Origin: Streptomyces sp. NBC_00569
GTDB lineage: Bacteria > Actinomycetota > Actinomycetes > Streptomycetales > Streptomycetaceae
NCBI RefSeq assembly: GCF_036345255.1
Contig: NZ_CP107783.1
Coordinates: forward strand, 5,812,001-5,876,000
Length of the DNA stretch: 64,000 bases
Reading direction: 5' to 3'
Every line of letters starts with the position of its first letter. The stretch's first letter is position 1. Both the position numbers and the translations under genes were made by a program. The notes beneath the pieces were generated by a model. It worked only from the letters and a program-made list of their open reading frames with translations. It was not told the origin of the DNA and ran no database searches. Below are positions 1 to 64,000 of the stretch, in pieces.

Positions 1-114
1 GCGGAGGAGGTCCCGGAAGGCCTCCTGAGCCGCTGGCGTCGCAAGCGTGGTGGCAACGCCGCTGGTCCGGGTGGTCCGAACACCGCGGGGCAGCCCGGCA
101 CATCGCCAAAATGA
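1..114 (+). CDS. 3' end of an unidentified protein (partial)
   Basis: The window opens inside a reading frame that runs in frame 1 to a TGA at 112-114. It gives the last 37 residues of a protein, ending in a basic then Gly/Pro-rich tail (LSRWRRKRGG followed by GGPNTAGQPGTSPK). Such tails are poorly conserved, so the family cannot be named. It lies on the same strand as the sepX-like gene, about 170 bases upstream. Codon use (G/C in nearly every third position) supports a real gene. The 171 bases between it and the next start are AT-richer than their surroundings and probably hold a promoter, but I see no convincing hexamer pair or operator there. Confidence 0.55.
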   Translation, partial: AEEVPEGLLSRWRRKRGGNAAGPGGPNTAGQPGTSPK

Positions 115-285
115 AATAAGTGTTCGAAATTGATCGGGGATCGTCCGCCGCAGGCATTAAATTCGCTCGACGGGCGGCGCGTTGATGCCTCAGTCGGAAA
201 AAAAGCTCGAAATATCAGCCAGATCGTGCGACACACCGGCGCAATTGGCGGATGCCCCCATGCAAACCCCTCTACCGTGTGAGGC

Positions 286-1680
286 GTGAGCAGCAGCGGC
301 CTCATCTACGCAGTCATCGTCGGGGCCTGGGCCGCCTACTTGGTGCCGATGTGGCTCCGTAGGCAGGACGAGCTGAACGAGGCCCGTCCGACGGAACGCT
401 TCAGCACCGCCATCCGGCTGCTGTCCGGACGGGCGGGCATGGAGCGCCGATACGCCAAGGACCTGCAGACGCGCTCGCCCGAAGGGGAGGAGCAGCGCAG
501 CGACCCGGACGACGTCACCGACTCGGTGGACGTCCGGGCCTTCGCCGCGCCTCCGGTCCGCGGGGAGCGCAGGAACGAGAACCGGGACGCCCGACACGAG
601 CGGCACCCCGGATCCGAACCCCGCCCCGAGTCCCGGCCCCAGCCCAGGACCTCGCCCGCCCGGCAGGCACCCGACCGCCAGGTCTCCGCCCGGGCTCCCC
701 ACGACCAGCAGGCGCACGACCGGCCGAACCACGACCGGCCCGCCAACGACCCGCACACGAACGGCAGGTCGGCAACCGGACGCCCGGGCCCCGACCGGCA
801 GTCGTCGGACCGCCAGTCGTCGGACCGCCAGCCGTCCGACCGCCAGCCGTCCGACCGGTCCGCGTCCGACCGGTCCACGGCCGAGCGGCAGGCCGCCTCG
901 GCGGACGCCGCCGCCCGTGCCCGCCGCTCCAAGGTGCTCGCGCGCAGGCGCCGTACGACCGTCATGCTCTTCCTCGCCTTCACGGCCGGCGCGGTCGTCG
1001 CCGCCGTCGGCGGGCTCGCGTTCCTGTGGGCACCCGCCGTGCCCGCGGTGCTGCTCAGCTCGTACATCTTCTATCTGCGGGCCCAGGAGCGGCGGCGCTT
1101 CGCGTACACGATGGACCGGCGCCAGGCCGAGGTCGCGGCGCAGCGGCTGCGCGAACGGCAGCCTCGCAGGCGCCAGCCCGCCGCGGGCCGGGCCGCCGCG
1201 GAGGAGGCCGAAGAGGGGCCTGCGCCAGAGGTGGAGACCGACCCCGGTCTCGAGGCGCTCGCGGCCGACCGGCGCGCGCTCGTCGAGCAGACCGACCACG
1301 CCGAGTGGGTCGACCAGCAGCGCGAGCGGCAGCGCGGCCCCGGCCGCGGCGACAGCTGGGACCCGGTCCCGGTGCCCCTGCCGACCTATGTGACCGCCCC
1401 GGTCGCCCCGCGTGCCACGGGCAGCGTCGACCTCGGCGACCCCGACGCGTGGAGCTCGGCCCGCTCCAGCACGGCGGGCGCGGCGCAGCAGGAGCCGGAC
1501 GGGCGTACCGGCGAGGAGCCGGCGGCGGTGTCCGAGGAGTGCGACGGCGCGGACGAGATCGGGGACGAGCGCTGTGACGCGCGCCGGGCCGCCTCCGCGC
1601 GCCGCTCGCGCGAGCGGGGCCGCACCCCGCTCTTCGATCAGTACGACGACGGCGGCCGCCCCCGCGCGGCCAACGAGTGA
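286..1680 (+). CDS. sepX: SepX-like membrane protein (cell division/septation)
   Basis: This 464-residue membrane protein starts at GTG 286. The first 20 residues form a membrane segment (LIYAVIVGAWAAYLVPMWL) followed by a charged, highly recognisable block (WLRRQDELNEARPTERFSTA). Residues about 70-205 are a disordered, Arg/Asp/Ser/Gln-rich linker with 5-residue repeats of the DRQSS/DRQPS type. Two more hydrophobic segments follow near residues 225-265, then a long charged cytoplasmic tail rich in Arg and Glu. This architecture matches the conserved actinobacterial protein called SepX in Streptomyces, which helps stabilise Z-rings and hyphal cross-walls with DivIVA. The name rests on recognising the N-terminus and overall plan, not on a search. 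It stands alone between a partial gene and a tRNA. Confidence 0.65.
   Translation: MSSSGLIYAVIVGAWAAYLVPMWLRRQDELNEARPTERFSTAIRLLSGRAGMERRYAKDLQTRSPEGEEQRSDPDDVTDSVDVRAFAAPPVRGERRNENRDARHERHPGSEPRPESRPQPRTSPARQAPDRQVSARAPHDQQAHDRPNHDRPANDPHTNGRSATGRPGPDRQSSDRQSSDRQPSDRQPSDRSASDRSTAERQAASADAAARARRSKVLARRRRTTVMLFLAFTAGAVVAAVGGLAFLWAPAVPAVLLSSYIFYLRAQERRRFAYTMDRRQAEVAAQRLRERQPRRRQPAAGRAAAEEAEEGPAPEVETDPGLEALAADRRALVEQTDHAEWVDQQRERQRGPGRGDSWDPVPVPLPTYVTAPVAPRATGSVDLGDPDAWSSARSSTAGAAQQEPDGRTGEEPAAVSEECDGADEIGDERCDARRAASARRSRERGRTPLFDQYDDGGRPRAANE
792..880 (+). repeat. 15-nt in-frame tandem repeat in the sepX linker
   Basis: Six imperfect copies of a 15-base unit (gaccgccagtcgtcg and variants) encode successive DRQSS, DRQPS, DRSAS pentapeptides. 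The unit is a multiple of three, so changes in copy number keep the frame; the length of this disordered linker is likely to vary between strains. Confidence 0.7.
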
Positions 1681-1766
1681 GACCCGTCCGGGGCCACCGT
1701 GGCTGACCAGCCAGGAACGGATTTCCGAGCACCCCGATCGGGATGCTAGAGTTTCACTCGTTGCAA

Positions 1767-1840
1767 GGGCCTGTGGCGCAGTCTGGTAGCGCACCTCGTT
1801 CGCATCGAGGGGGTCTGGGGTTCAAATCCCCACAGGTCCA
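1767..1840 (+). tRNA. tRNA-Ala (anticodon CGC)
   Basis: A 74-nt cloverleaf can be folded by eye. The acceptor arms are GGGCCTG and CAGGTCC, with a G3:U70 wobble pair, the alanine identity element. The anticodon arm is cctcg-TTCGCAT-cgagg, giving anticodon CGC, which reads GCG. The T arm is TGGGG-TTCAAAT-CCCCA and the discriminator is A1840. The 3' CCA is not encoded; CC then G follows. GCG is a heavily used alanine codon in such genomes. An intrinsic terminator follows immediately. Confidence 0.95.
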
Positions 1841-1848
1841 CCGCAATT

Positions 1849-1882
1849 AAGAGCCCCACCGGATTCGTCCGGTGGGGCTCTT
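1849..1882 (+). terminator. Intrinsic terminator after tRNA-Ala
   Basis: A perfect 15-bp stem (AAGAGCCCCACCGGA / TCCGGTGGGGCTCTT) closes on a stable TTCG tetraloop, 8 bases past the tRNA. There is only a short T-rich tail, as is usual in streptomycetes. It may also serve the converging GNAT gene. Confidence 0.85.
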
Positions 1883-1936
1883 GCCTTGCCTGCTCGCTTC
1901 CTCCCCCGTGGCGCCCTTTCCGCGATGTTGCGCGCG

Positions 1937-2434
1937 TCACAGCGCCTTGGCGAAGCAGCGGCTCAGTTCCTCGAAGCGGTAGTGGCCGAACTTGCTGCAG
2001 GGCGTGTAGCCGCTCGACGCGTAGAGAGCGATGGCCTCCGGCTGCTTGAGGCCGGTCTCCAGGACCATGCGGGAACGGCCGGCGGCGCGGGCGTCGTCCT
2101 CCAGGGCCGCCAGTATGCGCCGGGCCAGACCCAGCCCCCGGGCCTCAGGTGTGACGTACATCCTCTTCAGCTCGGCGTCGCCGTCCGAATATCCCTCGTC
2201 GTTCTGCTCCTGGGTCCGCCAGCCGCCGGTGGCGAGCGGGGTGCCCCCGTCGTCGTACGCGATGAGGTAGAGGCCGCGTGGGGCGTCGAACATCGTCGGG
2301 TCGAGCGGGGTGACGTCGCCGTCGTCGCCGTAGCGCTCGGCGTATTCGAGCTGGACGCGGTCGTTCAGCTTGATCGCGTCGGGGTGTCCGAAGGAGACGC
2401 GCTGGAGGGTGGGCGCCATGGGCTGAATAGTCAT
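1937..2434 (-). CDS. GNAT-family N-acetyltransferase
   Basis: This 165-residue protein has the GNAT fold signatures. They are a central beta strand with ELKRMYV, then the acetyl-CoA pyrophosphate-binding loop RGLGLARRIL (motif A, near residues 98-107), and a C-terminal ALYASSGYTPC segment (motif B). It should transfer an acetyl group from acetyl-CoA to an amine; the substrate cannot be inferred. The length is typical. It is divergent from exonuclease III, and the two start regions share under 70 bases. AT-rich sequence containing GATACGATAC lies only 5-15 bases upstream of this ATG, so its transcript may be nearly leaderless. Confidence 0.85.
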   Translation of the reverse strand: MTIQPMAPTLQRVSFGHPDAIKLNDRVQLEYAERYGDDGDVTPLDPTMFDAPRGLYLIAYDDGGTPLATGGWRTQEQNDEGYSDGDAELKRMYVTPEARGLGLARRILAALEDDARAAGRSRMVLETGLKQPEAIALYASSGYTPCSKFGHYRFEELSRCFAKAL

Positions 2435-2501
2435 GCTTAGTATCGTATCTCTATGCTGGCGAATGCGGCTGTCCGTTCAAGTGTGCCGGTATGGTGCCCC
2501 G

Positions 2502-3302
2502 GTGCTGACTGTGACGAGTGCCAACGTGAACGGGCTTCGAGCCGCCGCCAAGAAGGGCTTCGTGGAGTGGCTGGCCGGGACCTCCGCGGATGTCCTGTGC
2601 CTCCAGGAGGTGCGGGCGGAGCCGCAGCAGCTGCCCGACGAGGTGCGCGAGCCCGAGGGGTGGCACGTCGTGCACGCCCCCGCCGGCGCGAAGGGGCGGG
2701 CCGGTGTGTCGCTCTACACGCGCCGTGAGCCGGACCGCGTACAGATCGGCTTCGGGTCCGAGGAGTTCGACGGGAGCGGGCGGTACGTGGAGGTGGACCT
2801 CCCCGGTGTCGTCGTCGCCAGCCTCTATCTGCCCTCCGGCGAGGTCGGGACCGAGCGTCAGGACGAGAAGATCCGCTTCATGGGCGAGTTCCTGGCCTAT
2901 CTGAAGGGCCTGCGGGAGCGGGCCGCCGCCGAGGGCCGTGAGGTGCTCGTGTGCGGCGACTGGAACATCGCCCACCACGAGGCCGACCTCAAGAACTGGA
3001 AGTCCAACAAGAAGAACTCCGGGTTCCTCCCCGAGGAGCGCGACTGGCTCGGACAGGTCCTCGACGCGACCGACGGCGGCTACGTCGACGTGGTGCGCTC
3101 CCTGCACCCCGACGAGGAGGGGCCGTACTCGTGGTGGTCGTATCGGGGGCGGGCCTTCGACAACGATGCTGGGTGGAGGATCGACTACCACGTGTCGACG
3201 CCCGGGCTCGCCGGTCGTGCGGTCAAGGGGTTCGTCGAGCGGGCCGCCACGCATGACGAGCGGTGGTCGGACCACGCGCCGGTGACCGTCGTCTACGAGT
3301 AG
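2502..3302 (+). CDS. xth: Exodeoxyribonuclease III (ExoIII/Xth family)
   Basis: This 266-residue exonuclease III/AP endonuclease removes 3' blocks and incises abasic sites in base-excision repair. The family core is clear: TSANVNGLRAAAKKGF at the N-terminus, the metal ligand in VLCLQEVRAE, the GDWNIAHHEADLKNWKSN block, the LHPDEEGPYSWWSYRGRAF region and the catalytic ERWSDHAPVTV at the C-terminus. I chose GTG 2502 because the homologous region begins just after it; frames upstream of it look non-coding and overlap the promoter region. The stop codon lies within a 38-base tandem duplication. Confidence 0.93.
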   Translation: MLTVTSANVNGLRAAAKKGFVEWLAGTSADVLCLQEVRAEPQQLPDEVREPEGWHVVHAPAGAKGRAGVSLYTRREPDRVQIGFGSEEFDGSGRYVEVDLPGVVVASLYLPSGEVGTERQDEKIRFMGEFLAYLKGLRERAAAEGREVLVCGDWNIAHHEADLKNWKSNKKNSGFLPEERDWLGQVLDATDGGYVDVVRSLHPDEEGPYSWWSYRGRAFDNDAGWRIDYHVSTPGLAGRAVKGFVERAATHDERWSDHAPVTVVYE

Positions 3303-3365
3303 GCCCTCGAGGCGCGAGCAGTCCCCTGGGGTACGAGTAGGCCCTCGGGGTGCGAGTGGTCCCGC
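3294..3365 (+). repeat. 38-nt tandem duplication across the xth stop codon
   Basis: Two adjacent imperfect copies begin tacgagtaggccctcg at 3294 and 3332. The first contains the last two codons and stop of xth (TAC GAG TAG); the second repeats the same string with a few substitutions. It looks like slippage or unequal exchange at the gene end and does not alter the protein. Confidence 0.75.
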
Positions 3366-3475
3366 GTCACAAAGTCCGGTAGGAGCCTGTCCCCGCGTCC
3401 GAGTGGCATGGCAGATTCGGCGCGTGCATGGCAAGTCGTCCGAGTGGTCAACTGGCAATCGTGCGGGGGGACTTC

Positions 3476-4486
3476 ATGTCCGTGCTTCCTTCCAGACGTC
3501 GTGTACTGCTCGGGGCTGCCGGGGCCGGGATTGCGGCTGCGGTGGCGCCGGGGGCGGCTCGCGCGGTGGCCCCGGGGGCGCCCGCGGTCATGGTCACCGA
3601 GCAGGCGAGCAAGCGGATCCTCGTGCTCGATCCGGGGCGCACCGTCTGGGATCCGGCGGCCGATCCGTCCTGTCTGCGGTGGCAGTTCTCGCCCGTCGGG
3701 GACCCGCGCTACCGGGATCTCGTGCCGGACGAGAGCTGGGTGTACCCCGCCGAGGCGAAGGTCCGGGTGCATCGTGGGCGGACGTATCTGCTGACCACCG
3801 CGTCCTTCGGGTTCGCGGCCGTCGTCTCGTATCCGTCGGGGCGGCGGTACTGGGGTGCGACGCTCGGGCCCGGCGACGATCTCTTCAACCCGCACAGCAT
3901 CGAGATCCTGCCGGACGGGAACGTGGCCGTCGCGTGCAGTACGGGGGCGCTCGTCCGGCTCTACGCCGCCTCGCTCGGCCCGCACGCGCAGCGGTTCGCC
4001 GAGGTGACGCTGAAGGGTGCGCACGGGCTGCACTGGGACGCCCGGCGTGAGGTGCTGTGGGCGCTGGGCGATGACGAGTTGGTCGCGTACCGGGTGGGTG
4101 GCAGCCGGGTGCGGCCCGCGCTGACGCGGCTGTCGTCGCTGGGGCTGCCGGTCGCCAAGCCGGGGAAGTCGCCCGGCGGGCACGACCTGTTCCCGGTGGC
4201 GGGGCGCCCGGGGCGGCTGTGGGTGACCACGAGCGCTTCTGTGTTCCAGTACGACATCGCGGGCGGGGTCTTCGTGCAGGACTTCGCCGGTGCGGCCGAG
4301 ATCGCGCGGCCCGGCGTGAAGGCGATCGGGGACGATCCGCGGACCGGGCAGGCGCTCAGTACGGTGCCGGAGAGCGGCCTGGGTGAGACGTGGTGGACGA
4401 CGAGGGTGGCGGTGCACCGGCCGCCGGGCTCGTACACCCTCGTCAACGGCGGGATCTACAAAGCGCGTTGGTGGTCGCCGAGGTAG
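3476..4486 (+). CDS. Tat-exported DUF6528-like protein (probable beta-propeller)
   Basis: This 336-residue protein begins at ATG 3476. Its signal peptide has a twin-arginine motif (SRRRVLLGAAGAGIAAAV) and a likely AxA-type cleavage near residue 30 (GAARAVAPG), so export of a folded protein by Tat is expected. The mature part has repeated short beta-rich segments with conserved phrases such as EQASKRILVLDP, HSIEILPDGNVAV, GAHGLHWD and ELVAYRV, typical of a beta-propeller that displays or senses ligands. It resembles actinobacterial proteins labelled DUF6528; no enzymatic activity is established and I do not assign one. It converges with the MerR gene, 13 bases away. Confidence 0.75.
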   Translation: MSVLPSRRRVLLGAAGAGIAAAVAPGAARAVAPGAPAVMVTEQASKRILVLDPGRTVWDPAADPSCLRWQFSPVGDPRYRDLVPDESWVYPAEAKVRVHRGRTYLLTTASFGFAAVVSYPSGRRYWGATLGPGDDLFNPHSIEILPDGNVAVACSTGALVRLYAASLGPHAQRFAEVTLKGAHGLHWDARREVLWALGDDELVAYRVGGSRVRPALTRLSSLGLPVAKPGKSPGGHDLFPVAGRPGRLWVTTSASVFQYDIAGGVFVQDFAGAAEIARPGVKAIGDDPRTGQALSTVPESGLGETWWTTRVAVHRPPGSYTLVNGGIYKARWWSPR

Positions 4487-4499
4487 GCGGAGGGGCCGC

Positions 4500-5207
4500 T
4501 CACTCTCCGGGTTTCCTGGCTAGGGCGCGGTCGAGGGCCAGGGACAGTTCCGCCTCGACCACGCTCTTGGCGAGCGGGCGCAGGCGCTGGAGGTCGTGTT
4601 CCGTGGCGTGCGAGAGGACCAGGTCGGTGAAGAGTTCGGCCAGGTCCTCCGCGTGGGCGCGGACGCGTTTGGCGGCCGACAGGACGTCGGCGAGCGGGAC
4701 GCCCTCGCGGACCAGGGCGGCCGAGACGTCGAGCAGGCGCCGGCTGACGTGGACGATCTCCTCGCCGTCGATGCCGACGTAGCCGAGGTCCATCGCGGCT
4801 TCGAGGTTCTCCGGGGTGACCTGGCCCGCGAAGTAGTCGGCCAGTTCCTCGGGGGTGAGGCGGACGGGGGTCTCCTCGGACGGTTCGACGAGGCCGAGGA
4901 GTTCGCCGACGTCGCGGCCGCGGTCGAAGGCCTCGGAGAGTTCGGCGATGCCGCTGAGGGTGTGGCCGCGTTCCAGGAGTGCGGCGATGGTGCGCAGGCG
5001 GGCCAGGTGGCTCTCGTCGTACCAGGCGATGCGGCCCTCGCGGCGCGGGGGCGGGATGAGCTTGCGTTCGCGGTAGAAGCGCAGGGTGCGCACGGTGATG
5101 CCGGCCTCCCGCGCGAGCTCCTCCATGCGGAACTCCCGGGTGCCGGTGCCTTTCGCCGCCTCTTTCGCCGCTTCTTCCACGGATGCTTTCGCCGCTTCCT
5201 TCGCCAC
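4500..5207 (-). CDS. MerR-family transcriptional regulator
   Basis: This 235-residue regulator starts at GTG. The winged-helix DNA-binding domain is at residues about 27-95: MEELAREAGITVRTLRFYRERKL then GRIAWYDESHLARLRTI, the classic MerR helix-turn-helix and wing. The remainder is an all-helical effector/dimerisation domain with no cysteines, so a small organic ligand is more likely than a metal. An unusual N-terminal extension of about 25 residues is built of KEAAK-like helical repeats. It is divergent from the monooxygenase operon across 130 bases that hold two palindromes, so it probably controls that operon and perhaps itself. This is inference from position. Confidence 0.85.
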   Translation of the reverse strand: MAKEAAKASVEEAAKEAAKGTGTREFRMEELAREAGITVRTLRFYRERKLIPPPRREGRIAWYDESHLARLRTIAALLERGHTLSGIAELSEAFDRGRDVGELLGLVEPSEETPVRLTPEELADYFAGQVTPENLEAAMDLGYVGIDGEEIVHVSRRLLDVSAALVREGVPLADVLSAAKRVRAHAEDLAELFTDLVLSHATEHDLQRLRPLAKSVVEAELSLALDRALARKPGE

Positions 5208-5224
5208 GTGAGAACCCTATGTTG

Positions 5225-5235
5225 TACCGCCGGTA
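5225..5235. promoter_or_regulatory. Palindrome upstream of the MerR gene
   Basis: TACCG-C-CGGTA is a perfect 5-bp inverted repeat around one base, embedded in gttgTACCGCCGGTAac. It lies 18 bases upstream of the MerR start codon, in the position of an autoregulatory operator. The protein that binds is unknown. Confidence 0.45.
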
Positions 5236-5292
5236 ACTTTCGTGGGCCCGACCCCTACCCATCAGTACGCAGCTGCTCTACTCTCCCCATTG

Positions 5293-5310
5293 TGCCAGTG
5301 TTCACTGGCA
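5293..5310. promoter_or_regulatory. Operator-like palindrome upstream of the monooxygenase operon
   Basis: TGCCAGTG-TT-CACTGGCA is a perfect inverted repeat with 8-bp arms, ending 27 bases before the monooxygenase ATG. A perfect 16-of-16 arm match is unlikely by chance here and is the expected size of a site for a dimeric repressor or activator. The divergent MerR protein is the nearest candidate, but a TetR-type regulator encoded elsewhere is possible. Confidence 0.65.
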
Positions 5311-5337
5311 GGGTCGTGCGGCTAGGGAGGCGCCGGG

Positions 5338-6891
5338 ATGACTGAGCACGAGCATGAGCACGTACGGGTGGCGGTGATCGGGTCCGGGTTCGGCGGCCTC
5401 GGGGCCGCGGTCCGGCTGCGGCGCGAAGGCGTGACCGACTTCGTGGTCCTGGAGCGGGCCGGCGCCGTGGGCGGCACCTGGCGCGACAACAGCTACCCGG
5501 GATGCGCGTGCGACGTGCCCTCCCACCTGTACTCCTTCTCCTTCGCTCCCAACGCGGACTGGCCACGCACCTTCTCCGGCCAGGAGCACATCCGGGAATA
5601 CCTGGAGCGCGTCGCCGACACCTTCCGGCTGCGCCCGCACATCCGCTTCGACCACGAGGTGAAGCAGGCGCGCTGGGACACCGAGAAGCTGTGGTGGGAG
5701 GTCGAGACGTCGCAGGGCACGCTCACCGCCGACGTCGTCATCTCGGCGACCGGCCCGCTGTCCGACCCGAAGATGCCGGACATCAAGGGCCTCGACGCCT
5801 TCCCCGGCAAGGTCTTCCACTCCGCGCGCTGGGACCACGACTACGACCTGCGCGGCAAGCGCGTCGCCGTGATCGGCACCGGCGCCTCCGCCATCCAGAT
5901 CGTGCCGGCCATCCAGCGCGACGTGGCGCAGCTGACCCTCTTCCAGCGCACCCCGCCGTGGGTCATGCCGCGCGCCGACCGTGCCATCACCGGCGCCGAG
6001 CGCTGGCTGCACCGTCAGCTGCCGTTCACCACGCAGGCCCGCCGCGGTCTGCTGTGGGGCATCCGCGAGCTCCAGGTGCAGGCGTTCACGAAGCGGCCCA
6101 ACGAGCTGGACCTGGTCGAGCAGCTCGCCAAGCGCAACATCCACCGGTCGATCAAGGACCCGGCCCTGCGCGCCAAGCTCACCCCGGACTACCGCATCGG
6201 CTGCAAGCGGATCCTGCTGTCCAACGCCTACTACCCGGCGCTCGCGCAGCCGAATGTCGACGTCGTGGCCTCCGGGCTCAGCGAGATCCGCGGCTCCACG
6301 CTGGTCGCCACCGACGGGAGCGAGGTCGAGGTCGACGCGATCGTCTTCAGCACCGGCTTCCACGTCACGGACATGCCGATCGCCGACCGGGTCGTGGGCG
6401 CCGAGGGGCACACGCTCATGGAGTCCTGGAAGGACGGCATGAAGGCGCTGCGCGGCGCGACGGCGGCCGGGTTCCCGAACTTCATGACCGTCATCGGGCC
6501 CAACACCGGCCTCGGCAACTCCTCGATGATCCTGATGATCGAGTCCCAGCTGAACTATCTGGCCGACTACGTACGCCAGTTGGACGTCCTCGGCGGTCGC
6601 GTCGCCCTCGACCCGCGCGCCTCCGCGGTGAACGCGTGGAACCGCCGTGTGCAGGACCGGATGGAGCGCACGGTGTGGAGCTCCGGCGGCTGCAGCAGCT
6701 GGTACCTCGACGAGAGCGGCGTGAACACCACGCTGTGGCCGGGCACGACGACGGAGTTCCGGTCCGCCACGCGCCGGGTCGACCTCGGCGAGTACGAGGT
6801 GGTCAGGGCGCCGGCGGCGAAACCGGCCGCGGCACCCGCGGCACGTACGAAGAAGGGTCGGGGCGGCAAGGTGGAGGCGGGAGCGGCATGA
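5338..6891 (+). CDS. Flavin-containing Baeyer-Villiger-type monooxygenase
   Basis: This 517-residue enzyme is expected to use FAD, NADPH and O2 to insert oxygen next to a ketone, giving an ester or lactone. The FAD Rossmann motif is VIGSGFGGLGAAV near residue 12, followed by GGTWRDNSYPGCACD, typical of class B flavoproteins. The Baeyer-Villiger fingerprint FPGKVFHSARWD (FxGxxxHxxxWD) is at about residue 158, and the NADPH Rossmann motif VAVIGTGASAIQ follows. An Ala/Lys-rich tail of about 30 residues is non-conserved. A GGGAGG ribosome site precedes the ATG. It is the first gene of an operon whose genes overlap by 4 bases; neighbours and order resemble the mycobacterial mymA-lipR-sadH group. 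The natural substrate is unknown. Confidence 0.9.
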   Translation: MTEHEHEHVRVAVIGSGFGGLGAAVRLRREGVTDFVVLERAGAVGGTWRDNSYPGCACDVPSHLYSFSFAPNADWPRTFSGQEHIREYLERVADTFRLRPHIRFDHEVKQARWDTEKLWWEVETSQGTLTADVVISATGPLSDPKMPDIKGLDAFPGKVFHSARWDHDYDLRGKRVAVIGTGASAIQIVPAIQRDVAQLTLFQRTPPWVMPRADRAITGAERWLHRQLPFTTQARRGLLWGIRELQVQAFTKRPNELDLVEQLAKRNIHRSIKDPALRAKLTPDYRIGCKRILLSNAYYPALAQPNVDVVASGLSEIRGSTLVATDGSEVEVDAIVFSTGFHVTDMPIADRVVGAEGHTLMESWKDGMKALRGATAAGFPNFMTVIGPNTGLGNSSMILMIESQLNYLADYVRQLDVLGGRVALDPRASAVNAWNRRVQDRMERTVWSSGGCSSWYLDESGVNTTLWPGTTTEFRSATRRVDLGEYEVVRAPAAKPAAAPAARTKKGRGGKVEAGAA

Positions 6892-7841
6892 GCCGGTTGA
6901 TGCATGTGGTGAGCGGTCCCTACGCGCCGCCCGCGGCCGCGCGTGAGCTGACGGCGGTGTCCGCCGACGGCGCCCGGCTGCACGTCGAGGTGCACGGAAC
7001 CGTCGACAATGCCGCGGCGCCCACCGTGGTGCTCGCCCACGGGTGGACGTGCTCGACGGCGTTCTGGGCCGCGCAGATACGGTCCCTTGCCGCTGACCAC
7101 CGGGTCGTCGCGTACGACCAACGCGGCCACGGTCGCAGCCCCGCGGCGCAGGCCCCGTACTCGACGGAGATGCTCGCCGACGATCTGGAGGCCGTGCTCG
7201 GCGCGACGCTCGCGCCGGGTGAGAAGGCCGTGCTCGTCGGGCACTCCATGGGCGGCATGACGATGATGGCCGCGTCGCGGCGGCCTAAGTTCCGTGAGCA
7301 CGCGGCCGCGGTCCTGCTGTGCAGCACGGGCAGTTCGCACCTGGTGGCCGAGTCGACCGTGCTGCCGCTGCGGCCCGGGCGGCTGCGGACCCGGATCACG
7401 ACGGCCGTGCTCGGCGCGCGGGCCCCGCTCGGACCGGTCACACCGCTCGGCAAGAAGGTCCTGCGCTACGCGACCATGGGCGCGGGGTCGTCGCCGGACA
7501 AGGTCGAGGCCTGCGCGCGGATCGTGCACGCCTGCCCGACCAAGGTGCGCCACCACTGGTCGCACGTCCTCGCCGAACTCGAACTCGACGAGGGCGTGGC
7601 CGAGTTGCGGGTGCCCACGGCGGTCATCGCCGGTACGGCCGACCGGCTCACGCCCGTCGTGCACGCGCGGCGCCTGGCTGCGACGCTGCCGGAGTGCGTG
7701 GGGCTCACCGAACTCACCGGGCTCGGGCACATGACGCCCGTCGAAGCGCCCGACCTGGTCACCGAGCGCATCCGCGAACTGGCCGGGTACGTCACGAACG
7801 ACGAGACGAACGACGAGCTGAAGGGAGCGGCGTCCGCATGA
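6888..7841 (+). CDS. Alpha/beta-fold hydrolase (esterase-like)
   Basis: This 317-residue hydrolase overlaps the preceding stop by ATGA, implying translational coupling. The oxyanion-hole HG is in VVLAHGWTCS (near residue 50), the nucleophile elbow is GHSMGG (Ser near 121), the acid is in AGTADRLTP and the catalytic His is in LGHMTPVEAP. The set is complete, so it should be active. Sitting between a Baeyer-Villiger monooxygenase and a dehydrogenase, a plausible job is cleaving the ester formed by the monooxygenase; that is inference. An internal ATG at 6900 is an alternative start. Confidence 0.88.
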   Translation: MSRLMHVVSGPYAPPAAARELTAVSADGARLHVEVHGTVDNAAAPTVVLAHGWTCSTAFWAAQIRSLAADHRVVAYDQRGHGRSPAAQAPYSTEMLADDLEAVLGATLAPGEKAVLVGHSMGGMTMMAASRRPKFREHAAAVLLCSTGSSHLVAESTVLPLRPGRLRTRITTAVLGARAPLGPVTPLGKKVLRYATMGAGSSPDKVEACARIVHACPTKVRHHWSHVLAELELDEGVAELRVPTAVIAGTADRLTPVVHARRLAATLPECVGLTELTGLGHMTPVEAPDLVTERIRELAGYVTNDETNDELKGAASA

Positions 7842-8713
7842 GCAGGGTCAGTCTCGAAGGACAGGTAGCGGTCGTCACGGGTGCCGCGCGCGGCGTGGGG
7901 GAGCTGCTCGCGCGCAAGCTGGCGGCACGGGGCGCAAAGATCGCGCTGGTCGGTCTGGAGCCGGACGAGCTGAAGGCGGTGTCGGAACGCCTCGACACGG
8001 ACAGCGACTTCTGGCACGCCGACGTCACCGACCATGTGGCGATGGCGCAGGTCGCCGCGGAGGTCAAGCAGCGCTTCGGCAAGGTCGACATCGTCGTCGC
8101 GAACGCGGGTGTCGCCAATGGCGGCCCGTTCCTCGACTCCGACCCGGTCGCCTGGCGCCGCGTCATCGAGGTCAACCTGATCGGATCGGCGGTCACGGCG
8201 CGGGCGTTCCTGCCGGTGCTCATGGAGAGCCGCGGGTATCTGCTCCAGATCGCGTCGCTCGCCGCGATCACGCCGGCGCCCATGATGACCGCGTACTGCG
8301 CGTCGAAGTCGGGCGTCGAGGCGTACGCGCACAGCCTGCGCGCCGAGGTCGGCTACAAGGGCGTACGGGTCGGCGTCGGGTACCTGTCGTGGACCGACAC
8401 CGACATGGTGCGGGGCGCCGACCAGGACGACGTGATGCGCGAGCTGAGGCAGCGGCTGCCGTGGCCGTCGAACAAGACGTATCCGCTGGGACCGGCCGTG
8501 GACCGGATCGTCGCGGGCATCGAGCGGCGCTCCAGCCATGTGTACGCGCAGTGGTGGCTGCGGGGCATGCAGGGCATCCGCGGTTACCTGCCCGGGGTCA
8601 TCGGGGCGGTCGGGCAGCGCGAGATGCGGCGGTTCGAGCCGCGCCTGGGCAGTGTCTCGACGGGGCTGGTCGGGGCGGGCGGTGCCGCCGACGAGTCGGT
8701 GAGGGGCGGCTGA
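7838..8713 (+). CDS. Short-chain dehydrogenase/reductase
   Basis: This 291-residue SDR again overlaps its upstream gene by ATGA. The cofactor motif is TGAARGVG (near residue 15), the structural motif is NAGV, and the catalytic residues are a Ser in LLQIASLAA with YCASK as the YxxxK pair. The C-terminal 60 residues (WWLRGMQGIRGYLPG...) are an extension seen in SadH-like members. It could oxidise a secondary alcohol to the ketone used by the monooxygenase, making the operon an alcohol-ketone-ester-acid route. This is inference by operon logic; the family also acts in lipid metabolism. Confidence 0.88.
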   Translation: MSRVSLEGQVAVVTGAARGVGELLARKLAARGAKIALVGLEPDELKAVSERLDTDSDFWHADVTDHVAMAQVAAEVKQRFGKVDIVVANAGVANGGPFLDSDPVAWRRVIEVNLIGSAVTARAFLPVLMESRGYLLQIASLAAITPAPMMTAYCASKSGVEAYAHSLRAEVGYKGVRVGVGYLSWTDTDMVRGADQDDVMRELRQRLPWPSNKTYPLGPAVDRIVAGIERRSSHVYAQWWLRGMQGIRGYLPGVIGAVGQREMRRFEPRLGSVSTGLVGAGGAADESVRGG

Positions 8714-8847
8714 CGGTCCCTCAACTCTCTGACCTGCGGTTTTGGTGGTCGAGCACGGTCCGTCACTGATCGAAATGCGCGCTATCTCCCAGCGTGTAAC
8801 TCTGGTCGAGGCCCGACCCCCTCACCCAAAAACGGGAGTGAAATCGC

Positions 8848-9060
8848 ATGGGCATGAAGGACCAGTTCCAGGACAAGGCTGAGCAGCTCGCCGACCAGGC
8901 CAAGAAGCGGTCCGGTCAAGGCCGGGACCGCCGGGACGAGGCGAGTGAGCGCTCTACGCAGACTCAGGACACCATGCGTGAGCGTGGCTCGCAGTCCGAG
9001 GACTCCGAGCGTCGGCGGCAGGAAGCGCAGGACAGGCTCGACCAGGACTACGACGCCTGA
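8848..9060 (+). CDS. Small highly charged protein (CsbD-like)
   Basis: This 70-residue hydrophilic protein opens MGMKDQFQDKAEQLADQAKK and continues almost entirely in Arg, Gln, Glu, Asp and Ser. It has no hydrophobic core and no cysteines, so it is probably an extended helix or disordered. The opening resembles small stress-associated CsbD-type proteins, but the resemblance is short. A GGGAG ribosome-binding site lies about 8 bases upstream and a strong terminator follows, so it is a monocistronic gene. Its function is not known. Confidence 0.75.
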   Translation: MGMKDQFQDKAEQLADQAKKRSGQGRDRRDEASERSTQTQDTMRERGSQSEDSERRRQEAQDRLDQDYDA

Positions 9061-9088
9061 CGCGTGACGCTTCGCTGAGCCAGTCGTA

Positions 9089-9125
9089 CGAGGGCCACCC
9101 GGGACGCCGGGTGGCCCTCGTTCTT
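9089..9125 (+). terminator. Intrinsic terminator after the small charged protein
   Basis: A perfect 14-bp GC stem (CGAGGGCCACCCGG / CCGGGTGGCCCTCG) with a GACG loop is followed by TTCTTT. Confidence 0.9.
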
Positions 9126-9170
9126 TCATGTGCGGATCAGCGTGGCGGCGAGTTTGCCTGCCTGCGTGGT

Positions 9171-9276
9171 GGGCTTGTGCGGGTCGGTGGTGCGGGTTTG
9201 TGCCGGGTCGGCGTGGGGGCTTGTGCGGGTCGGTGGTGCGGGTTTGTGCCGGGTCGGCGTGGGGGCTTGTGCGGGT
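9171..9276. repeat. 46-nt tandem repeat, 2.3 copies
   Basis: A 46-base unit starting gggcttgtgcgggtcggtgg occurs at 9171 and 9217 without mismatch, then as a 14-base partial copy at 9263. It lies between a terminator and the 3' end of the protease gene, outside any gene. Confidence 0.85.
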
Positions 9277-9303
9277 GGAGTGTTGTGAGCGGGCCTGTCC
9301 GGG

Positions 9304-12300
9304 TCAGCGCGGCGGGAGCTCGGGGCGGGCGTGGTTCGGGGTGTTCGTATAGTCCGGGGGAGTCTTGGCCGGGGAGGCCACCAGGAGGTCCAGGGCCAGA
9401 TAGACCGCGTCGTCGAGCTGGGCGTGGCGGCCCTCCGCCCAGTCCAGGGGGGTGCGCAGGGCCTCGATGTCCGGTTCGACGCCCTTGTTCTCGACCGACC
9501 AGCCGTACTCGGGGAACCAGGCCGCGTTCATCGGGACCGTGATGACCGTCCCGTCGCCGAGTGTGTGGCGGCCCGTCATGCCGACGACGCCGCCCCAGGT
9601 GCGCTGGCCCACGACCGGGCCGAGCCCGAGGAGCTTGAACGCCGCGGTGATCATGTCGCCGTCGGACGAGGTCGCCTCGTCGGCCAGGGCGACGACCGGA
9701 CCGCGCGGGGCGTTCGACGCGTACGAGACGGGCTGGGCGTTGCGCGTCAGGTCCCAGCCGAGGATCTTGCGGGTGAGCTTCTCGACGACCAGCTCGCTGA
9801 TGTGGCCGCCCGCGTTGCCGCGTACGTCGACGATCAGGGCGGGCCGGGAGACCTCCATGCGTACGTCGCGGTTGAACTGCGCCCAGCCGGAGCCGCCCAT
9901 GTCGGGGATGTGCAGATAGCCGCACTTGCCGCCGCTCAGCTCCCGTACGACCGCGCGGCGCTTGGCGACCCAGTCCTGGTAGCGCAGCGGGCGCTCGTCG
10001 ACGAGGGGAACGACCGCGACGCGGCGGGGGCCGCCCTCGCCCTCCGTCGGCCGGAACGTCAGCTCGACCGTCGTGCCGCCCGAGCCCGCGAGCAGCGGAT
10101 AGGGGCCGGCGACCGGGTCGACCGGGCGGCCGTCGACATGCGTGAGGACGGCGCCCTCGCGGATGCCGCTGCCGGCCAGCGGGGAGCGCGCCTTGGAGTC
10201 GGACGAGTCGCCGGGCAGGATGCGGACGAGCTGCCAGCCCTCGTCGCGGTGCACGAAGTTGGCGCCGAGGAGGCCCTGGGCGCGCTGGTAGTGGGGCGGG
10301 CCCTCGTTGCGGCGGGCGGCGGAGACGTAGGCGTGCGAGGTGCACAGTTCGCCCAGCACCTCGCGCAGCAGGTCGGCGAACTCGTCCGGGGACGCGACCC
10401 GTTCGACGAGCGGCCGGTACTGGGCGAGGACCGCGTCCCAGTCGATGTGGCACATCTTCGGGTCCCAGTAGTAGGCGCGGATGATCCGGCCGGCCTCCTC
10501 GTACGCCTGGCGCCACTCGGCGGCCGGGTCGACCTCGTGCAGGATGCGGCGCAGGTCGATCCAGACCGTGGTGTCGCTGTCGCCGGTCTCGGTGGAGGGG
10601 ACGGCACGCAGCTCGCCCTCGTCGACGACGACGAGGCGGGTGCCGTCGCCGCTGACCGCGAACCAGTCGAGGTGGGTGACGAGTTCGGTCTTCTTGCCCT
10701 TGCTGAGGTTGAAGTACTCCAGGGTGGGGCGGCCCGAGGTGTCGGCCGGGTTGACGAACGTCTCGCCGAGCGCGCCGGAGATCGGCCAGCGCAGCCACAC
10801 GAGGCCGCCGCCCGCGACCGGGTACAGCGCCGAGTATTTGGAGGCGGAGACGGGGAACGGCACGACACGGTTCGCCAGGCCCTCGATCTCCACGCTCGGC
10901 GCCCCGTCGGCCCCCGAGTCGTCGGTCGGGTCGAGCCCGCCGGCGGCCGTGCGCCCGTGGGGTGACAGGGCGAACGGGGAGGGCGTCGCCGACGACAGCG
11001 GCACCAGATACGGGCGGCAGCCGAGTGGGAAGGACAGGTCGCCGGTGTGCACGTCGTACACCGGGTCGAAGCCGCGCCAGGAGAGGAAGGCGAGATAGCG
11101 GCCGTCGCGCGTGAAGACCGGATTCTCGTCCTCGAAGCGGCCATTGGTGACGTCGATGATCGTCCGGTCCTTGATCCGGGCCATCTTGATCTGCCGCAGG
11201 GAGCGCCCGATACCCGGGTGGGACCAGGTGAGCCAGGCGCCGTCCGGCGAGAACGCCAGGTCGCGCACGGGTCCGTTGATCGACCGGATCAGTTCGGTGA
11301 CCTCGCTGCCGGTCCGTTCTGCTTCCCCTTCCGCCCCTTCCTCCTCCTCGTCCTCCTCGATCGTGTCGATGAGGAGGAGACGGCCGTCGTCCGACGCGAT
11401 GGCGAGGCGTTCGCCGTCCGGGTCGCTGACCATTTCGAGGACCCGCCCGAGCTCCCCGGACGCGAGGCGGCGCGGCTCGCGCTCACCGCTCGCGCGCGGC
11501 AGGTACGAGATCTCGACCGCGTCCTCGCCCTCCGCGTCGGTGACGTACGCGACCTGCCCGCCGGAGCCGAGCATCTCGGGCTGCCTGACCCGTACACCCG
11601 GGGTGTCGGCGATGGTCCGGGCGGGGCCGTCGCGGTGGGTGAGCCAGTACAGGCTGCCGCGTACGACGACGGCGCTGGCCCGGCCCGTCTCGTCGACGGA
11701 GAGCCCGTCGACGTGGTGGGCGGCCGGCACCTGGTAGGGGCGGCGCCCGACGCGCGGGCCACCGAGGCACACGTCCAGCTTGCGCGGCACGGAGCCGGCG
11801 GAGAGGTCGTCGATGATCCAGAGGTCGCCGGCGCACTGGTAGACGATCCGGGTCCCGTCGCTGGAGGCGTTGCGGGCGTAGAACGCGTCATGGTCGGAGT
11901 GGCGGCGCAGGTCGGAGCCGTCGGGCAGACAGGAGTACACATTGCCGATGCCCTGGTGGTCGGAGAGGAACGCGATGCGTCCCGCCACGAACATCGGTGC
12001 CTCCAGATGCCCGTCCAGGTCGGCGACGAGCTGCTCGCCGTGCAGCCACAGGCGGCCCTGGGCGCCGCCCCGGTACCGCTTCCAGGAGGCCGGCTCGTGC
12101 GGGGCGGTGCCGGTCAGGAGCAGGGTCTTGCGCTCGCCGTCGAAGTCGGCGACCGCGATGTCGGAGACCGGGCCCCAGGGCAGCCTGCCGCCGGGGGAGC
12201 CGTCGACGGGGACGTCGTAGGCCCAGGTGAAGTACGAGAAGGGCTGGCCGTGCGAGGCCACGGCGAGGATGTCGGCCCGCCCGTCCTTGTCGGGCGGTGT

Positions 12301-12588
12301 CCAGCCGCGGACCTGGGTGTCCGTACTGCCCCAGTAGGTGAGCCGCCGGGCGGGGCCGCCGTCCACGGGCGCGAGATGGATCTCGGGGTCCAGGCTGCGC
12401 CAGGTCGTGTACGCGATGTGGCGGCCGTCGGGCGAGAACCGTGGGCTGCTCACCTTGGTCCGGTCGACCGTGACCCGCCAGGCCCGGCCCGGCCGGTCGA
12501 GCGGGGCGACCCAGAGGTCGTCCTCGGTCTCGAAGCAGAGCCGGTCCTCGTGCAGATGGGGAAACCGCAGGTACGCGTTGTCGCTCAC
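9304..12588 (-). CDS. Tricorn-type protease (S41 family)
   Basis: This 1094-residue protein starts at GTG 12588. The N-terminal two thirds are beta-propeller repeats (for example VSSPRFSPDGRHIAYTTW and VRDLAFSPDGAWLTW), which in Tricorn gate and channel peptides. A PDZ-like stretch follows, then the S41 protease domain with the nucleophile in DEATSSDGDMITAAFK and the downstream GQRTWGG block. The length and order match Tricorn core protease homologues, which degrade peptides released by the proteasome or other proteases in the cytosol. No signal peptide is present. An acidic EEDEEEEGAEGE loop lies near residue 415. It is divergent from the TetR gene. Confidence 0.9.
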   Translation of the reverse strand: MSDNAYLRFPHLHEDRLCFETEDDLWVAPLDRPGRAWRVTVDRTKVSSPRFSPDGRHIAYTTWRSLDPEIHLAPVDGGPARRLTYWGSTDTQVRGWTPPDKDGRADILAVASHGQPFSYFTWAYDVPVDGSPGGRLPWGPVSDIAVADFDGERKTLLLTGTAPHEPASWKRYRGGAQGRLWLHGEQLVADLDGHLEAPMFVAGRIAFLSDHQGIGNVYSCLPDGSDLRRHSDHDAFYARNASSDGTRIVYQCAGDLWIIDDLSAGSVPRKLDVCLGGPRVGRRPYQVPAAHHVDGLSVDETGRASAVVVRGSLYWLTHRDGPARTIADTPGVRVRQPEMLGSGGQVAYVTDAEGEDAVEISYLPRASGEREPRRLASGELGRVLEMVSDPDGERLAIASDDGRLLLIDTIEEDEEEEGAEGEAERTGSEVTELIRSINGPVRDLAFSPDGAWLTWSHPGIGRSLRQIKMARIKDRTIIDVTNGRFEDENPVFTRDGRYLAFLSWRGFDPVYDVHTGDLSFPLGCRPYLVPLSSATPSPFALSPHGRTAAGGLDPTDDSGADGAPSVEIEGLANRVVPFPVSASKYSALYPVAGGGLVWLRWPISGALGETFVNPADTSGRPTLEYFNLSKGKKTELVTHLDWFAVSGDGTRLVVVDEGELRAVPSTETGDSDTTVWIDLRRILHEVDPAAEWRQAYEEAGRIIRAYYWDPKMCHIDWDAVLAQYRPLVERVASPDEFADLLREVLGELCTSHAYVSAARRNEGPPHYQRAQGLLGANFVHRDEGWQLVRILPGDSSDSKARSPLAGSGIREGAVLTHVDGRPVDPVAGPYPLLAGSGGTTVELTFRPTEGEGGPRRVAVVPLVDERPLRYQDWVAKRRAVVRELSGGKCGYLHIPDMGGSGWAQFNRDVRMEVSRPALIVDVRGNAGGHISELVVEKLTRKILGWDLTRNAQPVSYASNAPRGPVVALADEATSSDGDMITAAFKLLGLGPVVGQRTWGGVVGMTGRHTLGDGTVITVPMNAAWFPEYGWSVENKGVEPDIEALRTPLDWAEGRHAQLDDAVYLALDLLVASPAKTPPDYTNTPNHARPELPPR

Positions 12589-12671
12589 CTACACATGCTT
12601 TTCCGCTCCACGGGCCCCGGCAACTTGTGGGTCGCTCCGTTCCCGCCCTCGGCTTGTGGCGCAGGACACGT

Positions 12672-12686
12672 ACGAAACGGTTTCGT
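12672..12686. promoter_or_regulatory. Upstream TetR operator copy
   Basis: ACGAAAC-G-GTTTCGT is a perfect 7-bp inverted repeat. It shares the core of the site at 12715-12735; the two centres are 46 bases apart. It lies between the Tricorn and TetR genes and could affect both. Confidence 0.75.
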
Positions 12687-12714
12687 TTCGTTAAGTGCGG
12701 TCGTACAGTACTTA

Positions 12715-12735
12715 TGTACGAAACGGTTTCGTACA
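12715..12735. promoter_or_regulatory. TetR operator, 21-bp perfect palindrome
   Basis: Ten-base arms TGTACGAAAC and GTTTCGTACA surround a single base, 29 bases before the TetR ATG. It overlaps a possible -10 element (TACTTAT just upstream). It is the expected size of a TetR-family site and most likely mediates autorepression and control of the exporter. Confidence 0.85.
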
Positions 12736-12764
12736 CACCGTCCGGACCGGAACAGGGGTGCCCC

Positions 12765-13355
12765 ATGGCTGAAGCCGCGACGACGCGCCGCAGCCGGATC
12801 ACGCCCGAGCGCGAGGCCGAGCTGTACGGCGCCGTGCTCGAACTGCTCCGCGAGGTCGGTTACGACGCCCTGACCATGGACGCCGTGGCCGCCCGCACCC
12901 GGTCGAGCAAGGCCACGCTCTACCGCCAGTGGGGCAGCAAGGCCGAGCTGGTCGTGAAAGCGCTGCGGCACCAGAAGCCGTCGCGGCTGAGCGAGATCGA
13001 CACCGGGTCGCTGCGGGGCGACTTCCACGAACTGGTCCTCCGTGAGGACGACTGCGAGATGGCCCGGGGATCCGCGCTGATGCGGGGCCTGGCCATGGCG
13101 GTCCACGAGAACCCGGATCTCCTGCGAGCCTTCCGCGAGCTGCTGATCGAGCCCGAGATGGAGGAGCTCCGGCATGTGCTGGGGCGCGCCGTCGACCGGG
13201 GCGAGATCCGTGCGGACAACCCGGCACTCGACTACGTCCTCCATATGATCGTCGGCGCCTTCACGGCGCGGACCCTCATCGACGAACAGCCGCCCACCCA
13301 GGCCTTCGTCACCTCTTACATCGACGCCGTGGTCCTCCCCGCTCTCGGCGCCTGA
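12765..13355 (+). CDS. TetR-family regulator of the MMPL exporter
   Basis: This 196-residue regulator has its helix-turn-helix at about residues 28-60 (GYDALTMDAVAARTRSSKATLYRQWGSKAEL), followed by a helical ligand domain. I chose ATG 12765 because homology starts just after it and because an earlier in-frame ATG (12627) would place both operators inside the coding region. Two palindromes upstream imply autoregulation. It is followed after 105 bases by an MMPL transporter on the same strand, the usual drug- or lipid-responsive repressor/exporter pairing. Confidence 0.9.
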   Translation: MAEAATTRRSRITPEREAELYGAVLELLREVGYDALTMDAVAARTRSSKATLYRQWGSKAELVVKALRHQKPSRLSEIDTGSLRGDFHELVLREDDCEMARGSALMRGLAMAVHENPDLLRAFRELLIEPEMEELRHVLGRAVDRGEIRADNPALDYVLHMIVGAFTARTLIDEQPPTQAFVTSYIDAVVLPALGA

Positions 13356-13460
13356 CCCCTCTCCACTCAAGACCCGTCCCACCCGAGCACCTGACGCGAC
13401 CGCTCACGTCGTCGGGCCGATCACCCCTGCCCCCATACGACTGACCGGGAGTACGCCCTC

Positions 13461-15671
13461 GTGGCCACGTTCCTCTACAAACTCGGCAAGCTCGCCTTCC
13501 GCAGACGACACTTCGTCGCCCTGATCTGGGTGGCGCTGCTCACCCTCGCGGGGGTGGGCGCCGCCTCCGCGCCGACGGCGGCCTCCAGTTCCTTCTCCAT
13601 CCCGGGCACGGAGGCCCAGAAGGCCTTCGACCTGCTCGACCAGCGCTTCCCGGGCTCCAGCGCCGACGGTGCCACCGCACGCGTCGTCTTCCAGGCGCCC
13701 GACGGCGAGAAGATCACGTCCGCGGCCAACAAGGCCGAGGTCACCAGGACCGTCGCGGAGCTCAAGGACGGTTCGAAGGAGGTCGCAGCGGCGGCCGACC
13801 CGTTCGTCGCGAAGACCGTCAGCAAGGACGGCACGATCGCGTACTCCTCGGTCTCCTACAAGGTCTCCTCGATGGAGCTGACGGACGCCGACCGGGACGC
13901 GCTCCAGAAAACCGTGGACGAGGCGCGCGACTCCGGGCTGACCGTCGAGGTCGGCGGTGACGCGCTCCAGGCCATGCCGGAGACCGGGGCCACCGAGATC
14001 ATCGGTGTGGCGATCGCCGCCGTCGTCCTCGTGATCACCTTCGGCTCGCTCGTCGCGGCCGGGCTTCCGCTGCTCACCGCCCTGATCGGCGTCGGCATCG
14101 GCGTCTCGTCGATCACCGCGCTGGCCAACGCGCTCGACCTGGGCACCACCACCTCGACGCTGGCCATGATGATCGGCCTCGCGGTCGGCATCGACTACGC
14201 GCTGTTCATCGTCTCCCGCTTCCGCGCCGAGCTGGCCGAGGGCCGCGACCGCGAGGAGGCGGCCGGACGGGCCGTCGGCACCGCGGGGTCCGCCGTGGTC
14301 TTCGCCGGTCTGACCGTCGTCATCGCACTCGTCGGGCTCGCCGTCGTCAACATCCCGATGCTGACGAAGATGGGCATCGCGGCCGCGGGCACGGTCGCCA
14401 TCGCCGTCCTCATCGCGCTCACCCTCATCCCGGCGCTGCTCGGCTACGCCGGCAAGCGGGTCCACGGCCGCAAGGCCCGTAAGGTCCTGGCCGCCGAGAA
14501 CAAGCCCGAGCCGAAGACGAACATGGGCACGCGCTGGGCGCGCTTCGTGCTGCGCCGGCCGGTGGCCGTGCTGCTCACCGCGGTGGTCGGGCTCGGCGTG
14601 ATGGCCGTGCCGGTGTCCTCGCTGGAGCTGGGCCTGCCCGACGACGGGGTCCAGCCCACGGACACCACGCAGCGCAAGGCGTACGACCTGCTCTCCGAGG
14701 GCTTCGGGCCCGGCTTCAACGGTCCGCTGGTGGCGGTCGTCGACGTGAAGCACTCGCAGGACCCGAAGGACGCGGTCGCCCGCGTCTCCAAGGACATCGC
14801 GGCGACCGACGGAGTCAAGACGGTCACCCCGCCCGCGTTCAACCAGGCCGGTGACACGGCGACGATCACCGTCGTGCCGTCGTCCAAGCCCAGCTCCACG
14901 CAGACCGAGGACGTCGTCCACACGATCCGCGACAAGGGTGCGGACATCAAGGCGGACACCCGCGCCGAGGTCCTCGTCACCGGCACCACCGCCATGAACA
15001 TCGACGTGTCGCAGAAGCTGAACGACGCGCTCGTGCCGTACCTGGCGCTCGTCGTCGGCCTGGCGTTCCTGCTCCTGATGGTGGTCTTCCGGTCGGTCCT
15101 GGTCCCGCTGAAGGCGGCGCTCGGGTTCCTGCTCTCGGTGGTCGCCGCGCTCGGCGCCGTCGTCGCGGTCTACCAGTGGGGCTGGCTCGGCTCGCTGTTC
15201 GGCGTGGAGCAGACCGGGCCGATCATGTCGATGATGCCGATCTTCATGGTGGGCGTGGTCTTCGGTCTCGCGATGGACTACGAGGTCTTCCTCGTGACCC
15301 GCATGCGGGAGGCGTACGTCCATGGGGAGCGGCCCGCGCAGGCCATCGTCACCGGGTTCCGGCACGGGGCCCGGGTGGTCACGGCGGCGGCCGTCATCAT
15401 GATCGCCGTGTTCGCGGGCTTCATCGGCTCCAGTGAGCAGATGGTCAAGATGATCGGCTTCGGCCTCGCGATCGCGGTCTTCTTCGACGCGTTCCTGGTG
15501 CGCATGACGATCGTGCCGGCCGTGCTCGCGCTGCTCGGCAAGCGGGCGTGGTGGCTGCCGAAGTGGCTCGACCGGATCCTGCCGAACGTGGACGTCGAGG
15601 GCGAGGGCCTGAAGACGGCCTCCGGCGGCGACGACCCCGCGCAGGAGGACAGGGAACTGGCCCGCGTGTGA
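13461..15671 (+). CDS. MMPL-family (RND superfamily) exporter
   Basis: This 736-residue transporter starts at GTG 13461. It has the RND plan: one N-terminal membrane helix, a large extracytoplasmic loop, a five-helix bundle, then the same again. The conserved GLAVGIDYALFIVSRFR of the first bundle (around residue 240) and its counterpart VVFGLAMDYEVFLVTRMRE of the second contain the Asp-Tyr pairs of the proton relay. Family members export lipids, siderophores or toxic compounds. The adjacent TetR regulator with palindromic sites suggests induction by a ligand. The substrate is unknown. Confidence 0.92.
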   Translation: MATFLYKLGKLAFRRRHFVALIWVALLTLAGVGAASAPTAASSSFSIPGTEAQKAFDLLDQRFPGSSADGATARVVFQAPDGEKITSAANKAEVTRTVAELKDGSKEVAAAADPFVAKTVSKDGTIAYSSVSYKVSSMELTDADRDALQKTVDEARDSGLTVEVGGDALQAMPETGATEIIGVAIAAVVLVITFGSLVAAGLPLLTALIGVGIGVSSITALANALDLGTTTSTLAMMIGLAVGIDYALFIVSRFRAELAEGRDREEAAGRAVGTAGSAVVFAGLTVVIALVGLAVVNIPMLTKMGIAAAGTVAIAVLIALTLIPALLGYAGKRVHGRKARKVLAAENKPEPKTNMGTRWARFVLRRPVAVLLTAVVGLGVMAVPVSSLELGLPDDGVQPTDTTQRKAYDLLSEGFGPGFNGPLVAVVDVKHSQDPKDAVARVSKDIAATDGVKTVTPPAFNQAGDTATITVVPSSKPSSTQTEDVVHTIRDKGADIKADTRAEVLVTGTTAMNIDVSQKLNDALVPYLALVVGLAFLLLMVVFRSVLVPLKAALGFLLSVVAALGAVVAVYQWGWLGSLFGVEQTGPIMSMMPIFMVGVVFGLAMDYEVFLVTRMREAYVHGERPAQAIVTGFRHGARVVTAAAVIMIAVFAGFIGSSEQMVKMIGFGLAIAVFFDAFLVRMTIVPAVLALLGKRAWWLPKWLDRILPNVDVEGEGLKTASGGDDPAQEDRELARV

Positions 15672-15707
15672 CCGGGGCCCGTCCCTGACCGGGAATGCGT
15701 AGGGCTC

Positions 15708-16037
15708 TCAGTGAGCCACCGGGGTGGCGGTCGTGTACGTCCGGCGAAGGAAGCGCACCAGCGCCTTCTTCTCGAACTGCACGACCGCCACCCCTTTCGG
15801 CGAGTGGAACTCCATGACGGCCTGGACGCGGCCGCAGGGCCAGATGTGGATGTCGCCCACGGTGGTCGGGGCGCGCAGCCCCTGTTCCAGGAGTTCGCGC
15901 GTGAAGTACCAGTCGCCCTCTTCGGGGACGGTGATGTGGACGCGTCCGTCGTAGCTCAGGACTGCGGGGACGGCCGGTGCCTCGTCGGGGGAGTCCGTGA
16001 CGATGCGCGCGCGTGCGTACTGCTCGACGTCAGACAT
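15708..16037 (-). CDS. ssgE: SsgA-like sporulation protein (probable SsgE)
   Basis: This 109-residue protein has the SALP-family pattern throughout: VPAVLSYDGRVHITV, WYFTRELLEQGLRAPTTVGDIHIWP, FHSPKGVAVVQFEKKALVRFLRRT. SsgA-like proteins occur only in sporulating actinomycetes and steer septum placement, wall remodelling or spore separation. It is shorter than SsgA or SsgB (about 135-145 residues). The SsgE label comes from gene neighbourhood, as I recall the S. coelicolor map: next to the cobalt/nickel importer and the tandem PBPs. The family assignment is firm; the paralogue name is less so. Its AT-rich upstream region carries CATAT-N5-ATATG at 16084-16098. Confidence 0.88.
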   Translation of the reverse strand: MSDVEQYARARIVTDSPDEAPAVPAVLSYDGRVHITVPEEGDWYFTRELLEQGLRAPTTVGDIHIWPCGRVQAVMEFHSPKGVAVVQFEKKALVRFLRRTYTTATPVAH

Positions 16038-16150
16038 CGGGAACTCCTCTTCGTCTATTTGTGTGTGCTGTCACCTAATGTCCCATATAAGTCATATGCG
16101 CGGCTATGTGCTCAGAGGTGTCTACGGGATTAGTTGTGCCTGCGGCGCTC

Positions 16151-16167
16151 TTGCAAGCGGTTCGCAA
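16151..16167 (+). promoter_or_regulatory. Nur box (nickel repressor site) upstream of the importer
   Basis: TTGCAA-gcggt-TCGCAA matches the Streptomyces Nur consensus tTGCaa-N5-ttGCAA at 11 of 12 arm positions. It overlaps the likely -35 region; a possible -10 (TATCAT) is at 16176-16181, about 50 bases upstream of the CbiM ATG. Nur is a Fur-family repressor that binds with nickel. The site predicts shut-off of the importer when nickel is abundant. Confidence 0.8.
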
Positions 16168-16229
16168 CAAGGCACTATCATCGGACGGTCACCAAGCCTG
16201 TCGCGTGCCCCGAAGCGGAGCCCTCACTC

Positions 16230-17282
16230 ATGCATGTCCCCGACGGATTCATCAACGCCCCCGTCTCGGCGGCCGCCGGTGTCGTCGCCGCGGGCGCCGT
16301 GGCCGTCAGCCTCCGGGGCGCACGGCGCGAACTCGACGAGCGCACGGCCCCGCTCGCGGGCCTCGTCGCCGCGTTCATCTTCGCCGTGCAGATGCTGAAC
16401 TTCCCCGTCGCGGCAGGCACCAGCGGCCACCTCCTGGGCGGCGCGCTGGCCGCGATACTCGTCGGCCCCTGTACCGGCGTCCTGTGTGTGTCCGTGGTGC
16501 TCCTGATGCAGGGCGTGCTCTTCGCCGACGGCGGCCTGACCGCGCTCGGCGTGAACATCACCGACATGGCGATCACCACGACCGTCGTCGCCTACCTCGT
16601 CTTCCGCGGCCTGGTGAAGGTGCTGCCCCGCAAGCGCCGCTCCATCACCGTCGCCTCCTTCGTCGCGGCGCTCCTGTCCGTACCGGCCGCGGCCGTCGTC
16701 TTCACCCTGATCTACGCGATCGGCGGCACCACCGACGTCTCGATCGGCAAGGTCGCCACCGCCATGGTCGGCGTGCACGTCCTCATCGGCATCGGTGAGG
16801 CCGTCATCACCGCGCTGACCGTCGGCGCCGTCGTCGCCGTCCGCCCCGACCTCGTGTACGGCGCCCGCGGCCTGTACCGGCCGCTCAAGCTCCGCGTGGC
16901 CGGCGAACTCGTCGACGCCCCGGACGCCGCGCCCGCGCCCGTCGCAGCCCGCGGCTCCCACCGCAAGGTCTGGATCACCGGCCTGGTCACCTCCCTCGTC
17001 CTCGCCGGCTTCGTCTCCTTCTACGCCTCCGCCGATCCGGACGGCCTGGAGAAGGTCGCCCACGACAAGGGCATCGACAAGAAGACCGAGAAGCACGCCT
17101 CCGACGGCTCCCCGCTCGCCGGGTACGGCGTCAAGGACGTCGGCGACGCGCGGCTCTCCGGAGGCCTGGCCGGTGTGATCGGCGTCGGCGTCACCGTCGT
17201 CGCGGGCAGCGGCATCTTCTGGGTGCTGCGCAGGCGCCGCACCGCGGACACCTCCCCGAGCCAGATCACGGAGACCGTCTGA
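16230..17282 (+). CDS. cbiM: CbiM-type substrate-specificity membrane protein with PDGLE domain
   Basis: This 350-residue membrane protein is the substrate-binding (S/core) component of an energy-coupling-factor importer for Ni2+ or Co2+. The mature start is MHVPDGFINAP, whose N-terminal Met-His-x-Pro-Asp is the metal-capture sequence of CbiM/NikM; this fixes the start at ATG 16230 rather than the in-frame codon at 16134. Six or more membrane segments follow. From about residue 245 a further membrane segment and the extracytoplasmic DPDGLEKVAHDKG motif form a PDGLE domain, the fused equivalent of NikN/CbiN. It is followed after 1 base by CbiQ. The Nur box favours nickel, corresponding to the nikMNOQ system described in S. 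coelicolor. Confidence 0.9.
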   Translation: MHVPDGFINAPVSAAAGVVAAGAVAVSLRGARRELDERTAPLAGLVAAFIFAVQMLNFPVAAGTSGHLLGGALAAILVGPCTGVLCVSVVLLMQGVLFADGGLTALGVNITDMAITTTVVAYLVFRGLVKVLPRKRRSITVASFVAALLSVPAAAVVFTLIYAIGGTTDVSIGKVATAMVGVHVLIGIGEAVITALTVGAVVAVRPDLVYGARGLYRPLKLRVAGELVDAPDAAPAPVAARGSHRKVWITGLVTSLVLAGFVSFYASADPDGLEKVAHDKGIDKKTEKHASDGSPLAGYGVKDVGDARLSGGLAGVIGVGVTVVAGSGIFWVLRRRRTADTSPSQITETV

Positions 17283-17283
17283 C

Positions 17284-18045
17284 ATGGGTGCGGGGCACGC
17301 GCACAAGCTCTACCGGCACGGGCACTCGCCCGTGCACGGCCTGCCGCCGCACACCAAGCTCGCCGCCGTCTTCTCCTTCGTGATCGTGGTCGTCTCCACG
17401 CCCCGCGAGGCGATGTGGGCGTTCGCCCTGTACGCGGTCCTGCTCGCGGCCGTCGCGTACGCGGCCGGAGTACCGGCCGGCTTCCTCCTCAAGCGGCTCC
17501 TCATCGAGATCCCCTTCGTCGCCTTCGCCGTCCTCATGCCGTTCGTGGCGCAGGGCGAGCGCGTCGACGTCCTCGGGATCTCCCTCAGCGTCAACGGTCT
17601 GTGGGGCGCCTGGAACGTCCTCGCCAAGGGCACCCTCGGCGTCGCCGCGTCCGTCCTGCTCGCCTCCACGACCGAGCTGCGCGAGCTGCTCCTCGGCCTG
17701 CAACGGCTCAAGCTGCCGCCACTCCTCGTGCAGATCGCGTCGTTCATGATCCGCTACGGCGATGTGATCACCGACGAGATGCGCCGTATGAGGATCGCCC
17801 GGGAGTCGCGCGGCTTCGAGGCGAGCGGCGTGAGGCACTGGGGCGTCCTCGCCAAGTCCGCGGGCGCCCTCTTCATCCGTTCCTACGAGCGCGGTGAGCG
17901 CGTGCATCTGGCCATGGTCAGCCGCGGGTACGCCGGCTCGATGCCCGTCATCGACGACGTGAGCGCGTCCCGCGCGCAGTGGTCCTACGCCCTCACCCTC
18001 CCCTGTGCCGCCCTTGTCGTCTGTCTGCTGGGATGGATGCTGTGA
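17284..18045 (+). CDS. cbiQ: CbiQ/EcfT transmembrane coupling protein
   Basis: This 253-residue protein is the T component that links the metal-binding protein to the ATPase. It has five or so membrane segments and the two cytoplasmic coupling motifs MRIARESRGF (around residue 170) and LAMVSRGYAG (around 205), the Ala/Ser-Arg-Gly signature of EcfT. The N-terminus is unusually rich in His (HAHKLYRHGHSPVHGLPPH), suggesting transient metal binding, though this is not a family requirement. It is tightly packed in the operon. Confidence 0.92.
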   Translation: MGAGHAHKLYRHGHSPVHGLPPHTKLAAVFSFVIVVVSTPREAMWAFALYAVLLAAVAYAAGVPAGFLLKRLLIEIPFVAFAVLMPFVAQGERVDVLGISLSVNGLWGAWNVLAKGTLGVAASVLLASTTELRELLLGLQRLKLPPLLVQIASFMIRYGDVITDEMRRMRIARESRGFEASGVRHWGVLAKSAGALFIRSYERGERVHLAMVSRGYAGSMPVIDDVSASRAQWSYALTLPCAALVVCLLGWML

Positions 18046-18809
18046 CTGTTTCCCCCGCTCCGCTCTCCCCCGCCTCGCTCGAGGTCGGTGGCCTCGCCTA
18101 CGCCTACCCCGACGGGCACCAGGCCCTCTTCGGCGTCGACCTGACCATCGGCCGCGGTGAGCGCGTCGCCCTGCTCGGGCCCAACGGCGCGGGCAAGACG
18201 ACCCTCGTGCTGCATCTCAACGGCATCCTCACCGGCGGCGCCGGCACCGTGACCGTCGCCGGTCTGCCCGTCGGCAAGCGGCACATGGCCGAGATCCGGC
18301 GCAAGGTCGGCATCGTCTTCCAGGACCCCGACGACCAGCTCTTCATGCCGACCGTCCGCGAGGACGTGGCCTTCGGGCCCGCCGCGGCCGGGGTGAAGGG
18401 GCCCGAGCTCGAGGCCCGCGTGCACAAGGCCCTGGCCCAGGTCGGCATGGCCGACTTCGCCGACCGGCCGCCGCACCACCTCTCCTTCGGGCAGCGCCGC
18501 CGTGTCGCGGTCGCCACCGTCCTCGTCATGGAGCCCGAGATCCTCGTCCTGGACGAGCCGTCGTCGAACCTCGACCCGGCCTCGCGCCGCGAACTCGCCG
18601 ACATCCTTCGGTCGTTGGACGTCACCGTCCTGATGGTCACGCACGACCTGCCGTACGCGCTCGAACTCTGCCCGCGCTCGGTGATCCTCAGCGAGGGCGT
18701 GATCGCGGCCGACGGGACGACCGGTGACCTCCTCGCCGACGAGGACCTCATGCGCGCACACCGCCTGGAGCTCCCCTTCGGCTTCGACCCGAAGTCCGTG
18801 AAGGTCTGA
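18033..18809 (+). CDS. cbiO: CbiO-type ABC ATPase of the metal importer
   Basis: This 258-residue ATPase powers the ECF importer. Walker A is GPNGAGKTT (near residue 53), the Q-loop is FQDPDDQLFMPTV with the ECF-typical second glutamine, the signature is LSFGQRRRVAVA (Phe in place of the usual Gly), Walker B is ILVLDEPSSNLDP and the switch His is in VTHDLP. The start is either ATG 18033, overlapping cbiQ by 13 bases, or GTG 18042, overlapping by 4; GGATGG upstream of the latter is a fair ribosome site. There is only one ATPase gene, so it presumably works as a homodimer. Confidence 0.92.
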   Translation: MDAVTVSPAPLSPASLEVGGLAYAYPDGHQALFGVDLTIGRGERVALLGPNGAGKTTLVLHLNGILTGGAGTVTVAGLPVGKRHMAEIRRKVGIVFQDPDDQLFMPTVREDVAFGPAAAGVKGPELEARVHKALAQVGMADFADRPPHHLSFGQRRRVAVATVLVMEPEILVLDEPSSNLDPASRRELADILRSLDVTVLMVTHDLPYALELCPRSVILSEGVIAADGTTGDLLADEDLMRAHRLELPFGFDPKSVKV

Positions 18810-18861
18810 GCGGCCGAGGAATCGGCAGCGATCCGTGGCTGTTGCACCCGAGGTGAGTGAC

Positions 18862-20019
18862 ATGAACGGCACAGTGGCCACCGGGTTCGAAGCGGTCAGG
18901 GAAGCTTTCGCCCACAACTTCGAGGCGCTCGGCGAGCGCGGCGCGGGCGTGGTCGTCCACCGCGACGGGCACAAGGTCGTCGACCTGTGGGCCGGCACCC
19001 GCGACGTGAGCGGCGGCGCCCCCTGGGAGCGCGGCACCGCCCAGATCATGCGCTCCGCCACGAAGGGCGTGGCCGCCGCCGCGCTGCTCCTCCTGCACCA
19101 GCGAGGAGAGCTCGACCTGGACGCGCCGGTCGGCGCCTACTGGCCCGAGTTCAAGCAGCACGGCAAGGAGGACGTCCGCGTCCGTGACGTCCTCGCGCAC
19201 CGCGCCGGCGTCCCCGCGCTCGACCGCCCGCTCACCCCGGCCGAGGCCGCCGACCCCGACACCGGAGCCGCGGCCGTCGCCGCCCAGGCCCCCGCCTGGG
19301 AACCCGGCACCGACCACGGCTACCACGCGCAGACCTACAGCTGGCTCACCGGCGAGCTCGTGCGCCGCGTCACCGGCCGCACCGTCGGCGCCTGGATCGC
19401 CGAGCACATAGCCGCCCCCGTCGGCGCCGACCTCTGGGTCGGGCTGCCCGATGCCGAGGCGCACCGGGCCGGTCTCGTCGGACCCGTCGAACCCCCGGCC
19501 GCGCCCGGCGGCCTGCGCACCCGCCCCAAGAGGAACGTCGCCGACGCGTACACCGACCCCGACTCCCTGACCCGCCGCGCCTTCGGCGCCATCCACCCCG
19601 CGCCCGACGAGAACGACCCGGCCTACCGCGCGGCAGAGCTGCCCGCCTCGAACGGCGTCGCCACGGCGGAGGGACTCTCCCGCTTCTACGCGTCCCTGAT
19701 CGGCGAGGTCGACGGCGGCGTCCGCCTGTTCACGCCCGACACGATGGAGGAGGCCCGCACCGAGGCGTCCTCGGGCGCCGACCGGGTCCTCGTCGTCCCG
19801 ACCCGCTTCGGGCTCGGCTACATGCTCCACGGAGTGGCCTCACCACTCCTCGGCCCCGGGTCCTTCGGCCACCCCGGGCGGGGCGGCGCGCTCGGCTTCG
19901 CGGACCCCGAGTCCGGGATCGCCTTCGGGTACGTCACGAACGGCCGGCAGAAGGGCGTCACCGCCGACCCGCGCGCTCAGGCGCTGGTGCGGGCCGTGCG
20001 CTCCTCTCTCGCCGGATAG
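18862..20019 (+). CDS. Serine hydrolase of the beta-lactamase/EstB family
   Basis: This protein is 385 residues from ATG 18862 (GAGGTGAG just upstream is a good ribosome site); GTG 18835 would add 9 residues. The active-site SxxK is SATK in AQIMRSATKGVAA (near residue 63), followed by DLDAPVGAYWPEF and VLAHRAGVP, the usual class C/EstB arrangement. The C-terminal LGPGSFGHPGRGGALGFADPESGIAFGY contains the HxG-like third motif. There is no signal peptide, so it is a cytosolic esterase or peptidase rather than a secreted beta-lactamase. The substrate is unknown. Confidence 0.87.
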   Translation: MNGTVATGFEAVREAFAHNFEALGERGAGVVVHRDGHKVVDLWAGTRDVSGGAPWERGTAQIMRSATKGVAAAALLLLHQRGELDLDAPVGAYWPEFKQHGKEDVRVRDVLAHRAGVPALDRPLTPAEAADPDTGAAAVAAQAPAWEPGTDHGYHAQTYSWLTGELVRRVTGRTVGAWIAEHIAAPVGADLWVGLPDAEAHRAGLVGPVEPPAAPGGLRTRPKRNVADAYTDPDSLTRRAFGAIHPAPDENDPAYRAAELPASNGVATAEGLSRFYASLIGEVDGGVRLFTPDTMEEARTEASSGADRVLVVPTRFGLGYMLHGVASPLLGPGSFGHPGRGGALGFADPESGIAFGYVTNGRQKGVTADPRAQALVRAVRSSLAG

Positions 20020-20059
20020 CCCCCGTGTCGCCCGGGCCCGCGCCGGGTAGCGTCGGCGC

Positions 20060-20833
20060 ATGAGGCGCTTCGAGGGGTACGGGGTCATGGTCACGGGCGC
20101 GGCACGCGGCATAGGCGCCGCCACCGCGCGCAGGTTCGCCGCCGAGGGGGCGCGGGTCGCCGTCACCGACGTGGATCCGCGGGAAGCAGAGAAGGCGGTC
20201 GCCGGGATCCGCGAACAGGGCGGCTCGGCAAGGGCGTTCACCTGCGACGTCGGGTCGCGTGAGTCGGTGGAGGCGGCGGTCGCGGCCACCGTGGAGGAGT
20301 TCGGCCGCCTCGACGTGCTCGTCAACAACGCCTACGCGTGCGCCCCGGACGCCGCCCTCTTCGAGGACGAGCCCGACGAGGTGTGGGCCCGCGACCTCGA
20401 CATCACGCTCACCGGCGCGTACCGCTGCTGCCGCGCGGCGCTGCCGCACCTGGTGGCGTCGGGCCGCGGCGCGATCGTGAGCGTCGGATCCGTCAACGGC
20501 CTTCAGGACTACGGCAATCACGCGTACAGCGCCGCGAAGGCGGGGCTCGGCTCGCTGACCCGCACCCTCGCCGGACACGCGGGCCCGCGCGGCGTCCGCG
20601 TCAACCTCGTCGCGCCGGGCACGGTGCGCACCCCCGCCTGGTCGGGCCGGGACGCCGCCCTGGACGCCGTCAGCGGCCTCTACCCGCTCGGGCGGGTCGG
20701 CGAGCCGGAGGACATCGCGGCGGCCGTGACGTTCCTCGCCTCGTCGGACGCGGCGTGGATCACCGGGGTCACACTCCCGGTCGACGGCGGCCTGACCTCG
20801 GCGAACCGGGGATTCCGCGCGCAGCTCCAGTAG
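20060..20833 (+). CDS. Short-chain dehydrogenase/reductase (FabG-like)
   Basis: This 257-residue classical SDR has the cofactor loop TGAARGIG at residues 13-20, the catalytic Ser in VSVGSVNG, the YSAAK Tyr-Lys pair and the closing PVDGGLTSAN. The usual NNAG is NNAY here, a substitution found in some active members. It is probably an NAD(P)-dependent oxidoreductase of an unidentified alcohol or ketone. It follows the serine hydrolase after 40 bases and may share its transcript; it converges with the EamA gene. Confidence 0.88.
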   Translation: MRRFEGYGVMVTGAARGIGAATARRFAAEGARVAVTDVDPREAEKAVAGIREQGGSARAFTCDVGSRESVEAAVAATVEEFGRLDVLVNNAYACAPDAALFEDEPDEVWARDLDITLTGAYRCCRAALPHLVASGRGAIVSVGSVNGLQDYGNHAYSAAKAGLGSLTRTLAGHAGPRGVRVNLVAPGTVRTPAWSGRDAALDAVSGLYPLGRVGEPEDIAAAVTFLASSDAAWITGVTLPVDGGLTSANRGFRAQLQ

Positions 20834-20842
20834 CGCCCCCGC

Positions 20843-21697
20843 TCAGCCGGCGGTGTGCAGCATCAGCCCGATCCCCGCCACCATCAGCCCCGCCGCCACC
20901 AACCGCGGCGTACCGAACCGCTCCTTGAAGAACACCGTCCCGATCGCCGCGCCCACGATGATCGACGACTCGCGCAGCGCCGAGATCGGGGCGAGGTCCG
21001 CCCGCGTCTGTGCCCACAGGACGAGCCCGTACGCGGACACGGACAGCGCCGCGCCGAGCAGCCCGACCGCCGCGAACGGCCGCAGGCGGGCGGTCAGTTC
21101 GCCGCGCCACGTCCAGGCCGCGTACACCGGGACACCGAGGCAGCCGAGCATCATCAGCCACGCGATGTAGCCGAGCGAGTTCCCGGAGGCGCGCACGCCG
21201 AGGCCGTCCACCACGGTGTACGCGGCGATGGACACGCCCGTCGCGACAGCCGCGCCCACCGCCGCCCAGTCGGGCCTGCGCCCCGAACCCCGTATGCCCC
21301 ACAGCGCGAGCCCGGTCAGGCCCGCGCACGAGACCGCGATGCCCGCCGCCTGCCAGCCGTCGGGGACCTCGCCCGCGAACACCGCCGCGAGCACCGTCAC
21401 CACGAGCGGCGCCGTGCCGCGCGCGATCGGGTACGCCTGGCCGAAGTCGCCGAGCTTGAACGACCGCATGAGCAGGGCGTAGTAGGCGACGTGGAGGAGC
21501 GCGGAGAGGATCAGGTACGGCCAGGCCGCTGCGTGCGGGAACGGCACGAACGGCGCGCACACGAGCCCGATCAGCGCGCCGCCGCCCGAGATCAGCGTGA
21601 AGCCGACCAGCTTGTCGGTGATGTGGTGGGCGATCGCGTTCCAGCTGGCGTGCGTGACGGCCGCGAGGAGCACGGCCGCCGCGACCACCGGGGTCAC
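20843..21697 (-). CDS. EamA/DMT-family transporter
   Basis: This 284-residue protein starts at GTG 21697. It has about ten hydrophobic segments in two halves, with the EamA-type phrases SFKLGDFGQAYPIARGTAPLV at the end of the first half and LAPISALRESSIIVGAAIG in the second. Such proteins usually export metabolites or amino acids. Its start overlaps the YbaK stop by 4 bases, so the two are translationally coupled. The substrate is unknown. Confidence 0.87.
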   Translation of the reverse strand: MTPVVAAAVLLAAVTHASWNAIAHHITDKLVGFTLISGGGALIGLVCAPFVPFPHAAAWPYLILSALLHVAYYALLMRSFKLGDFGQAYPIARGTAPLVVTVLAAVFAGEVPDGWQAAGIAVSCAGLTGLALWGIRGSGRRPDWAAVGAAVATGVSIAAYTVVDGLGVRASGNSLGYIAWLMMLGCLGVPVYAAWTWRGELTARLRPFAAVGLLGAALSVSAYGLVLWAQTRADLAPISALRESSIIVGAAIGTVFFKERFGTPRLVAAGLMVAGIGLMLHTAG

Positions 21698-22218
21698 TGA
21701 GCGCTCTCGCGCACGTCCACGAGGGCCGCTCCGGCGTGTGCGATCAGCGACTTGGGGTCCATGGGGAACACGGCGTACGGGGTGCCGGCGGCGGCCCACA
21801 CGGTGTCGTGGTCGAGGAGCGAACGGTCGGCGAGGACCCGCGTCCTGGTGACGTGCCCGAAGGGCGGGATGCCGCCGATCGCGTAACCCGTCGCCGCGCG
21901 CACGACGTCCGCCTTGGCGCGGGTGACCTTCTCGGCGCCCAGCTCGCGCCGGACCAGCTCCACGTCCACCCGCGACGCGCCGTCCATCAGGACGAGTACC
22001 GGCATGTTGTCCGCGGCGAAGATCAGCGACTTGCAGATCTGGCTGAGTTCGCAGCCGATCGCGGCCGCCGCCTCCTGCGCGGTCCTGGTCGCCTCCGGGA
22101 AGCGGCGGACGAGCGGGAGTACGCCGGCCAGGCCCAGCTCGGCGAGGGCTTCGGCGAAACGCGGGTGCGCGGCGGTTGCGGTGGATGCGGCAGATGCAGC
22201 GGATTCCGAGGTGCTCAT
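21694..22218 (-). CDS. YbaK/EbsC-type aminoacyl-tRNA deacylase
   Basis: This 174-residue protein has an alanine-rich N-terminus, then the YbaK fold. Conserved segments are AAAIGCELSQICKSLIF (containing the functional Lys), VTRAKADVVRAATGYAIGGIPPFGH and the C-terminal AVFPMDPKSL. Family members hydrolyse mischarged tRNA, typically Cys-tRNA(Pro), in trans. It is first in a two-gene unit with the EamA transporter. Confidence 0.88.
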   Translation of the reverse strand: MSTSESAASAASTATAAHPRFAEALAELGLAGVLPLVRRFPEATRTAQEAAAAIGCELSQICKSLIFAADNMPVLVLMDGASRVDVELVRRELGAEKVTRAKADVVRAATGYAIGGIPPFGHVTRTRVLADRSLLDHDTVWAAAGTPYAVFPMDPKSLIAHAGAALVDVRESAQ

Positions 22219-22286
22219 GGCCGCACCGTAGCGCTCGGTGTACCCGCCACGCGACCAGGTATCGCCCGCGCCGTCCGTCCTCGCCG

Positions 22287-23951
22287 TCAGTCCCCCGCGA
22301 GCAGCATCTGCCGCACCACGGGACCCGCCGAGTCACCGCCGTGGCCGCCCTGCTGGACGACCGCCGCCGAGGCCAGGTCGCCGCGCCAGGCCGTGAACCA
22401 GCCGTTCGGCTTCTTCTGTCCGTCGACCTCCGCCGAGCCGGTCTTCGCGCCCATGTCGGTGCCGAGCCCCGACATCGGCTCGACCGCCGTACCGGCGACC
22501 GCCGTGTAGTGCAGCAGGTCGCGCAGGGCGCTCACGGTCGACGGGGACAGCTTGCGGGAGGCCGTGGCGAGCGTGCGGTGGTCGACGTCGGGCGAGACGA
22601 GGTAGGGCTGCTTGAACTCGCCCGTCTCCGCGGTGGCGACGACCGAGGCCATGTTGAGCGGATTCATCCGCACCCCGCCCTGCCCGATCAGCGAGGCCGC
22701 CATCTGCGCCTGCGACTGCACCGGGACCGCGCCGTCGAAGCTGGGCACGCCGATCGACCAGTTGTCGCGGCCGAGCCCGAAGACCTCCTGCGCCTGCTTC
22801 GTCAGATCGCCGTCGTCCAGCTTCTTGGCCTGGCTGATGAAGGCCGTGTTGCAGGAGCGCGCGAAGCTGGCGCGGAAGGTGCCGTCCTTGATCTCGAACT
22901 TGTCGTCGTTCTGGAACTTCCAGCCGCCGTACGTCACGTACTTGGGGCACGGGTGCTTCTTGTCGACGCCCGCGAGCTTCTTCTCCAGGAGCATGGACGA
23001 CGTCACGATCTTCATCGTGGAACCGGGCGCGAGGGAGCCCTGCAAGGCCGTGTTGAAGCCTTCGGGGCGGGAGTTGGCGACCGCGAGGATCTCCCCGGTC
23101 GACGGCTTGATGGTGACGACCGCGGCCTTCTCCCGCTTGGCGACCTCGCGTTCGGCCGCGGCCTGCGACGTCGGGCTGATCGTCGTGCGCAGGGTGCCGG
23201 GCGTGCCCTCGGCGAGGGTGACGAGCGTCTTGTCGGGCGTGTGCTCGCTCTTCTTGCCGCTGTCCTTGTGGACGACGCGCAGTTCGATGCCCGCCGTGCC
23301 GCCGGCCTTCTTGCCGTACTTCTCGCGCAGCCCGTCGATGACGGTGCCGAGCGAGGGGTACTTGGCCGCGGTCAGCTCGTTCCCGTCGCGGTCCGTCGCC
23401 TTGATCGGCGGGTCGCCGGCCGCGCCCGTGACGAGCCGGTCACCGTCCTTGAGGTCCGGGTGCACGACGGACGCCTGCCACCCGACGAGCGGCTTGCCGT
23501 CCTTCACCCGCCGTACGACGGTCAGTTCGGAGCCGTAGGCGAACGGCTTCGACTTGCCCTCGTACGTGACCGTGGCCGACACCGCGAACGGCATCTTGGC
23601 CCCGGCACGCTTCCCGGGCGTCAGCTTCATCCCCGACAGATGGGCGTCCTTGCGGTACGAGGTGAGGGCGGCCGTCGCCGTGGTGGCGTCGTCCGTGGCG
23701 GCCGCCGCCTTCGCGGTGTCGCCCGCGGCCCACGCGGTCAGGAACCGGTCGGCCGCGGTGCGGACCTCGGCCGGGGTGACGGGGCCCGTCTTGATGTGGG
23801 GCTTGTCGTCGGCGGCGGTGGATGAGTCCGAGTCGCCGCTGAAGAGGGCGTAGGCGCTGACCCCGGCGCCGAGCACCACGACGGCGACCACGCCGCCGAT
23901 CACGGCCGCGTTCGCCTTCTTGCGCTCGGGTTGCCTGCCTCTGCTGCCCAC
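22287..23951 (-). CDS. Penicillin-binding protein, transpeptidase (class B type)
   Basis: This 554-residue protein starts at GTG 23951, with GGAGG upstream. It has a basic cytoplasmic tip, a membrane anchor at residues 14-35, an NTF2-like MecA-N domain (about 60-175), a PBP dimerisation region and a transpeptidase domain. Active-site motifs are complete: STMK (Ser near 311), SCN (near 366) and KTG (near 504). It cross-links peptidoglycan outside the membrane. It is adjacent and co-oriented to a paralogue of the same architecture; the pair is conserved in Streptomyces beside pmt, as I recall. Confidence 0.92.
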   Translation of the reverse strand: MGSRGRQPERKKANAAVIGGVVAVVVLGAGVSAYALFSGDSDSSTAADDKPHIKTGPVTPAEVRTAADRFLTAWAAGDTAKAAAATDDATTATAALTSYRKDAHLSGMKLTPGKRAGAKMPFAVSATVTYEGKSKPFAYGSELTVVRRVKDGKPLVGWQASVVHPDLKDGDRLVTGAAGDPPIKATDRDGNELTAAKYPSLGTVIDGLREKYGKKAGGTAGIELRVVHKDSGKKSEHTPDKTLVTLAEGTPGTLRTTISPTSQAAAEREVAKREKAAVVTIKPSTGEILAVANSRPEGFNTALQGSLAPGSTMKIVTSSMLLEKKLAGVDKKHPCPKYVTYGGWKFQNDDKFEIKDGTFRASFARSCNTAFISQAKKLDDGDLTKQAQEVFGLGRDNWSIGVPSFDGAVPVQSQAQMAASLIGQGGVRMNPLNMASVVATAETGEFKQPYLVSPDVDHRTLATASRKLSPSTVSALRDLLHYTAVAGTAVEPMSGLGTDMGAKTGSAEVDGQKKPNGWFTAWRGDLASAAVVQQGGHGGDSAGPVVRQMLLAGD

Positions 23952-24042
23952 CGGTCCTCCGTCGTTGCCTGTCTGCCCGGTCCACTGGGTTCCTCGCGGA
24001 CGGCTCAGACTAAGGCGTCTTGACAGGTGCTCTCGACGGCGG

Positions 24043-25680
24043 TCAGCTACCCGCCCGTAGCACCGCGGCCACGATCGGGCCCGCGGCGTCGCCGCCGTGG
24101 CCACCCTCCTCGGTGACCGCGGCCGCCGCGACGTCCCCGCGGTAGCCGGTGAACCAGCTGTTCGACTTGGTCTGGCCGGTGACCTCCGCCGAGCCGGTCT
24201 TGGCTCCGACGTCGGGGCCGAGACCCGCCATGACCTGCGCGGCGGTGCCGACCGTCGCGGTGCGGTACATCATCTGGCGCAGCTGGGCGGCGGTGTTCGG
24301 GGGCAGGCCGCGGGCGGTGGCGAGTTCCCGGTCGTCGAGGGAGCGCGGCACGATCACCGGCTGCCGGAACACGCCCGTCTTCGCGGTCGCCGTGACGGAC
24401 GCCATGTTCAGCGGGTTCATCTGGATCTGGCCCTGCCCGATGGCGTTGGCCGCGCGGTCGGGGCCGCCGGACGGCGGGATCTTGCCGTCCGTGGACGCGA
24501 TGCCGGTCTTCCAGTTGTCCTGACCGAGACCGAATCGGTCCTGCGCCTCGCGCGTCAACGACTCGTCCGTCAGCGGCTTCTCGTCGATGAGCTTCACGAA
24601 CGCGGTGTTGCAGGACCGGGCGAAGCTGTCCGCGAGGCTGGCGCCCTCGTTGGCCTTCATGCCCGGCAGGTTGTGGAAGGTCTGGCTCTGCCAGGTCGCG
24701 GTGTCCGTGCAGGGCGCCGGGCTGTTGACCGAGGCGACACCGTTGTCGATGAGCATCGCCGCGGTGATGACCTTCATCGTGGAGCCGGGGGCCTGCTGGC
24801 CCTGGAAGGCGGCGTTGAAGCCGTCCTTGCGGTGGTTGGCGACCGCGAGGACCTGGCCCGTGCTCGGCTGCACGGCCACCACGGACGACTCGTCGAAGCT
24901 CTTCACGGCCCGCTCGGCCGCCGCCTGCGCGGTGGCGCTGAGCGTCGTGTGCAGCTCACCGGCCTTGCCCTTCACCAGCGTGAGCAGCGTCTTGGTGCCG
25001 GCGTCCTCGCTCTCGCGCTGGATGTACGTCTCCACTCCCGCTCGGCCGCCGGCCGTGTCGCCGTACTTCTCGCGCAGCTGGTCCAGGATCGGCCCGAGCG
25101 AGGGGTACTTCTCCTTCGTCAGGACGTTGCCCGAGCGGTCCACGGCCTCGATGGGCGGCGCCGAGGCCTCGCCGGTGACGAGGGTGTCGCCCCTGTCCAT
25201 GTCCGGATGCACGACGGCCGCCTGCCAGTCGACCAGCGCCCGGCCGGTGTTGAGTCCGCGCACCACGGTGAGCGAGGAGTCGTAGGCGAGGGTCTTCTTC
25301 TTCCCCTCGTACGACACCGTGGCCTTCACCTTGAACGGCACCTCGGCCCCCGAGGGTGCCCCCGCCGTCAGCGTGGTGTGCGTGATGTGCGCGTCGTCGT
25401 GCCAGCCGGTCAGCGCCGAGAGCGCCGACTCCGCGTTGTTCGTGTACGCCGACGCGGAGTCCGGGTCGGACTTCGCCCACGCCGCGAGGAACTTCTGCGA
25501 CACGTCCTTGACCTCGTCCGCCGTCGGCGGCCCGGTCCTGCGCGGCGAGGGTTCCCCCGCCGTGCTCGACCCGCCCGAACCGGTCACCGCCGTCACCACG
25601 TTGTACGCGCCGTACCCCGCGCCCCCGACCATGATGGCGAACACCCCGCCGATCACAGCCGCCTTGGCCCCCTTGCGCAT
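24043..25680 (-). CDS. Penicillin-binding protein, transpeptidase (paralogue)
   Basis: This 545-residue protein starts at ATG 25680. The architecture is the same as its neighbour: short cytoplasmic tip, membrane anchor at residues 6-30, MecA-N domain, dimerisation domain, and transpeptidase with STMK (Ser near 300), SCN and KTG. Whole blocks are shared with the neighbour (VVHPD, EKYPSLG, FNAAFQGQQAPGSTMK, MNPLNMASV, GWFT/SWFT), showing tandem duplication. Because both keep all catalytic motifs, both are probably active and may act at different growth stages. It follows pmt on the same strand after a gap of about 150 bases. Confidence 0.92.
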   Translation of the reverse strand: MRKGAKAAVIGGVFAIMVGGAGYGAYNVVTAVTGSGGSSTAGEPSPRRTGPPTADEVKDVSQKFLAAWAKSDPDSASAYTNNAESALSALTGWHDDAHITHTTLTAGAPSGAEVPFKVKATVSYEGKKKTLAYDSSLTVVRGLNTGRALVDWQAAVVHPDMDRGDTLVTGEASAPPIEAVDRSGNVLTKEKYPSLGPILDQLREKYGDTAGGRAGVETYIQRESEDAGTKTLLTLVKGKAGELHTTLSATAQAAAERAVKSFDESSVVAVQPSTGQVLAVANHRKDGFNAAFQGQQAPGSTMKVITAAMLIDNGVASVNSPAPCTDTATWQSQTFHNLPGMKANEGASLADSFARSCNTAFVKLIDEKPLTDESLTREAQDRFGLGQDNWKTGIASTDGKIPPSGGPDRAANAIGQGQIQMNPLNMASVTATAKTGVFRQPVIVPRSLDDRELATARGLPPNTAAQLRQMMYRTATVGTAAQVMAGLGPDVGAKTGSAEVTGQTKSNSWFTGYRGDVAAAAVTEEGGHGGDAAGPIVAAVLRAGS

Positions 25681-25831
25681 GCCGCGTCCCCTCCCCAGGT
25701 TCCGGTGGGGAACTTTAGGCGGCGGCCGTGCCCGGTGGGACGAGAGTGCGCAGATGTTGTCCGAACTTGTCTGAACGGAGACCGCTCCCGGGGGGTCGGA
25801 CGTCCGCGGCCGGCCCCGGGGCGCCGGGCGG

Positions 25832-27595
25832 TCAGACCCAGGTATCGAGCCACATCCGGGACTGCCAGGAGCTGAACGGGATCGCCTGCCCGGTGTAGAT
25901 CGGCCAGAAGTAGACGAAATTCCACACGATCAGCAGGACGAGCACGCCCGCGGCCGCCGCGCCCACGATTCTGCGCCGCTCCCCGGACCCCGGCGGCCCG
26001 AGGATCGCGCCGATCATCATCGCGACCCCGAGGCAGAGGAAAGGCACAAAAACGACCGCGTAGAAGAAGAAGATCGTGCGTTCCTGGTAGTTGAACCAGG
26101 GCAGATAGCCCGCGGCGACGGCGCACGCGATGGCACCCGCCCGCCAGTCGCGGCGGAAGAACCAGCGCCACAGCAGATAGAGCACGGCGAACGCCGCCGC
26201 CCACCACAGCAGCGGGGTGCCGAGCGCCAGGACCTCGCGGGCGCACTTGTCGCCCGCGCCGGCCGGGCAGCCGTCCTTGCCGGGCAGCGGGGACTCGTAG
26301 AAGTACGAGACCGGCCGGCCGTCGACGAGCCAGCTCCACGGGTTCGACTGGTAGATGTGCGGGGAACTGAGCCCCACGTTGAACTTGTAGACCTCGTGCT
26401 CGTAGTGCCACAGGCTGCGCACCCAGTCGGGGAACAGCCAGGTCCAGGAACCGCCCCGGCCGTCGGTCGCCGCCCAGTTGCGGAAGTAGCCGCCGGTCCC
26501 GTCGGCAGGAGAAAGGATCCAGCCGAGCCAGGACAGGACGTACGTGGCGACCGCGACCGGCACCGTCGACAGGAACGCCCAGCCGAGGTCCCGCTTGAGC
26601 ACGGTCACGTACGGCCGGCCGGCCCCGGCGACGCGGCGCGCGCCGACGTCCCACAGGACCGTGAGCACACCGAACGCGGCCAGATAGATGAAGCCGTTCC
26701 ACTTCGTGCCCGCGGCGAGCCCCAGGCACAGACCGGCGAGCAGCCGCCACGGGCGCCAGCCCAGACGCAGGGTCTCGGCGATGTGCACGTCGGGGCGCGG
26801 CACGCCGTCCTCGCCCCTCGGGAGCGCGGCGGCCAGCTTGCCGCGCGCCTTGTCGCGGTCCACGACCAGGCAGCCGAACGCGGCGACGACGAAGAACACG
26901 AGGACCGAGTCGAGCAGCGCCGTGCGGCTCATCACGAACGCGAGGCCGTCCACGGCGAGCAGCAGACCGGCCAGGCAGCCGAGGAACGTCGAGCGGAACA
27001 GCCGCCGCCCGATGCGGCACACAAGGAACACGCACAGCGTGCCGAGCACCGCGGTCATGAACCGCCAGCCGAACGGATCGAAACCGAACAGCCACTCGCC
27101 GATGCCGATGACGTACTTGCCGACCGGCGGATGCACGACGTACGCGGCGTCGTGCGGGAGCGGCACATGGCCGCCGGTCTTCAGGATCAGGTCGTTGGCG
27201 TTCTTGTCCCAGTTGACCTCGAAGCCGCGGTGGATCAGCGCCCACGCGTCCTTCGCGTAGTACGTCTCGTCGAATATCACGGCCTTGGGGCTGCCGAGAT
27301 GCCAGAACCGCATCAGGCCCGCGACCAGCGTCACGAGCAGCGGACCGAGCCAGCCGGACCAGCGGGTCACGCCCCGCGCGAGGCCGTCGGAGAGACCGAG
27401 GGTCGCCCACAGCCGCGACGACGGCGGCGCGTACGGCGGCACGAGCCGCGTACCCACGTCGTCCCTGGGCCGCGCCACATGACCGAACCGCCGCAGCCGG
27501 CGCTCCCACGTCGACGGCTGCCGCGCCTCGCCGGGGTTCTGGCCCGGCGGGGCGCTGGTCGAGGGCGAGTGCGGCGAGGACGCAGTACTGGTCAC
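25832..27595 (-). CDS. pmt: Dolichyl-phosphate-mannose-type protein O-mannosyltransferase
   Basis: This 587-residue integral membrane protein starts at GTG 27595. After a Ser/Pro-rich, charged cytoplasmic tail it has about ten membrane helices. The first external loop has the essential acidic pair in VIFDETYYAKDA, followed by HPPVGKYVIG, both PMT hallmarks; later loops contain WHYEHEVYKFNVGL and NPWSWL. It transfers mannose from polyprenyl phosphate to Ser/Thr of proteins during Sec export. In S. coelicolor the homologue glycosylates PstS and is needed for phage phiC31 infection. It is divergent from rsmI, as in related genomes. Confidence 0.92.
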   Translation of the reverse strand: MTSTASSPHSPSTSAPPGQNPGEARQPSTWERRLRRFGHVARPRDDVGTRLVPPYAPPSSRLWATLGLSDGLARGVTRWSGWLGPLLVTLVAGLMRFWHLGSPKAVIFDETYYAKDAWALIHRGFEVNWDKNANDLILKTGGHVPLPHDAAYVVHPPVGKYVIGIGEWLFGFDPFGWRFMTAVLGTLCVFLVCRIGRRLFRSTFLGCLAGLLLAVDGLAFVMSRTALLDSVLVFFVVAAFGCLVVDRDKARGKLAAALPRGEDGVPRPDVHIAETLRLGWRPWRLLAGLCLGLAAGTKWNGFIYLAAFGVLTVLWDVGARRVAGAGRPYVTVLKRDLGWAFLSTVPVAVATYVLSWLGWILSPADGTGGYFRNWAATDGRGGSWTWLFPDWVRSLWHYEHEVYKFNVGLSSPHIYQSNPWSWLVDGRPVSYFYESPLPGKDGCPAGAGDKCAREVLALGTPLLWWAAAFAVLYLLWRWFFRRDWRAGAIACAVAAGYLPWFNYQERTIFFFYAVVFVPFLCLGVAMMIGAILGPPGSGERRRIVGAAAAGVLVLLIVWNFVYFWPIYTGQAIPFSSWQSRMWLDTWV

Positions 27596-27705
27596 CGCGC
27601 CATCGTAGGGAACGTCACTGTGCGAGTCCCGTGTGCGGCCCCGCCGAGTCGGCCGGCCCCGGGGCGGGACGTGTCGGCCCGCCCCGTCCCTGCGAGGATG
27701 GATCC

Positions 27706-28602
27706 GTGACATCAAGCCCAGATTCCCCCGGAACGCTCGTGCTCGCGGGCACGCCCATCGGAGACGTGTCGGACGCGCCGCCCCGGCTCAGCAAGGAGCT
27801 GGCCGACGCCGACGTCATCGCCGCCGAGGACACCCGCAGGCTGCGGCGTCTGACGCAGGCGCTCGGGGTGACCCCGGGCGGGCGCGTCGTGTCGTACTTC
27901 GAGGGGAACGAGTCCGCCCGCACGCCCGAGCTGGTCGAGGCGCTCGCGGGCGGGGCCCGGGTGCTGCTCGTGACCGACGCGGGGATGCCGTCTGTGTCCG
28001 ACCCCGGGTACCGGCTCGTCGCGGCCGCCGTCGAGCGGGACATCAAGGTCACCGCCGTACCGGGGCCGTCCGCCGTGCTGACCGCGCTCGCGCTGTCCGG
28101 GCTGCCCGTCGACCGGTTCTGCTTCGAGGGCTTCCTGCCCCGCAAGGCCGGCGAGCGCATGGGCCGGCTGCGGGACGTGGCGGAGGAACGCCGCACCCTC
28201 GTCTATTTCGAGGCCCCGCACCGCCTCGACGACACCCTCGCCGCGATGGCGGAGGCATTCGGCGCCGATCGCCGGGCGGCCGTGTGCCGCGAGCTCACCA
28301 AGACGTACGAGGAAGTGAAGCGGGGCCCGCTCGGGGAACTCGCGAAATGGGCCGCGGAAGGCGTACGCGGCGAAATCACCGTCGTCGTGGAGGGCGCCCC
28401 GGAGAAGGGCGCGGAGTCACTCGACGCCTCCGAGCTGGTACGCAGGGTGCAGGTGCGCGAGGAGGCGGGGGAGCGGCGAAAGGAAGCCATCGCCGCCGTG
28501 GCCGCCGAGGCCGGTCTGCCCAAGCGCGAGGTCTTCGATGCCGTGGTCGCGGCAAAGAATGCCGCTCGGGGCGCCCCATCGGAGAGCAAAGGACTATCGT
28601 GA
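27706..28602 (+). CDS. rsmI: 16S rRNA 2'-O-ribose C1402 methyltransferase
   Basis: This 298-residue protein starts at GTG 27706. It is an SPOUT-unlike tetrapyrrole-methylase-fold enzyme with the RsmI blocks LAGTPIGDVSDAPPR, VIAAEDTRRLRRL, VTDAGMPSVSDPGYRLV, VPGPSAVLTALALSGLP and FEAPHRLDDTLAAM. It uses SAM to methylate the ribose of C1402 in the decoding centre. The C-terminal helical region (LVRRVQVREEAGERRKEAIAAVA) is the usual tail. The divergent neighbour pmt is 110 bases away. Confidence 0.95.
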   Translation: MTSSPDSPGTLVLAGTPIGDVSDAPPRLSKELADADVIAAEDTRRLRRLTQALGVTPGGRVVSYFEGNESARTPELVEALAGGARVLLVTDAGMPSVSDPGYRLVAAAVERDIKVTAVPGPSAVLTALALSGLPVDRFCFEGFLPRKAGERMGRLRDVAEERRTLVYFEAPHRLDDTLAAMAEAFGADRRAAVCRELTKTYEEVKRGPLGELAKWAAEGVRGEITVVVEGAPEKGAESLDASELVRRVQVREEAGERRKEAIAAVAAEAGLPKREVFDAVVAAKNAARGAPSESKGLS

Positions 28603-28796
28603 AAGGCAAAGCGCAGGCCGCGCATCGGGCCCCTTCCGATAAGGAAAGGCCAAATCGGATCCAATAGTCGACAGGCCTGATGCGATCGCGCCGGGAGAAG
28701 CGTCCACTGGTTGAAGGGACGCACCCGTCCCACGCTTCAGGGTGGATGTAATGCCCCACCCCGAGGTGCCTTGTCCAGAGGGCAAGAGGAGCAGGC

Positions 28797-29222
28797 ATGA
28801 GTGAGATCGCAGGCGCCGTACCGACCCCGACCGGTGCTGCCGCACCCCAGATACCGAACCGGAGCGCGGCCACAGCCATCGCCCACGAGTCGTACGCCTT
28901 CGCCTGCATGCGGTGCGGTCACGGCTGGGAGCAGAGTTTCGAGATCGAGCACCACATCGACGGCGACGGCGCGGAATTCGTGATGTACGTGGCGGGCGGC
29001 GAGCGTGTCCCGTCGCCGCTGACCCGGCCCACGTGCCTGAACTGCGGCGGCCATGTCGTACGGATCATGAGGGCGGGGCGGGTCTCGTCGATCCGCGGTG
29101 TGATGCAACGCGAGGGGATCATGCCGGCGGATCAGCCCGCAGGCGAGGAGCACCCCGTGAAGGAACACCACTGGCACTTCTCCGACCTGCTGCATCCCTT
29201 CCAGAACCGCAAGACCGACTGA
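28797..29222 (+). CDS. Zinc-ribbon protein of unknown function
   Basis: This 141-residue soluble protein has two CxxC knuckles, CMRCGHGW (near residue 37) and CLNCGGHV (near 79), forming a zinc ribbon around a beta-rich middle. The tail is His-rich (HPVKEHHWHFSDLLHPF), with a conserved-looking end. I do not recognise a named family. It sits between rsmI and tatD, and its own promoter is possible in the 194-base upstream gap. Confidence 0.8.
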   Translation: MSEIAGAVPTPTGAAAPQIPNRSAATAIAHESYAFACMRCGHGWEQSFEIEHHIDGDGAEFVMYVAGGERVPSPLTRPTCLNCGGHVVRIMRAGRVSSIRGVMQREGIMPADQPAGEEHPVKEHHWHFSDLLHPFQNRKTD

Positions 29223-29297
29223 TCACCGCCTGATCACCCACCGAGCCGCGACCGGACCCCGACGATCCCACCGACCCCGGCTTCGTAGGATCGGGGC

Positions 29298-30179
29298 ATG
29301 AGCTCTGACCGTTCGAAGGACGTCACCCCGCCGCCGCTGCCCGCGCCCCTCGCGGTGCCGGTCGCCGACTCGCACACCCACCTCGACATGCAGTCGGGCA
29401 CGGTGGAGGAGGGCCTCGCCAAGGCCGCGTCGGTGGGTGTGACGACCGTCGTCCAGGTCGGCTGCGACGTGAACGGTTCCCGCTGGGCCGCCGACACCGC
29501 GGCCGCGCACCCGGGCGTGCACGCCACCGTCGCGCTGCACCCGAACGAAGCGCCCCGCATCGTCCTCGGTGACCCCGACGGCTGGTCGCGCCAGGGCGAG
29601 CGCCCGGCCGGCGGTGACGCGGCCCTCGACGAGGCGCTCGCCGAGATCGACCGGCTCGCGGCCCTCCCGCACGTGAAGGGCGTCGGCGAGACCGGACTCG
29701 ACCACTTCCGTACGGGGCCCGAAGGCATCGCCGCGCAGGAGCGCTCCTTCCGTGCCCACATCGAGATCGCCAAGCGGCACGGCAAGGCGCTCGTGATTCA
29801 CGACCGCGACGCCCATGACGACGTGCTGCGCATCCTCAAGGAGGAGGGCGCCCCCGAGCGCACCGTCTTCCACTGCTACTCCGGAGATGCCGACATGGCC
29901 CGGATCTGCGCCGAGAACGGCTACTTCATGTCGTTCGCCGGGAACGTCACCTTCAAGAACGCGCAGCCCCTGCGCGACGCGCTCGTGGCCGCCCCGCGCG
30001 AGCTCGTCCTGGTCGAGACCGACGCGCCCTTCCTGACCCCCGCGCCCTACCGCGGACGGCCTAACGCCCCGTACCTCATTCCGGTCACGCTGCGCGCGAT
30101 GGCCGCGGTGAAGGGCCTCGACGAGGACGCCCTCGCGGCGGCCGTTTCCGCCAACACGGCCCGCGCTTTCGATTACTGA
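29298..30179 (+). CDS. tatD: TatD-family metal-dependent DNase
   Basis: This 293-residue protein has the TatD TIM-barrel metal ligands. They are SHTHLD near residue 26, a Glu in VGETGLDHF, His in LVIHDRDA, His in VFHCYSGD and Asp in VETDAPFLTP. TatD proteins are 3'-5' exonucleases acting in DNA repair and turnover. The N-terminal 20 residues are non-conserved. The tatD-rpfB-ksgA-ispE order is also found in Mycobacterium tuberculosis. Confidence 0.93.
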   Translation: MSSDRSKDVTPPPLPAPLAVPVADSHTHLDMQSGTVEEGLAKAASVGVTTVVQVGCDVNGSRWAADTAAAHPGVHATVALHPNEAPRIVLGDPDGWSRQGERPAGGDAALDEALAEIDRLAALPHVKGVGETGLDHFRTGPEGIAAQERSFRAHIEIAKRHGKALVIHDRDAHDDVLRILKEEGAPERTVFHCYSGDADMARICAENGYFMSFAGNVTFKNAQPLRDALVAAPRELVLVETDAPFLTPAPYRGRPNAPYLIPVTLRAMAAVKGLDEDALAAAVSANTARAFDY

Positions 30180-30314
30180 CCGGCAGCGCCCTCGGGGCGG
30201 CGCCGGGCGCGGAAGGCCGGAAACGGGCCGCGACACAGCGTAGCCGCGCTGCTTTGGAGAGTGACGATCGCTCCGCTAGGTTCTCCTCGCCGATCCGGAC
30301 CGAGGAGCGTCGTC

Positions 30315-31664
30315 GTGAGCAATTCGCCGTACGGGACGTATGAGCCGCAGGAAACGCTCGTCACGCTCGAGACACACGAACCACCGCCCGGCCCGCCCCC
30401 GCACGCGGACACCTACCGCCCCGGCTACGAGTCGATGGAGACCCAGCCCGCCTGGCCCGTGCCCGGAGCGCTGCTGCCGCCCCCGTCCGCCCCGGCCGCG
30501 GACCCCGCCCCGCAGGCCGCCGGGCGCGCCGAGGCCCGCAGGGCGGCCCGGCGCAGGAAACGGCCCGAACGGCCCGACACCCTCAGACGCCTGCTGCCGC
30601 AGGCCCTCGTCGTCGCGTTCCTGGCCGGCGGCACCACCGCCTTCGTCGCCGCCGACAAGGCGGTCCAGCTCAGTGTCGACGGCAGGCCGCGCACCCTGCA
30701 CACCTTCGCGGACGACGTCAGTGAGCTGCTCGCCGACGAGGGCGTCGACGTCGGCCCGCACGATGTCGTCGCCCCCGCCCCCGGGACCGCCCTGTCCAGC
30801 GGCGACGAGGTCGCCGTGCACTACGGCAGGCTCGTCCACCTCACCCTCGACGGGGAGCGCCGCAAGGTGTGGACCACGGCGGGCACCGTCGACGGCGCCC
30901 TGAATCAGCTCGGCGTCCGCGCCGAGGGCGCCTATGTCTCCGCGTCCCGCTCGCGCCGCATCGCCCGCGACGGCCTCGCGCTCGCCGTCCGCACCGAACG
31001 CAGCGTCACGGTCATGGCCGACGGCCGCGAGCGCACCATCCGCACCAACGCCGCCACCGTCGGGGACGCCGTCGACGAGGCGGGCATCTCGCTGCACGGC
31101 CAGGACACCACGTCCGTGCCGCAGGACAGCTTCCCGCGCGACGGGCAGACGATCACCGTCATGCGCATCAAGGGCAGCAGGGAGGTGCGCGAGGAACCCA
31201 TCGCGTACGAGGTGGAGCGCACCCAGGACCCGACCCTGTTCCGTGGGACCGAGGTCGTCGAACGGGCGGGCCGCCAGGGCGCCCGGCGCGTCACCTACGC
31301 CCTGCGCACCGTCAACGGCGTCAGGCAGAAGCCGCGCCGCCTGAGCGCAGAGGTCGTGCGTGAGCCCCGCAGCCGGCTCGTGAAGGTCGGCACCAAGCCC
31401 CCGCCGTCCTCCGTCGTCGGCGCCGACGGCCTGCACTGGAGCGCACTCGCCCGGTGCGAGTCCGGCGGGCGCCCCGGCGCGACCGACGCCACCGGCACCT
31501 ATGGGGGCCTCTACCAGTTCGACGTACAGACCTGGCACAGCCTGGGCGGCGGCGGCCGGCCCCAGGACGCGTCCGCCTCCGAGCAGACGTACCGGGCCAA
31601 GAAGCTGTACGTGCAGCGCGGCGCGAGCCCGTGGCCGCACTGTGGTGGCCGCCTGCACGGGTAA
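30315..31664 (+). CDS. rpfB: Resuscitation-promoting factor RpfB-type
   Basis: This 449-residue protein starts at GTG 30315 with GAGGAG upstream. A Pro-rich cytoplasmic part is followed by a membrane anchor ([16 protein letters not shown], near residue 100). Three DUF348 ubiquitin-like repeats come next (each like [28 protein letters not shown]), then a G5 domain ([20 protein letters not shown]...) and a C-terminal Rpf lytic transglycosylase domain. The catalytic Glu is in [12 protein letters not shown], with [12 protein letters not shown]. This matches M. tuberculosis RpfB domain for domain. It cleaves peptidoglycan and promotes spore germination or outgrowth. No ydaO-type riboswitch is visible in the 135-base leader. 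Confidence 0.92.
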
Positions 31665-31729
31665 CCGGGTCGGTGCGGGGGCCCGCGGTCCGGTCGGGAC
31701 CCGGCCGCGGCGCCCCGTACCCTGAGACC

Positions 31730-32593
31730 GTGAGCACCACTGACCCCCAGGGCCCCCTGCTTGGCCCCGCCGACATCCGCGAACTGGCGGCAGCCCTGGG
31801 CGTGCGGCCCACGAAACAGCGCGGCCAGAACTTCGTCATCGACGCCAACACGGTCCGCCGCATCGTCCGCACCGCGCAGGTCACCCCCGAGGACAACGTC
31901 GTCGAGGTCGGCCCCGGCCTCGGCTCGCTGACCCTCGCGCTCCTGGAGTCGGCGGCGCATGTCACCGCCGTCGAGATCGACGACGTGCTCGCCGCCGCGC
32001 TGCCCGCGACGATCGAGGCCCGCCTCCCGCAGAAGAAGGACGCCTTCGCGCTCGTCCACTCCGACGCGATGCAGGTACGCGAACTGCCGGGCCCCGCGCC
32101 CACGGCGCTCGTCGCGAACCTGCCCTACAACGTCGCCGTGCCGGTCCTGCTCCACATGCTCGACACGTTCCCCTCCATCGAGCGCACGCTCGTCATGGTG
32201 CAGGCCGAGGTCGCCGACCGCCTCGCGGCCGCCCCCGGCTCGAAGGTCTACGGCGTCCCGTCGGTCAAGGCCAACTGGTACGCGGACGTGAAGCGCGCCG
32301 GCTCCATCGGCCGGAACGTGTTCTGGCCCGCGCCGAACGTCGACAGCGGTCTCGTGGCCCTGGTCCGGCGCACCGAGCCGGTGGCGACGACCGCCTCCAA
32401 GCGCGAGGTCTTCGCCGTGGTCGACGCGGCCTTCGCCCAGCGCCGCAAGACCCTGCGCGCCGCCCTGTCCGGCTGGGCCGGATCGGCCGCCGCCGCCGAG
32501 GCCGCCCTGGTCGCGGCCGGAGTCTCCCCGCAGGCACGCGGCGAGGCCATCACGGTCGAGGAGTTCGCACGGATCGCGGAGAACAAGCAGTGA
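31730..32593 (+). CDS. ksgA: 16S rRNA dimethyladenosine transferase KsgA/RsmA
   Basis: This 287-residue protein starts at GTG 31730. Its SAM-binding motif is [16 protein letters not shown] (near residue 50) and the catalytic motif is [10 protein letters not shown] (NLPY, near 122). The C-terminal helical domain contains [15 protein letters not shown], characteristic of KsgA. It dimethylates two adjacent adenines in 16S rRNA helix 45 late in 30S assembly. Its stop overlaps the ispE start by 4 bases. Confidence 0.95.
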
Positions 32594-33489
32594 GCGTGAC
32601 GGTACGGGTCCCCGCGAAGGTCAACGTCCAGCTCGCGGTCGGCGCGGCCCGCCCCGACGGCTTCCACGACCTCGCCAACGTCTTCCTCGCCGTCGGCCTC
32701 CACGACGACGTCACGGCGACCGCCGCCGACGAACTGACCCTCACCTGCGAGGGTCCCGGCGCGGACCAGGTCCCGCTGGACCGCACCAACCTCGCGGCCC
32801 GCGCCGCGATCGCGCTGGGCGAGCGGTACGGGATCGAGCCCCTTGTCCACCTGCACATCGACAAGGACATCCCCGTCGCCGGCGGCATGGCGGGCGGCTC
32901 CGCGGACGCCGCCGGCGCACTCGTGGCCTGCGACGCGCTGTGGGGCACCGGCGCCACCCGGGACGAACTCCTCGACATCTGCGCCGAGTTGGGCAGCGAT
33001 GTGCCGTTCAGTCTGGTCGGCGGGGCGGCCCTCGGCACCGGACGCGGCGAGAAGCTTCAACCCCTGGACGTGGGCGGCGAGTTCCGGTGGGTGTTCGCGG
33101 CCGCCGACGGAGGGCTCTCGACGCCCGCCGTGTACGGCGAGTTCGACCGCCTCGCGCAGGGGCGCGCGATCCCCGAGCCGGAGGCCTCGCCCGCCCTGCT
33201 CGACGCGCTGCGCTCCGGCGACGCGAGCGCGCTGTCCGCGACGCTCACGAACGACCTCCAGCCGGCCGCGCTCTCCCTGTTCCCCGCGCTGAAGGACACC
33301 CTCGACGCGGGCACGTCGGCGGGCGCCCTCGCGGGCCTGGTCTCCGGCTCGGGCCCGACCACGGCGTTCCTGTGCGCGGACGAGAAGTCGGCGCGGGCGG
33401 TCGCCGCAGCCCTCACGGCGTCCCGCACCTGCCGCTCCGTACGGGTCACGACGTCCCCGGCGCCGGGCGCGACGGTCGTCCAGCGCTGA
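32590..33489 (+). CDS. ispE: 4-diphosphocytidyl-2-C-methyl-D-erythritol kinase
   Basis: This 299-residue GHMP kinase carries out the ATP-dependent step of the MEP isoprenoid pathway. The substrate Lys/Asn are in [12 protein letters not shown], the phosphate-binding loop is [17 protein letters not shown] (near residue 97), the catalytic Asp is in [10 protein letters not shown] and the C-terminal glycine motif is [13 protein letters not shown]. It is translationally coupled to ksgA (GTGA overlap), as in many actinobacteria. Confidence 0.95.
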
Positions 33490-33565
33490 CGCAGCCGGAC
33501 GTACTCACGGGTAACTGAGTACGTCCGCGCTGTCGACCGCCACGGCGCCGCGGCACCGTGGTCCC

Positions 33566-33838
33566 ATGACCACCGACATCACGAGCGCCCGGCACCGGCG
33601 CCGCAGACGCCGCATCGGCCGCGGGCAGGTCCTCGTACCGCTCGGCGCGATCGCCCTCGTCGGACTGCACTCCGCGCTCGCCACCCGCGGCCACCTCCTG
33701 CCGCCGCCGTCCGGCGGCGGGTGGCAGGGCCGGATCGCGCGGCCCCGCGAGGTCGCCGCCGTGCTCGGCCGGGGAGCCGCAGGTCCCCGCAACCGCGCCG
33801 CTCGACGGCGCTCCGCACGAAGGCGTCAGCGGCTGTAG
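33566..33838 (+). CDS. Doubtful small membrane protein
   Basis: This is a 90-codon frame from ATG 33566. It encodes an Arg-rich start, one hydrophobic stretch (VLVPLGAIALVGLHSAL) and then low-complexity Arg/Ala-rich sequence. The first half looks like a plausible membrane segment; the second half has poor composition and overlaps the remnant toxin on the other strand. I see no homologue pattern. It may be spurious or a decayed gene. Confidence 0.3.
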   Translation: MTTDITSARHRRRRRRIGRGQVLVPLGAIALVGLHSALATRGHLLPPPSGGGWQGRIARPREVAAVLGRGAAGPRNRAARRRSARRRQRL

Positions 33839-33927
33839 CGGTACCGGCAGGCGGCGACCCGGACCTCGTCCTCGACGACTTCGCGGACGAGCCGGTGCTC
33901 GTCGGTGATCCGCCGGGACCCGCAGCC
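33826..33927 (-). pseudogene. YoeB/Txe toxin C-terminal remnant
   Basis: Reading the minus strand from about 33927 to the TGA at 33826-33828 gives GSRRITDEHRLVREVVEDEV followed by RVAACRYRYSR. This is the C-terminal third of a YoeB/Txe-family mRNA endonuclease, including the SRRI-x-EHRLV block with its catalytic Glu and His, and a CRYRY ending equivalent to the family's CRYHY end. Upstream on that strand the frame runs into the ABC-F gene's start region and shows no toxin sequence or antitoxin. Most of the toxin is lost, so it is a fossil of a toxin-antitoxin module. Confidence 0.72.
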
Positions 33928-34000
33928 CTGGACACGCGGCCGGGACGCCGGGCGCGGCGACTACGCTGGAAGACTGATCCATCCCCTTGTCAGGAGCGAA

Positions 34001-35821
<1,821 letters not shown>

Positions 35822-35845
35822 AGCTCCCGTAACAGACCCATCACG

Positions 35846-35884
35846 GGCCGGTGCTCCCTTGGGAACAGGGGAGCGACCGGCCCG
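35846..35884 (+). terminator. Probable terminator after the ABC-F gene
   Basis: GGGCCGGT-GCTCCC pairs with GGGAGC-GACCGGCCC, with one or two unpaired bases and a 10-base loop. There is no T run. It lies 25 bases after the ABC-F stop. Confidence 0.6.
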
Positions 35885-36001
35885 ATGTGGTACTGCGCAG
35901 GGTGATAGAAAGGGCGCTCTGGGTTTGCCTGAGAACGACCAGAGAACGTCCTGAAATCGACCCAGGCGAGCAGACACATCAGTGAAGAGGGGGGAGCGCT
36001 G

Positions 36002-37801
36002 ATGACTCAGCCGCCCAACCAGCCGCCGCAAGGCGGCTTCGGAGCGCCACAGGACCCGCAGCAGCCTCCGGGGCAGCCGCCGGCCCAGCCGCCGCAGACG
36101 CCGCCGGCCCCGCAGCCCGGGTACGGCTACCCGCAGCAGCCCGGCCCGTACGGCCGGCCCCCGCAGAGCGGCCCCTACGGCCAGCCTCAGCAGCCGGGTC
36201 CCTATGGCCAGCCCCAGCAGCAGCCGGGACCCTACGGTCAGCCTCCGCAGCAGCCCGGCCCGTACGGCGCGCAGCAGCCTGGCCCCTACGGGCAACAGCC
36301 TCAGTACGGCTACCCGCAGCAGCAGCCCCCGTTCTCCGGTGGCCCCGCGACCCCGGGCGGCGGCGGCAAGAACCCCTTCAAGGGCCGGACCGGGATCATC
36401 GTGGCCGCCGCGGTGGCCGTCGTCGTGATCGCCGGCGGTGTGGTGTGGTCGGTCGTGGGCGGCGGTGACGACAAGAAGAAGGACCCCGTCGCCGACAAGA
36501 GCCAGGACCCCAAGCCCACCGGCTCCGCTCCGGTCGACCCGGGTGACGGCTCCGGCGACGGACGCGACGGCAAGGAAGACCTCAACGCGGGCCGCCAGGC
36601 CGGTGAGTCGAAGGTCCTCTGGTACAAGACGGCGCCCAAGGCTCCCGGTGACGGCGCGGACGCGCCCGGCATGTGGGTCACCGACACGCTCGCCGCGAAG
36701 GCGGTCTACAACGAGCTCGTCGCGTACAACATCTCGGACGGCAGGCCGAGTTGGCCGACGATCAAGCTGCCGCAGAAGATCTGCGGCGCCAGCGTGCAGA
36801 AGTCGGACGACGACAAGGTCGCCATCGCGTACATGAGCGGTGTCACCGACCGGGCCAAGTGCAACCAGGTCCAGCAGATCGACCTGAAGACCGGCAAGAA
36901 GGACTGGGAGAAGAAGATCCCCGAGGGGGACCTCTTCGACGGCACCGGTACCGGCGTCGAACTCACCTACGCGGGCAGCACGTTGATGGTCGGCCGCCAG
37001 ATGTCCGGCCTCGGCCTGAGCGTCAGCGACGGCAAGCAGCTCTTCGAGAAGAAGAAGTACGGCGCGGCCTGCTTCCCCGGCGCGTTCGCCGGCGGCGAGC
37101 GCCTCCTGGCCGTCTCCTCCTGCGGTGCCTCCACGGACAAGGAGCACGACGAGATCCAGGAGCTGGACCCGGCAACGGGCAAGGCGAAGTGGACCAAGCC
37201 GTTCCCCAAGGGCTGGAAGGTCGCCCGCGCCTACTCCGTCTCGCCGGTCGTCCTCTACCTCACCAACGAGGACAAGAAGCAGTGGAACATCACCACGCTG
37301 AAGAACGGCAGCAGCGCGGTGCGTTCCGAGGTCTCGGTCGACGAGGACTTCGCCCCCGAGTGCGGCTGGGCCATCCTCGACCGTGACCTCCAGGGCTGCA
37401 CGGGTGTCGCGGCCGACACCAACACCCTGTACCTGCCGACCAAGGCCACCAGCGGCACCGCCAACGAGGTCGTCGCGATCAGCCTGGAGACCGGCAAGGA
37501 GCGCTGGCGCGCGAAGTCGCCGGTGGCGCAGAACATGCTGCCGCTGAAGACCTCGGGCGGCGCGGTGATCGCCTACGTCAACGCCTCGTACGACGCCGGA
37601 GGCCGGGTCGTGTCGATCGCGACGGCGGGCTCGCACACGCCGAAGACCCTGCTGCAGAACCCGGCGGGAACCGCGCAGATCGAGAACGGCTTCTACTCCA
37701 AGGCGATCGACTACGTCGACGGGCGCTTCTACATCTCCACGACGCGTCTGTCCGGCACCGCCAAGGGCGAGGAGAAACTGATGCTGGCGTACGGCAAGTG
37801 A
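36002..37801 (+). CDS. Membrane-anchored PQQ-like beta-propeller protein
   Basis: This 599-residue protein starts at ATG 36002 behind GAGGGGGGAG. Residues 1-118 are Pro/Gln/Gly/Tyr repeats (GPYGQPQQP type) in the cytoplasm. One membrane helix (GIIVAAAVAVVVIAGGVVWSVV, near 128-150) and a charged spacer follow, and then an outside beta-propeller. The propeller has PQQ-like repeats of the LKTGKKDWEK, DPATGKAKWTKPF and LETGKERWRAK kind. It resembles the sensor half of actinobacterial Ser/Thr kinases without a kinase. No catalytic residues are evident. A paralogue follows after 73 bases. Confidence 0.8.
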   Translation: MTQPPNQPPQGGFGAPQDPQQPPGQPPAQPPQTPPAPQPGYGYPQQPGPYGRPPQSGPYGQPQQPGPYGQPQQQPGPYGQPPQQPGPYGAQQPGPYGQQPQYGYPQQQPPFSGGPATPGGGGKNPFKGRTGIIVAAAVAVVVIAGGVVWSVVGGGDDKKKDPVADKSQDPKPTGSAPVDPGDGSGDGRDGKEDLNAGRQAGESKVLWYKTAPKAPGDGADAPGMWVTDTLAAKAVYNELVAYNISDGRPSWPTIKLPQKICGASVQKSDDDKVAIAYMSGVTDRAKCNQVQQIDLKTGKKDWEKKIPEGDLFDGTGTGVELTYAGSTLMVGRQMSGLGLSVSDGKQLFEKKKYGAACFPGAFAGGERLLAVSSCGASTDKEHDEIQELDPATGKAKWTKPFPKGWKVARAYSVSPVVLYLTNEDKKQWNITTLKNGSSAVRSEVSVDEDFAPECGWAILDRDLQGCTGVAADTNTLYLPTKATSGTANEVVAISLETGKERWRAKSPVAQNMLPLKTSGGAVIAYVNASYDAGGRVVSIATAGSHTPKTLLQNPAGTAQIENGFYSKAIDYVDGRFYISTTRLSGTAKGEEKLMLAYGK

Positions 37802-37874
37802 CCGCCGCAGCCCCCGTGACCGCCCACCGCTCCGCCGCCCGCTCCTTCTCCCCGTCACCCGAGGTACAGACGTC

Positions 37875-39731
37875 ATGACGCAGCCGCCCCAGCCGCCCAA
37901 CGAGCCGCCGCAGGGCCCGCCCCAGGGCCCGCCGCCGGTGGGCTTCGGCAAGCCGCAGGACCCGCCGCCCGGAGGGTTCGGCGCCCCGCAGGACCCGCCG
38001 CCGGGAGGGTTCGGCGCTCCCACGCCGCCGCCCCCGCCCGCGCAGCAGCCCGGCTACGGCTACCCGCAGGCGCCCCAGACGCCGCCCCCGCCGCCGCAGG
38101 GCCAGCCGGGGGGCTACGGCCACCCGCAGCCGCCGGCCCCCAACTACGGCTACCCGCAGGCTCCTCAGGGCCAGCCGCCGACGTCCCCGCAGGGCTACGG
38201 CTACCCGGGCCAGCAGCCGCCGCAGTACGGCGCCTACCCGCCGCCGGTCACCACGCCCATGCAGGCGGCGGGCGGCGCCGGCAAGAAGATCAGCTCCCAG
38301 ATGATGATCATCATCGGCGCTGTCGTCGCGGTCGCCCTGATCATCGGCGGCGGCGTCTGGTACTCGGCGTCGTCCGGTGACGACAAGACCGACGCCAGCA
38401 CCGCGGGCCCCACCGGCGGCACCGGCGGCAAGGGCGGCGGCGGGGACAAGGGCGGCTCCGGCGGCACCACCACCGGCGGCGCGAGCAAGGAGAAGGTCCC
38501 GGGGAACACCAGCTCCCAGGTCCTCTTCCAGCTGCCCCAGCACGAGGTGCCCAAGGACGAGGTGTTCAGCACCAAGGGCTCCTGGCTCACGGACACGACG
38601 TACGCCAAGGCGGGTGTGGGCGAGGTCAACGGCTACGCCGCGGACACCGGCAAGAAGTCCTGGACGCTCCCGCTGCCCGGCCAGACCTGCGGCGGCGCCC
38701 CCGAGGTCACCCAGGACGGCCTGAGCGCGGTCATCAGCGAGGCGGCTCCGCGCAAGCCCAAGGAGTACGACTACCAGCCGTGCACCAAGATCACGGTCTT
38801 CAACGTCGACACGGGCAAGAAGCTGTGGACGAAGAGCGTCGGCAGCGGCGGCCGTGACATCCCGTTCAAGGAACTGTCGATCACCGGCTCCACGCTGGCG
38901 GTCGGCGGCGGCTACGACGGCGGCGCGGCCTTCGACATCAAGTCGGGCAAGATCCTGTGGCAGCCGCAGACCGGCTCCTGCGAGGACGTCGGCTACCGCG
39001 GCGGCGAGCAGCTGGTCGCCGTGCGCAAGTGCGGTGACTACGGCGACGAGAAGCACCAGGTGCAGCTCCTCGACCCGACGACGGGCAAGCCGAAGTGGAC
39101 CTACAAGATCCCGGCCGACGTGAACGTCATCTCCGTCGTCTCCACCAAGCCGGTCACCTTCGTCATCGCCACCGGTGAGGAGGTCGAGATGTCGGACCTG
39201 TTCTCCCTCGACGACACCGGCAAGCTGCGCGCCAAGGTCTCGCTGGAGAAGGACCGGTACGACTTCGACTGCGAGGTCGGCGAGATGCACGGCTGCCGTG
39301 GCATCACGGTCGGCAACGACCGCGTCTACATGCCGACCCGTGAGCACGACGGCGGCGGCACGTCCGGCCAGACCAACGAGATCGTGTCGTTCTCCCTGGC
39401 GAACGGCCAGCTCACCGGCGACCGCGTCGACGGCGGCGAGTACACGCTCTTCCCGGTCCGCATGGACGGCGGGAACGTCCTCGCGTACAAGGACGGCCCC
39501 TACGACAAGGGCGCCGAGATCGTCACGATCGACCCGAAGACGCTGAAGCAGAAGACGCTCCTGGTCACTCCGGCGACGGAGACCGTGACCAGCGTCATCA
39601 GCAGCATGACCCCCACCCAGTCCGAACTGCTCTACACCAACGGCAGGCTGGCCATGGGCAAGGAACTGATCTCCAAGCCGTACTCGGCGGACGAGAAGGA
39701 GTACGAGGCCGTGGTCTTCGCGGCGAAGTAA
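37875..39731 (+). CDS. Membrane-anchored PQQ-like beta-propeller protein (paralogue)
   Basis: This 618-residue protein has the same plan as its upstream neighbour. A Pro/Gly/Gln-rich cytoplasmic region (with PPPGGFGAPQD duplicated in tandem) is followed by a membrane helix near residue 145 (MMIIIGAVVAVALIIGGGVWY), a Gly/Lys-rich spacer and an extracytoplasmic beta-propeller with repeats such as VDTGKKLWTKS and DPTTGKPKWTYK. Cysteine pairs in the propeller (CEDVGYRGGEQLVAVRKC) suggest disulphides, fitting an external location. Function is unknown; ligand sensing or wall-associated scaffolding is possible. A strong terminator follows. Confidence 0.8.
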   Translation: MTQPPQPPNEPPQGPPQGPPPVGFGKPQDPPPGGFGAPQDPPPGGFGAPTPPPPPAQQPGYGYPQAPQTPPPPPQGQPGGYGHPQPPAPNYGYPQAPQGQPPTSPQGYGYPGQQPPQYGAYPPPVTTPMQAAGGAGKKISSQMMIIIGAVVAVALIIGGGVWYSASSGDDKTDASTAGPTGGTGGKGGGGDKGGSGGTTTGGASKEKVPGNTSSQVLFQLPQHEVPKDEVFSTKGSWLTDTTYAKAGVGEVNGYAADTGKKSWTLPLPGQTCGGAPEVTQDGLSAVISEAAPRKPKEYDYQPCTKITVFNVDTGKKLWTKSVGSGGRDIPFKELSITGSTLAVGGGYDGGAAFDIKSGKILWQPQTGSCEDVGYRGGEQLVAVRKCGDYGDEKHQVQLLDPTTGKPKWTYKIPADVNVISVVSTKPVTFVIATGEEVEMSDLFSLDDTGKLRAKVSLEKDRYDFDCEVGEMHGCRGITVGNDRVYMPTREHDGGGTSGQTNEIVSFSLANGQLTGDRVDGGEYTLFPVRMDGGNVLAYKDGPYDKGAEIVTIDPKTLKQKTLLVTPATETVTSVISSMTPTQSELLYTNGRLAMGKELISKPYSADEKEYEAVVFAAK

Positions 39732-39759
39732 CCCCTGCGCCGCTCACCGCGGCCGCGCG

Positions 39760-39792
39760 ACGGCCCCGCACCCGGACAGGGTGCGGGGCCGT
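39760..39792 (+). terminator. Intrinsic terminator after the beta-propeller pair
   Basis: A perfect 14-bp stem (ACGGCCCCGCACCC / GGGTGCGGGGCCGT) with a GGACA loop lies 28 bases past the stop codon. Confidence 0.88.
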
Positions 39793-39977
39793 CGGCGTGT
39801 GCGCCGCCCGCCGGGAGATCCGGCATTCCGGGTCACTTCTCACCAGTAGGGGAAGCGCAACGCCGAACGAGCGTGTAGCTTCCGGGAGATGGAGGAGGTC
39901 GGGGAGTCGGGGGGCTTTCCGCACCGAGGGGGTTCTGGGGGTCCCGCGGGAGCCCAGGGGATGTGGGGGATGGCTCT

Positions 39978-40715
39978 ATGGGTGTGCGGCTCATGGTGGT
40001 CGACGACCATCGACTGCTCGCCGAGGCGCTCGCCTCGGCTCTCAAGCTGCGCGGGCACCGGGTGCTCGCGGCGGCCGCGCCCGCCGCGGGAGCGGCCGAG
40101 CTGGTGATCGCGAGGGCGCCCGAGGTCTGTCTCATCGGTACGGCGACGCCCGCGGAGCCGGGCATCTTCGAGCCGATCGTGCGCATCAAGCGGGAGCGTC
40201 CGCAGGTGGCGGTGGTCGTCCTCGGGCCCGTGCCGTCACCGCGCGGGATCGCGGCGGCGTTCGCGGCCGGCGCCTCCGGCTACGTACGGCACGACGAGCG
40301 GATCGAGGGCGTCGAGCGCGCCCTGATGAAGGCGCGGGCGGGAGAGGCGGCCGTGGCGCCGCAGCTGCTGCAAGGGGCCTTCAGCGAGCTGCTCAACCCG
40401 GCCGCGCAGCCCGACGACGAGGGGCAGCGGCTCCTGCAGATGCTGACGCCGCGCGAGGTCGAGGTCCTGGTGCGGGTCGCGGACGGCGAGGACACCCGGC
40501 TGATCGCGGCCGGCATGGGCATCGCCCCGAGCACGGCCCGTACGCACGTGCAGCGGGTCCTGATGAAGCTGGGGGTCGGCTCGCGGCTGGAGGCGGCGGC
40601 GCTGGCCGCGCGCACGGGGCTCCTCGACCGGGCGGGGCCGTTGCGGGTGACGGGCCACGCCGACGACGGCGACCGTCAGGAGATGCCGCAGGGGCCGGAG
40701 TCACCTGTGCGGTGA
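39978..40715 (+). CDS. LuxR-type response regulator with degenerate receiver
   Basis: This 245-residue regulator has a receiver-like N-terminal domain (RLMVVDDHRLLAEALASALK) and a C-terminal LuxR helix-turn-helix (LTPREVEVLVRVADGEDTRLIAAGMGIAPSTARTHVQRVLMKLGV). In the receiver the phospho-accepting Asp is replaced by Gly (position 54, CLIGTATP), the conserved Thr by Gly (near 83) and the conserved Lys by His (near 105, GYVRHDE), while the acidic pair VVDD remains. Phosphorylation is therefore unlikely; activity may be set by ligand, partner or expression level. No kinase is adjacent. ATG 39978 fits the start of the receiver; GTG 39963 would add five residues. Confidence 0.85.
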   Translation: MGVRLMVVDDHRLLAEALASALKLRGHRVLAAAAPAAGAAELVIARAPEVCLIGTATPAEPGIFEPIVRIKRERPQVAVVVLGPVPSPRGIAAAFAAGASGYVRHDERIEGVERALMKARAGEAAVAPQLLQGAFSELLNPAAQPDDEGQRLLQMLTPREVEVLVRVADGEDTRLIAAGMGIAPSTARTHVQRVLMKLGVGSRLEAAALAARTGLLDRAGPLRVTGHADDGDRQEMPQGPESPVR

Positions 40716-40732
40716 ACTCCGGCCCCCGGAGT
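40691..40732. terminator. Hairpin between convergent genes
   Basis: GGGGCCGGAGTCACC at the 3' end of the regulator pairs with GGTGAACTCCGGCCCC with one bulge; a shorter alternative, ACTCCGG-CCC-CCGGAGT, is at 40716-40732. It is a probable bidirectional terminator between the response regulator and the small membrane protein. Confidence 0.6.
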
Positions 40733-40737
40733 GCTGG

Positions 40738-41016
40738 TTACTCGGCGGCTTCGGGCGTCGGCGGGGGTGTCGGCCGCAGCTTCAGCCACACCAGGAAGAA
40801 CAGCCCGAGGGCGAGCATGCCGAGGCCCGTCCACAGGTTGATGTTGATGTTCTCGGCCTTCTTCAGGTCCGCGTCGGACGCCGTGATACCGGCGATCGTG
40901 ACGATGACCCCGTAGACCGCGAACAGTCCGCCGATGATGCGCCGGATGTCGAAGAGCCGCGCCGCGGTCGCGGACTTGCGCTCCAACTCGGTGACTTCGT
41001 TATGGAGTTCGGACAT
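40738..41016 (-). CDS. Small membrane protein downstream of the symporter
   Basis: This 92-residue protein has a charged N-terminal helix (MSELHNEVTELERKSATAARLF), two membrane segments (GGLFAVYGVIVTIAGI and LWTGLGMLALGLFFLVWLKL) and a Pro-rich end. It follows the sodium:solute symporter gene by 18 bases on the same strand, so it is co-transcribed. It may be an accessory subunit; other sodium symporters have small partner proteins such as YhdT or DUF485 members, though I cannot assign it to either. Confidence 0.8.
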   Translation of the reverse strand: MSELHNEVTELERKSATAARLFDIRRIIGGLFAVYGVIVTIAGITASDADLKKAENININLWTGLGMLALGLFFLVWLKLRPTPPPTPEAAE

Positions 41017-41034
41017 GGTTGATCGCGCCTCCGA

Positions 41035-42717
41035 TCAGAGGGAGAAGGGGACGTAGCACAGTGCGGCGAGGACGATGGCGCCCCAGCCGAGCAGTGCGGG
41101 CTTGCGGTACCAGGCGTCGTCGCCCTCGGCGGGCGGCTCCTCCAGGCCCGGTGCCGTCGTCCCGTACACGAGGCCCGCGAGCTCGGCCTCCGGCTTGGGC
41201 GCGGTGAACAGGGTGACGACGACCATGACGACCGCGCCGGCGACGAAGCCGACGATCGCGGACACGAAGTTGGCGCCCTGGTCGGTCGGGATGTCGATGA
41301 CGCCCTGCTTGTAGATCCAGAAGTAGTTGACCATCGCGGCGGTGGTGCCCGCGAGCAGGCCCCACACGCCGGACTTCACCGAGGCGCGCTTCCAGAACAT
41401 GCCGATGATGAAGACGACGAACATCGGGACGTTGAAGAACGAGAACAGCGTCTGGAGGTAGCCCATGATGTTCGAGAACGACGAGGCGATGAACGCCGTG
41501 CCGATCGACGCGAGGACACCGACGGCCGTGATGAGGCGGCCGAACTTCAGGTAGTACGCGTCGGGCTTGCCGGTCTTCACGTACTTGGCCCAGATGTCGT
41601 ACGTGAACACGGTGTTGAAGGACGACACGTTCGCCGCCATGCCCGCCATGAACGCGGCGAGCAGACCGGTCACCGCGATGCCGAGCACGCCGTTGGGCAG
41701 CAGCTCCTGCATCAGGTAGGGGATCGCGTCGTTGTACGTCAGGCCCGAGCCGGCCATGCCGATCTTCGGGACGAGGACGGCGGCGACCATGCCCGGGATC
41801 ATCACGAGGAAGACGATGAAGATCTTCGGGAACGCGGCGATGAGCGGGGTGCGCTGGGCGGCGGAGAGGTTCTTCGCGGACAGGGCGCGCTGCACCTCGG
41901 CGAAGTTCGTCGTCCAGTAGCCGAAGGAGAGCACGAAGCCCAGGCCGAGGATGATCGTCAGCCAGTTCGCGCCGAGCGGGTTGGCCTCACCGATGCCCGT
42001 ACCGCCCCAGGCGGAGAGGAAGTTGTCGCCGTGCGCGCTCTTCAGGGAGTCGGTCATGCCGCCCCAGCCGCCGACCCGCTTGAGGCCGATGATGCAGAGG
42101 GGGATGAGCGCGGCGAGGATCACGAAGAACTGGAGGACCTCGTTGTAGATCGCCGAGGAGAGTCCGCCGATGGTGATGTACGCGAGCACGAACAGACCGG
42201 CGACGACGATCGCCAGCCACTGCGGCCAGCCGAGCAGCGCCTCCACGACGATCGACAGGGCGTACAGGTTCACGCCCGCGATCAGGATCGCCGCGAAGGC
42301 GAAGAGTATGGAGCTCAGCAGGTGCGCGCTCTTGTCGAACCGCTGGAGCAGGTACTCGGGGACCGAGCGCACCTTGGAGCGGTAGTAGAAGGGCATCATC
42401 ACGAGGCCCAGGAAGACCATCGCCGGGATGGCGCCGATCCAGTACCAGTGGACGACCGAGACGCCGTACTGCGCGCCGGTCGCCGCCATGCCGAGGATCT
42501 CGGTGGCGCCCAGGTTGGCCGCGACGAAGGCCAGACCGGTCACCCAGGCGGGCAGGGAGCGGCCCGAGAGGAAGAAGTCGAGGCTGGTCTTCACGGAGCG
42601 CCGGGCGGCGAACCCGATGCCGAGGACCACGGCGAAGTAGATCGCCAGGATCGCGTAGTCGAGGCCGTTGGTGGGCAGCCGGAGCCCCGCGGCCAGGGTT
42701 TGTGTGGGGGACAGCAT
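41035..42717 (-). CDS. Sodium:solute symporter (SSS family), probable galactose/sugar
   Basis: This 560-residue transporter has about 14 membrane helices. Family blocks include FFLSGRSLPAWVTGLAFVAANLGATEILG at the N-terminus (helix 1 with the sodium site), GGLSSAIYNEVLQFFVI and GMAANVSSFNTVFTYDI. It is of the SGLT type, coupling sodium to solute uptake. Its position divergent from galT-galE-galK makes galactose the best substrate guess; this context is typical of Streptomyces. The palindrome at 42769-42785 lies 52 bases upstream of the ATG. Confidence 0.9.
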   Translation of the reverse strand: MLSPTQTLAAGLRLPTNGLDYAILAIYFAVVLGIGFAARRSVKTSLDFFLSGRSLPAWVTGLAFVAANLGATEILGMAATGAQYGVSVVHWYWIGAIPAMVFLGLVMMPFYYRSKVRSVPEYLLQRFDKSAHLLSSILFAFAAILIAGVNLYALSIVVEALLGWPQWLAIVVAGLFVLAYITIGGLSSAIYNEVLQFFVILAALIPLCIIGLKRVGGWGGMTDSLKSAHGDNFLSAWGGTGIGEANPLGANWLTIILGLGFVLSFGYWTTNFAEVQRALSAKNLSAAQRTPLIAAFPKIFIVFLVMIPGMVAAVLVPKIGMAGSGLTYNDAIPYLMQELLPNGVLGIAVTGLLAAFMAGMAANVSSFNTVFTYDIWAKYVKTGKPDAYYLKFGRLITAVGVLASIGTAFIASSFSNIMGYLQTLFSFFNVPMFVVFIIGMFWKRASVKSGVWGLLAGTTAAMVNYFWIYKQGVIDIPTDQGANFVSAIVGFVAGAVVMVVVTLFTAPKPEAELAGLVYGTTAPGLEEPPAEGDDAWYRKPALLGWGAIVLAALCYVPFSL

Positions 42718-42768
42718 GGAGAACTCGCTTCGTTGCGCGAACTGATCAGACCGGAACCTACGCTTCTA

Positions 42769-42785
42769 TGTTCAATAAATGAACA
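42769..42785. promoter_or_regulatory. Palindrome in the symporter promoter region
   Basis: TGTTCA-ATAAA-TGAACA is a perfect 6-bp inverted repeat with an AT-rich spacer in the 211-base divergent region, nearer the symporter. It is a candidate operator; the regulator is unknown. Confidence 0.5.
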
Positions 42786-42883
42786 CTTCTGCTGAGGTTC
42801 TTTGTTGGATTGTGATGCGAGTGACACGCCACGCACCAAAGGATGCGTGCGCGGCCTTGACCATCCCGTTGAAGCGTGCTTTG

Positions 42884-42904
42884 TTATGTTTGATTATGTT
42901 GAGT
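42884..42904 (+). promoter_or_regulatory. Direct repeat at the gal promoter (DeoR-like site)
   Basis: TTATGTT-TGA-TTATGTT-GA is a direct repeat with 10-base period, 25-45 bases before the galT start. It resembles sites of DeoR-family sugar repressors. The Streptomyces gal operon is known to have a galactose-inducible promoter in front of galT; this is the likely control region. Confidence 0.55.
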
Positions 42905-42928
42905 TGATGCGAATGAGGAGCATCGGAC

Positions 42929-43990
42929 GTGAAGAAGACGTCGACCCGGCTCGCCGACGGTCGCGAGCTCATCTACTACGACTCGCGTGACGACGTCGTG
43001 CGGGACGCGGTGGACCGGCGTCCGCTGGACCCCGTCGCCTCCTCCTCGCAGATCCGCCGCGACCCCCTCCTCGGGGACAGCGTCGCCATCGCCTCGCACC
43101 GCCAGGGCCGCACCTACCACCCGCCGGCCGACGAGTGTCCCCTGTGCCCGTCCGAGGGCGAACGGCTCAGCGAGATCCCCGACTCCTCGTACGACGTGGC
43201 GGTCTTCGAGAACCGCTTCCCCTCGCTCGCCGGGGACGCCGGCCGCTGCGAGGTCGTCTGCTTCACCTCCGACCACACGTCGTCCTTCGCCGACCTCACG
43301 GAGGAACAGGCCGGGCTCGTCCTGGAGGCCTGGACCGACCGGACGGCAGAGCTGTCCCACCTGGACTCCGTGGAGCAGGTGTTCTGCTTCGAGAACCGCG
43401 GCGCCGAGATCGGCGTCACCCTCGGCCACCCGCACGGCCAGATCTACGGCTACCCGTTCACCACCCCGCGCACCGCCCTCATGCTGCGCTCGCTCGCCGA
43501 GCACAAGGAGCAGACCGGCGGCCGCAACCTCTTCGACGACGTACTCGCCGAGGAGCGCACCGGCGAGCGGGTCGTCCTCGAGGGCGACCACTGGGTGGCC
43601 TTCGTCCCGTACGCGGCCCACTGGCCCTACGAGGTGCACCTCTACCCCAAGCGTCGCGTGCCCGACCTGCTCGCCCTCGACGACGACGCGCGCACAGAGT
43701 TCCCCCAGGTTTATCTGGAACTCTTGAGGCGCTTCGACCGGCTCTTCGGAGCGGGGGAGTCCCCGACGCCGTACATCGCCGCCTGGCACCAGGCGCCGTT
43801 CGGCACCCTGGACGACTTCCCCGGCGTCCAGCGGGACGACTTCGCGCTCCACCTCGAGCTTTTCACTATCCGCCGCACTTCCGGCAAGCTGAAGTTTCTC
43901 GCGGGTTCCGAATCCGGCATGAGCGTGTTCATCAACGACGTGCCGCCGGAGACCGCGGCCGAGAGACTGCGAGAGGTAGCGAGTACATGA
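42929..43990 (+). CDS. galT: Galactose-1-phosphate uridylyltransferase
   Basis: This 353-residue protein starts at GTG 42929. It converts galactose-1-phosphate plus UDP-glucose to UDP-galactose plus glucose-1-phosphate (Leloir pathway). The nucleotidyl-His motif is in [13 protein letters not shown] (HPHGQ, near residue 170). Zinc-site residues are suggested by CPLCPSEGE near 70 and the C-terminal WHQAPFG. It is first in galT-galE-galK, overlapping galE by 4 bases. Confidence 0.95.
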
Positions 43991-44952
43991 GCGGGAAGTA
44001 CCTGGTCACCGGTGGTGCGGGATATGTGGGCAGCGTGGTCGCGCAGCACCTGGTCGAGGCGGGGCACGACGTCACCGTCCTCGACAACCTCTCGACCGGC
44101 TTCCGTGAGGGCGTGCCCGCCGGGGTGACGTTCGTCGAGGGCGACATCCGCGACGCCGCCAAGTGGCTCGACCCGTCCTTCGACGCCGTCCTGCACTTCG
44201 CCGCGTTCTCCCAGGTCGGCGAGTCCGTCGTGAAGCCCGAGAAGTACTGGGACAACAACGTCGGCGGCACCATGGCGCTGCTCGCCGCGATGCGCTCGGC
44301 GGACGTCCGCAAGCTCGTCTTCTCCTCCACCGCGGCGACGTACGGGGAGCCCGTCAGCACCCCCATCACCGAGTCCGACCCCACCGCCCCCACCTCTCCG
44401 TACGGCGCCTCCAAGCTCGCCGTCGACCACATGATCACCGGGGAGGCGACCGCGCACGGCCTGGCCACCGTGTCGCTGCGCTACTTCAACGTGGCGGGCG
44501 CCTACGGCAGCTGCGGCGAGCGCCACGACCCCGAGTCGCACCTCATCCCGCTCGTCCTCCAGGTCGCCCAGGGCCGGCGCGACGCGATCTCCGTCTACGG
44601 CGACGACTACCCGACGCCCGACGGCACGTGCGTGCGCGACTACATCCACGTCGCCGACCTCGCCGAGGCCCACCTGCTCGCCCTGGACGCCGCCCGCCCC
44701 GCCGAGCACCTCATCTGCAACCTCGGCAACGGCAACGGCTTCTCCGTGCGCGAGGTCATCGAGACCGTCCGCCAGGTGACCGGCCACCCGATCCCCGAGA
44801 TCACCGCCCCGCGCCGCGGCGGCGACCCGGCCGTCCTCGTCGCCTCTGCCGCCACCGCGCGCGAGCGCCTCGGCTGGAACCCGTCCCGCGCGGACCTCGC
44901 GGGAATCGTCGCCGACGCCTGGGCCTTCGCCCAGGCACGCCAGGAGGGGTAA
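43987..44952 (+). CDS. galE: UDP-glucose 4-epimerase
   Basis: This 321-residue extended SDR starts at ATG 43987, overlapping the galT stop. The NAD motif is [11 protein letters not shown] at residues 7-17, the catalytic Ser/Thr is in [11 protein letters not shown], and the Tyr-Lys pair is in [11 protein letters not shown]. It interconverts UDP-galactose and UDP-glucose. It ends 3 bases before galK. Confidence 0.95.
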
Positions 44953-44955
44953 GTC

Positions 44956-46128
44956 ATGTCCGTCGCCTCGCAGTTCAGCGATCTGTACGGATACGAGCCC
45001 GAGGGGGTCTGGGCCGCGCCCGGACGCGTGAACCTCATCGGCGAGTACACCGACTTCAACGAGGGCTTCGTGATGCCGCTCGCGCTGCCGCACACCGCGG
45101 TGGCCGCCGTCGCGCGCCGCACCGACGGCGTCCTGCGGCTGCACTCCGCGGACATCGACGCGCCGATCGCCGAACTGCGGGCCGACGAACTGACCCCGCT
45201 CTCCGAGTTCGGGCAGGGCGGTTGGGCCGCGTACCTGGCTGGCGTCGTATGGGCGCTGCGCGAGGCCGGGCACACCGTCACCGGCGCCGACATCCACCTC
45301 GCGTCGACCGTGCCGACCGGCGCGGGCCTGTCCTCGTCGGCCGCGCTCGAGGTCGTCACGGCCCTCGCGCTCAACGACCTGTTCGAGCTGGGGCTCACCG
45401 GGCCCGAGTTGGCGCGGATCGCGCAGCGCGCGGAGAACGACTTCGTGCGCGTGCCCTGCGGGATCATGGACCAGATGGCGTCGGCGTGCGCCACCGAGGG
45501 CCACGCCCTGCACCTCGACTGCCGCGACCTGTCCGTCCGCCAGGTCCCCTTCGACCTGGCCGCCCACGGCCTCCAGCTCCTCGTCGTCGACACCCGCGTC
45601 AAGCACGAGCTCGGCGACGGCGCGTACGCGGAGCGCCGTGCGGGCTGCGAAGAGGGTGCCCGCGCGCTCGGCGTCTCCCATCTGCGTGACGTGTCCTACG
45701 CGGAACTGCCGCAAGCGCTCGCCAAGTTGGCCGACCTCACCGACGAGCGGATCGTGCGCTACGTCCGCCACATCGTCTGCGACGACCACCGAGTCGAGCG
45801 GGTCATCGAGCTCCTCGACGCCGGTGACGTACGGGCGATCGGCCCGGTCCTCACCGAGGGCCACGTCTCGCTCCGCGACGACCTGCGCATCTCCTGCGCC
45901 GAGCTGGACCTGGTCGTCGACACGGCGAACGCGGCGGGCGCGCTCGGCGCCCGGATGACCGGCGGCGGCTTCGGCGGCTCGGCGATCGTCCTGGTGGAGG
46001 AGACGGACGCGGACGCGGTGACGAAGTCGATCACAGAGGCGTTCGCCGCGGCGGGCCGCACGGCGCCACGAGTCTTCCCGGCGGTCCCGTCGGCGGGAGC
46101 CCGCAAACTCACCCCGGCCGCTTCGTAA
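44956..46128 (+). CDS. galK: Galactokinase
   Basis: This 390-residue GHMP kinase phosphorylates galactose at C1. The signature APGRVNLIGEYTDFNEGFVMP is near residue 20, the ATP loop is VPTGAGLSSSAALE (near 118) and the C-terminal motif is MTGGGFGGSAIVLV. The ribosome site GGAGGGG sits at the galE end. The operon ends in a perfect hairpin. The last codons of galK overlap, on the other strand, a decayed GNAT tail. Confidence 0.95.
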   Translation: MSVASQFSDLYGYEPEGVWAAPGRVNLIGEYTDFNEGFVMPLALPHTAVAAVARRTDGVLRLHSADIDAPIAELRADELTPLSEFGQGGWAAYLAGVVWALREAGHTVTGADIHLASTVPTGAGLSSSAALEVVTALALNDLFELGLTGPELARIAQRAENDFVRVPCGIMDQMASACATEGHALHLDCRDLSVRQVPFDLAAHGLQLLVVDTRVKHELGDGAYAERRAGCEEGARALGVSHLRDVSYAELPQALAKLADLTDERIVRYVRHIVCDDHRVERVIELLDAGDVRAIGPVLTEGHVSLRDDLRISCAELDLVVDTANAAGALGARMTGGGFGGSAIVLVEETDADAVTKSITEAFAAAGRTAPRVFPAVPSAGARKLTPAAS

Positions 46129-46166
46129 GCGCGAACTCCCTGATCCCCGGCGGACAGCCGGGGATC
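46109..46166 (-). pseudogene. Decayed GNAT 3' end (copy 3)
   Basis: On the minus strand the sequence encodes LIPGCPPGIREFALTKRPG then TGA, which parallels the last 19 residues of the intact GNAT gene at 46332 (VIPDYPPGIKEFTLTKRLG). Nothing upstream of it in frame continues the homology. It overlaps the end of galK and most of its terminator. Confidence 0.65.
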
Positions 46167-46168
46167 AG
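46140..46168 (+). terminator. Terminator of the gal operon
   Basis: CTGATCCCCGGC-GGACA-GCCGGGGATCAG is a perfect 12-bp stem starting 12 bases after the galK stop. No T run follows. The left arm overlaps copy 3 of the GNAT tail, so the hairpin may have been created by the local duplications. Confidence 0.82.
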
Positions 46169-46280
46169 CCGAGTCGCTTGGTGAGCGTGAACTCTTTGAT
46201 TCTTGGCGGGTAGTCGGGGATCACGCGGACGAGTTGGTAGCCGTGCCGGCGGTAGAGGCCGGGTGCCTGGCTGTGTCTCA
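46164..46280 (-). pseudogene. Decayed GNAT 3' end (copy 2)
   Basis: The minus strand encodes HSQAPGLYRRHGYQLVRVIP followed by DYPPRIKEFTLTKRLG and TGA. This is nearly identical to the last 35 residues of the neighbouring GNAT protein. The DNA at 46165-46270 matches 46332-46437 at about 90% with a constant offset of 167 bases. The N-terminal three quarters are missing. Confidence 0.85.
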
Positions 46281-46437
46281 TGGTGCGCTCCGCGCACGGG
46301 CCCAGGGGCGCTGGTGTGGGGTCGGGTGTGTTCAGCCGAGTCGCTTGGTGAGGGTGAACTCTTTGATCCCTGGCGGGTAGTCGGGGATCACGCAGACGAG
46401 TTCGTAGCCGTGCTGGCGGTAGAAGCCGGGCGCCTGG
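46165..46437. repeat. 106-nt direct repeat of the GNAT 3' end
   Basis: Units 46165-46270 and 46332-46437 are direct repeats starting tcagccgagtcgcttggtga and ending gcctgg, separated by 61 bases. The right unit is the true 3' end of the GNAT gene; the left is the orphan copy. Confidence 0.88.
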
Positions 46438-46787
46438 AAGTCCCAGGTTTCCACTCGGGCGCCGCGGCAGGCGCGGTCCTCGTGGGCGATGCGTTCCGCC
46501 TCTGCGAGGAGGCGGGAGCCCAGGCCCTTCGTGCGGTGGTGGTCGTCCACCCAGAGCAGGTTCACGTGGAGCCAGGTCGCCCAGGTGTGTCCGTCGAGGC
46601 CGCCGGCGATCTCGCCGCTCTCGTCCAACGCCCAGACCTGGAGCGGAACTTCGCGGTCATCGGGCGTTCCGCGCAGAGACCTGAGCTCCGCCGACGCCGC
46701 GGTATTCGCCTCACGCAGCCGGAAGTGAAGAAGATCGCGACGCTGTTTGTCGACTTCTGTCTCAATACGAAACATACGCCTCACCAT
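46332..46787 (-). CDS. GNAT-family N-acetyltransferase
   Basis: This 151-residue acetyltransferase has the strand LHVNLLWVDDHHRTKGLGSRLLAEAE (motif A with RTKGLG, residues about 75-97), VETWDFQAPGFYRQHGYELV (motif B) and the tail DYPPGIKEFTLTKRLG. It is complete. The start is ATG 46787 or 46775 (MFRIETEV). The substrate is unknown. Two truncated copies of its 3' end lie directly downstream. It is divergent from the response regulator. Confidence 0.87.
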   Translation of the reverse strand: MVRRMFRIETEVDKQRRDLLHFRLREANTAASAELRSLRGTPDDREVPLQVWALDESGEIAGGLDGHTWATWLHVNLLWVDDHHRTKGLGSRLLAEAERIAHEDRACRGARVETWDFQAPGFYRQHGYELVCVIPDYPPGIKEFTLTKRLG

Positions 46788-47053
46788 AAACGCGCAGGCG
46801 AATCAGTTCTGCAAATTGCCTTCCGCTCCTGGCCCGCGGCCCTACTCTGAGGGGCAGCGCCGGTGGGGGCCGGTGCTGATCAGGGGGCGGGACAGCCGGG
46901 TACGAGCCCGGAGTGGGGGTGGCGGTACGAGCACGGCGGCGGCCGTGCGACCGCGACGACCTGCTTCTTCGGGCGCCGTACCCGTGCCGGACAGCCTCCC
47001 GGCGCTGGGGAATCCCCTGCTCCGCGAGGAGCTTGGGGGAGGGGGTTATACAC

Positions 47054-47803
47054 GTGGTTCGCATCCGAGTCCTGGTCGTCGACGACCACCGCATCTTCGC
47101 CGAGTCGCTCGCCGCGGCTCTCGCCGCCGAGCCCGACGTGGACGTGTCCGCGGCCGGCAGCGGCCCCGCCGCACTGCGCTGCATGGACCGCGCGGCGGCG
47201 GAAGGGCGCCGATTCGACGTCCTCCTCGTGGACGCCGACCTGGGGGCGGCCCTGCACGGCCCGCGCCCGGCGACGGCCGTGCCCGACGCGACGCCCGGCC
47301 AGGACGGCCTGGTCGACGGGATCTCCCTGGTGGCGGGCGTCCGTTCGGGCCAGCCCACCGTCCGGACGGTGGTCCTCGCCGACAAGGACGACCCGCGCCG
47401 CGCGGCCCTCGCGCTCCAGGCGGGCGCCTCCGGCTGGGTCGCCAAGGACTGCTCGCTCTCGCGGCTGCTCACGGTCATCCGGGGCGTCCTGCGCGACGAG
47501 ACGCATCTGCCGCCCGCCCTGCTCACGAGCGTCCTGCGGGAGCTGACCGCGGCCCGCAAGCACCGCACCGATTCGGAGCGACTGGTGGAGTCGCTGACGC
47601 CGCGTGAGCGCGAGGTGCTGCGCTGCATGGTCGCGGGCCTGGGCCGCAAGGCGGTCGCCGAGCGCCTCTTCCTGTCCCCGCACACGGTCCGTACGCACAT
47701 GCAGAACGTGCTGGGCAAGCTCGGGGTGCACTCCACGCTCGCGGCGGTGGCTCTGGCGCGCAGGGCCGGGGTCGGGCCCGCGGACCTGGAAGCGGCGTCG
47801 TAG
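47054..47803 (+). CDS. LuxR-type (NarL-like) response regulator
   Basis: This 249-residue regulator starts at GTG 47054. The receiver has the acidic pair in VLVVDDHRIF, a phospho-accepting Asp at about 59 (VLLVDADLG) and the conserved Lys near 130 (GWVAKDC); the Thr is Ala (VVLADK). About 20 extra residues (HGPRPATAVPDATPGQDG) are inserted after the Asp. The C-terminal helix-turn-helix is LTPREREVLRCMVAGLGRKAVAERLFLSPHTVRTHMQNVLGKL. No histidine kinase is adjacent. Its plan and opening (VVDDHR) resemble the degenerate regulator at 39978, perhaps an old duplication. The 266-base upstream region is G-rich with runs such as cttgggggaggggg. Confidence 0.87.
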   Translation: MVRIRVLVVDDHRIFAESLAAALAAEPDVDVSAAGSGPAALRCMDRAAAEGRRFDVLLVDADLGAALHGPRPATAVPDATPGQDGLVDGISLVAGVRSGQPTVRTVVLADKDDPRRAALALQAGASGWVAKDCSLSRLLTVIRGVLRDETHLPPALLTSVLRELTAARKHRTDSERLVESLTPREREVLRCMVAGLGRKAVAERLFLSPHTVRTHMQNVLGKLGVHSTLAAVALARRAGVGPADLEAAS

Positions 47804-47828
47804 GGCGGGAACCCGTACGGCTGGGGTC

Positions 47829-48326
47829 CTAGCCGGGGATGTTGTCGAACGGCGCGGTCAACTGCCGCAGCAGGCCCGCCAGTTCGCCGCGCTGGGTGCG
47901 GGACAGCTCCGCGAGGATCGCCCGCTCCTGTGCGAGGAGGCCGGCGAGTGCCTGGTCGGCGCGGTCCTGCCCCTCGGTGGTCAGCCGGACGAGGACGCCC
48001 CGCCGGTCACTCGGGTCGGGGAGGCGCTCGACGAGGCCCTTCTTGGCGAGCCGGTCGATACGGTTCGTCATCGTGCCGGAGGTGACGAGGGTCTGCGTGA
48101 GGAGCTGTCCGGGGGAGAGCTGATAGGGGGCGCCGGCCCGCCGCAGGGACGTCAGTACGTCGAACTCCCACGGCTCCAGCTGGTGCTCGGCGAACGCCAG
48201 GCGCCGGGCCCGGTCAAGATGACGCGCCAGCCTGCTGACCCGACTGAGCACCTCGAGGGGCTCCACGTCGAGGTCAGGGCGCTCTCGGCGCCACGCTGCG
48301 ACCAGCCGGTCGACCTCGTCCTCCAT
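47829..48326 (-). CDS. MarR-family transcriptional regulator
   Basis: This 165-residue regulator starts at ATG 48326. The winged helix is at about residues 55-120: LEPWEFDVLTSLRRAGAPYQLSPGQLLTQTLVTSGTMTNRIDRL then GLVERLPDPSDRRGVLVRLT, the MarR wing. Flanking helices form the dimer interface. It is divergent from the methyltransferase gene, with an 18-bp palindrome between them, so it probably represses both itself and that operon. Confidence 0.9.
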   Translation of the reverse strand: MEDEVDRLVAAWRRERPDLDVEPLEVLSRVSRLARHLDRARRLAFAEHQLEPWEFDVLTSLRRAGAPYQLSPGQLLTQTLVTSGTMTNRIDRLAKKGLVERLPDPSDRRGVLVRLTTEGQDRADQALAGLLAQERAILAELSRTQRGELAGLLRQLTAPFDNIPG

Positions 48327-48363
48327 GACGATCAGTCTAGTGGGTCCCTCGACATGAAGTCTC

Positions 48364-48373
48364 TTGAATTCAA
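48364..48373. promoter_or_regulatory. 10-bp palindrome beside the MarR site
   Basis: TTGAATTCAA is a perfect palindrome immediately upstream of the MarR-type site. It may be part of an extended operator or of the MarR promoter. Confidence 0.4.
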
Positions 48374-48374
48374 C

Positions 48375-48392
48375 TATCTTGACATCGAGATA
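48375..48392. promoter_or_regulatory. MarR-type operator
   Basis: TATCTTGACATCGAGATA is an inverted repeat with 8-bp arms (one mismatch) around CA. The ATCTTGA/TC-AGAT half-sites are typical of MarR-family operators. It sits 24 bases before the methyltransferase ATG and 49 bases from the MarR start. Confidence 0.78.
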
Positions 48393-48415
48393 AATTCGGG
48401 AGGATCCTGACCGCC

Positions 48416-49207
48416 ATGAGCTCACCCACCTGGGACCCCCAGCAGTATCTCCGGCACGCGGACCACCGCACACGCCCTTTCGCCGATCTCCTCGCCCGCG
48501 TCCAGGGCGACCCGGCGAGGATCGCCGACCTCGGCTGCGGCGCGGGCAACGTCACCGCCCTGCTCGCCGAGCGCTGGCCGAAGGCCAGGATCACCGGCTA
48601 CGACAACTCCCCGCAGATGCTGGAGAAGGCCGCCGCCCACGCTACCGACCTGCTCGACTTCGCCCCCGCCGACGCGACCACCTGGACCCCCGGCGAGCCC
48701 TTCGACCTGATCGTCTCCAACGCCCTGCTCCAGTGGGTCCCCGGCCACACCGGCCGCTTCCCCGACTGGCTCGCCGGCCTCACCCCCGGCGGCACGTTCG
48801 CCTTCCAGGTCCCCGGCAACTTCGACGCCCCCAGCCACGTCCTGATGCGCGAACTCGCACAGTCGGCGCGGTGGCGGGACCGGCTCGGCGACACACTGCG
48901 CCACGCGGACGCCGTCCACACCCCGGAGCAGTACCTGAACGCGCTCACCGCGCTCGGCTGCCACGCGGACGTCTGGGAGACGACGTATCTGCATCTCCTC
49001 CAGGGCGAGGACCCCGTCCTCGACTGGGTCAAGGGCACGGGCCTGCGCCCCGTCCTGACCGCCCTCGCGGACGACCCGGGAGCCACCGAGGCCTTCCTGG
49101 TCGCGTACCGCGCCCTGCTCCGCACCGCCTACCCCGCGACACCCCACGGCACGGTCTTCCCCTTCCGCCGCCTCTTCGCGGTGGCCCGCAAGCCGGCCGA
49201 CGCCTGA
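48416..49207 (+). CDS. tam: Trans-aconitate 2-methyltransferase-like SAM methyltransferase
   Basis: This 263-residue class I methyltransferase opens with the family-typical WDPQQYLRHADHRTRPFADLL, then SAM motif I IADLGCGAGNVT (near residue 37), ITGYDNSPQML, and the FDLIVSNALLQWVP post-motif. The C-terminal ATPHGTVFPFRRLFAVARK matches Tam. Tam methylates trans-aconitate, a by-product that inhibits aconitase. In Streptomyces such genes next to a MarR regulator are known to respond to citrate-cycle intermediates (the TamR system), which would fit here. Confidence 0.85.
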   Translation: MSSPTWDPQQYLRHADHRTRPFADLLARVQGDPARIADLGCGAGNVTALLAERWPKARITGYDNSPQMLEKAAAHATDLLDFAPADATTWTPGEPFDLIVSNALLQWVPGHTGRFPDWLAGLTPGGTFAFQVPGNFDAPSHVLMRELAQSARWRDRLGDTLRHADAVHTPEQYLNALTALGCHADVWETTYLHLLQGEDPVLDWVKGTGLRPVLTALADDPGATEAFLVAYRALLRTAYPATPHGTVFPFRRLFAVARKPADA

Positions 49208-49581
49208 TGCTCCGGGCCCTGGACCACGTACAGCTCGCCGCCCCCGCGGGATCGGAGGACGCGCTGCGCCGGTTCTACGGGGACGTCCTCGGTATGACGC
49301 AGACGCCGAAGCCCCCGGCGCTCGCGGCGCGCGGGGGCTGCTGGTTCGAGGCGGGCCAGGTGCGGCTGCACCTGGGGATCGAGCGGGACTTCCGGCCGGC
49401 CCGCAAGGCCCACCCGGGGCTGCGGGTCACGGGAATCGAGGCCTACGCGGCGCGCCTCGCGGCGCACGGCGTGCGCATCACCTGGGACGGGGATCTGCCG
49501 GGCCACCGCCGGTTCTACGCCGACGACCCGGTGGGCAACCGGCTCGAATTCCTCGAACCGGTCACCCCAGGCCCGCCCTAG
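49207..49581 (+). CDS. VOC-superfamily (glyoxalase-like) protein
   Basis: This 124-residue protein overlaps the tam stop by one base (TGATG). It has the beta-alpha-beta-beta-beta pattern twice: LRALDHVQLAAPAGSEDALRRFYGDVLGM, then GHRRFYADDPVGNRLEFLEP with the C-terminal Glu ligand. Metal-ligand positions (His in DHVQL, His in RLHLG, Glu in LEFLE) are present. It may be a dioxygenase, isomerase or resistance protein; the specific activity is unknown. It is co-transcribed with tam and converges with the TetR gene. Confidence 0.87.
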   Translation: MLRALDHVQLAAPAGSEDALRRFYGDVLGMTQTPKPPALAARGGCWFEAGQVRLHLGIERDFRPARKAHPGLRVTGIEAYAARLAAHGVRITWDGDLPGHRRFYADDPVGNRLEFLEPVTPGPP

Positions 49582-50261
49582 CTCTTGCGCCGCCCGATCA
49601 GATGCGGGTTCGCCTCCATGCCGTCCAAGCCGTGCCACGCCAGATTCACCAGGTGCGCCGCGACCTCGGCCTTCTCCGGCTTACGGGCGTCCAGCCACCA
49701 CTGGCCCGTCAGGGCGACCATGCCGACCAGCGCCTGCGCGTACAGCGGCGCCAGCTTCGGATCGAAGCCGCGGTTCTTGAACTCGCGGCCCAGGATGTCC
49801 TCGACCTGCGTCGCGATGTCGGAGATCAGCGAGGCGAACGAGCCCGTGGACTGCGGGATGGGGGAGTCGCGGACCAGGATGCGGAAGCCGTCCGTGTACT
49901 CCTCGATGTAGTCGAGGAGCGCGAAGGCGGCCTGCTCGCACAGTTCCCGCGGATGCCCGGCCGTCAGCGAGCCGGTCACCATGTCGAGGAGCTGGCGCAT
50001 CTCACGGTCCACGACGACCGCGTACAGGCCCTCCTTGCCGCCGAAGTGCTCGTACACCACCGGCTTGGAGACCCCGGCCTTCGCCGCGATCTCCTCCACC
50101 GACGTGCCCTCGAAGCCCTTCGCGGCGAAGAGGGTGCGACCGATCTCGAGCAGTTGCTGGCGGCGTTCCGCACCGGTCATCCGGGTGCGGCGCGCGCGCC
50201 GGGGCTTGTCGTTGCCGGCTGGGCTCGCAGTGTTCGGATCGGTCGCCACATGCTCCATCAT
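49578..50261 (-). CDS. TetR-family regulator (coupled to the desaturase)
   Basis: This 227-residue regulator has a basic N-terminus (RRARRTRMTGAERRQQLLEIG), the helix-turn-helix GFEGTSVEEIAAKAGVSKPVVYEHFGGKEGLYAVVVDREM (about residues 49-85) and a helical ligand domain. Its ATG overlaps the desaturase stop (ATGATGG; ATG 50261 or 50258), so it is coupled to that gene. A role controlling membrane-lipid desaturation through the operator upstream of the desaturase is likely; this is inference from the operon. Confidence 0.88.
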   Translation of the reverse strand: MMEHVATDPNTASPAGNDKPRRARRTRMTGAERRQQLLEIGRTLFAAKGFEGTSVEEIAAKAGVSKPVVYEHFGGKEGLYAVVVDREMRQLLDMVTGSLTAGHPRELCEQAAFALLDYIEEYTDGFRILVRDSPIPQSTGSFASLISDIATQVEDILGREFKNRGFDPKLAPLYAQALVGMVALTGQWWLDARKPEKAEVAAHLVNLAWHGLDGMEANPHLIGRRKS

Positions 50262-51253
50262 GCCGCGTCGGCGGCCTGCGGCTTGCGGCGGGAGGCGATC
50301 CGCTCCTTCGACGGCCAGCGCACGTCATGCGCCCAGCCCAGCTGCTCGAACCAGCGGATCAGCCGCGCGGACGAGTCCACCTGGCCGCGCATGACACCGT
50401 GCCGCGCCGACGTCGGGTCCGCGTGGTGCAGGTTGTGCCACGACTCGCCGCACGACAGGACCGCCAGCCACCACACGTTGCCGGACCTGTCACGCGACTT
50501 GAACGGGCGCTTGCCCACCGCGTGACAGATCGAGTTGATCGACCACGTGACGTGGTGCAGAAGCGCCACCCGTACCAGCGAGCCCCAGAAGAACCCGGTG
50601 AACGCGCCCCACCACGACATCGTCGCCAGACCGCCGATCAGCGCCGGCAGAGCCAGCGAGAGCATCGTCCAGAAAATGAACTGACGCGAGATCGCCCTTA
50701 TGGCGGGATCGTTCACCAGATCAGGTGCGTACTTCTCCTGCGGCGTCTGCTCCTCATCGAACATCCAGCCGATATGCGCCCACCACAAGCCCTTCATCAG
50801 GGCGGGCAGCGTCTCGCCGAAACGCCACGGCGAGTGGGGGTCACCCTCCGCGTCGGAGAACTTGTGGTGCTTGCGGTGATCCGCCACCCAGCGCACGAGA
50901 GGACCCTCGACCGCCATCGAGCCGGCGACGGCCAGCGCGATCCGCAGCGGCCGCTTCGCCTTGAAGGAACCGTGCGTGAAATACCGGTGGAAGCCGATCG
51001 TGATGCCGTGGCAGCCCAGGTAGTAGAAGAACACCATGAGGCCGAGGTCGAGCCAGCTCACACCCCAGCCCCAGGCCAGCGGCACCGCCGCGACCAGCGC
51101 CAGGAACGGGACGGTGATGAAGAGCAGCAGCGCGAGCTGCTCCAGCGAACGCTTCTGCTCACCGCCGAGCGTGGCGGAGGGCAGCGGAGCGCCGGTCGAG
51201 TCACTCGACGACGCCTCCGGGGCGTCATCGATCAGATCGGGGCTTGGAGTCAT
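50258..51253 (-). CDS. Acyl-CoA/fatty-acid desaturase
   Basis: This 331-residue membrane di-iron desaturase starts at ATG 51253. Three His boxes are present: HRYFTH (near residue 90), HRKHH (near 127) and HNLHH (near 270). Membrane segments lie before the first box and between the second and third. It introduces a double bond, probably at delta-9, into fatty acyl chains and so adjusts membrane fluidity. It is the first gene of the unit with the TetR regulator. Confidence 0.92.
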
Positions 51254-51325
51254 GGGGCGTCCCCTGTGGGGTCGAGGGTCGAGAACGGGGATGTGGTGCC
51301 GGGGAGTGGCACGGAGAACTTTTAC

Positions 51326-51350
51326 TACGCGTCCGTAACCTACGGCGTCG
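51326..51350. promoter_or_regulatory. Operator-like dyad upstream of the desaturase
   Basis: CCGTA-ACC-TACGG at 51333-51345 is a perfect 5-bp inverted repeat, extended by ACG...CGT at the outer ends. It lies about 75 bases upstream of the desaturase ATG, in the 275-base region shared with ppc. It is a plausible TetR site. Confidence 0.55.
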
Positions 51351-51528
51351 TAAGTATGGCAGCGCGCAGGCCAGCGGCAAGAGGCCCGGAAACGGCCCCT
51401 CCGGGCGGACACCTATCCTTGGAAACGGTCGGACAGCGCGGTCCGCTCTGAATCTCCACCCGGGACTCATACCCGGTTCCCGGGATTTCCCTCCCAGACG
51501 TGCTTCAACACTGCAAGGAGCCGCACCT

Positions 51529-54267
<2,739 letters not shown>

Positions 54268-54298
54268 TCACTGCGACCGGACGACGGATGACGGCAGT

Positions 54299-54754
54299 TC
54301 ACCAGGTGAGCGTCGCGAACGCGGCACTCAGCAACGCGACCCCGGTGGCTGCCGTCACCCATGCCCAGCGCGTCAGACGCAGCCCGCCCGCGATCACCAC
54401 GGCGGCCAGCAGCAGCGCACCGCCCAGCGGGACCCACGCGTGGAAGAACCCCGCGGCCCCCGAGCGCACCACCTCGCCCGTACCGGGCTTCACCACCACC
54501 GGGATACGCGCGCCCTTCTTCTCCGCGATCGACCGGTCGATGACGACACGGTCGCGGGGCTGCGAACCCGGCGACAGGGGAGCGTAGGGGCCGGCGCACG
54601 TGTCGTCGGTGCACCGCGTCACCGTCATCGTGCCGCGCTCACGGCCCTTGGTGAGCATCACGTGCTGAGCCGACGCCCAGGACGCCCGGACGCCCGCGAT
54701 CAGGATCAGCAGGGCCACGACCGTCATCGCGGCCCGCCGGGTGTACGAGAGCAT
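54299..54754 (-). CDS. Small membrane protein, function unknown
   Basis: This 151-residue protein has an N-terminal membrane segment (AAMTVVALLILIAGV), an external loop of about 70 residues with one Cys pair (RCTDDTCAGPY) and two C-terminal membrane segments (WVPLGGALLLAAVVIAGGL, WAWVTAATGVALLSAAF). The loop ends in SIAEKKGARIPVVVKPGTGEV. I do not recognise the family. It converges with ppc and stands alone. Confidence 0.75.
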   Translation of the reverse strand: MLSYTRRAAMTVVALLILIAGVRASWASAQHVMLTKGRERGTMTVTRCTDDTCAGPYAPLSPGSQPRDRVVIDRSIAEKKGARIPVVVKPGTGEVVRSGAAGFFHAWVPLGGALLLAAVVIAGGLRLTRWAWVTAATGVALLSAAFATLTW

Positions 54755-54848
54755 GGCCGCGATCCTTGGCCATGGCCCCGCGGAGAGTCAAGAAGAGCCG
54801 GCACACCCCGGGCGAGATGCCCGTGACCTGTCGAGATGCCCGGCGAAC

Positions 54849-55445
54849 TCAGGAGTTGTACGCGCTCTGCGCCCGCTCCAGGCCCTCCGTGACCAGACAC
54901 TCCACCGAGTCCGCCGCCCGGTCCACCAGGTAGTCCAGCTCCTTGCGCTCCGTCGACGAGAAGTCCTTCAGAACGAAGTCCGCGACCTGCATACGCCCCG
55001 GCGGACGCCCGATCCCGAACCGCACCCGGTGATAGTCCGCACCCATCGACTTCGTGATCGACTTCAGACCGTTGTGCCCGTTGTCGCCACCGCCCAGCTT
55101 CAGCCGCATCGTCCCGTAGTCGATGTCCAGCTCGTCATGGATCGCCACGATGTTGCCGACCGGCACCTTGTAGAAGTCCCGCAGACCCGTCACCGGACCA
55201 CCCGACACGTTCATGAACGACATCGGCTTCGCCAGGATCACCCGGCGATTCTGCGGACCCGGCGCACCGATCCGCCCCTCCAGCACCTGCGCCTGAGCCT
55301 TGCCGGCCCGCTTGAACTTGCCGCCGATCCGCTCCGCGAGCAGATCGGCCACCATGAAGCCCACGTTGTGCCGGTTCATCGCGTACTCGGGCCCGGGATT
55401 CCCGAGACCCACGATGAGCCAGGGGGCAGTGGCATCGGTCGTCAT
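54849..55445 (-). CDS. pth: Peptidyl-tRNA hydrolase
   Basis: This 198-residue protein has the Pth active site: [23 protein letters not shown] (Asn and catalytic His), MSFMNVSG, the Asp in HDELDIDYG and [13 protein letters not shown]. It frees tRNA from peptides dropped by stalled ribosomes. It lies downstream of L25, with a strong terminator between them, so much of its transcription must start close to it or read through. Confidence 0.95.
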
Positions 55446-55488
55446 CGGGACCGCGTCTCCTCACGTACAACACACGGACGGGAACATG

Positions 55489-55528
55489 AAAAAACGGGGT
55501 GGCGGGCCGCAGTGGCCCGCCACCCCGT
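55489..55528 (-). terminator. Intrinsic terminator between L25 and pth
   Basis: On the minus strand, 15-bp arms ACGGGGTGGCGGGCC / GGCCCGCCACCCCGT with a 5-base loop are followed by TTTTTT. This is the best canonical terminator in the window. Confidence 0.93.
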
Positions 55529-55545
55529 CAAGCAGAGCGTACGGC

Positions 55546-56136
55546 TCAGGCCTCGGCGGCCTCGTCCTCGGACTCGGCAGCCGGCTCCTCGGCCTGCGCG
55601 GCCAGGATCTGGATGACGACGGCGTCGGGGTCCGTGACCAGGGTCGTACCGGACGGCAGCGTGACGTCCTTCGCGTGGATGGCGTCGCCGCCCTCCAGGC
55701 CCGCGATCGACACGGTGACGGAGGTCGGGATGTGCGTGGCCTCGGTCTCGACGGACAGCGTGTTCAGCACGTTCTCGACGAGGAAGCTGCCCGGGGCCAG
55801 GTCGCCCTCGGTCTCGACCGCAACCTCGACCGTGACCTTCTCGCCGCGCTTGACGAGCAGCAGGTCGACGTGGACCAGGTAACCCTTGATGGCGTCACGC
55901 TGGACGGCCTTCGGGATCGCCAGCTCGTTCTTGCCGTCGATGTCCAGGGACAGCAGAACGTTCGGGGTACGCAGGGCGAGCAGCAGCTCGTGGCCCGGCA
56001 GCGTCACGTGAACCGGCTCGGTGCCGTGACCGTAGATGACACCGGGAACCTTGTTCTCACGGCGAACGGCGCGGGCAGCGCCCTTGCCGAAGTCGGTACG
56101 GATGTCGGCGGCAATCTTGATCTCAGCCATGTGCAC
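55546..56136 (-). CDS. rplY: 50S ribosomal protein L25/general stress protein Ctc
   Basis: This 196-residue protein has an N-terminal L25 domain (MAEIKIAADIRTDFGKGAARAVRRENKVPGVIYG) that binds 5S rRNA, then the CTC/TL5 beta-rich extension and an acidic Ala/Glu tail. This long form is usual in actinobacteria. It lies between prs and pth in the common order prs-rplY-pth. Its leader contains GCCGCAC-atgaca-GTGCGGC (56212-56231). Confidence 0.95.
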   Translation of the reverse strand: MHMAEIKIAADIRTDFGKGAARAVRRENKVPGVIYGHGTEPVHVTLPGHELLLALRTPNVLLSLDIDGKNELAIPKAVQRDAIKGYLVHVDLLLVKRGEKVTVEVAVETEGDLAPGSFLVENVLNTLSVETEATHIPTSVTVSIAGLEGGDAIHAKDVTLPSGTTLVTDPDAVVIQILAAQAEEPAAESEDEAAEA

Positions 56137-56309
56137 TCCTCGTAGAAAAGGGGAAAGGTGGTCACCCGGCCACGAACGGGCCTGCTACGAAGAGCGCGTC
56201 GATAACGGACCGCCGCACATGACAGTGCGGCCTCCCTCGCCGAGCAACTCCGTGAGTCTACCCGGCGGGAAGGCCGCCCCAAAATCGATCTAGAAGAGCC
56301 TCAGCGCGA

Positions 56310-57287
56310 CTACGCCTGCTCCTCGAACAGGCTCGTCACCGAACCGTCCTCGAAGACCTCACGCACCGCACGCGCGATCGTCGGCGCGATCGACAGCACC
56401 GTGATCTTGTCCAGCTCCAGCTCACCCGGCGTCGGCAGCGTGTCCGTGAAGACGAACTCGCTCACCTTCGAGTTCTTCAGACGGTCCGCCGCCGGACCCG
56501 ACAGCACACCGTGCGTCGCCGTCACGATGACGTCCTCCGCACCGTGCGCGAACAGCGCGTCCGCCGCGGCACAGATCGTGCCACCCGTGTCGATCATGTC
56601 GTCCACCAGGACGCAGACACGGCCCTTCACATCACCGACGACCTCGTGCACGGTGACCTGGTTCGCCACGTCCTTGTCACGACGCTTGTGCACGATCGCC
56701 AGCGGCGCGCCCAGACGGTCACACCAACGGTCCGCCACACGCACACGGCCGGCATCCGGAGACACCACCGTGAGCTTGGCGCGGTCGACCTTCGCCCCCA
56801 CGTAGTCCGCCAGGATCGGCAGCGCGAACAGGTGGTCCACCGGGCCGTCGAAGAAGCCCTGGATCTGGTCCGTGTGCAGATCCACCGTCAGAATGCGGTC
56901 CGCACCCGCCGTCTTCATCAGGTCCGCCACCAGACGCGCCGAAATCGGTTCACGTCCACGGTGCTTCTTGTCCTGACGGGCGTAACCGTAGAACGGCACG
57001 ATCACCGTGATGGAGCGGGCCGACGCACGCTTCAGCGCGTCGATCATGATGAGCTGCTCCATGATCCACTTGTTGATCGGAGCCGTGTGGCTCTGGATCA
57101 GGAAGCAGTCAGCGCCGCGAGCGGACTCCTGATAGCGGACATAGATCTCGCCATTGGCGAAATCGAATGCCTTGGTCGGAACGATCCCGACACCGAGAGC
57201 GTGCGCGACCTCCTCGGCAAGCTCGGGGTGGGCGCGGCCGGAGAAGAGCATCAGTTTCTTCTCGCCGGTCGTCTTGATCCCGCTCAC
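56310..57287 (-). CDS. prs: Ribose-phosphate pyrophosphokinase
   Basis: This 325-residue protein starts at GTG 57287. It makes PRPP from ribose-5-phosphate and ATP. Conserved blocks are RQDKKHRGREPISARLVADL, the metal-binding DLHTDQIQGFFDGPVDHL, and the PRPP loop VLVDDMIDTGGTICAAADAL. It follows glmU by about 120 bases on the same strand, the usual glmU-prs pairing in Gram-positive bacteria. Confidence 0.96.
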   Translation of the reverse strand: MSGIKTTGEKKLMLFSGRAHPELAEEVAHALGVGIVPTKAFDFANGEIYVRYQESARGADCFLIQSHTAPINKWIMEQLIMIDALKRASARSITVIVPFYGYARQDKKHRGREPISARLVADLMKTAGADRILTVDLHTDQIQGFFDGPVDHLFALPILADYVGAKVDRAKLTVVSPDAGRVRVADRWCDRLGAPLAIVHKRRDKDVANQVTVHEVVGDVKGRVCVLVDDMIDTGGTICAAADALFAHGAEDVIVTATHGVLSGPAADRLKNSKVSEFVFTDTLPTPGELELDKITVLSIAPTIARAVREVFEDGSVTSLFEEQA

Positions 57288-57406
57288 AGCACTTGTCTCC
57301 TCAGACGCGTTCTTCCGCCGCTGCGCCCGCTCGTCCCATTAGCAGCGAGGCAGCCGAATCGTGTGCACCTATCACGGTACGCCGTGTCGGACGCACCTGT
57401 TTCCGG

Positions 57407-58855
57407 TCAGCCCTCGCTGCCGGCCTCCCGCGACGCCTCCTCGGCCGCCTTCGCAGCCGCACTCCCCGGACGCTTCCGGGCCACCCAACCCTCGATATTC
57501 CGCTGCTGGCCACGGGCCACGGCCAGCGAACCCGCCGGCACATCCTTCGTGATCACAGACCCTGCAGCGGTGTACGCACCGTCCCCGACCGTGACAGGCG
57601 CCACAAACATGTTGTCCGAACCCGTCTTGCAATGCGACCCGACAGTCGTGTGGTGCTTGCTCTCACCGTCGTAGTTCACGAACACACTCGCGGCACCGAT
57701 GTTCGTGAAATCACCGATCGTCGCGTCCCCCACGTACGACAGATGCGGCACCTTCGTACCCTCACCGATCGTCGAGTTCTTCGTCTCCACGTACGTACCG
57801 ATCTTGGCCCTCACACCCAGCCGCGAACCCGGCCGCAGATACGCGAACGGACCCACCGAAGCGCCCTCGCCCACCTCGGCACCGTCCGCCACCGTGTTGT
57901 CGACCCGCGCCCCCGCACCGACCTTCGTGTCCCGCAGCCGCGTGTTCGGCCCCACCTCGGCGCCCTCACCCAGCCACGACTCACCCAGCAGCTGCGTACC
58001 CGGATGCACGATCGCGTCCCGCTCGAACCCCACCGTCACATCGACCCACGTCGACGCCGGATCCACGATCGTCACGCCCGCGAGCATCGCCCGCTCCAGC
58101 AGCCGATCGTTCAGCGTCCGACGCGCCTCCGCCAACTGCACACGGTTGTTGATACCCGCGATCTCGCGGTGATCCGCCGCCACCGAAGCACCCACACGGT
58201 GCCCGGCCTCCCGCAGAATCCCCAGCACATCCGTCAGGTACTCCTCGCCCTGACTGTTGTCCGTACGCACCTTGCCCAGCGCATCCGCCAGCAGCGCACC
58301 GTCGAACGCGAACACACCCGAGTTGATCTCACGAATCGCATGCTGCGACTCACTCGCGTCCTTGTGCTCCACGATCGCCGTCACCGCACCCGACGCGCCG
58401 TCCCGCACGATCCGGCCGTAACCCGTCGCATCCGGAACCTCGGCCGTCAGCACCGTCACCGCATTGCCGTCACCGGTGTGCGTCGCCGACAGGTGCTTCA
58501 GCGTCTCGCCGGTCAGCAGCGGAGTGTCACCGCACACCACGATCACCGTGCCGTCGACAGCGCCACCGAGCGCCTCGAGCCCCATGCGCACGGCGTGCCC
58601 CGTGCCGTTCTGCTGCTCCTGCACGGCGGTACGGGCGTCCGGATCGATCCCGGCGAGGTGCTCACGCACCCGGTCCCGCTCGTGACCCACGACGACGACC
58701 AGGTTCTCGGGGCTCAACTCACGCGCGGCGGCGAGCACATGCCCGACGAGGGAGCGGCCACTGATCTCGTGCAGGACTTTGGGTGTGGCCGACTTCATAC
58801 GGGTGCCCTCACCCGCTGCAAGAACGACGACGGCGGCCGGGCAATTGGCGCTCAC
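57407..58855 (-). CDS. glmU: Bifunctional GlmU (N-acetylglucosamine-1-phosphate uridyltransferase/acetyltransferase)
   Basis: This 482-residue enzyme is GlmU. The N-terminal uridyltransferase has VLAAGEGTRMKS and QNGTGHAVRMGLEAL. The C-terminal left-handed beta-helix acetyltransferase has the hexapeptide-repeat run EVGPNTRLRDTKVGAG and the active-site region LSYVGDATIGDFTNIGA. It makes UDP-GlcNAc for the cell wall. The Ala/Glu-rich end is a non-conserved tail. Confidence 0.96.
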   Translation of the reverse strand: MSANCPAAVVVLAAGEGTRMKSATPKVLHEISGRSLVGHVLAAARELSPENLVVVVGHERDRVREHLAGIDPDARTAVQEQQNGTGHAVRMGLEALGGAVDGTVIVVCGDTPLLTGETLKHLSATHTGDGNAVTVLTAEVPDATGYGRIVRDGASGAVTAIVEHKDASESQHAIREINSGVFAFDGALLADALGKVRTDNSQGEEYLTDVLGILREAGHRVGASVAADHREIAGINNRVQLAEARRTLNDRLLERAMLAGVTIVDPASTWVDVTVGFERDAIVHPGTQLLGESWLGEGAEVGPNTRLRDTKVGAGARVDNTVADGAEVGEGASVGPFAYLRPGSRLGVRAKIGTYVETKNSTIGEGTKVPHLSYVGDATIGDFTNIGAASVFVNYDGESKHHTTVGSHCKTGSDNMFVAPVTVGDGAYTAAGSVITKDVPAGSLAVARGQQRNIEGWVARKRPGSAAAKAAEEASREAGSEG

Positions 58856-58931
58856 GGGTGGCCCTTCGGCTTCGGATGCTGTGTGGGGTGGACATCCGCA
58901 GGATACCGGGGCGTTGTGGGCGCGAAATGGG

Positions 58932-58963
58932 GGCGGGGCCCGACCTGATGGTCGGGCCCCGCC
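58932..58963 (-). terminator. Terminator downstream of tRNA-Gln
   Basis: A perfect 14-bp stem (GGCGGGGCCCGACC / GGTCGGGCCCCGCC) with a 4-base loop lies 10 bases past the 3' end of the tRNA, before glmU. There is no T run. Confidence 0.85.
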
Positions 58964-58972
58964 TCATCTGTG

Positions 58973-59043
58973 CTCCCGGGGAAGGAATCGAACCCTCATT
59001 CAATGGACCAAAACCATTTGTCCTGCCATTAGACGACCCGGGA
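58973..59043 (-). tRNA. tRNA-Gln (anticodon TTG)
   Basis: On the minus strand the acceptor arms TCCCGGG / CCCGGGA, anticodon arm AATGG-TTTTGGT-CCATT (anticodon TTG, reading CAA) and T arm GAGGG-TTCGATT-CCTTC fold into a cloverleaf. The discriminator is G; CCA is not encoded. The gene begins 11 bases after the stop codon of the HTH/LAGLIDADG-like gene, so its promoter must lie inside that coding region or it is processed from a longer transcript. Confidence 0.95.
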
Positions 59044-59054
59044 TGGTTCGTCCG

Positions 59055-59933
59055 CTATGTCCGAATCTGACGATCCGTACCGCGCGCGGACAACACTATG
59101 CCGTACCACCAGCCTTCAATGCGACGGTACAGATCGGCCCCCTGGGGAACGCGCACGAGTAAGCAGCCGTGATAGTCCGCACCCACACGTTTGCGGTTGG
59201 TCTTCGGGTTGTGCTTTTTGAGGGAGGTCTTGCCGAACTGTGAGGGGTCGGCGCCGACCAGGGTGGCCCAGAACTTCTCGGCCGTCGCGATGTCGGCGGT
59301 CTCGTGGATCTGCACGTGGAACCGCAGTCGCTCCGGGGCGACTCCAAGGAGGCGGAGCCACGCCAGGTAGACCTGGATCATGTCCGGATCGCTGTTGACG
59401 AAGTCGACTCTTTCCTGACGGCGATGGGCCTTCGCCTTCGAGCCCTCGGACCAGTAGAGCCCGACTCCTACCAGGAACAGTTCGCGGTCGGACAGAACGC
59501 CGACCTCTTCGGTTGCTGCCTGCCTGGTCTCCTGGCGCCCCGCCTCCCGGCGCTGGAGGGTGGCTTCCCAGCCGCGCCTCGCGATCGCCGAAGCTGCCTC
59601 GCGGGTGCGCTTGCGTTCAGGCTTCGGCAGATCCCGTACCCAGAGCGAGATCGAACCCTTCGAGCATCCGAGCTCGACCTGGATCTGGTCGTACGTCCAT
59701 CCCTGGAGTCGTAGCTCTCGGGCGCGGTTCCGAAGGTCGTCCTTCGCGTTCGGGCGCTTCGTCCACTCAGGGGCGGGTTCGCCATCGAGCAGTCGGTTGA
59801 GGAGGTCGTTGTTGTCGACGCGGAGGCGGTCTCTGATCTGGCGGCGGCTGAGACCCTCGCGTCGCAGCGCAATCGCCCGCTCCCGCAACCGCTCGAAGTC
59901 GGCGTACTTGCCTGTGCTCTGTGTCATAGGCAC
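59055..59933 (-). CDS. Double helix-turn-helix protein with LAGLIDADG-like domain
   Basis: This 292-residue protein is of unknown function. Residues about 16-48 and 67-100 look like two resolvase-type helix-turn-helices (LRREGLSRRQIRDRLRV; LRLQGWTYDQIQVELGCSKGSISLWVRDLP). Residues 110-145 are a charged linker. From 151 the sequence has a LAGLIDADG-like pattern: LFLVGVGLYWSEGSK (152-166, with Glu where the nuclease motif has its acidic residue), then VDFVNSDPDMIQVYLAWLRLLGV, a IHETADIATAEKFW segment, a Lys-rich loop and CLLVRVPQGADLYRRIEGWWYGI. This arrangement recalls homing-endonuclease or WhiA-like folds. It sits directly upstream of tRNA-Gln. Whether it cuts DNA is not known; one visible acidic motif may mean a dimer or a binding-only protein. 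Confidence 0.7.
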   Translation of the reverse strand: MPMTQSTGKYADFERLRERAIALRREGLSRRQIRDRLRVDNNDLLNRLLDGEPAPEWTKRPNAKDDLRNRARELRLQGWTYDQIQVELGCSKGSISLWVRDLPKPERKRTREAASAIARRGWEATLQRREAGRQETRQAATEEVGVLSDRELFLVGVGLYWSEGSKAKAHRRQERVDFVNSDPDMIQVYLAWLRLLGVAPERLRFHVQIHETADIATAEKFWATLVGADPSQFGKTSLKKHNPKTNRKRVGADYHGCLLVRVPQGADLYRRIEGWWYGIVLSARGTDRQIRT

Positions 59934-60094
59934 AGGCTCGTTCGGGATGGGGGTGGGTGGGTCGTCTTTGTATATGGGCCAGCAGTTCGAGGGATACCGG
60001 CTGGTTTCGCTTCTGTTCGAATGGTGCCCGTGGCAGAGGGCCGTCGCGGAAACTCACCGGAAAAGGGGCACGGTGCGCCCGTAGGCTGGACGGC

Positions 60095-61399
60095 ATGACC
60101 ACGACGGGGGAAATGCACCGGGCGGCCGGGGGGCCGTGGTGGTGGGAGCGGCGGCGCAGTGCCGTGCTCGATGTCGGGCTGGCCGTCGCGTCGGCGGCGG
60201 AGTGCGGGGTGGAGGGGGTCGGGTTCGCGCGGGACGCCGGGGTGCCGGCGGCCGTGGGTGTCGTTTTCGGGGTGCTCGCCGGGGCCACGCTGGTGCTGCG
60301 GCGGCGGTGGCCGATCGCGGTGGTGCTGATCGGGGTCGCGGTGACTCCGGCCCGGATGGGTGTGCTGCTGAGCGTGGTGGGTCTCTACACGCTGGCCGCG
60401 TCCGAGATGCCGCGGCGGATCATCGGGGCCCTGGCGGGGATGTCGTTCGTCGGGACGCTGATCGTGTCGGTGGTGCGGGCGCAGCAGGACATGGGGCACG
60501 GGAATCTCGTGCGGGTGGGGGACTGGTTCGTTCCGTTCGTCGCCATCACCACGTCGTTGGGTGTGACCGCTCCGCCGTTGCTGCTGGGGCTCTATGTCGG
60601 TGCGCGGCGGCGTCTCATGGAGAGTCTGCGGGAGCGGGCGGATTCACTGGAACGGGAGCTTCAGTTGCTCGCGGAGCGCGCGGAGGAGCGGGCCGAGTGG
60701 GCGCGGGGTGAGGAGCGGACGCGGATCGCCCGGGAGATGCATGACGTGGTGGCGCACCGGGTGAGTCTGATGGTGGTGCATGCGGCGGCGTTGCAGGCGG
60801 TGGCCCGTAAGGATCCGGAGAAGGCCGTGAAGAACGCGGCGCTGGTCGGGGACATGGGCCGGCAGGCGTTGACCGAGTTGCGGGAGATGCTCGGTGTGAT
60901 GCGGTCCGGGGGCGGCGGGCGTGAGCCGGGTGCGGCGGTGCCGTTGGCGGCGGTGGGGGTGGCGGCCGCGGCCGCGGCGTCGCGTGCCGTTGATGACGAG
61001 GACGGGCCGTCTCTGGGTGATCTCGATGAGCTGGTGGGTCAGTCGCGGGCTGCGGGCATGGTGGTGGAGCTGCTCGTCGAGGGCGATATGCGGTCGTATG
61101 TCGCGGCGGTGGAGCAGACCGCGTACCGGGTGGTGCAGGAGGCGCTGACGAACGTGCACAAGCACGCGGCGGGCGCGAAGACGTATGTGCGGCTGGCTCA
61201 TCGGGTGTCGGAGATCGCGATGCAGGTGGAGAACGAGCCGCCGCCGGACGCGGATCCGGCGTCGGATGTGCGGCTGCCGAGTGGGGGGAACGGGCTCGTC
61301 GGCATGAAGGAGCGGGTGGCGGGCCTGGGCGGGGTGTTCGTGTGCGGGCCGACCGATGCGGGTGGGTATCGGGTGTCGGCTGTGTTGCCTGCGGCCTAG
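60095..61399 (+). CDS. Orphan sensor histidine kinase (HisKA_3 type)
   Basis: This 434-residue kinase starts at ATG 60095. It has five or six N-terminal membrane segments without a sizeable external domain, a coiled-coil (RERADSLERELQLLAERAEERAEW), the dimerisation/phospho-His box RTRIAREMHDVVAHRVSLMVVH (His near residue 223) and a GHKL ATPase with EALTNVHKHA (N box) and GNGLVGMKERV (G box). It is of the NarL-partner class, but no response regulator is next to it; the two LuxR-type regulators in this window are 13-20 kb away. The signal is unknown. Confidence 0.9.
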   Translation: MTTTGEMHRAAGGPWWWERRRSAVLDVGLAVASAAECGVEGVGFARDAGVPAAVGVVFGVLAGATLVLRRRWPIAVVLIGVAVTPARMGVLLSVVGLYTLAASEMPRRIIGALAGMSFVGTLIVSVVRAQQDMGHGNLVRVGDWFVPFVAITTSLGVTAPPLLLGLYVGARRRLMESLRERADSLERELQLLAERAEERAEWARGEERTRIAREMHDVVAHRVSLMVVHAAALQAVARKDPEKAVKNAALVGDMGRQALTELREMLGVMRSGGGGREPGAAVPLAAVGVAAAAAASRAVDDEDGPSLGDLDELVGQSRAAGMVVELLVEGDMRSYVAAVEQTAYRVVQEALTNVHKHAAGAKTYVRLAHRVSEIAMQVENEPPPDADPASDVRLPSGGNGLVGMKERVAGLGGVFVCGPTDAGGYRVSAVLPAA

Positions 61400-61712
61400 A
61401 GGGCGCGGGGGTGTGCGGCTGACCGGCTGCTTGGGCTTGGGGCTGAGTGCGGCTGATCGGCTGCTTGGGGCTTGGGGCTGAGTGAGGCTGTGGGTTCTTC
61501 TCTGGCGGCCGGTCGTCCACGCCGAGGCATCGGTCGTGGCGGGGCCGTGCCGGGATGTACGTGCTCGCTGTTCTATTGGAGCCTCGTCGCCGGGCCCATG
61601 CCACCCGCGTGTGGTGCTGGTGGCTCCGCGCGCACATCCCGGCACGTCCCCTCGCGTCTCGTACGCGGCTGGCGGCCGGTGGGGGCTCGGGGGCTCGGGG
61701 CGTGTGGCGGAC
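61400..61712. other. 313-base region without a convincing gene
   Basis: It begins with a tandem repeat of about 35 bases (61413-61482, unit gtgcggctgaccggctgctt...). The rest is GC-rich with open frames of poor composition on the plus strand and no visible RNA, terminator or operator. It separates the kinase from the convergent SUKH-3 gene. Confidence 0.6.
61413..61482. repeat. 35-nt tandem repeat, two copies
   Basis: Copies at 61413-61447 and 61447-61482 differ by one substitution and one inserted G (gtgcggctgaccggctgctt versus gtgcggctgatcggctgctt). They lie just downstream of the histidine kinase stop. Confidence 0.8.
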
Positions 61713-62198
61713 TTATGCCGCGGTGAGGCGGGTCGGCTGGGTGCCGTTGACGAGGGTTTCCAGGGCGTGGTCGATGTCGGGGCCGAGGTACCAGTCGCCG
61801 CTGTGGTCGAGGGCGTAGACGCGGCCTTCGGTGTCGATGGCGAGGAGGGCTTCGGAGCCGGATTCGGCGCCGAGGGGGCAGACCTCGGTGTCGAGGGCGC
61901 GGCCGAGGTCGCCGAGGGTGCGGGCCATGTGGAGGCCGTGGAGCGGGTCGAGGTGGGGCTGGGCGGGGGCTATCTGGCGGCCGGGGCCCTGCGGGGTGAG
62001 GTGGAGGCCGCCGAATTCGGCCCAGGCCTCGACGGCGGCGGGGAAGACGGTGTGGCGGTGGCCGGCGGGGGATACGTGGGTGCGCAGGGCGTCGGCCCAG
62101 AATTCGGCCTGTTTGATGTCCCAGCGTCCGGGCTGCCAGCCGGCGGCGCGCAGTGCCGCGTCGACGGGGGTGGTGAAGCGGGTGCGGTCGGCGGTCAT
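61713..62198 (-). CDS. SUKH-3 family immunity-type protein
   Basis: This 161-residue protein has the SUKH-3 pattern: LRAAGWQPGRWDIKQAEFWADALR, VEAWAEFGGLHL, DLGRALDTEVCPLGAESGSEALLAIDTEGRVYALDHSGDWYLG, then ALETLVNG. SUKH proteins typically bind and neutralise nuclease or deaminase toxins of polymorphic toxin systems. It follows the YwqJ-like deaminase gene on the same strand after 70 bases, as an immunity gene would follow its toxin. Confidence 0.82.
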   Translation of the reverse strand: MTADRTRFTTPVDAALRAAGWQPGRWDIKQAEFWADALRTHVSPAGHRHTVFPAAVEAWAEFGGLHLTPQGPGRQIAPAQPHLDPLHGLHMARTLGDLGRALDTEVCPLGAESGSEALLAIDTEGRVYALDHSGDWYLGPDIDHALETLVNGTQPTRLTAA

Positions 62199-62268
62199 GT
62201 GGGGTGGCCTCGTCCTGTTCTGCTGCTGCCTGCGGTGGTGCGTGTGTGCTGCCGTGCGCCGGTCCGGG

Positions 62269-62862
62269 TCAGTCGGTGGTGTCCGCGGCCGGGTCCACGA
62301 CGTGGACGCCGAAGTGGGCGGTGAGCGCGGCGCAGGCGCGGCAGGGACGGGCGAAGCCGCCGTGCAGGGGGTCGCCGTCCTCTCGGATGCGGCGGGTGGT
62401 GAGTTTGGCGTGTTTGAGGGCTTTGCGGGCTTCGCCGTTGGTCATGGGTTTGCGGCGGGCTCGTTTGGAGCGTTCCTCGTCGGCGGCCGTGAGGTGGCGG
62501 GAGATGAGGATCGTTTCGGCGCAGCGTCCGGTGAAGCGGTCGCGCTGGGCGCTGGTGAGGGTGTCGAGGAAGTCCTGTACGAGGGGGTGCAGGGCGGGGG
62601 CGTGTTCGCCGCGGGCTGCGGTGCTGGTCAGCGTGGTGCCGCGTACGGAGAGGGCGGCGGCGACGGTGGGCAGGATGCCGTCGCGGCGCTGGCGCAGGGC
62701 TGGGGCGGGCGCGTCCTCGGCGCTGCTCCAGCCGACGCGTGGGTCGCCGGAGGCGCCGTCGGCGGTGGCCGGGTGCCCCGTGTCGTGCTCCGAGTCGGTT
62801 GCGACGGCGGTGTCGGATGACGGTGCGGTGCTGCTCTGCATGTGGTGCTTCCCCTCCTGCAA
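62269..62862 (-). CDS. YwqJ-type deaminase domain protein
   Basis: This 197-residue protein (start ATG 62862 or 62841) has a low-complexity N-terminal 60 residues, a helical middle, and a zinc-deaminase core: GRCAE (residues 112-116, Cys/Glu of the CxE motif) and PCRACAAL (173-180, the PCxxC motif). This is the signature of YwqJ-like nucleic-acid deaminases, often toxin domains. There is no signal peptide, WXG100 or PT-type N-terminal delivery domain, so it may be an orphan toxin or an intracellular enzyme. It is paired with a SUKH-3 gene downstream. Confidence 0.78.
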   Translation of the reverse strand: MQEGKHHMQSSTAPSSDTAVATDSEHDTGHPATADGASGDPRVGWSSAEDAPAPALRQRRDGILPTVAAALSVRGTTLTSTAARGEHAPALHPLVQDFLDTLTSAQRDRFTGRCAETILISRHLTAADEERSKRARRKPMTNGEARKALKHAKLTTRRIREDGDPLHGGFARPCRACAALTAHFGVHVVDPAADTTD

Positions 62863-63062
62863 TCCCCCGGGTTGCGTGCACAGACTGCCAAATGCGGCCG
62901 GTGGTGCGGAAGCTGGGGCGCGGCGACACGCGGGAGGGTGGGCTCATCGTCACGGTGGGGTGACTGCTGGTCATGGAACCGGAGGGCCGGTGACCGGTGT
63001 CGTACAACCGCATAGGCTGTCGCTATCCGCGATCCATAACAGTGCCGCAGGGGGCAACCGCC

Positions 63063-64000
63063 ATGACGACAGGTCGGCTCGGGCAGCAAGCCGCGCCGCC
63101 GAACGCGGCCTACGCCGGGCAGGTCGTGCACTTCCCGGACCCGGTCCGTGCAGCGCGCCATCCCAGGGGCGTACGGATCGACGGGAACGGCTATCCGGAT
63201 TTTTCGGCCTACGCGCGTGCCGCGGCGGAGATCGCCGATCCCCCGGAGGGGTTCGGGGTAGATGAACTGCGGCTGACGGACTATGTGTCGGCGAACGCGG
63301 CGATGGCCGCCGCCGGGCATGACTTGTGGGACACGATCGTGCCGGTGGCCACGCCGCACGGCTGGACCTGGCATCACGTGCCGGGCGGTCGCCGCATGGA
63401 GTTGGTCCCGGTCGAGGTGAAGGCGCTGCTGCGGCATCACGGCGGTCTCGCGACGGCGGCGGTGGATCACGGCAAGCGGGGGACGCGTCCGTTGCAGGAG
63501 ACGCGGCCGGCGCACTTCGGGCTGCCGAAGTCGTCGGTGGCGGTGACGGAGCAGCAGGTCCTCGGTGCCGAGGAGGACTTGGGGTACCGGTTGCCGGGTG
63601 CGTACCGGGCGTTCCTGAAGGCGGCGGGCGGGTGTGCTCCGGTGGGGGCGGCGCTGGACGCCGAGCTGGGGCTTCTGGTGGACCAGCCGTTCTTCACGGT
63701 GCGGGACGAGGCCGCCGTCAACGATCTGGTGTACGTGAACAAGTGTCTGCGTGATCACCTGACCAAGGACTATCTGGGTGTCGGGTTCGTGCAGGGCGGC
63801 ATTCTCGCCGTGAAGGTCAAGGGCGACCGGGCGGGTTCGGTGTGGTTCTGCGCGTACGACGACGCGCGGGACAGCGGGGAGACGGCCGGCTGGTCCGTCG
63901 CGGAGCGGGTGGAGCGTCTGCTGCTGCCGTGCGGTGACGACTTCGACGCTTTCCTGGCCCGGCTCGCGGGCAATCCGCCGGAGCTGGAGACGGTGGCGAA
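63063..64000 (+). CDS. WHH-nuclease-like domain fused to SMI1/KNR4 (SUKH-1) domain (partial)
   Basis: The frame from ATG 63063 is open to the window end (312 residues seen). Residues about 38-130 match the WHH branch of HNH nuclease toxins: IDGNGYPDFSAYA, DYVSANAAMAAAGHDLWDTIVP, then WTWHHVPGGRRMELVPVEVK (101-120) and RHHGG (124-128). In the family a His usually stands where K120 is, so catalysis may be lost. Residues about 160-310 are a SUKH-1 domain (EEDLGYRLPGAYRAFLKAAGG ... FVQGGILAVKVKGDRAGSVWFCAYDD ... DDFDAFLARL). A toxin and an immunity domain in one chain is unusual. It is divergent from the deaminase gene. The end lies outside the window. Confidence 0.78.
   Translation, partial: MTTGRLGQQAAPPNAAYAGQVVHFPDPVRAARHPRGVRIDGNGYPDFSAYARAAAEIADPPEGFGVDELRLTDYVSANAAMAAAGHDLWDTIVPVATPHGWTWHHVPGGRRMELVPVEVKALLRHHGGLATAAVDHGKRGTRPLQETRPAHFGLPKSSVAVTEQQVLGAEEDLGYRLPGAYRAFLKAAGGCAPVGAALDAELGLLVDQPFFTVRDEAAVNDLVYVNKCLRDHLTKDYLGVGFVQGGILAVKVKGDRAGSVWFCAYDDARDSGETAGWSVAERVERLLLPCGDDFDAFLARLAGNPPELETVA

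Follow-up and report, generated by a model that had tools for sequence, protein, structure and literature searches.

A LAGLIDADG-like protein family with tandem helix-turn-helix units adjoins tRNA genes and is associated with a hypervariable tRNA-Gln in Streptomyces

The genome of Streptomyces sp. NBC_00569 contains a gene for a nuclease-like protein directly before its tRNA-Gln(TTG) gene. The locus lies in a 64,000-nucleotide stretch of DNA, the whole of which is called the window here. The ORF list of the window gives a 292-codon ORF on the minus strand (59055..59933) with a GTG start; in most aligned homologues translation begins at M3, the ATG at 59927, which is likely the true start and leaves 290 codons. 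ARAGORN placed the tRNA-Gln(TTG) gene at 58972..59043, downstream on the same strand and 11 bases (59044-59054) from the stop codon of the ORF. The span assigned in the initial annotation (58973-59933) marked the right locus but ended one base short at the low end of the tRNA. Downstream of the tRNA lies what we take to be glmU and upstream of the gene a divergent, presumably histidine kinase-like ORF, both named from a reading of their translations. The gene has one copy in the 10.3-Mb genome, whose 69 tRNA matches include a single tRNA-Gln(TTG), that of the window, and two tRNA-Gln(CTG) elsewhere. A GC-rich inverted repeat found by eye between the tRNA and glmU (58932..58963, minus strand) is a possible terminator without a T run; a terminator scan did not report it.

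The protein had been described from its letters as a double helix-turn-helix (HTH) protein with a LAGLIDADG-like C-terminal domain, and structure prediction agreed with both parts of this description. An AlphaFold2 model built from an 87-sequence alignment (mean pLDDT 93.2) showed two HTH units followed by an alpha/beta C-terminal domain. The first HTH (residues 13-48; 59790..59897, minus strand) consists of predicted helices 13-25, 30-37 and 42-48 and gave no significant Pfam match of its own; the second (residues 65-99; 59637..59741, minus strand) matched Pfam HTH_23 (E 3e-7) and TrpR-like folds. The HTH part is the most conserved portion of the protein (median dN/dS 0.12). The C-terminal domain (residues 146-284; 59082..59498, minus strand) has a predicted LAGLIDADG fold with one motif per protein. 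The family profile matched I-DmoI at E 0.007, and a residue-level second look at the structural matches placed I-DmoI entries on top, with I-Tsp061I and E-DreI close behind. Pfam LAGLIDADG_3 matched 16 of the 87 alignment members at E<=1 (best 0.0014) and did not match the window protein itself. A LAGLIDADG-type helix with an acidic residue is present, E163-G164 following the conserved helix. E163 (59445-59447, minus strand) aligns with I-DmoI E117 and K166 (59436-59438, minus strand) with I-DmoI K120. Both residues are invariant in 81 of 81 Streptomyces copies, and E163 occurs in at least 90% of 26 and of 87 diverse members, one member (L122) having D.

No confident unrelated fold emerged from the structure searches. 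An earlier AlphaFold2 model, made with 20 close homologues (pLDDT 72.5) and superseded by the 87-sequence model, gave no LAGLIDADG entry among the 50 Foldseek matches listed. With the 87-sequence model, the top Foldseek match by E-value was the OmpA-like YfiB/MotB fold (E 0.002, TM 0.2, rmsd over 6), which was discounted, as LAGLIDADG was favoured by the profile and also by the second look at individual residues. A Foldseek search of viral structures with the model returned nothing at E<=0.001.

The neighbouring tRNA proved to be a constant companion of the gene. In the genus, tRNA-Gln(TTG) is the next gene on the same strand in all 110 retrieved loci, which comprise the best 30 from a search of 199 genomes and the best 80 of 388, with some species in both sets and one record titled [Kitasatospora] papulosa; for a randomly chosen position of this genome, the probability that a tRNA lies within 150 nt is about 0.0025. 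The gene was matched in 12 of the 17 sampled genera of the family, Streptomyces included, and the same tRNA follows on the same strand in 20 of 20 retrieved sister-genus loci (the best 20 of 23 other-genus matches). Among the other-genus loci (L324-L326, L328-L334), several matches begin at residue 51-63, which suggests forms without the first HTH.

Elsewhere in the phylum, 30 of the 35 places examined adjoin a tRNA: 22 of 22 (L116-L138 without L118) and 8 of 13 further places. Matches were obtained in 93 of 396 genomes, and the 35 non-Streptomyces places are those that cover the LAGLIDADG part or score well, weak matches, mostly confined to the HTH part, being left out. Four of the misses (L213, L214, L215 and L217) lack a tRNA over the stretch examined, and the fifth (L212) runs off its contig. 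With loci treated as independent and tRNA density inflated, the chance of 30 in 35 is about 1e-58. As a rule the tRNA follows the gene on the shared strand, at a spacing of 6-36 nt in most loci of the genus, and in six loci the stop codon of the gene is T8-A9-G10 of the tRNA itself; gene and tRNA are convergent in L122, L124 and L210 and divergent in L136 and L206. These results support the fixed tRNA association considered in the initial annotation; the scattered homologues lacking one that it had named as a refuting result were not what was found.

In a maximum-likelihood tree, 33 members group according to the identity of their tRNA (Asn 11, Gln 9, Lys 7, Thr 2, Glu 2, Pro 1, Met 1), and the tRNA types require six changes, which is the minimum; the Gln group has weak support (93/60). 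The genomes G507 and G249 have two members each, at two different tRNAs. The tRNA link is therefore a trait of the family and not due to chance, and each protein clade keeps to one tRNA. Some loci showed further features. A tRNA-Met(CAT) lies near Asn-type members in L123, L125, L127, L131 and L212, either upstream in opposite orientation or just downstream. The Thr-type members L134 and L208 sit inside small tRNA clusters. L213, L214 and L215 hold longer relatives (open frames of 358-567 aa; profile E 1e-16 to 1e-18) with no tRNA nearby, possibly a sister family.

The gene itself is often missing from its place. Among 199 genus genomes, 83 gave a near full-length match (beginning no later than residue 20 and ending no earlier than residue 275), 45 gave pieces only and 71 gave none, so that the gene is broken or unmatched in 116. 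Such a presence/absence polymorphism at one site is what is expected of a free-standing homing endonuclease. Thirty genomes without an intact gene were inspected (19 of the 20 listed without a match, of 71 in all, and 11 with pieces), and tRNA-Gln was found upstream of glmU in 27. A GCATAGT box stands 53-62 nt before the tRNA in 26 of these 27 loci, and in all 26 the DNA before the box, read in the frame of the gene, still encodes variants of YRRIEGxWYGIV, which suggests an ancestral gene that was lost many times. In L199 and L202 (G089 and G043), tRNA-Gln-like matches lie about 7-8 kb from glmU and do not adjoin it, an arrangement that the sequences indicate to be an insertion or rearrangement between the two.

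In intact genes the box translates as Gly-Ile-Val. Of 73 loci with Ile at position 279, 70 use the rare codon ATA there, and the remaining Ile positions of the 81 genes together contain ATA only six times. Relative synonymous entropy is 0.54 for residues 268-281 and 0.77 for residues 1-264. In the window, the gene 3' end with low synonymous variation (residues 268-281) occupies 59091..59132 on the minus strand and is the part retained when the remaining gene is lost; the -10-like box, which includes the ATA codon, lies at 59095..59101 (minus strand) and starts 58 nt upstream of the tRNA. The box as printed here is present in 13 of the 20 sister-genus loci. The simplest reading is that the tRNA promoter probably lies inside the coding 3' end. 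A generic sigma-70 scan recognised no promoter site, and the promoter claim thus rests on conservation. The proposal in the initial annotation that the tRNA is transcribed from within the gene gains support from the Ile279 codon and the retained box, that is, from conservation and not from a mapped transcript.

tRNA genes normally change very slowly. The linked tRNA-Gln, by contrast, occurs as 45 alleles in 80 loci (the 80 best of 388 plus the window, minus one locus without glmU), with a mean pairwise distance of 0.28 compared with 0.151 for the GlmU protein; Streptomyces species thus differ more in this tRNA than in GlmU. The anticodon arm is its most variable part. The allele of the window, designated type A, differs strongly from the other tRNA-Gln types compared, and as a query it matched in 5 of the 30 genomes without an intact gene, whereas the control tRNAs of the same sample were conserved: tRNA-Ala(CGC) was found in 30 of 30 genomes at 92-100% identity and tRNA-Gln(CTG) in 30 of 30 at 90-100% best identity. 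Where relatives in the same class are free of the gene, distances between their tRNA-Gln(TTG) sequences are 0-0.097 inside four genera and average 0.143 across 14 genomes from three families; a TTG tRNA-Gln was obtained from only 14 of the 20 such genomes, so that the most divergent ones may have escaped. The gene-less Streptomyces sample, in which gene remnants are present, nevertheless retains a tRNA-Gln diversity of 0.206. A comparison of type A with phages gave 31 records, the best listed being 82% identical (Caulobacter phages), and a source of the allele was not found among them.

Comparison of closely related species showed how the tRNA changes. In the sister species L065 and L088, identity is about 89-99% in glmU and the HTH part and mostly 60-80% from the LAGLIDADG part through the tRNA. 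The same mosaic was seen in L061/L087 and L064/L052, with identity down to 53%. Nine profiled pairs, picked because they differ, put the limits of exchange, counted from the start of the tRNA, at roughly -600 and +110 to +130. Of 17 reciprocal nearest pairs, 8 show a change in both the LAGLIDADG half and the tRNA and 6 in neither; 2 show one in the tRNA only and 1 in the LAGLIDADG half only (Fisher p 0.015). Between sister species, the LAGLIDADG half is thus exchanged jointly with the tRNA, in a single cassette of about 0.7 kb. The mosaic pairs display the co-conversion expected of intronless homing, the HTH half often staying in place. The equivalent of the cassette in the window (LAGLIDADG half, gene 3' end, tRNA and trailer) spans 58931..59643 on the minus strand, limits that are approximate and transferred from pairs of other species.

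The association is seen in the C-terminal half. When nearest neighbours from other species are taken by windows of that half (141 to 300), 27-39% of them have the same tRNA allele, compared with 13% at random and 10-14% for windows within the first 100 residues. In the C-terminal tail (281 on), which has few columns, sharing is 0.14, with no excess, and protein distance correlates with tRNA distance (r 0.53). Physical linkage alone could yield this pattern. Nuclease and allele are associated within Streptomyces and not across genera, where the most similar LAGLIDADG domain is no guide to the tRNA allele. Similar alleles recur across genera (L316 and L061, L326 and L068, about 3% apart); 7 of 27 gene-less loci have an allele in common with gene-bearing loci, and 21 of 80 gene-bearing loci have one in common with a gene-less genome. 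The lack of prediction across genera and the alleles common to gene-less genomes speak against a strict match of nuclease and tRNA allele.

We propose, with a probability of roughly 0.5, that the family consists of free-standing proteins, akin to LAGLIDADG homing endonucleases, that have specialised on tRNA genes, and that their transfer brings about replacement of the tRNA as well. Intronless homing of this kind accounts jointly for position, loss, exchange and the conserved active site. The HTH units would dock on the locus, and the single-motif LAGLIDADG domain, presumably acting as a dimer, would cut, in genomes with another allele, the matching tRNA gene or its flanking sequence. Homologous repair of this putative cleavage would copy the donor cassette, the nuclease half together with the variant tRNA. 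With a working tRNA arriving alongside the nuclease, an essential single-copy tRNA gene could serve as homing site with no intron; with the tRNA promoter in the nuclease 3' end, loss of the gene would have to spare that end. As a guess, a plausible target would be the anticodon arm, which forms an inverted repeat and varies most. A stronger version is a 'home-and-rescue' drive that cuts the essential tRNA gene of rivals and delivers a resistant, recoded tRNA in the same 0.7-kb cassette, an arms race of alleles driving the hypervariability and clades having arisen for Gln, Asn, Lys, Thr, Glu and Pro tRNAs. We consider this self-protecting version, with a stable one-to-one lock between nuclease and allele, rather doubtful in view of the mismatch across genera and the alleles found in gene-less genomes. 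A nuclease family tied to tRNAs would explain the fast change of the tRNA. If so, it would place a free-standing homing system on the chromosomes of bacteria instead of in phages and would show a selfish gene living off an essential gene without an intron, and its many natural LAGLIDADG domains, with their candidate targets, would lend themselves to studying how specificity evolves. A literature search, mostly outside subscription journals, found no description of the family or its tRNA link.

The same observations can be read differently. The protein might be a catalytically dead regulator of the tRNA and of itself in a shared transcription unit, the tRNA varying as binding site and protein co-evolve. 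Conservation of the HTH part and of the gene 3' end as DNA would fit such a role, for which WhiA, an HTH and LAGLIDADG regulator that lost its catalytic residues (PMC3781837), is a precedent. However, the invariant acid and lysine are unlike WhiA, box and tRNA remain in those inspected of the many genomes that have lost the gene, and the HTH half does not follow the tRNA allele. A WhiA-like regulator thus accounts for HTH conservation and not for kept catalytic residues together with frequent loss, and we consider it unlikely. For the same reasons, the 'domesticated' enzyme suggested in the initial annotation is not supported in the WhiA sense. The other origin suggested there, the residue of an integrated element, found no direct backing: the window protein and its relatives gave no match in collections of phages, plasmids and viral contigs.

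About equally improbable is that the tRNA diversifies for another reason, such as tRNA-cutting toxins or phage, and that ordinary recombination drags the upstream gene along for a few hundred bases. This would agree with an allele association that is seen in the C-terminal half and not in the first 100 residues, with alleles common to gene-less genomes and to genera without matching nuclease domains, and with the diversity of the gene-less sample; yet it leaves unexplained the separate clades beside different tRNAs, the conserved tRNA-Gln(CTG) and tRNA-Ala of the same genomes and the conserved tRNA-Gln(TTG) of gene-free genera. Some LAGLIDADG proteins are maturases, and by this precedent the protein might bind the nascent tRNA or its leader and aid processing or folding of an unusual tRNA, as the shared strand, the short spacing in most loci and the probable co-transcription would allow. 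The convergent and divergent loci and the type A tRNA kept in 5 of 27 loci with a broken or absent gene speak against such an RNA-level role, which appears very improbable.

Among known systems, I-DmoI resembles the present protein in the fold of its C-terminal domain, its motif and the positions of E117 and K120. I-DmoI carries two LAGLIDADG motifs and is intron-encoded, whereas the present protein has one motif and N-terminal HTHs and lies beside an intact tRNA with no intron. Polymorphic toxins have a conserved N-terminal half and a variable C-terminal nuclease half that is swapped together with the adjacent immunity gene; the present family likewise exchanges its variable nuclease half together with a neighbouring gene, but this gene encodes a tRNA instead of an immunity protein and would have a putative protective role. 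WhiA also combines an HTH with a LAGLIDADG-like domain and occurs in Streptomyces; we know of no tRNA link for it. The window protein has no WhiA-type model among its Pfam matches at E<=1, and the model does match another gene of the same genome. WhiA carries its HTH C-terminally and has a degenerate catalytic site (PMC3781837). With N-terminal HTHs and E163 and K166 retained, the window protein was not assigned to the WhiA family.

SegF, SegG and SegB of phage T4 are free-standing homing endonucleases that act by intronless homing, and SegB lies between tRNA-Arg and tRNA-Ile in T4-like phages (PMC2988022, PMC13096335). The present family resembles the Seg enzymes in having a free-standing nuclease gene beside its supposed target and co-conversion of flanking DNA, and SegB in its tRNA neighbourhood. 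The Seg enzymes are phage-borne and of GIY-YIG or HNH type; the present family is of LAGLIDADG type, on bacterial chromosomes, and, unlike them, is fixed before host tRNA genes with clades specific for one tRNA. LAGLIDADG enzymes have also been described from rRNA insertion sequences of CPR bacteria (PMC11270868), a group in which relatives of the present family occur as well (P0172 and P0227 of Patescibacteria). The Thr-type protein of L134 resembles Patescibacteria proteins.
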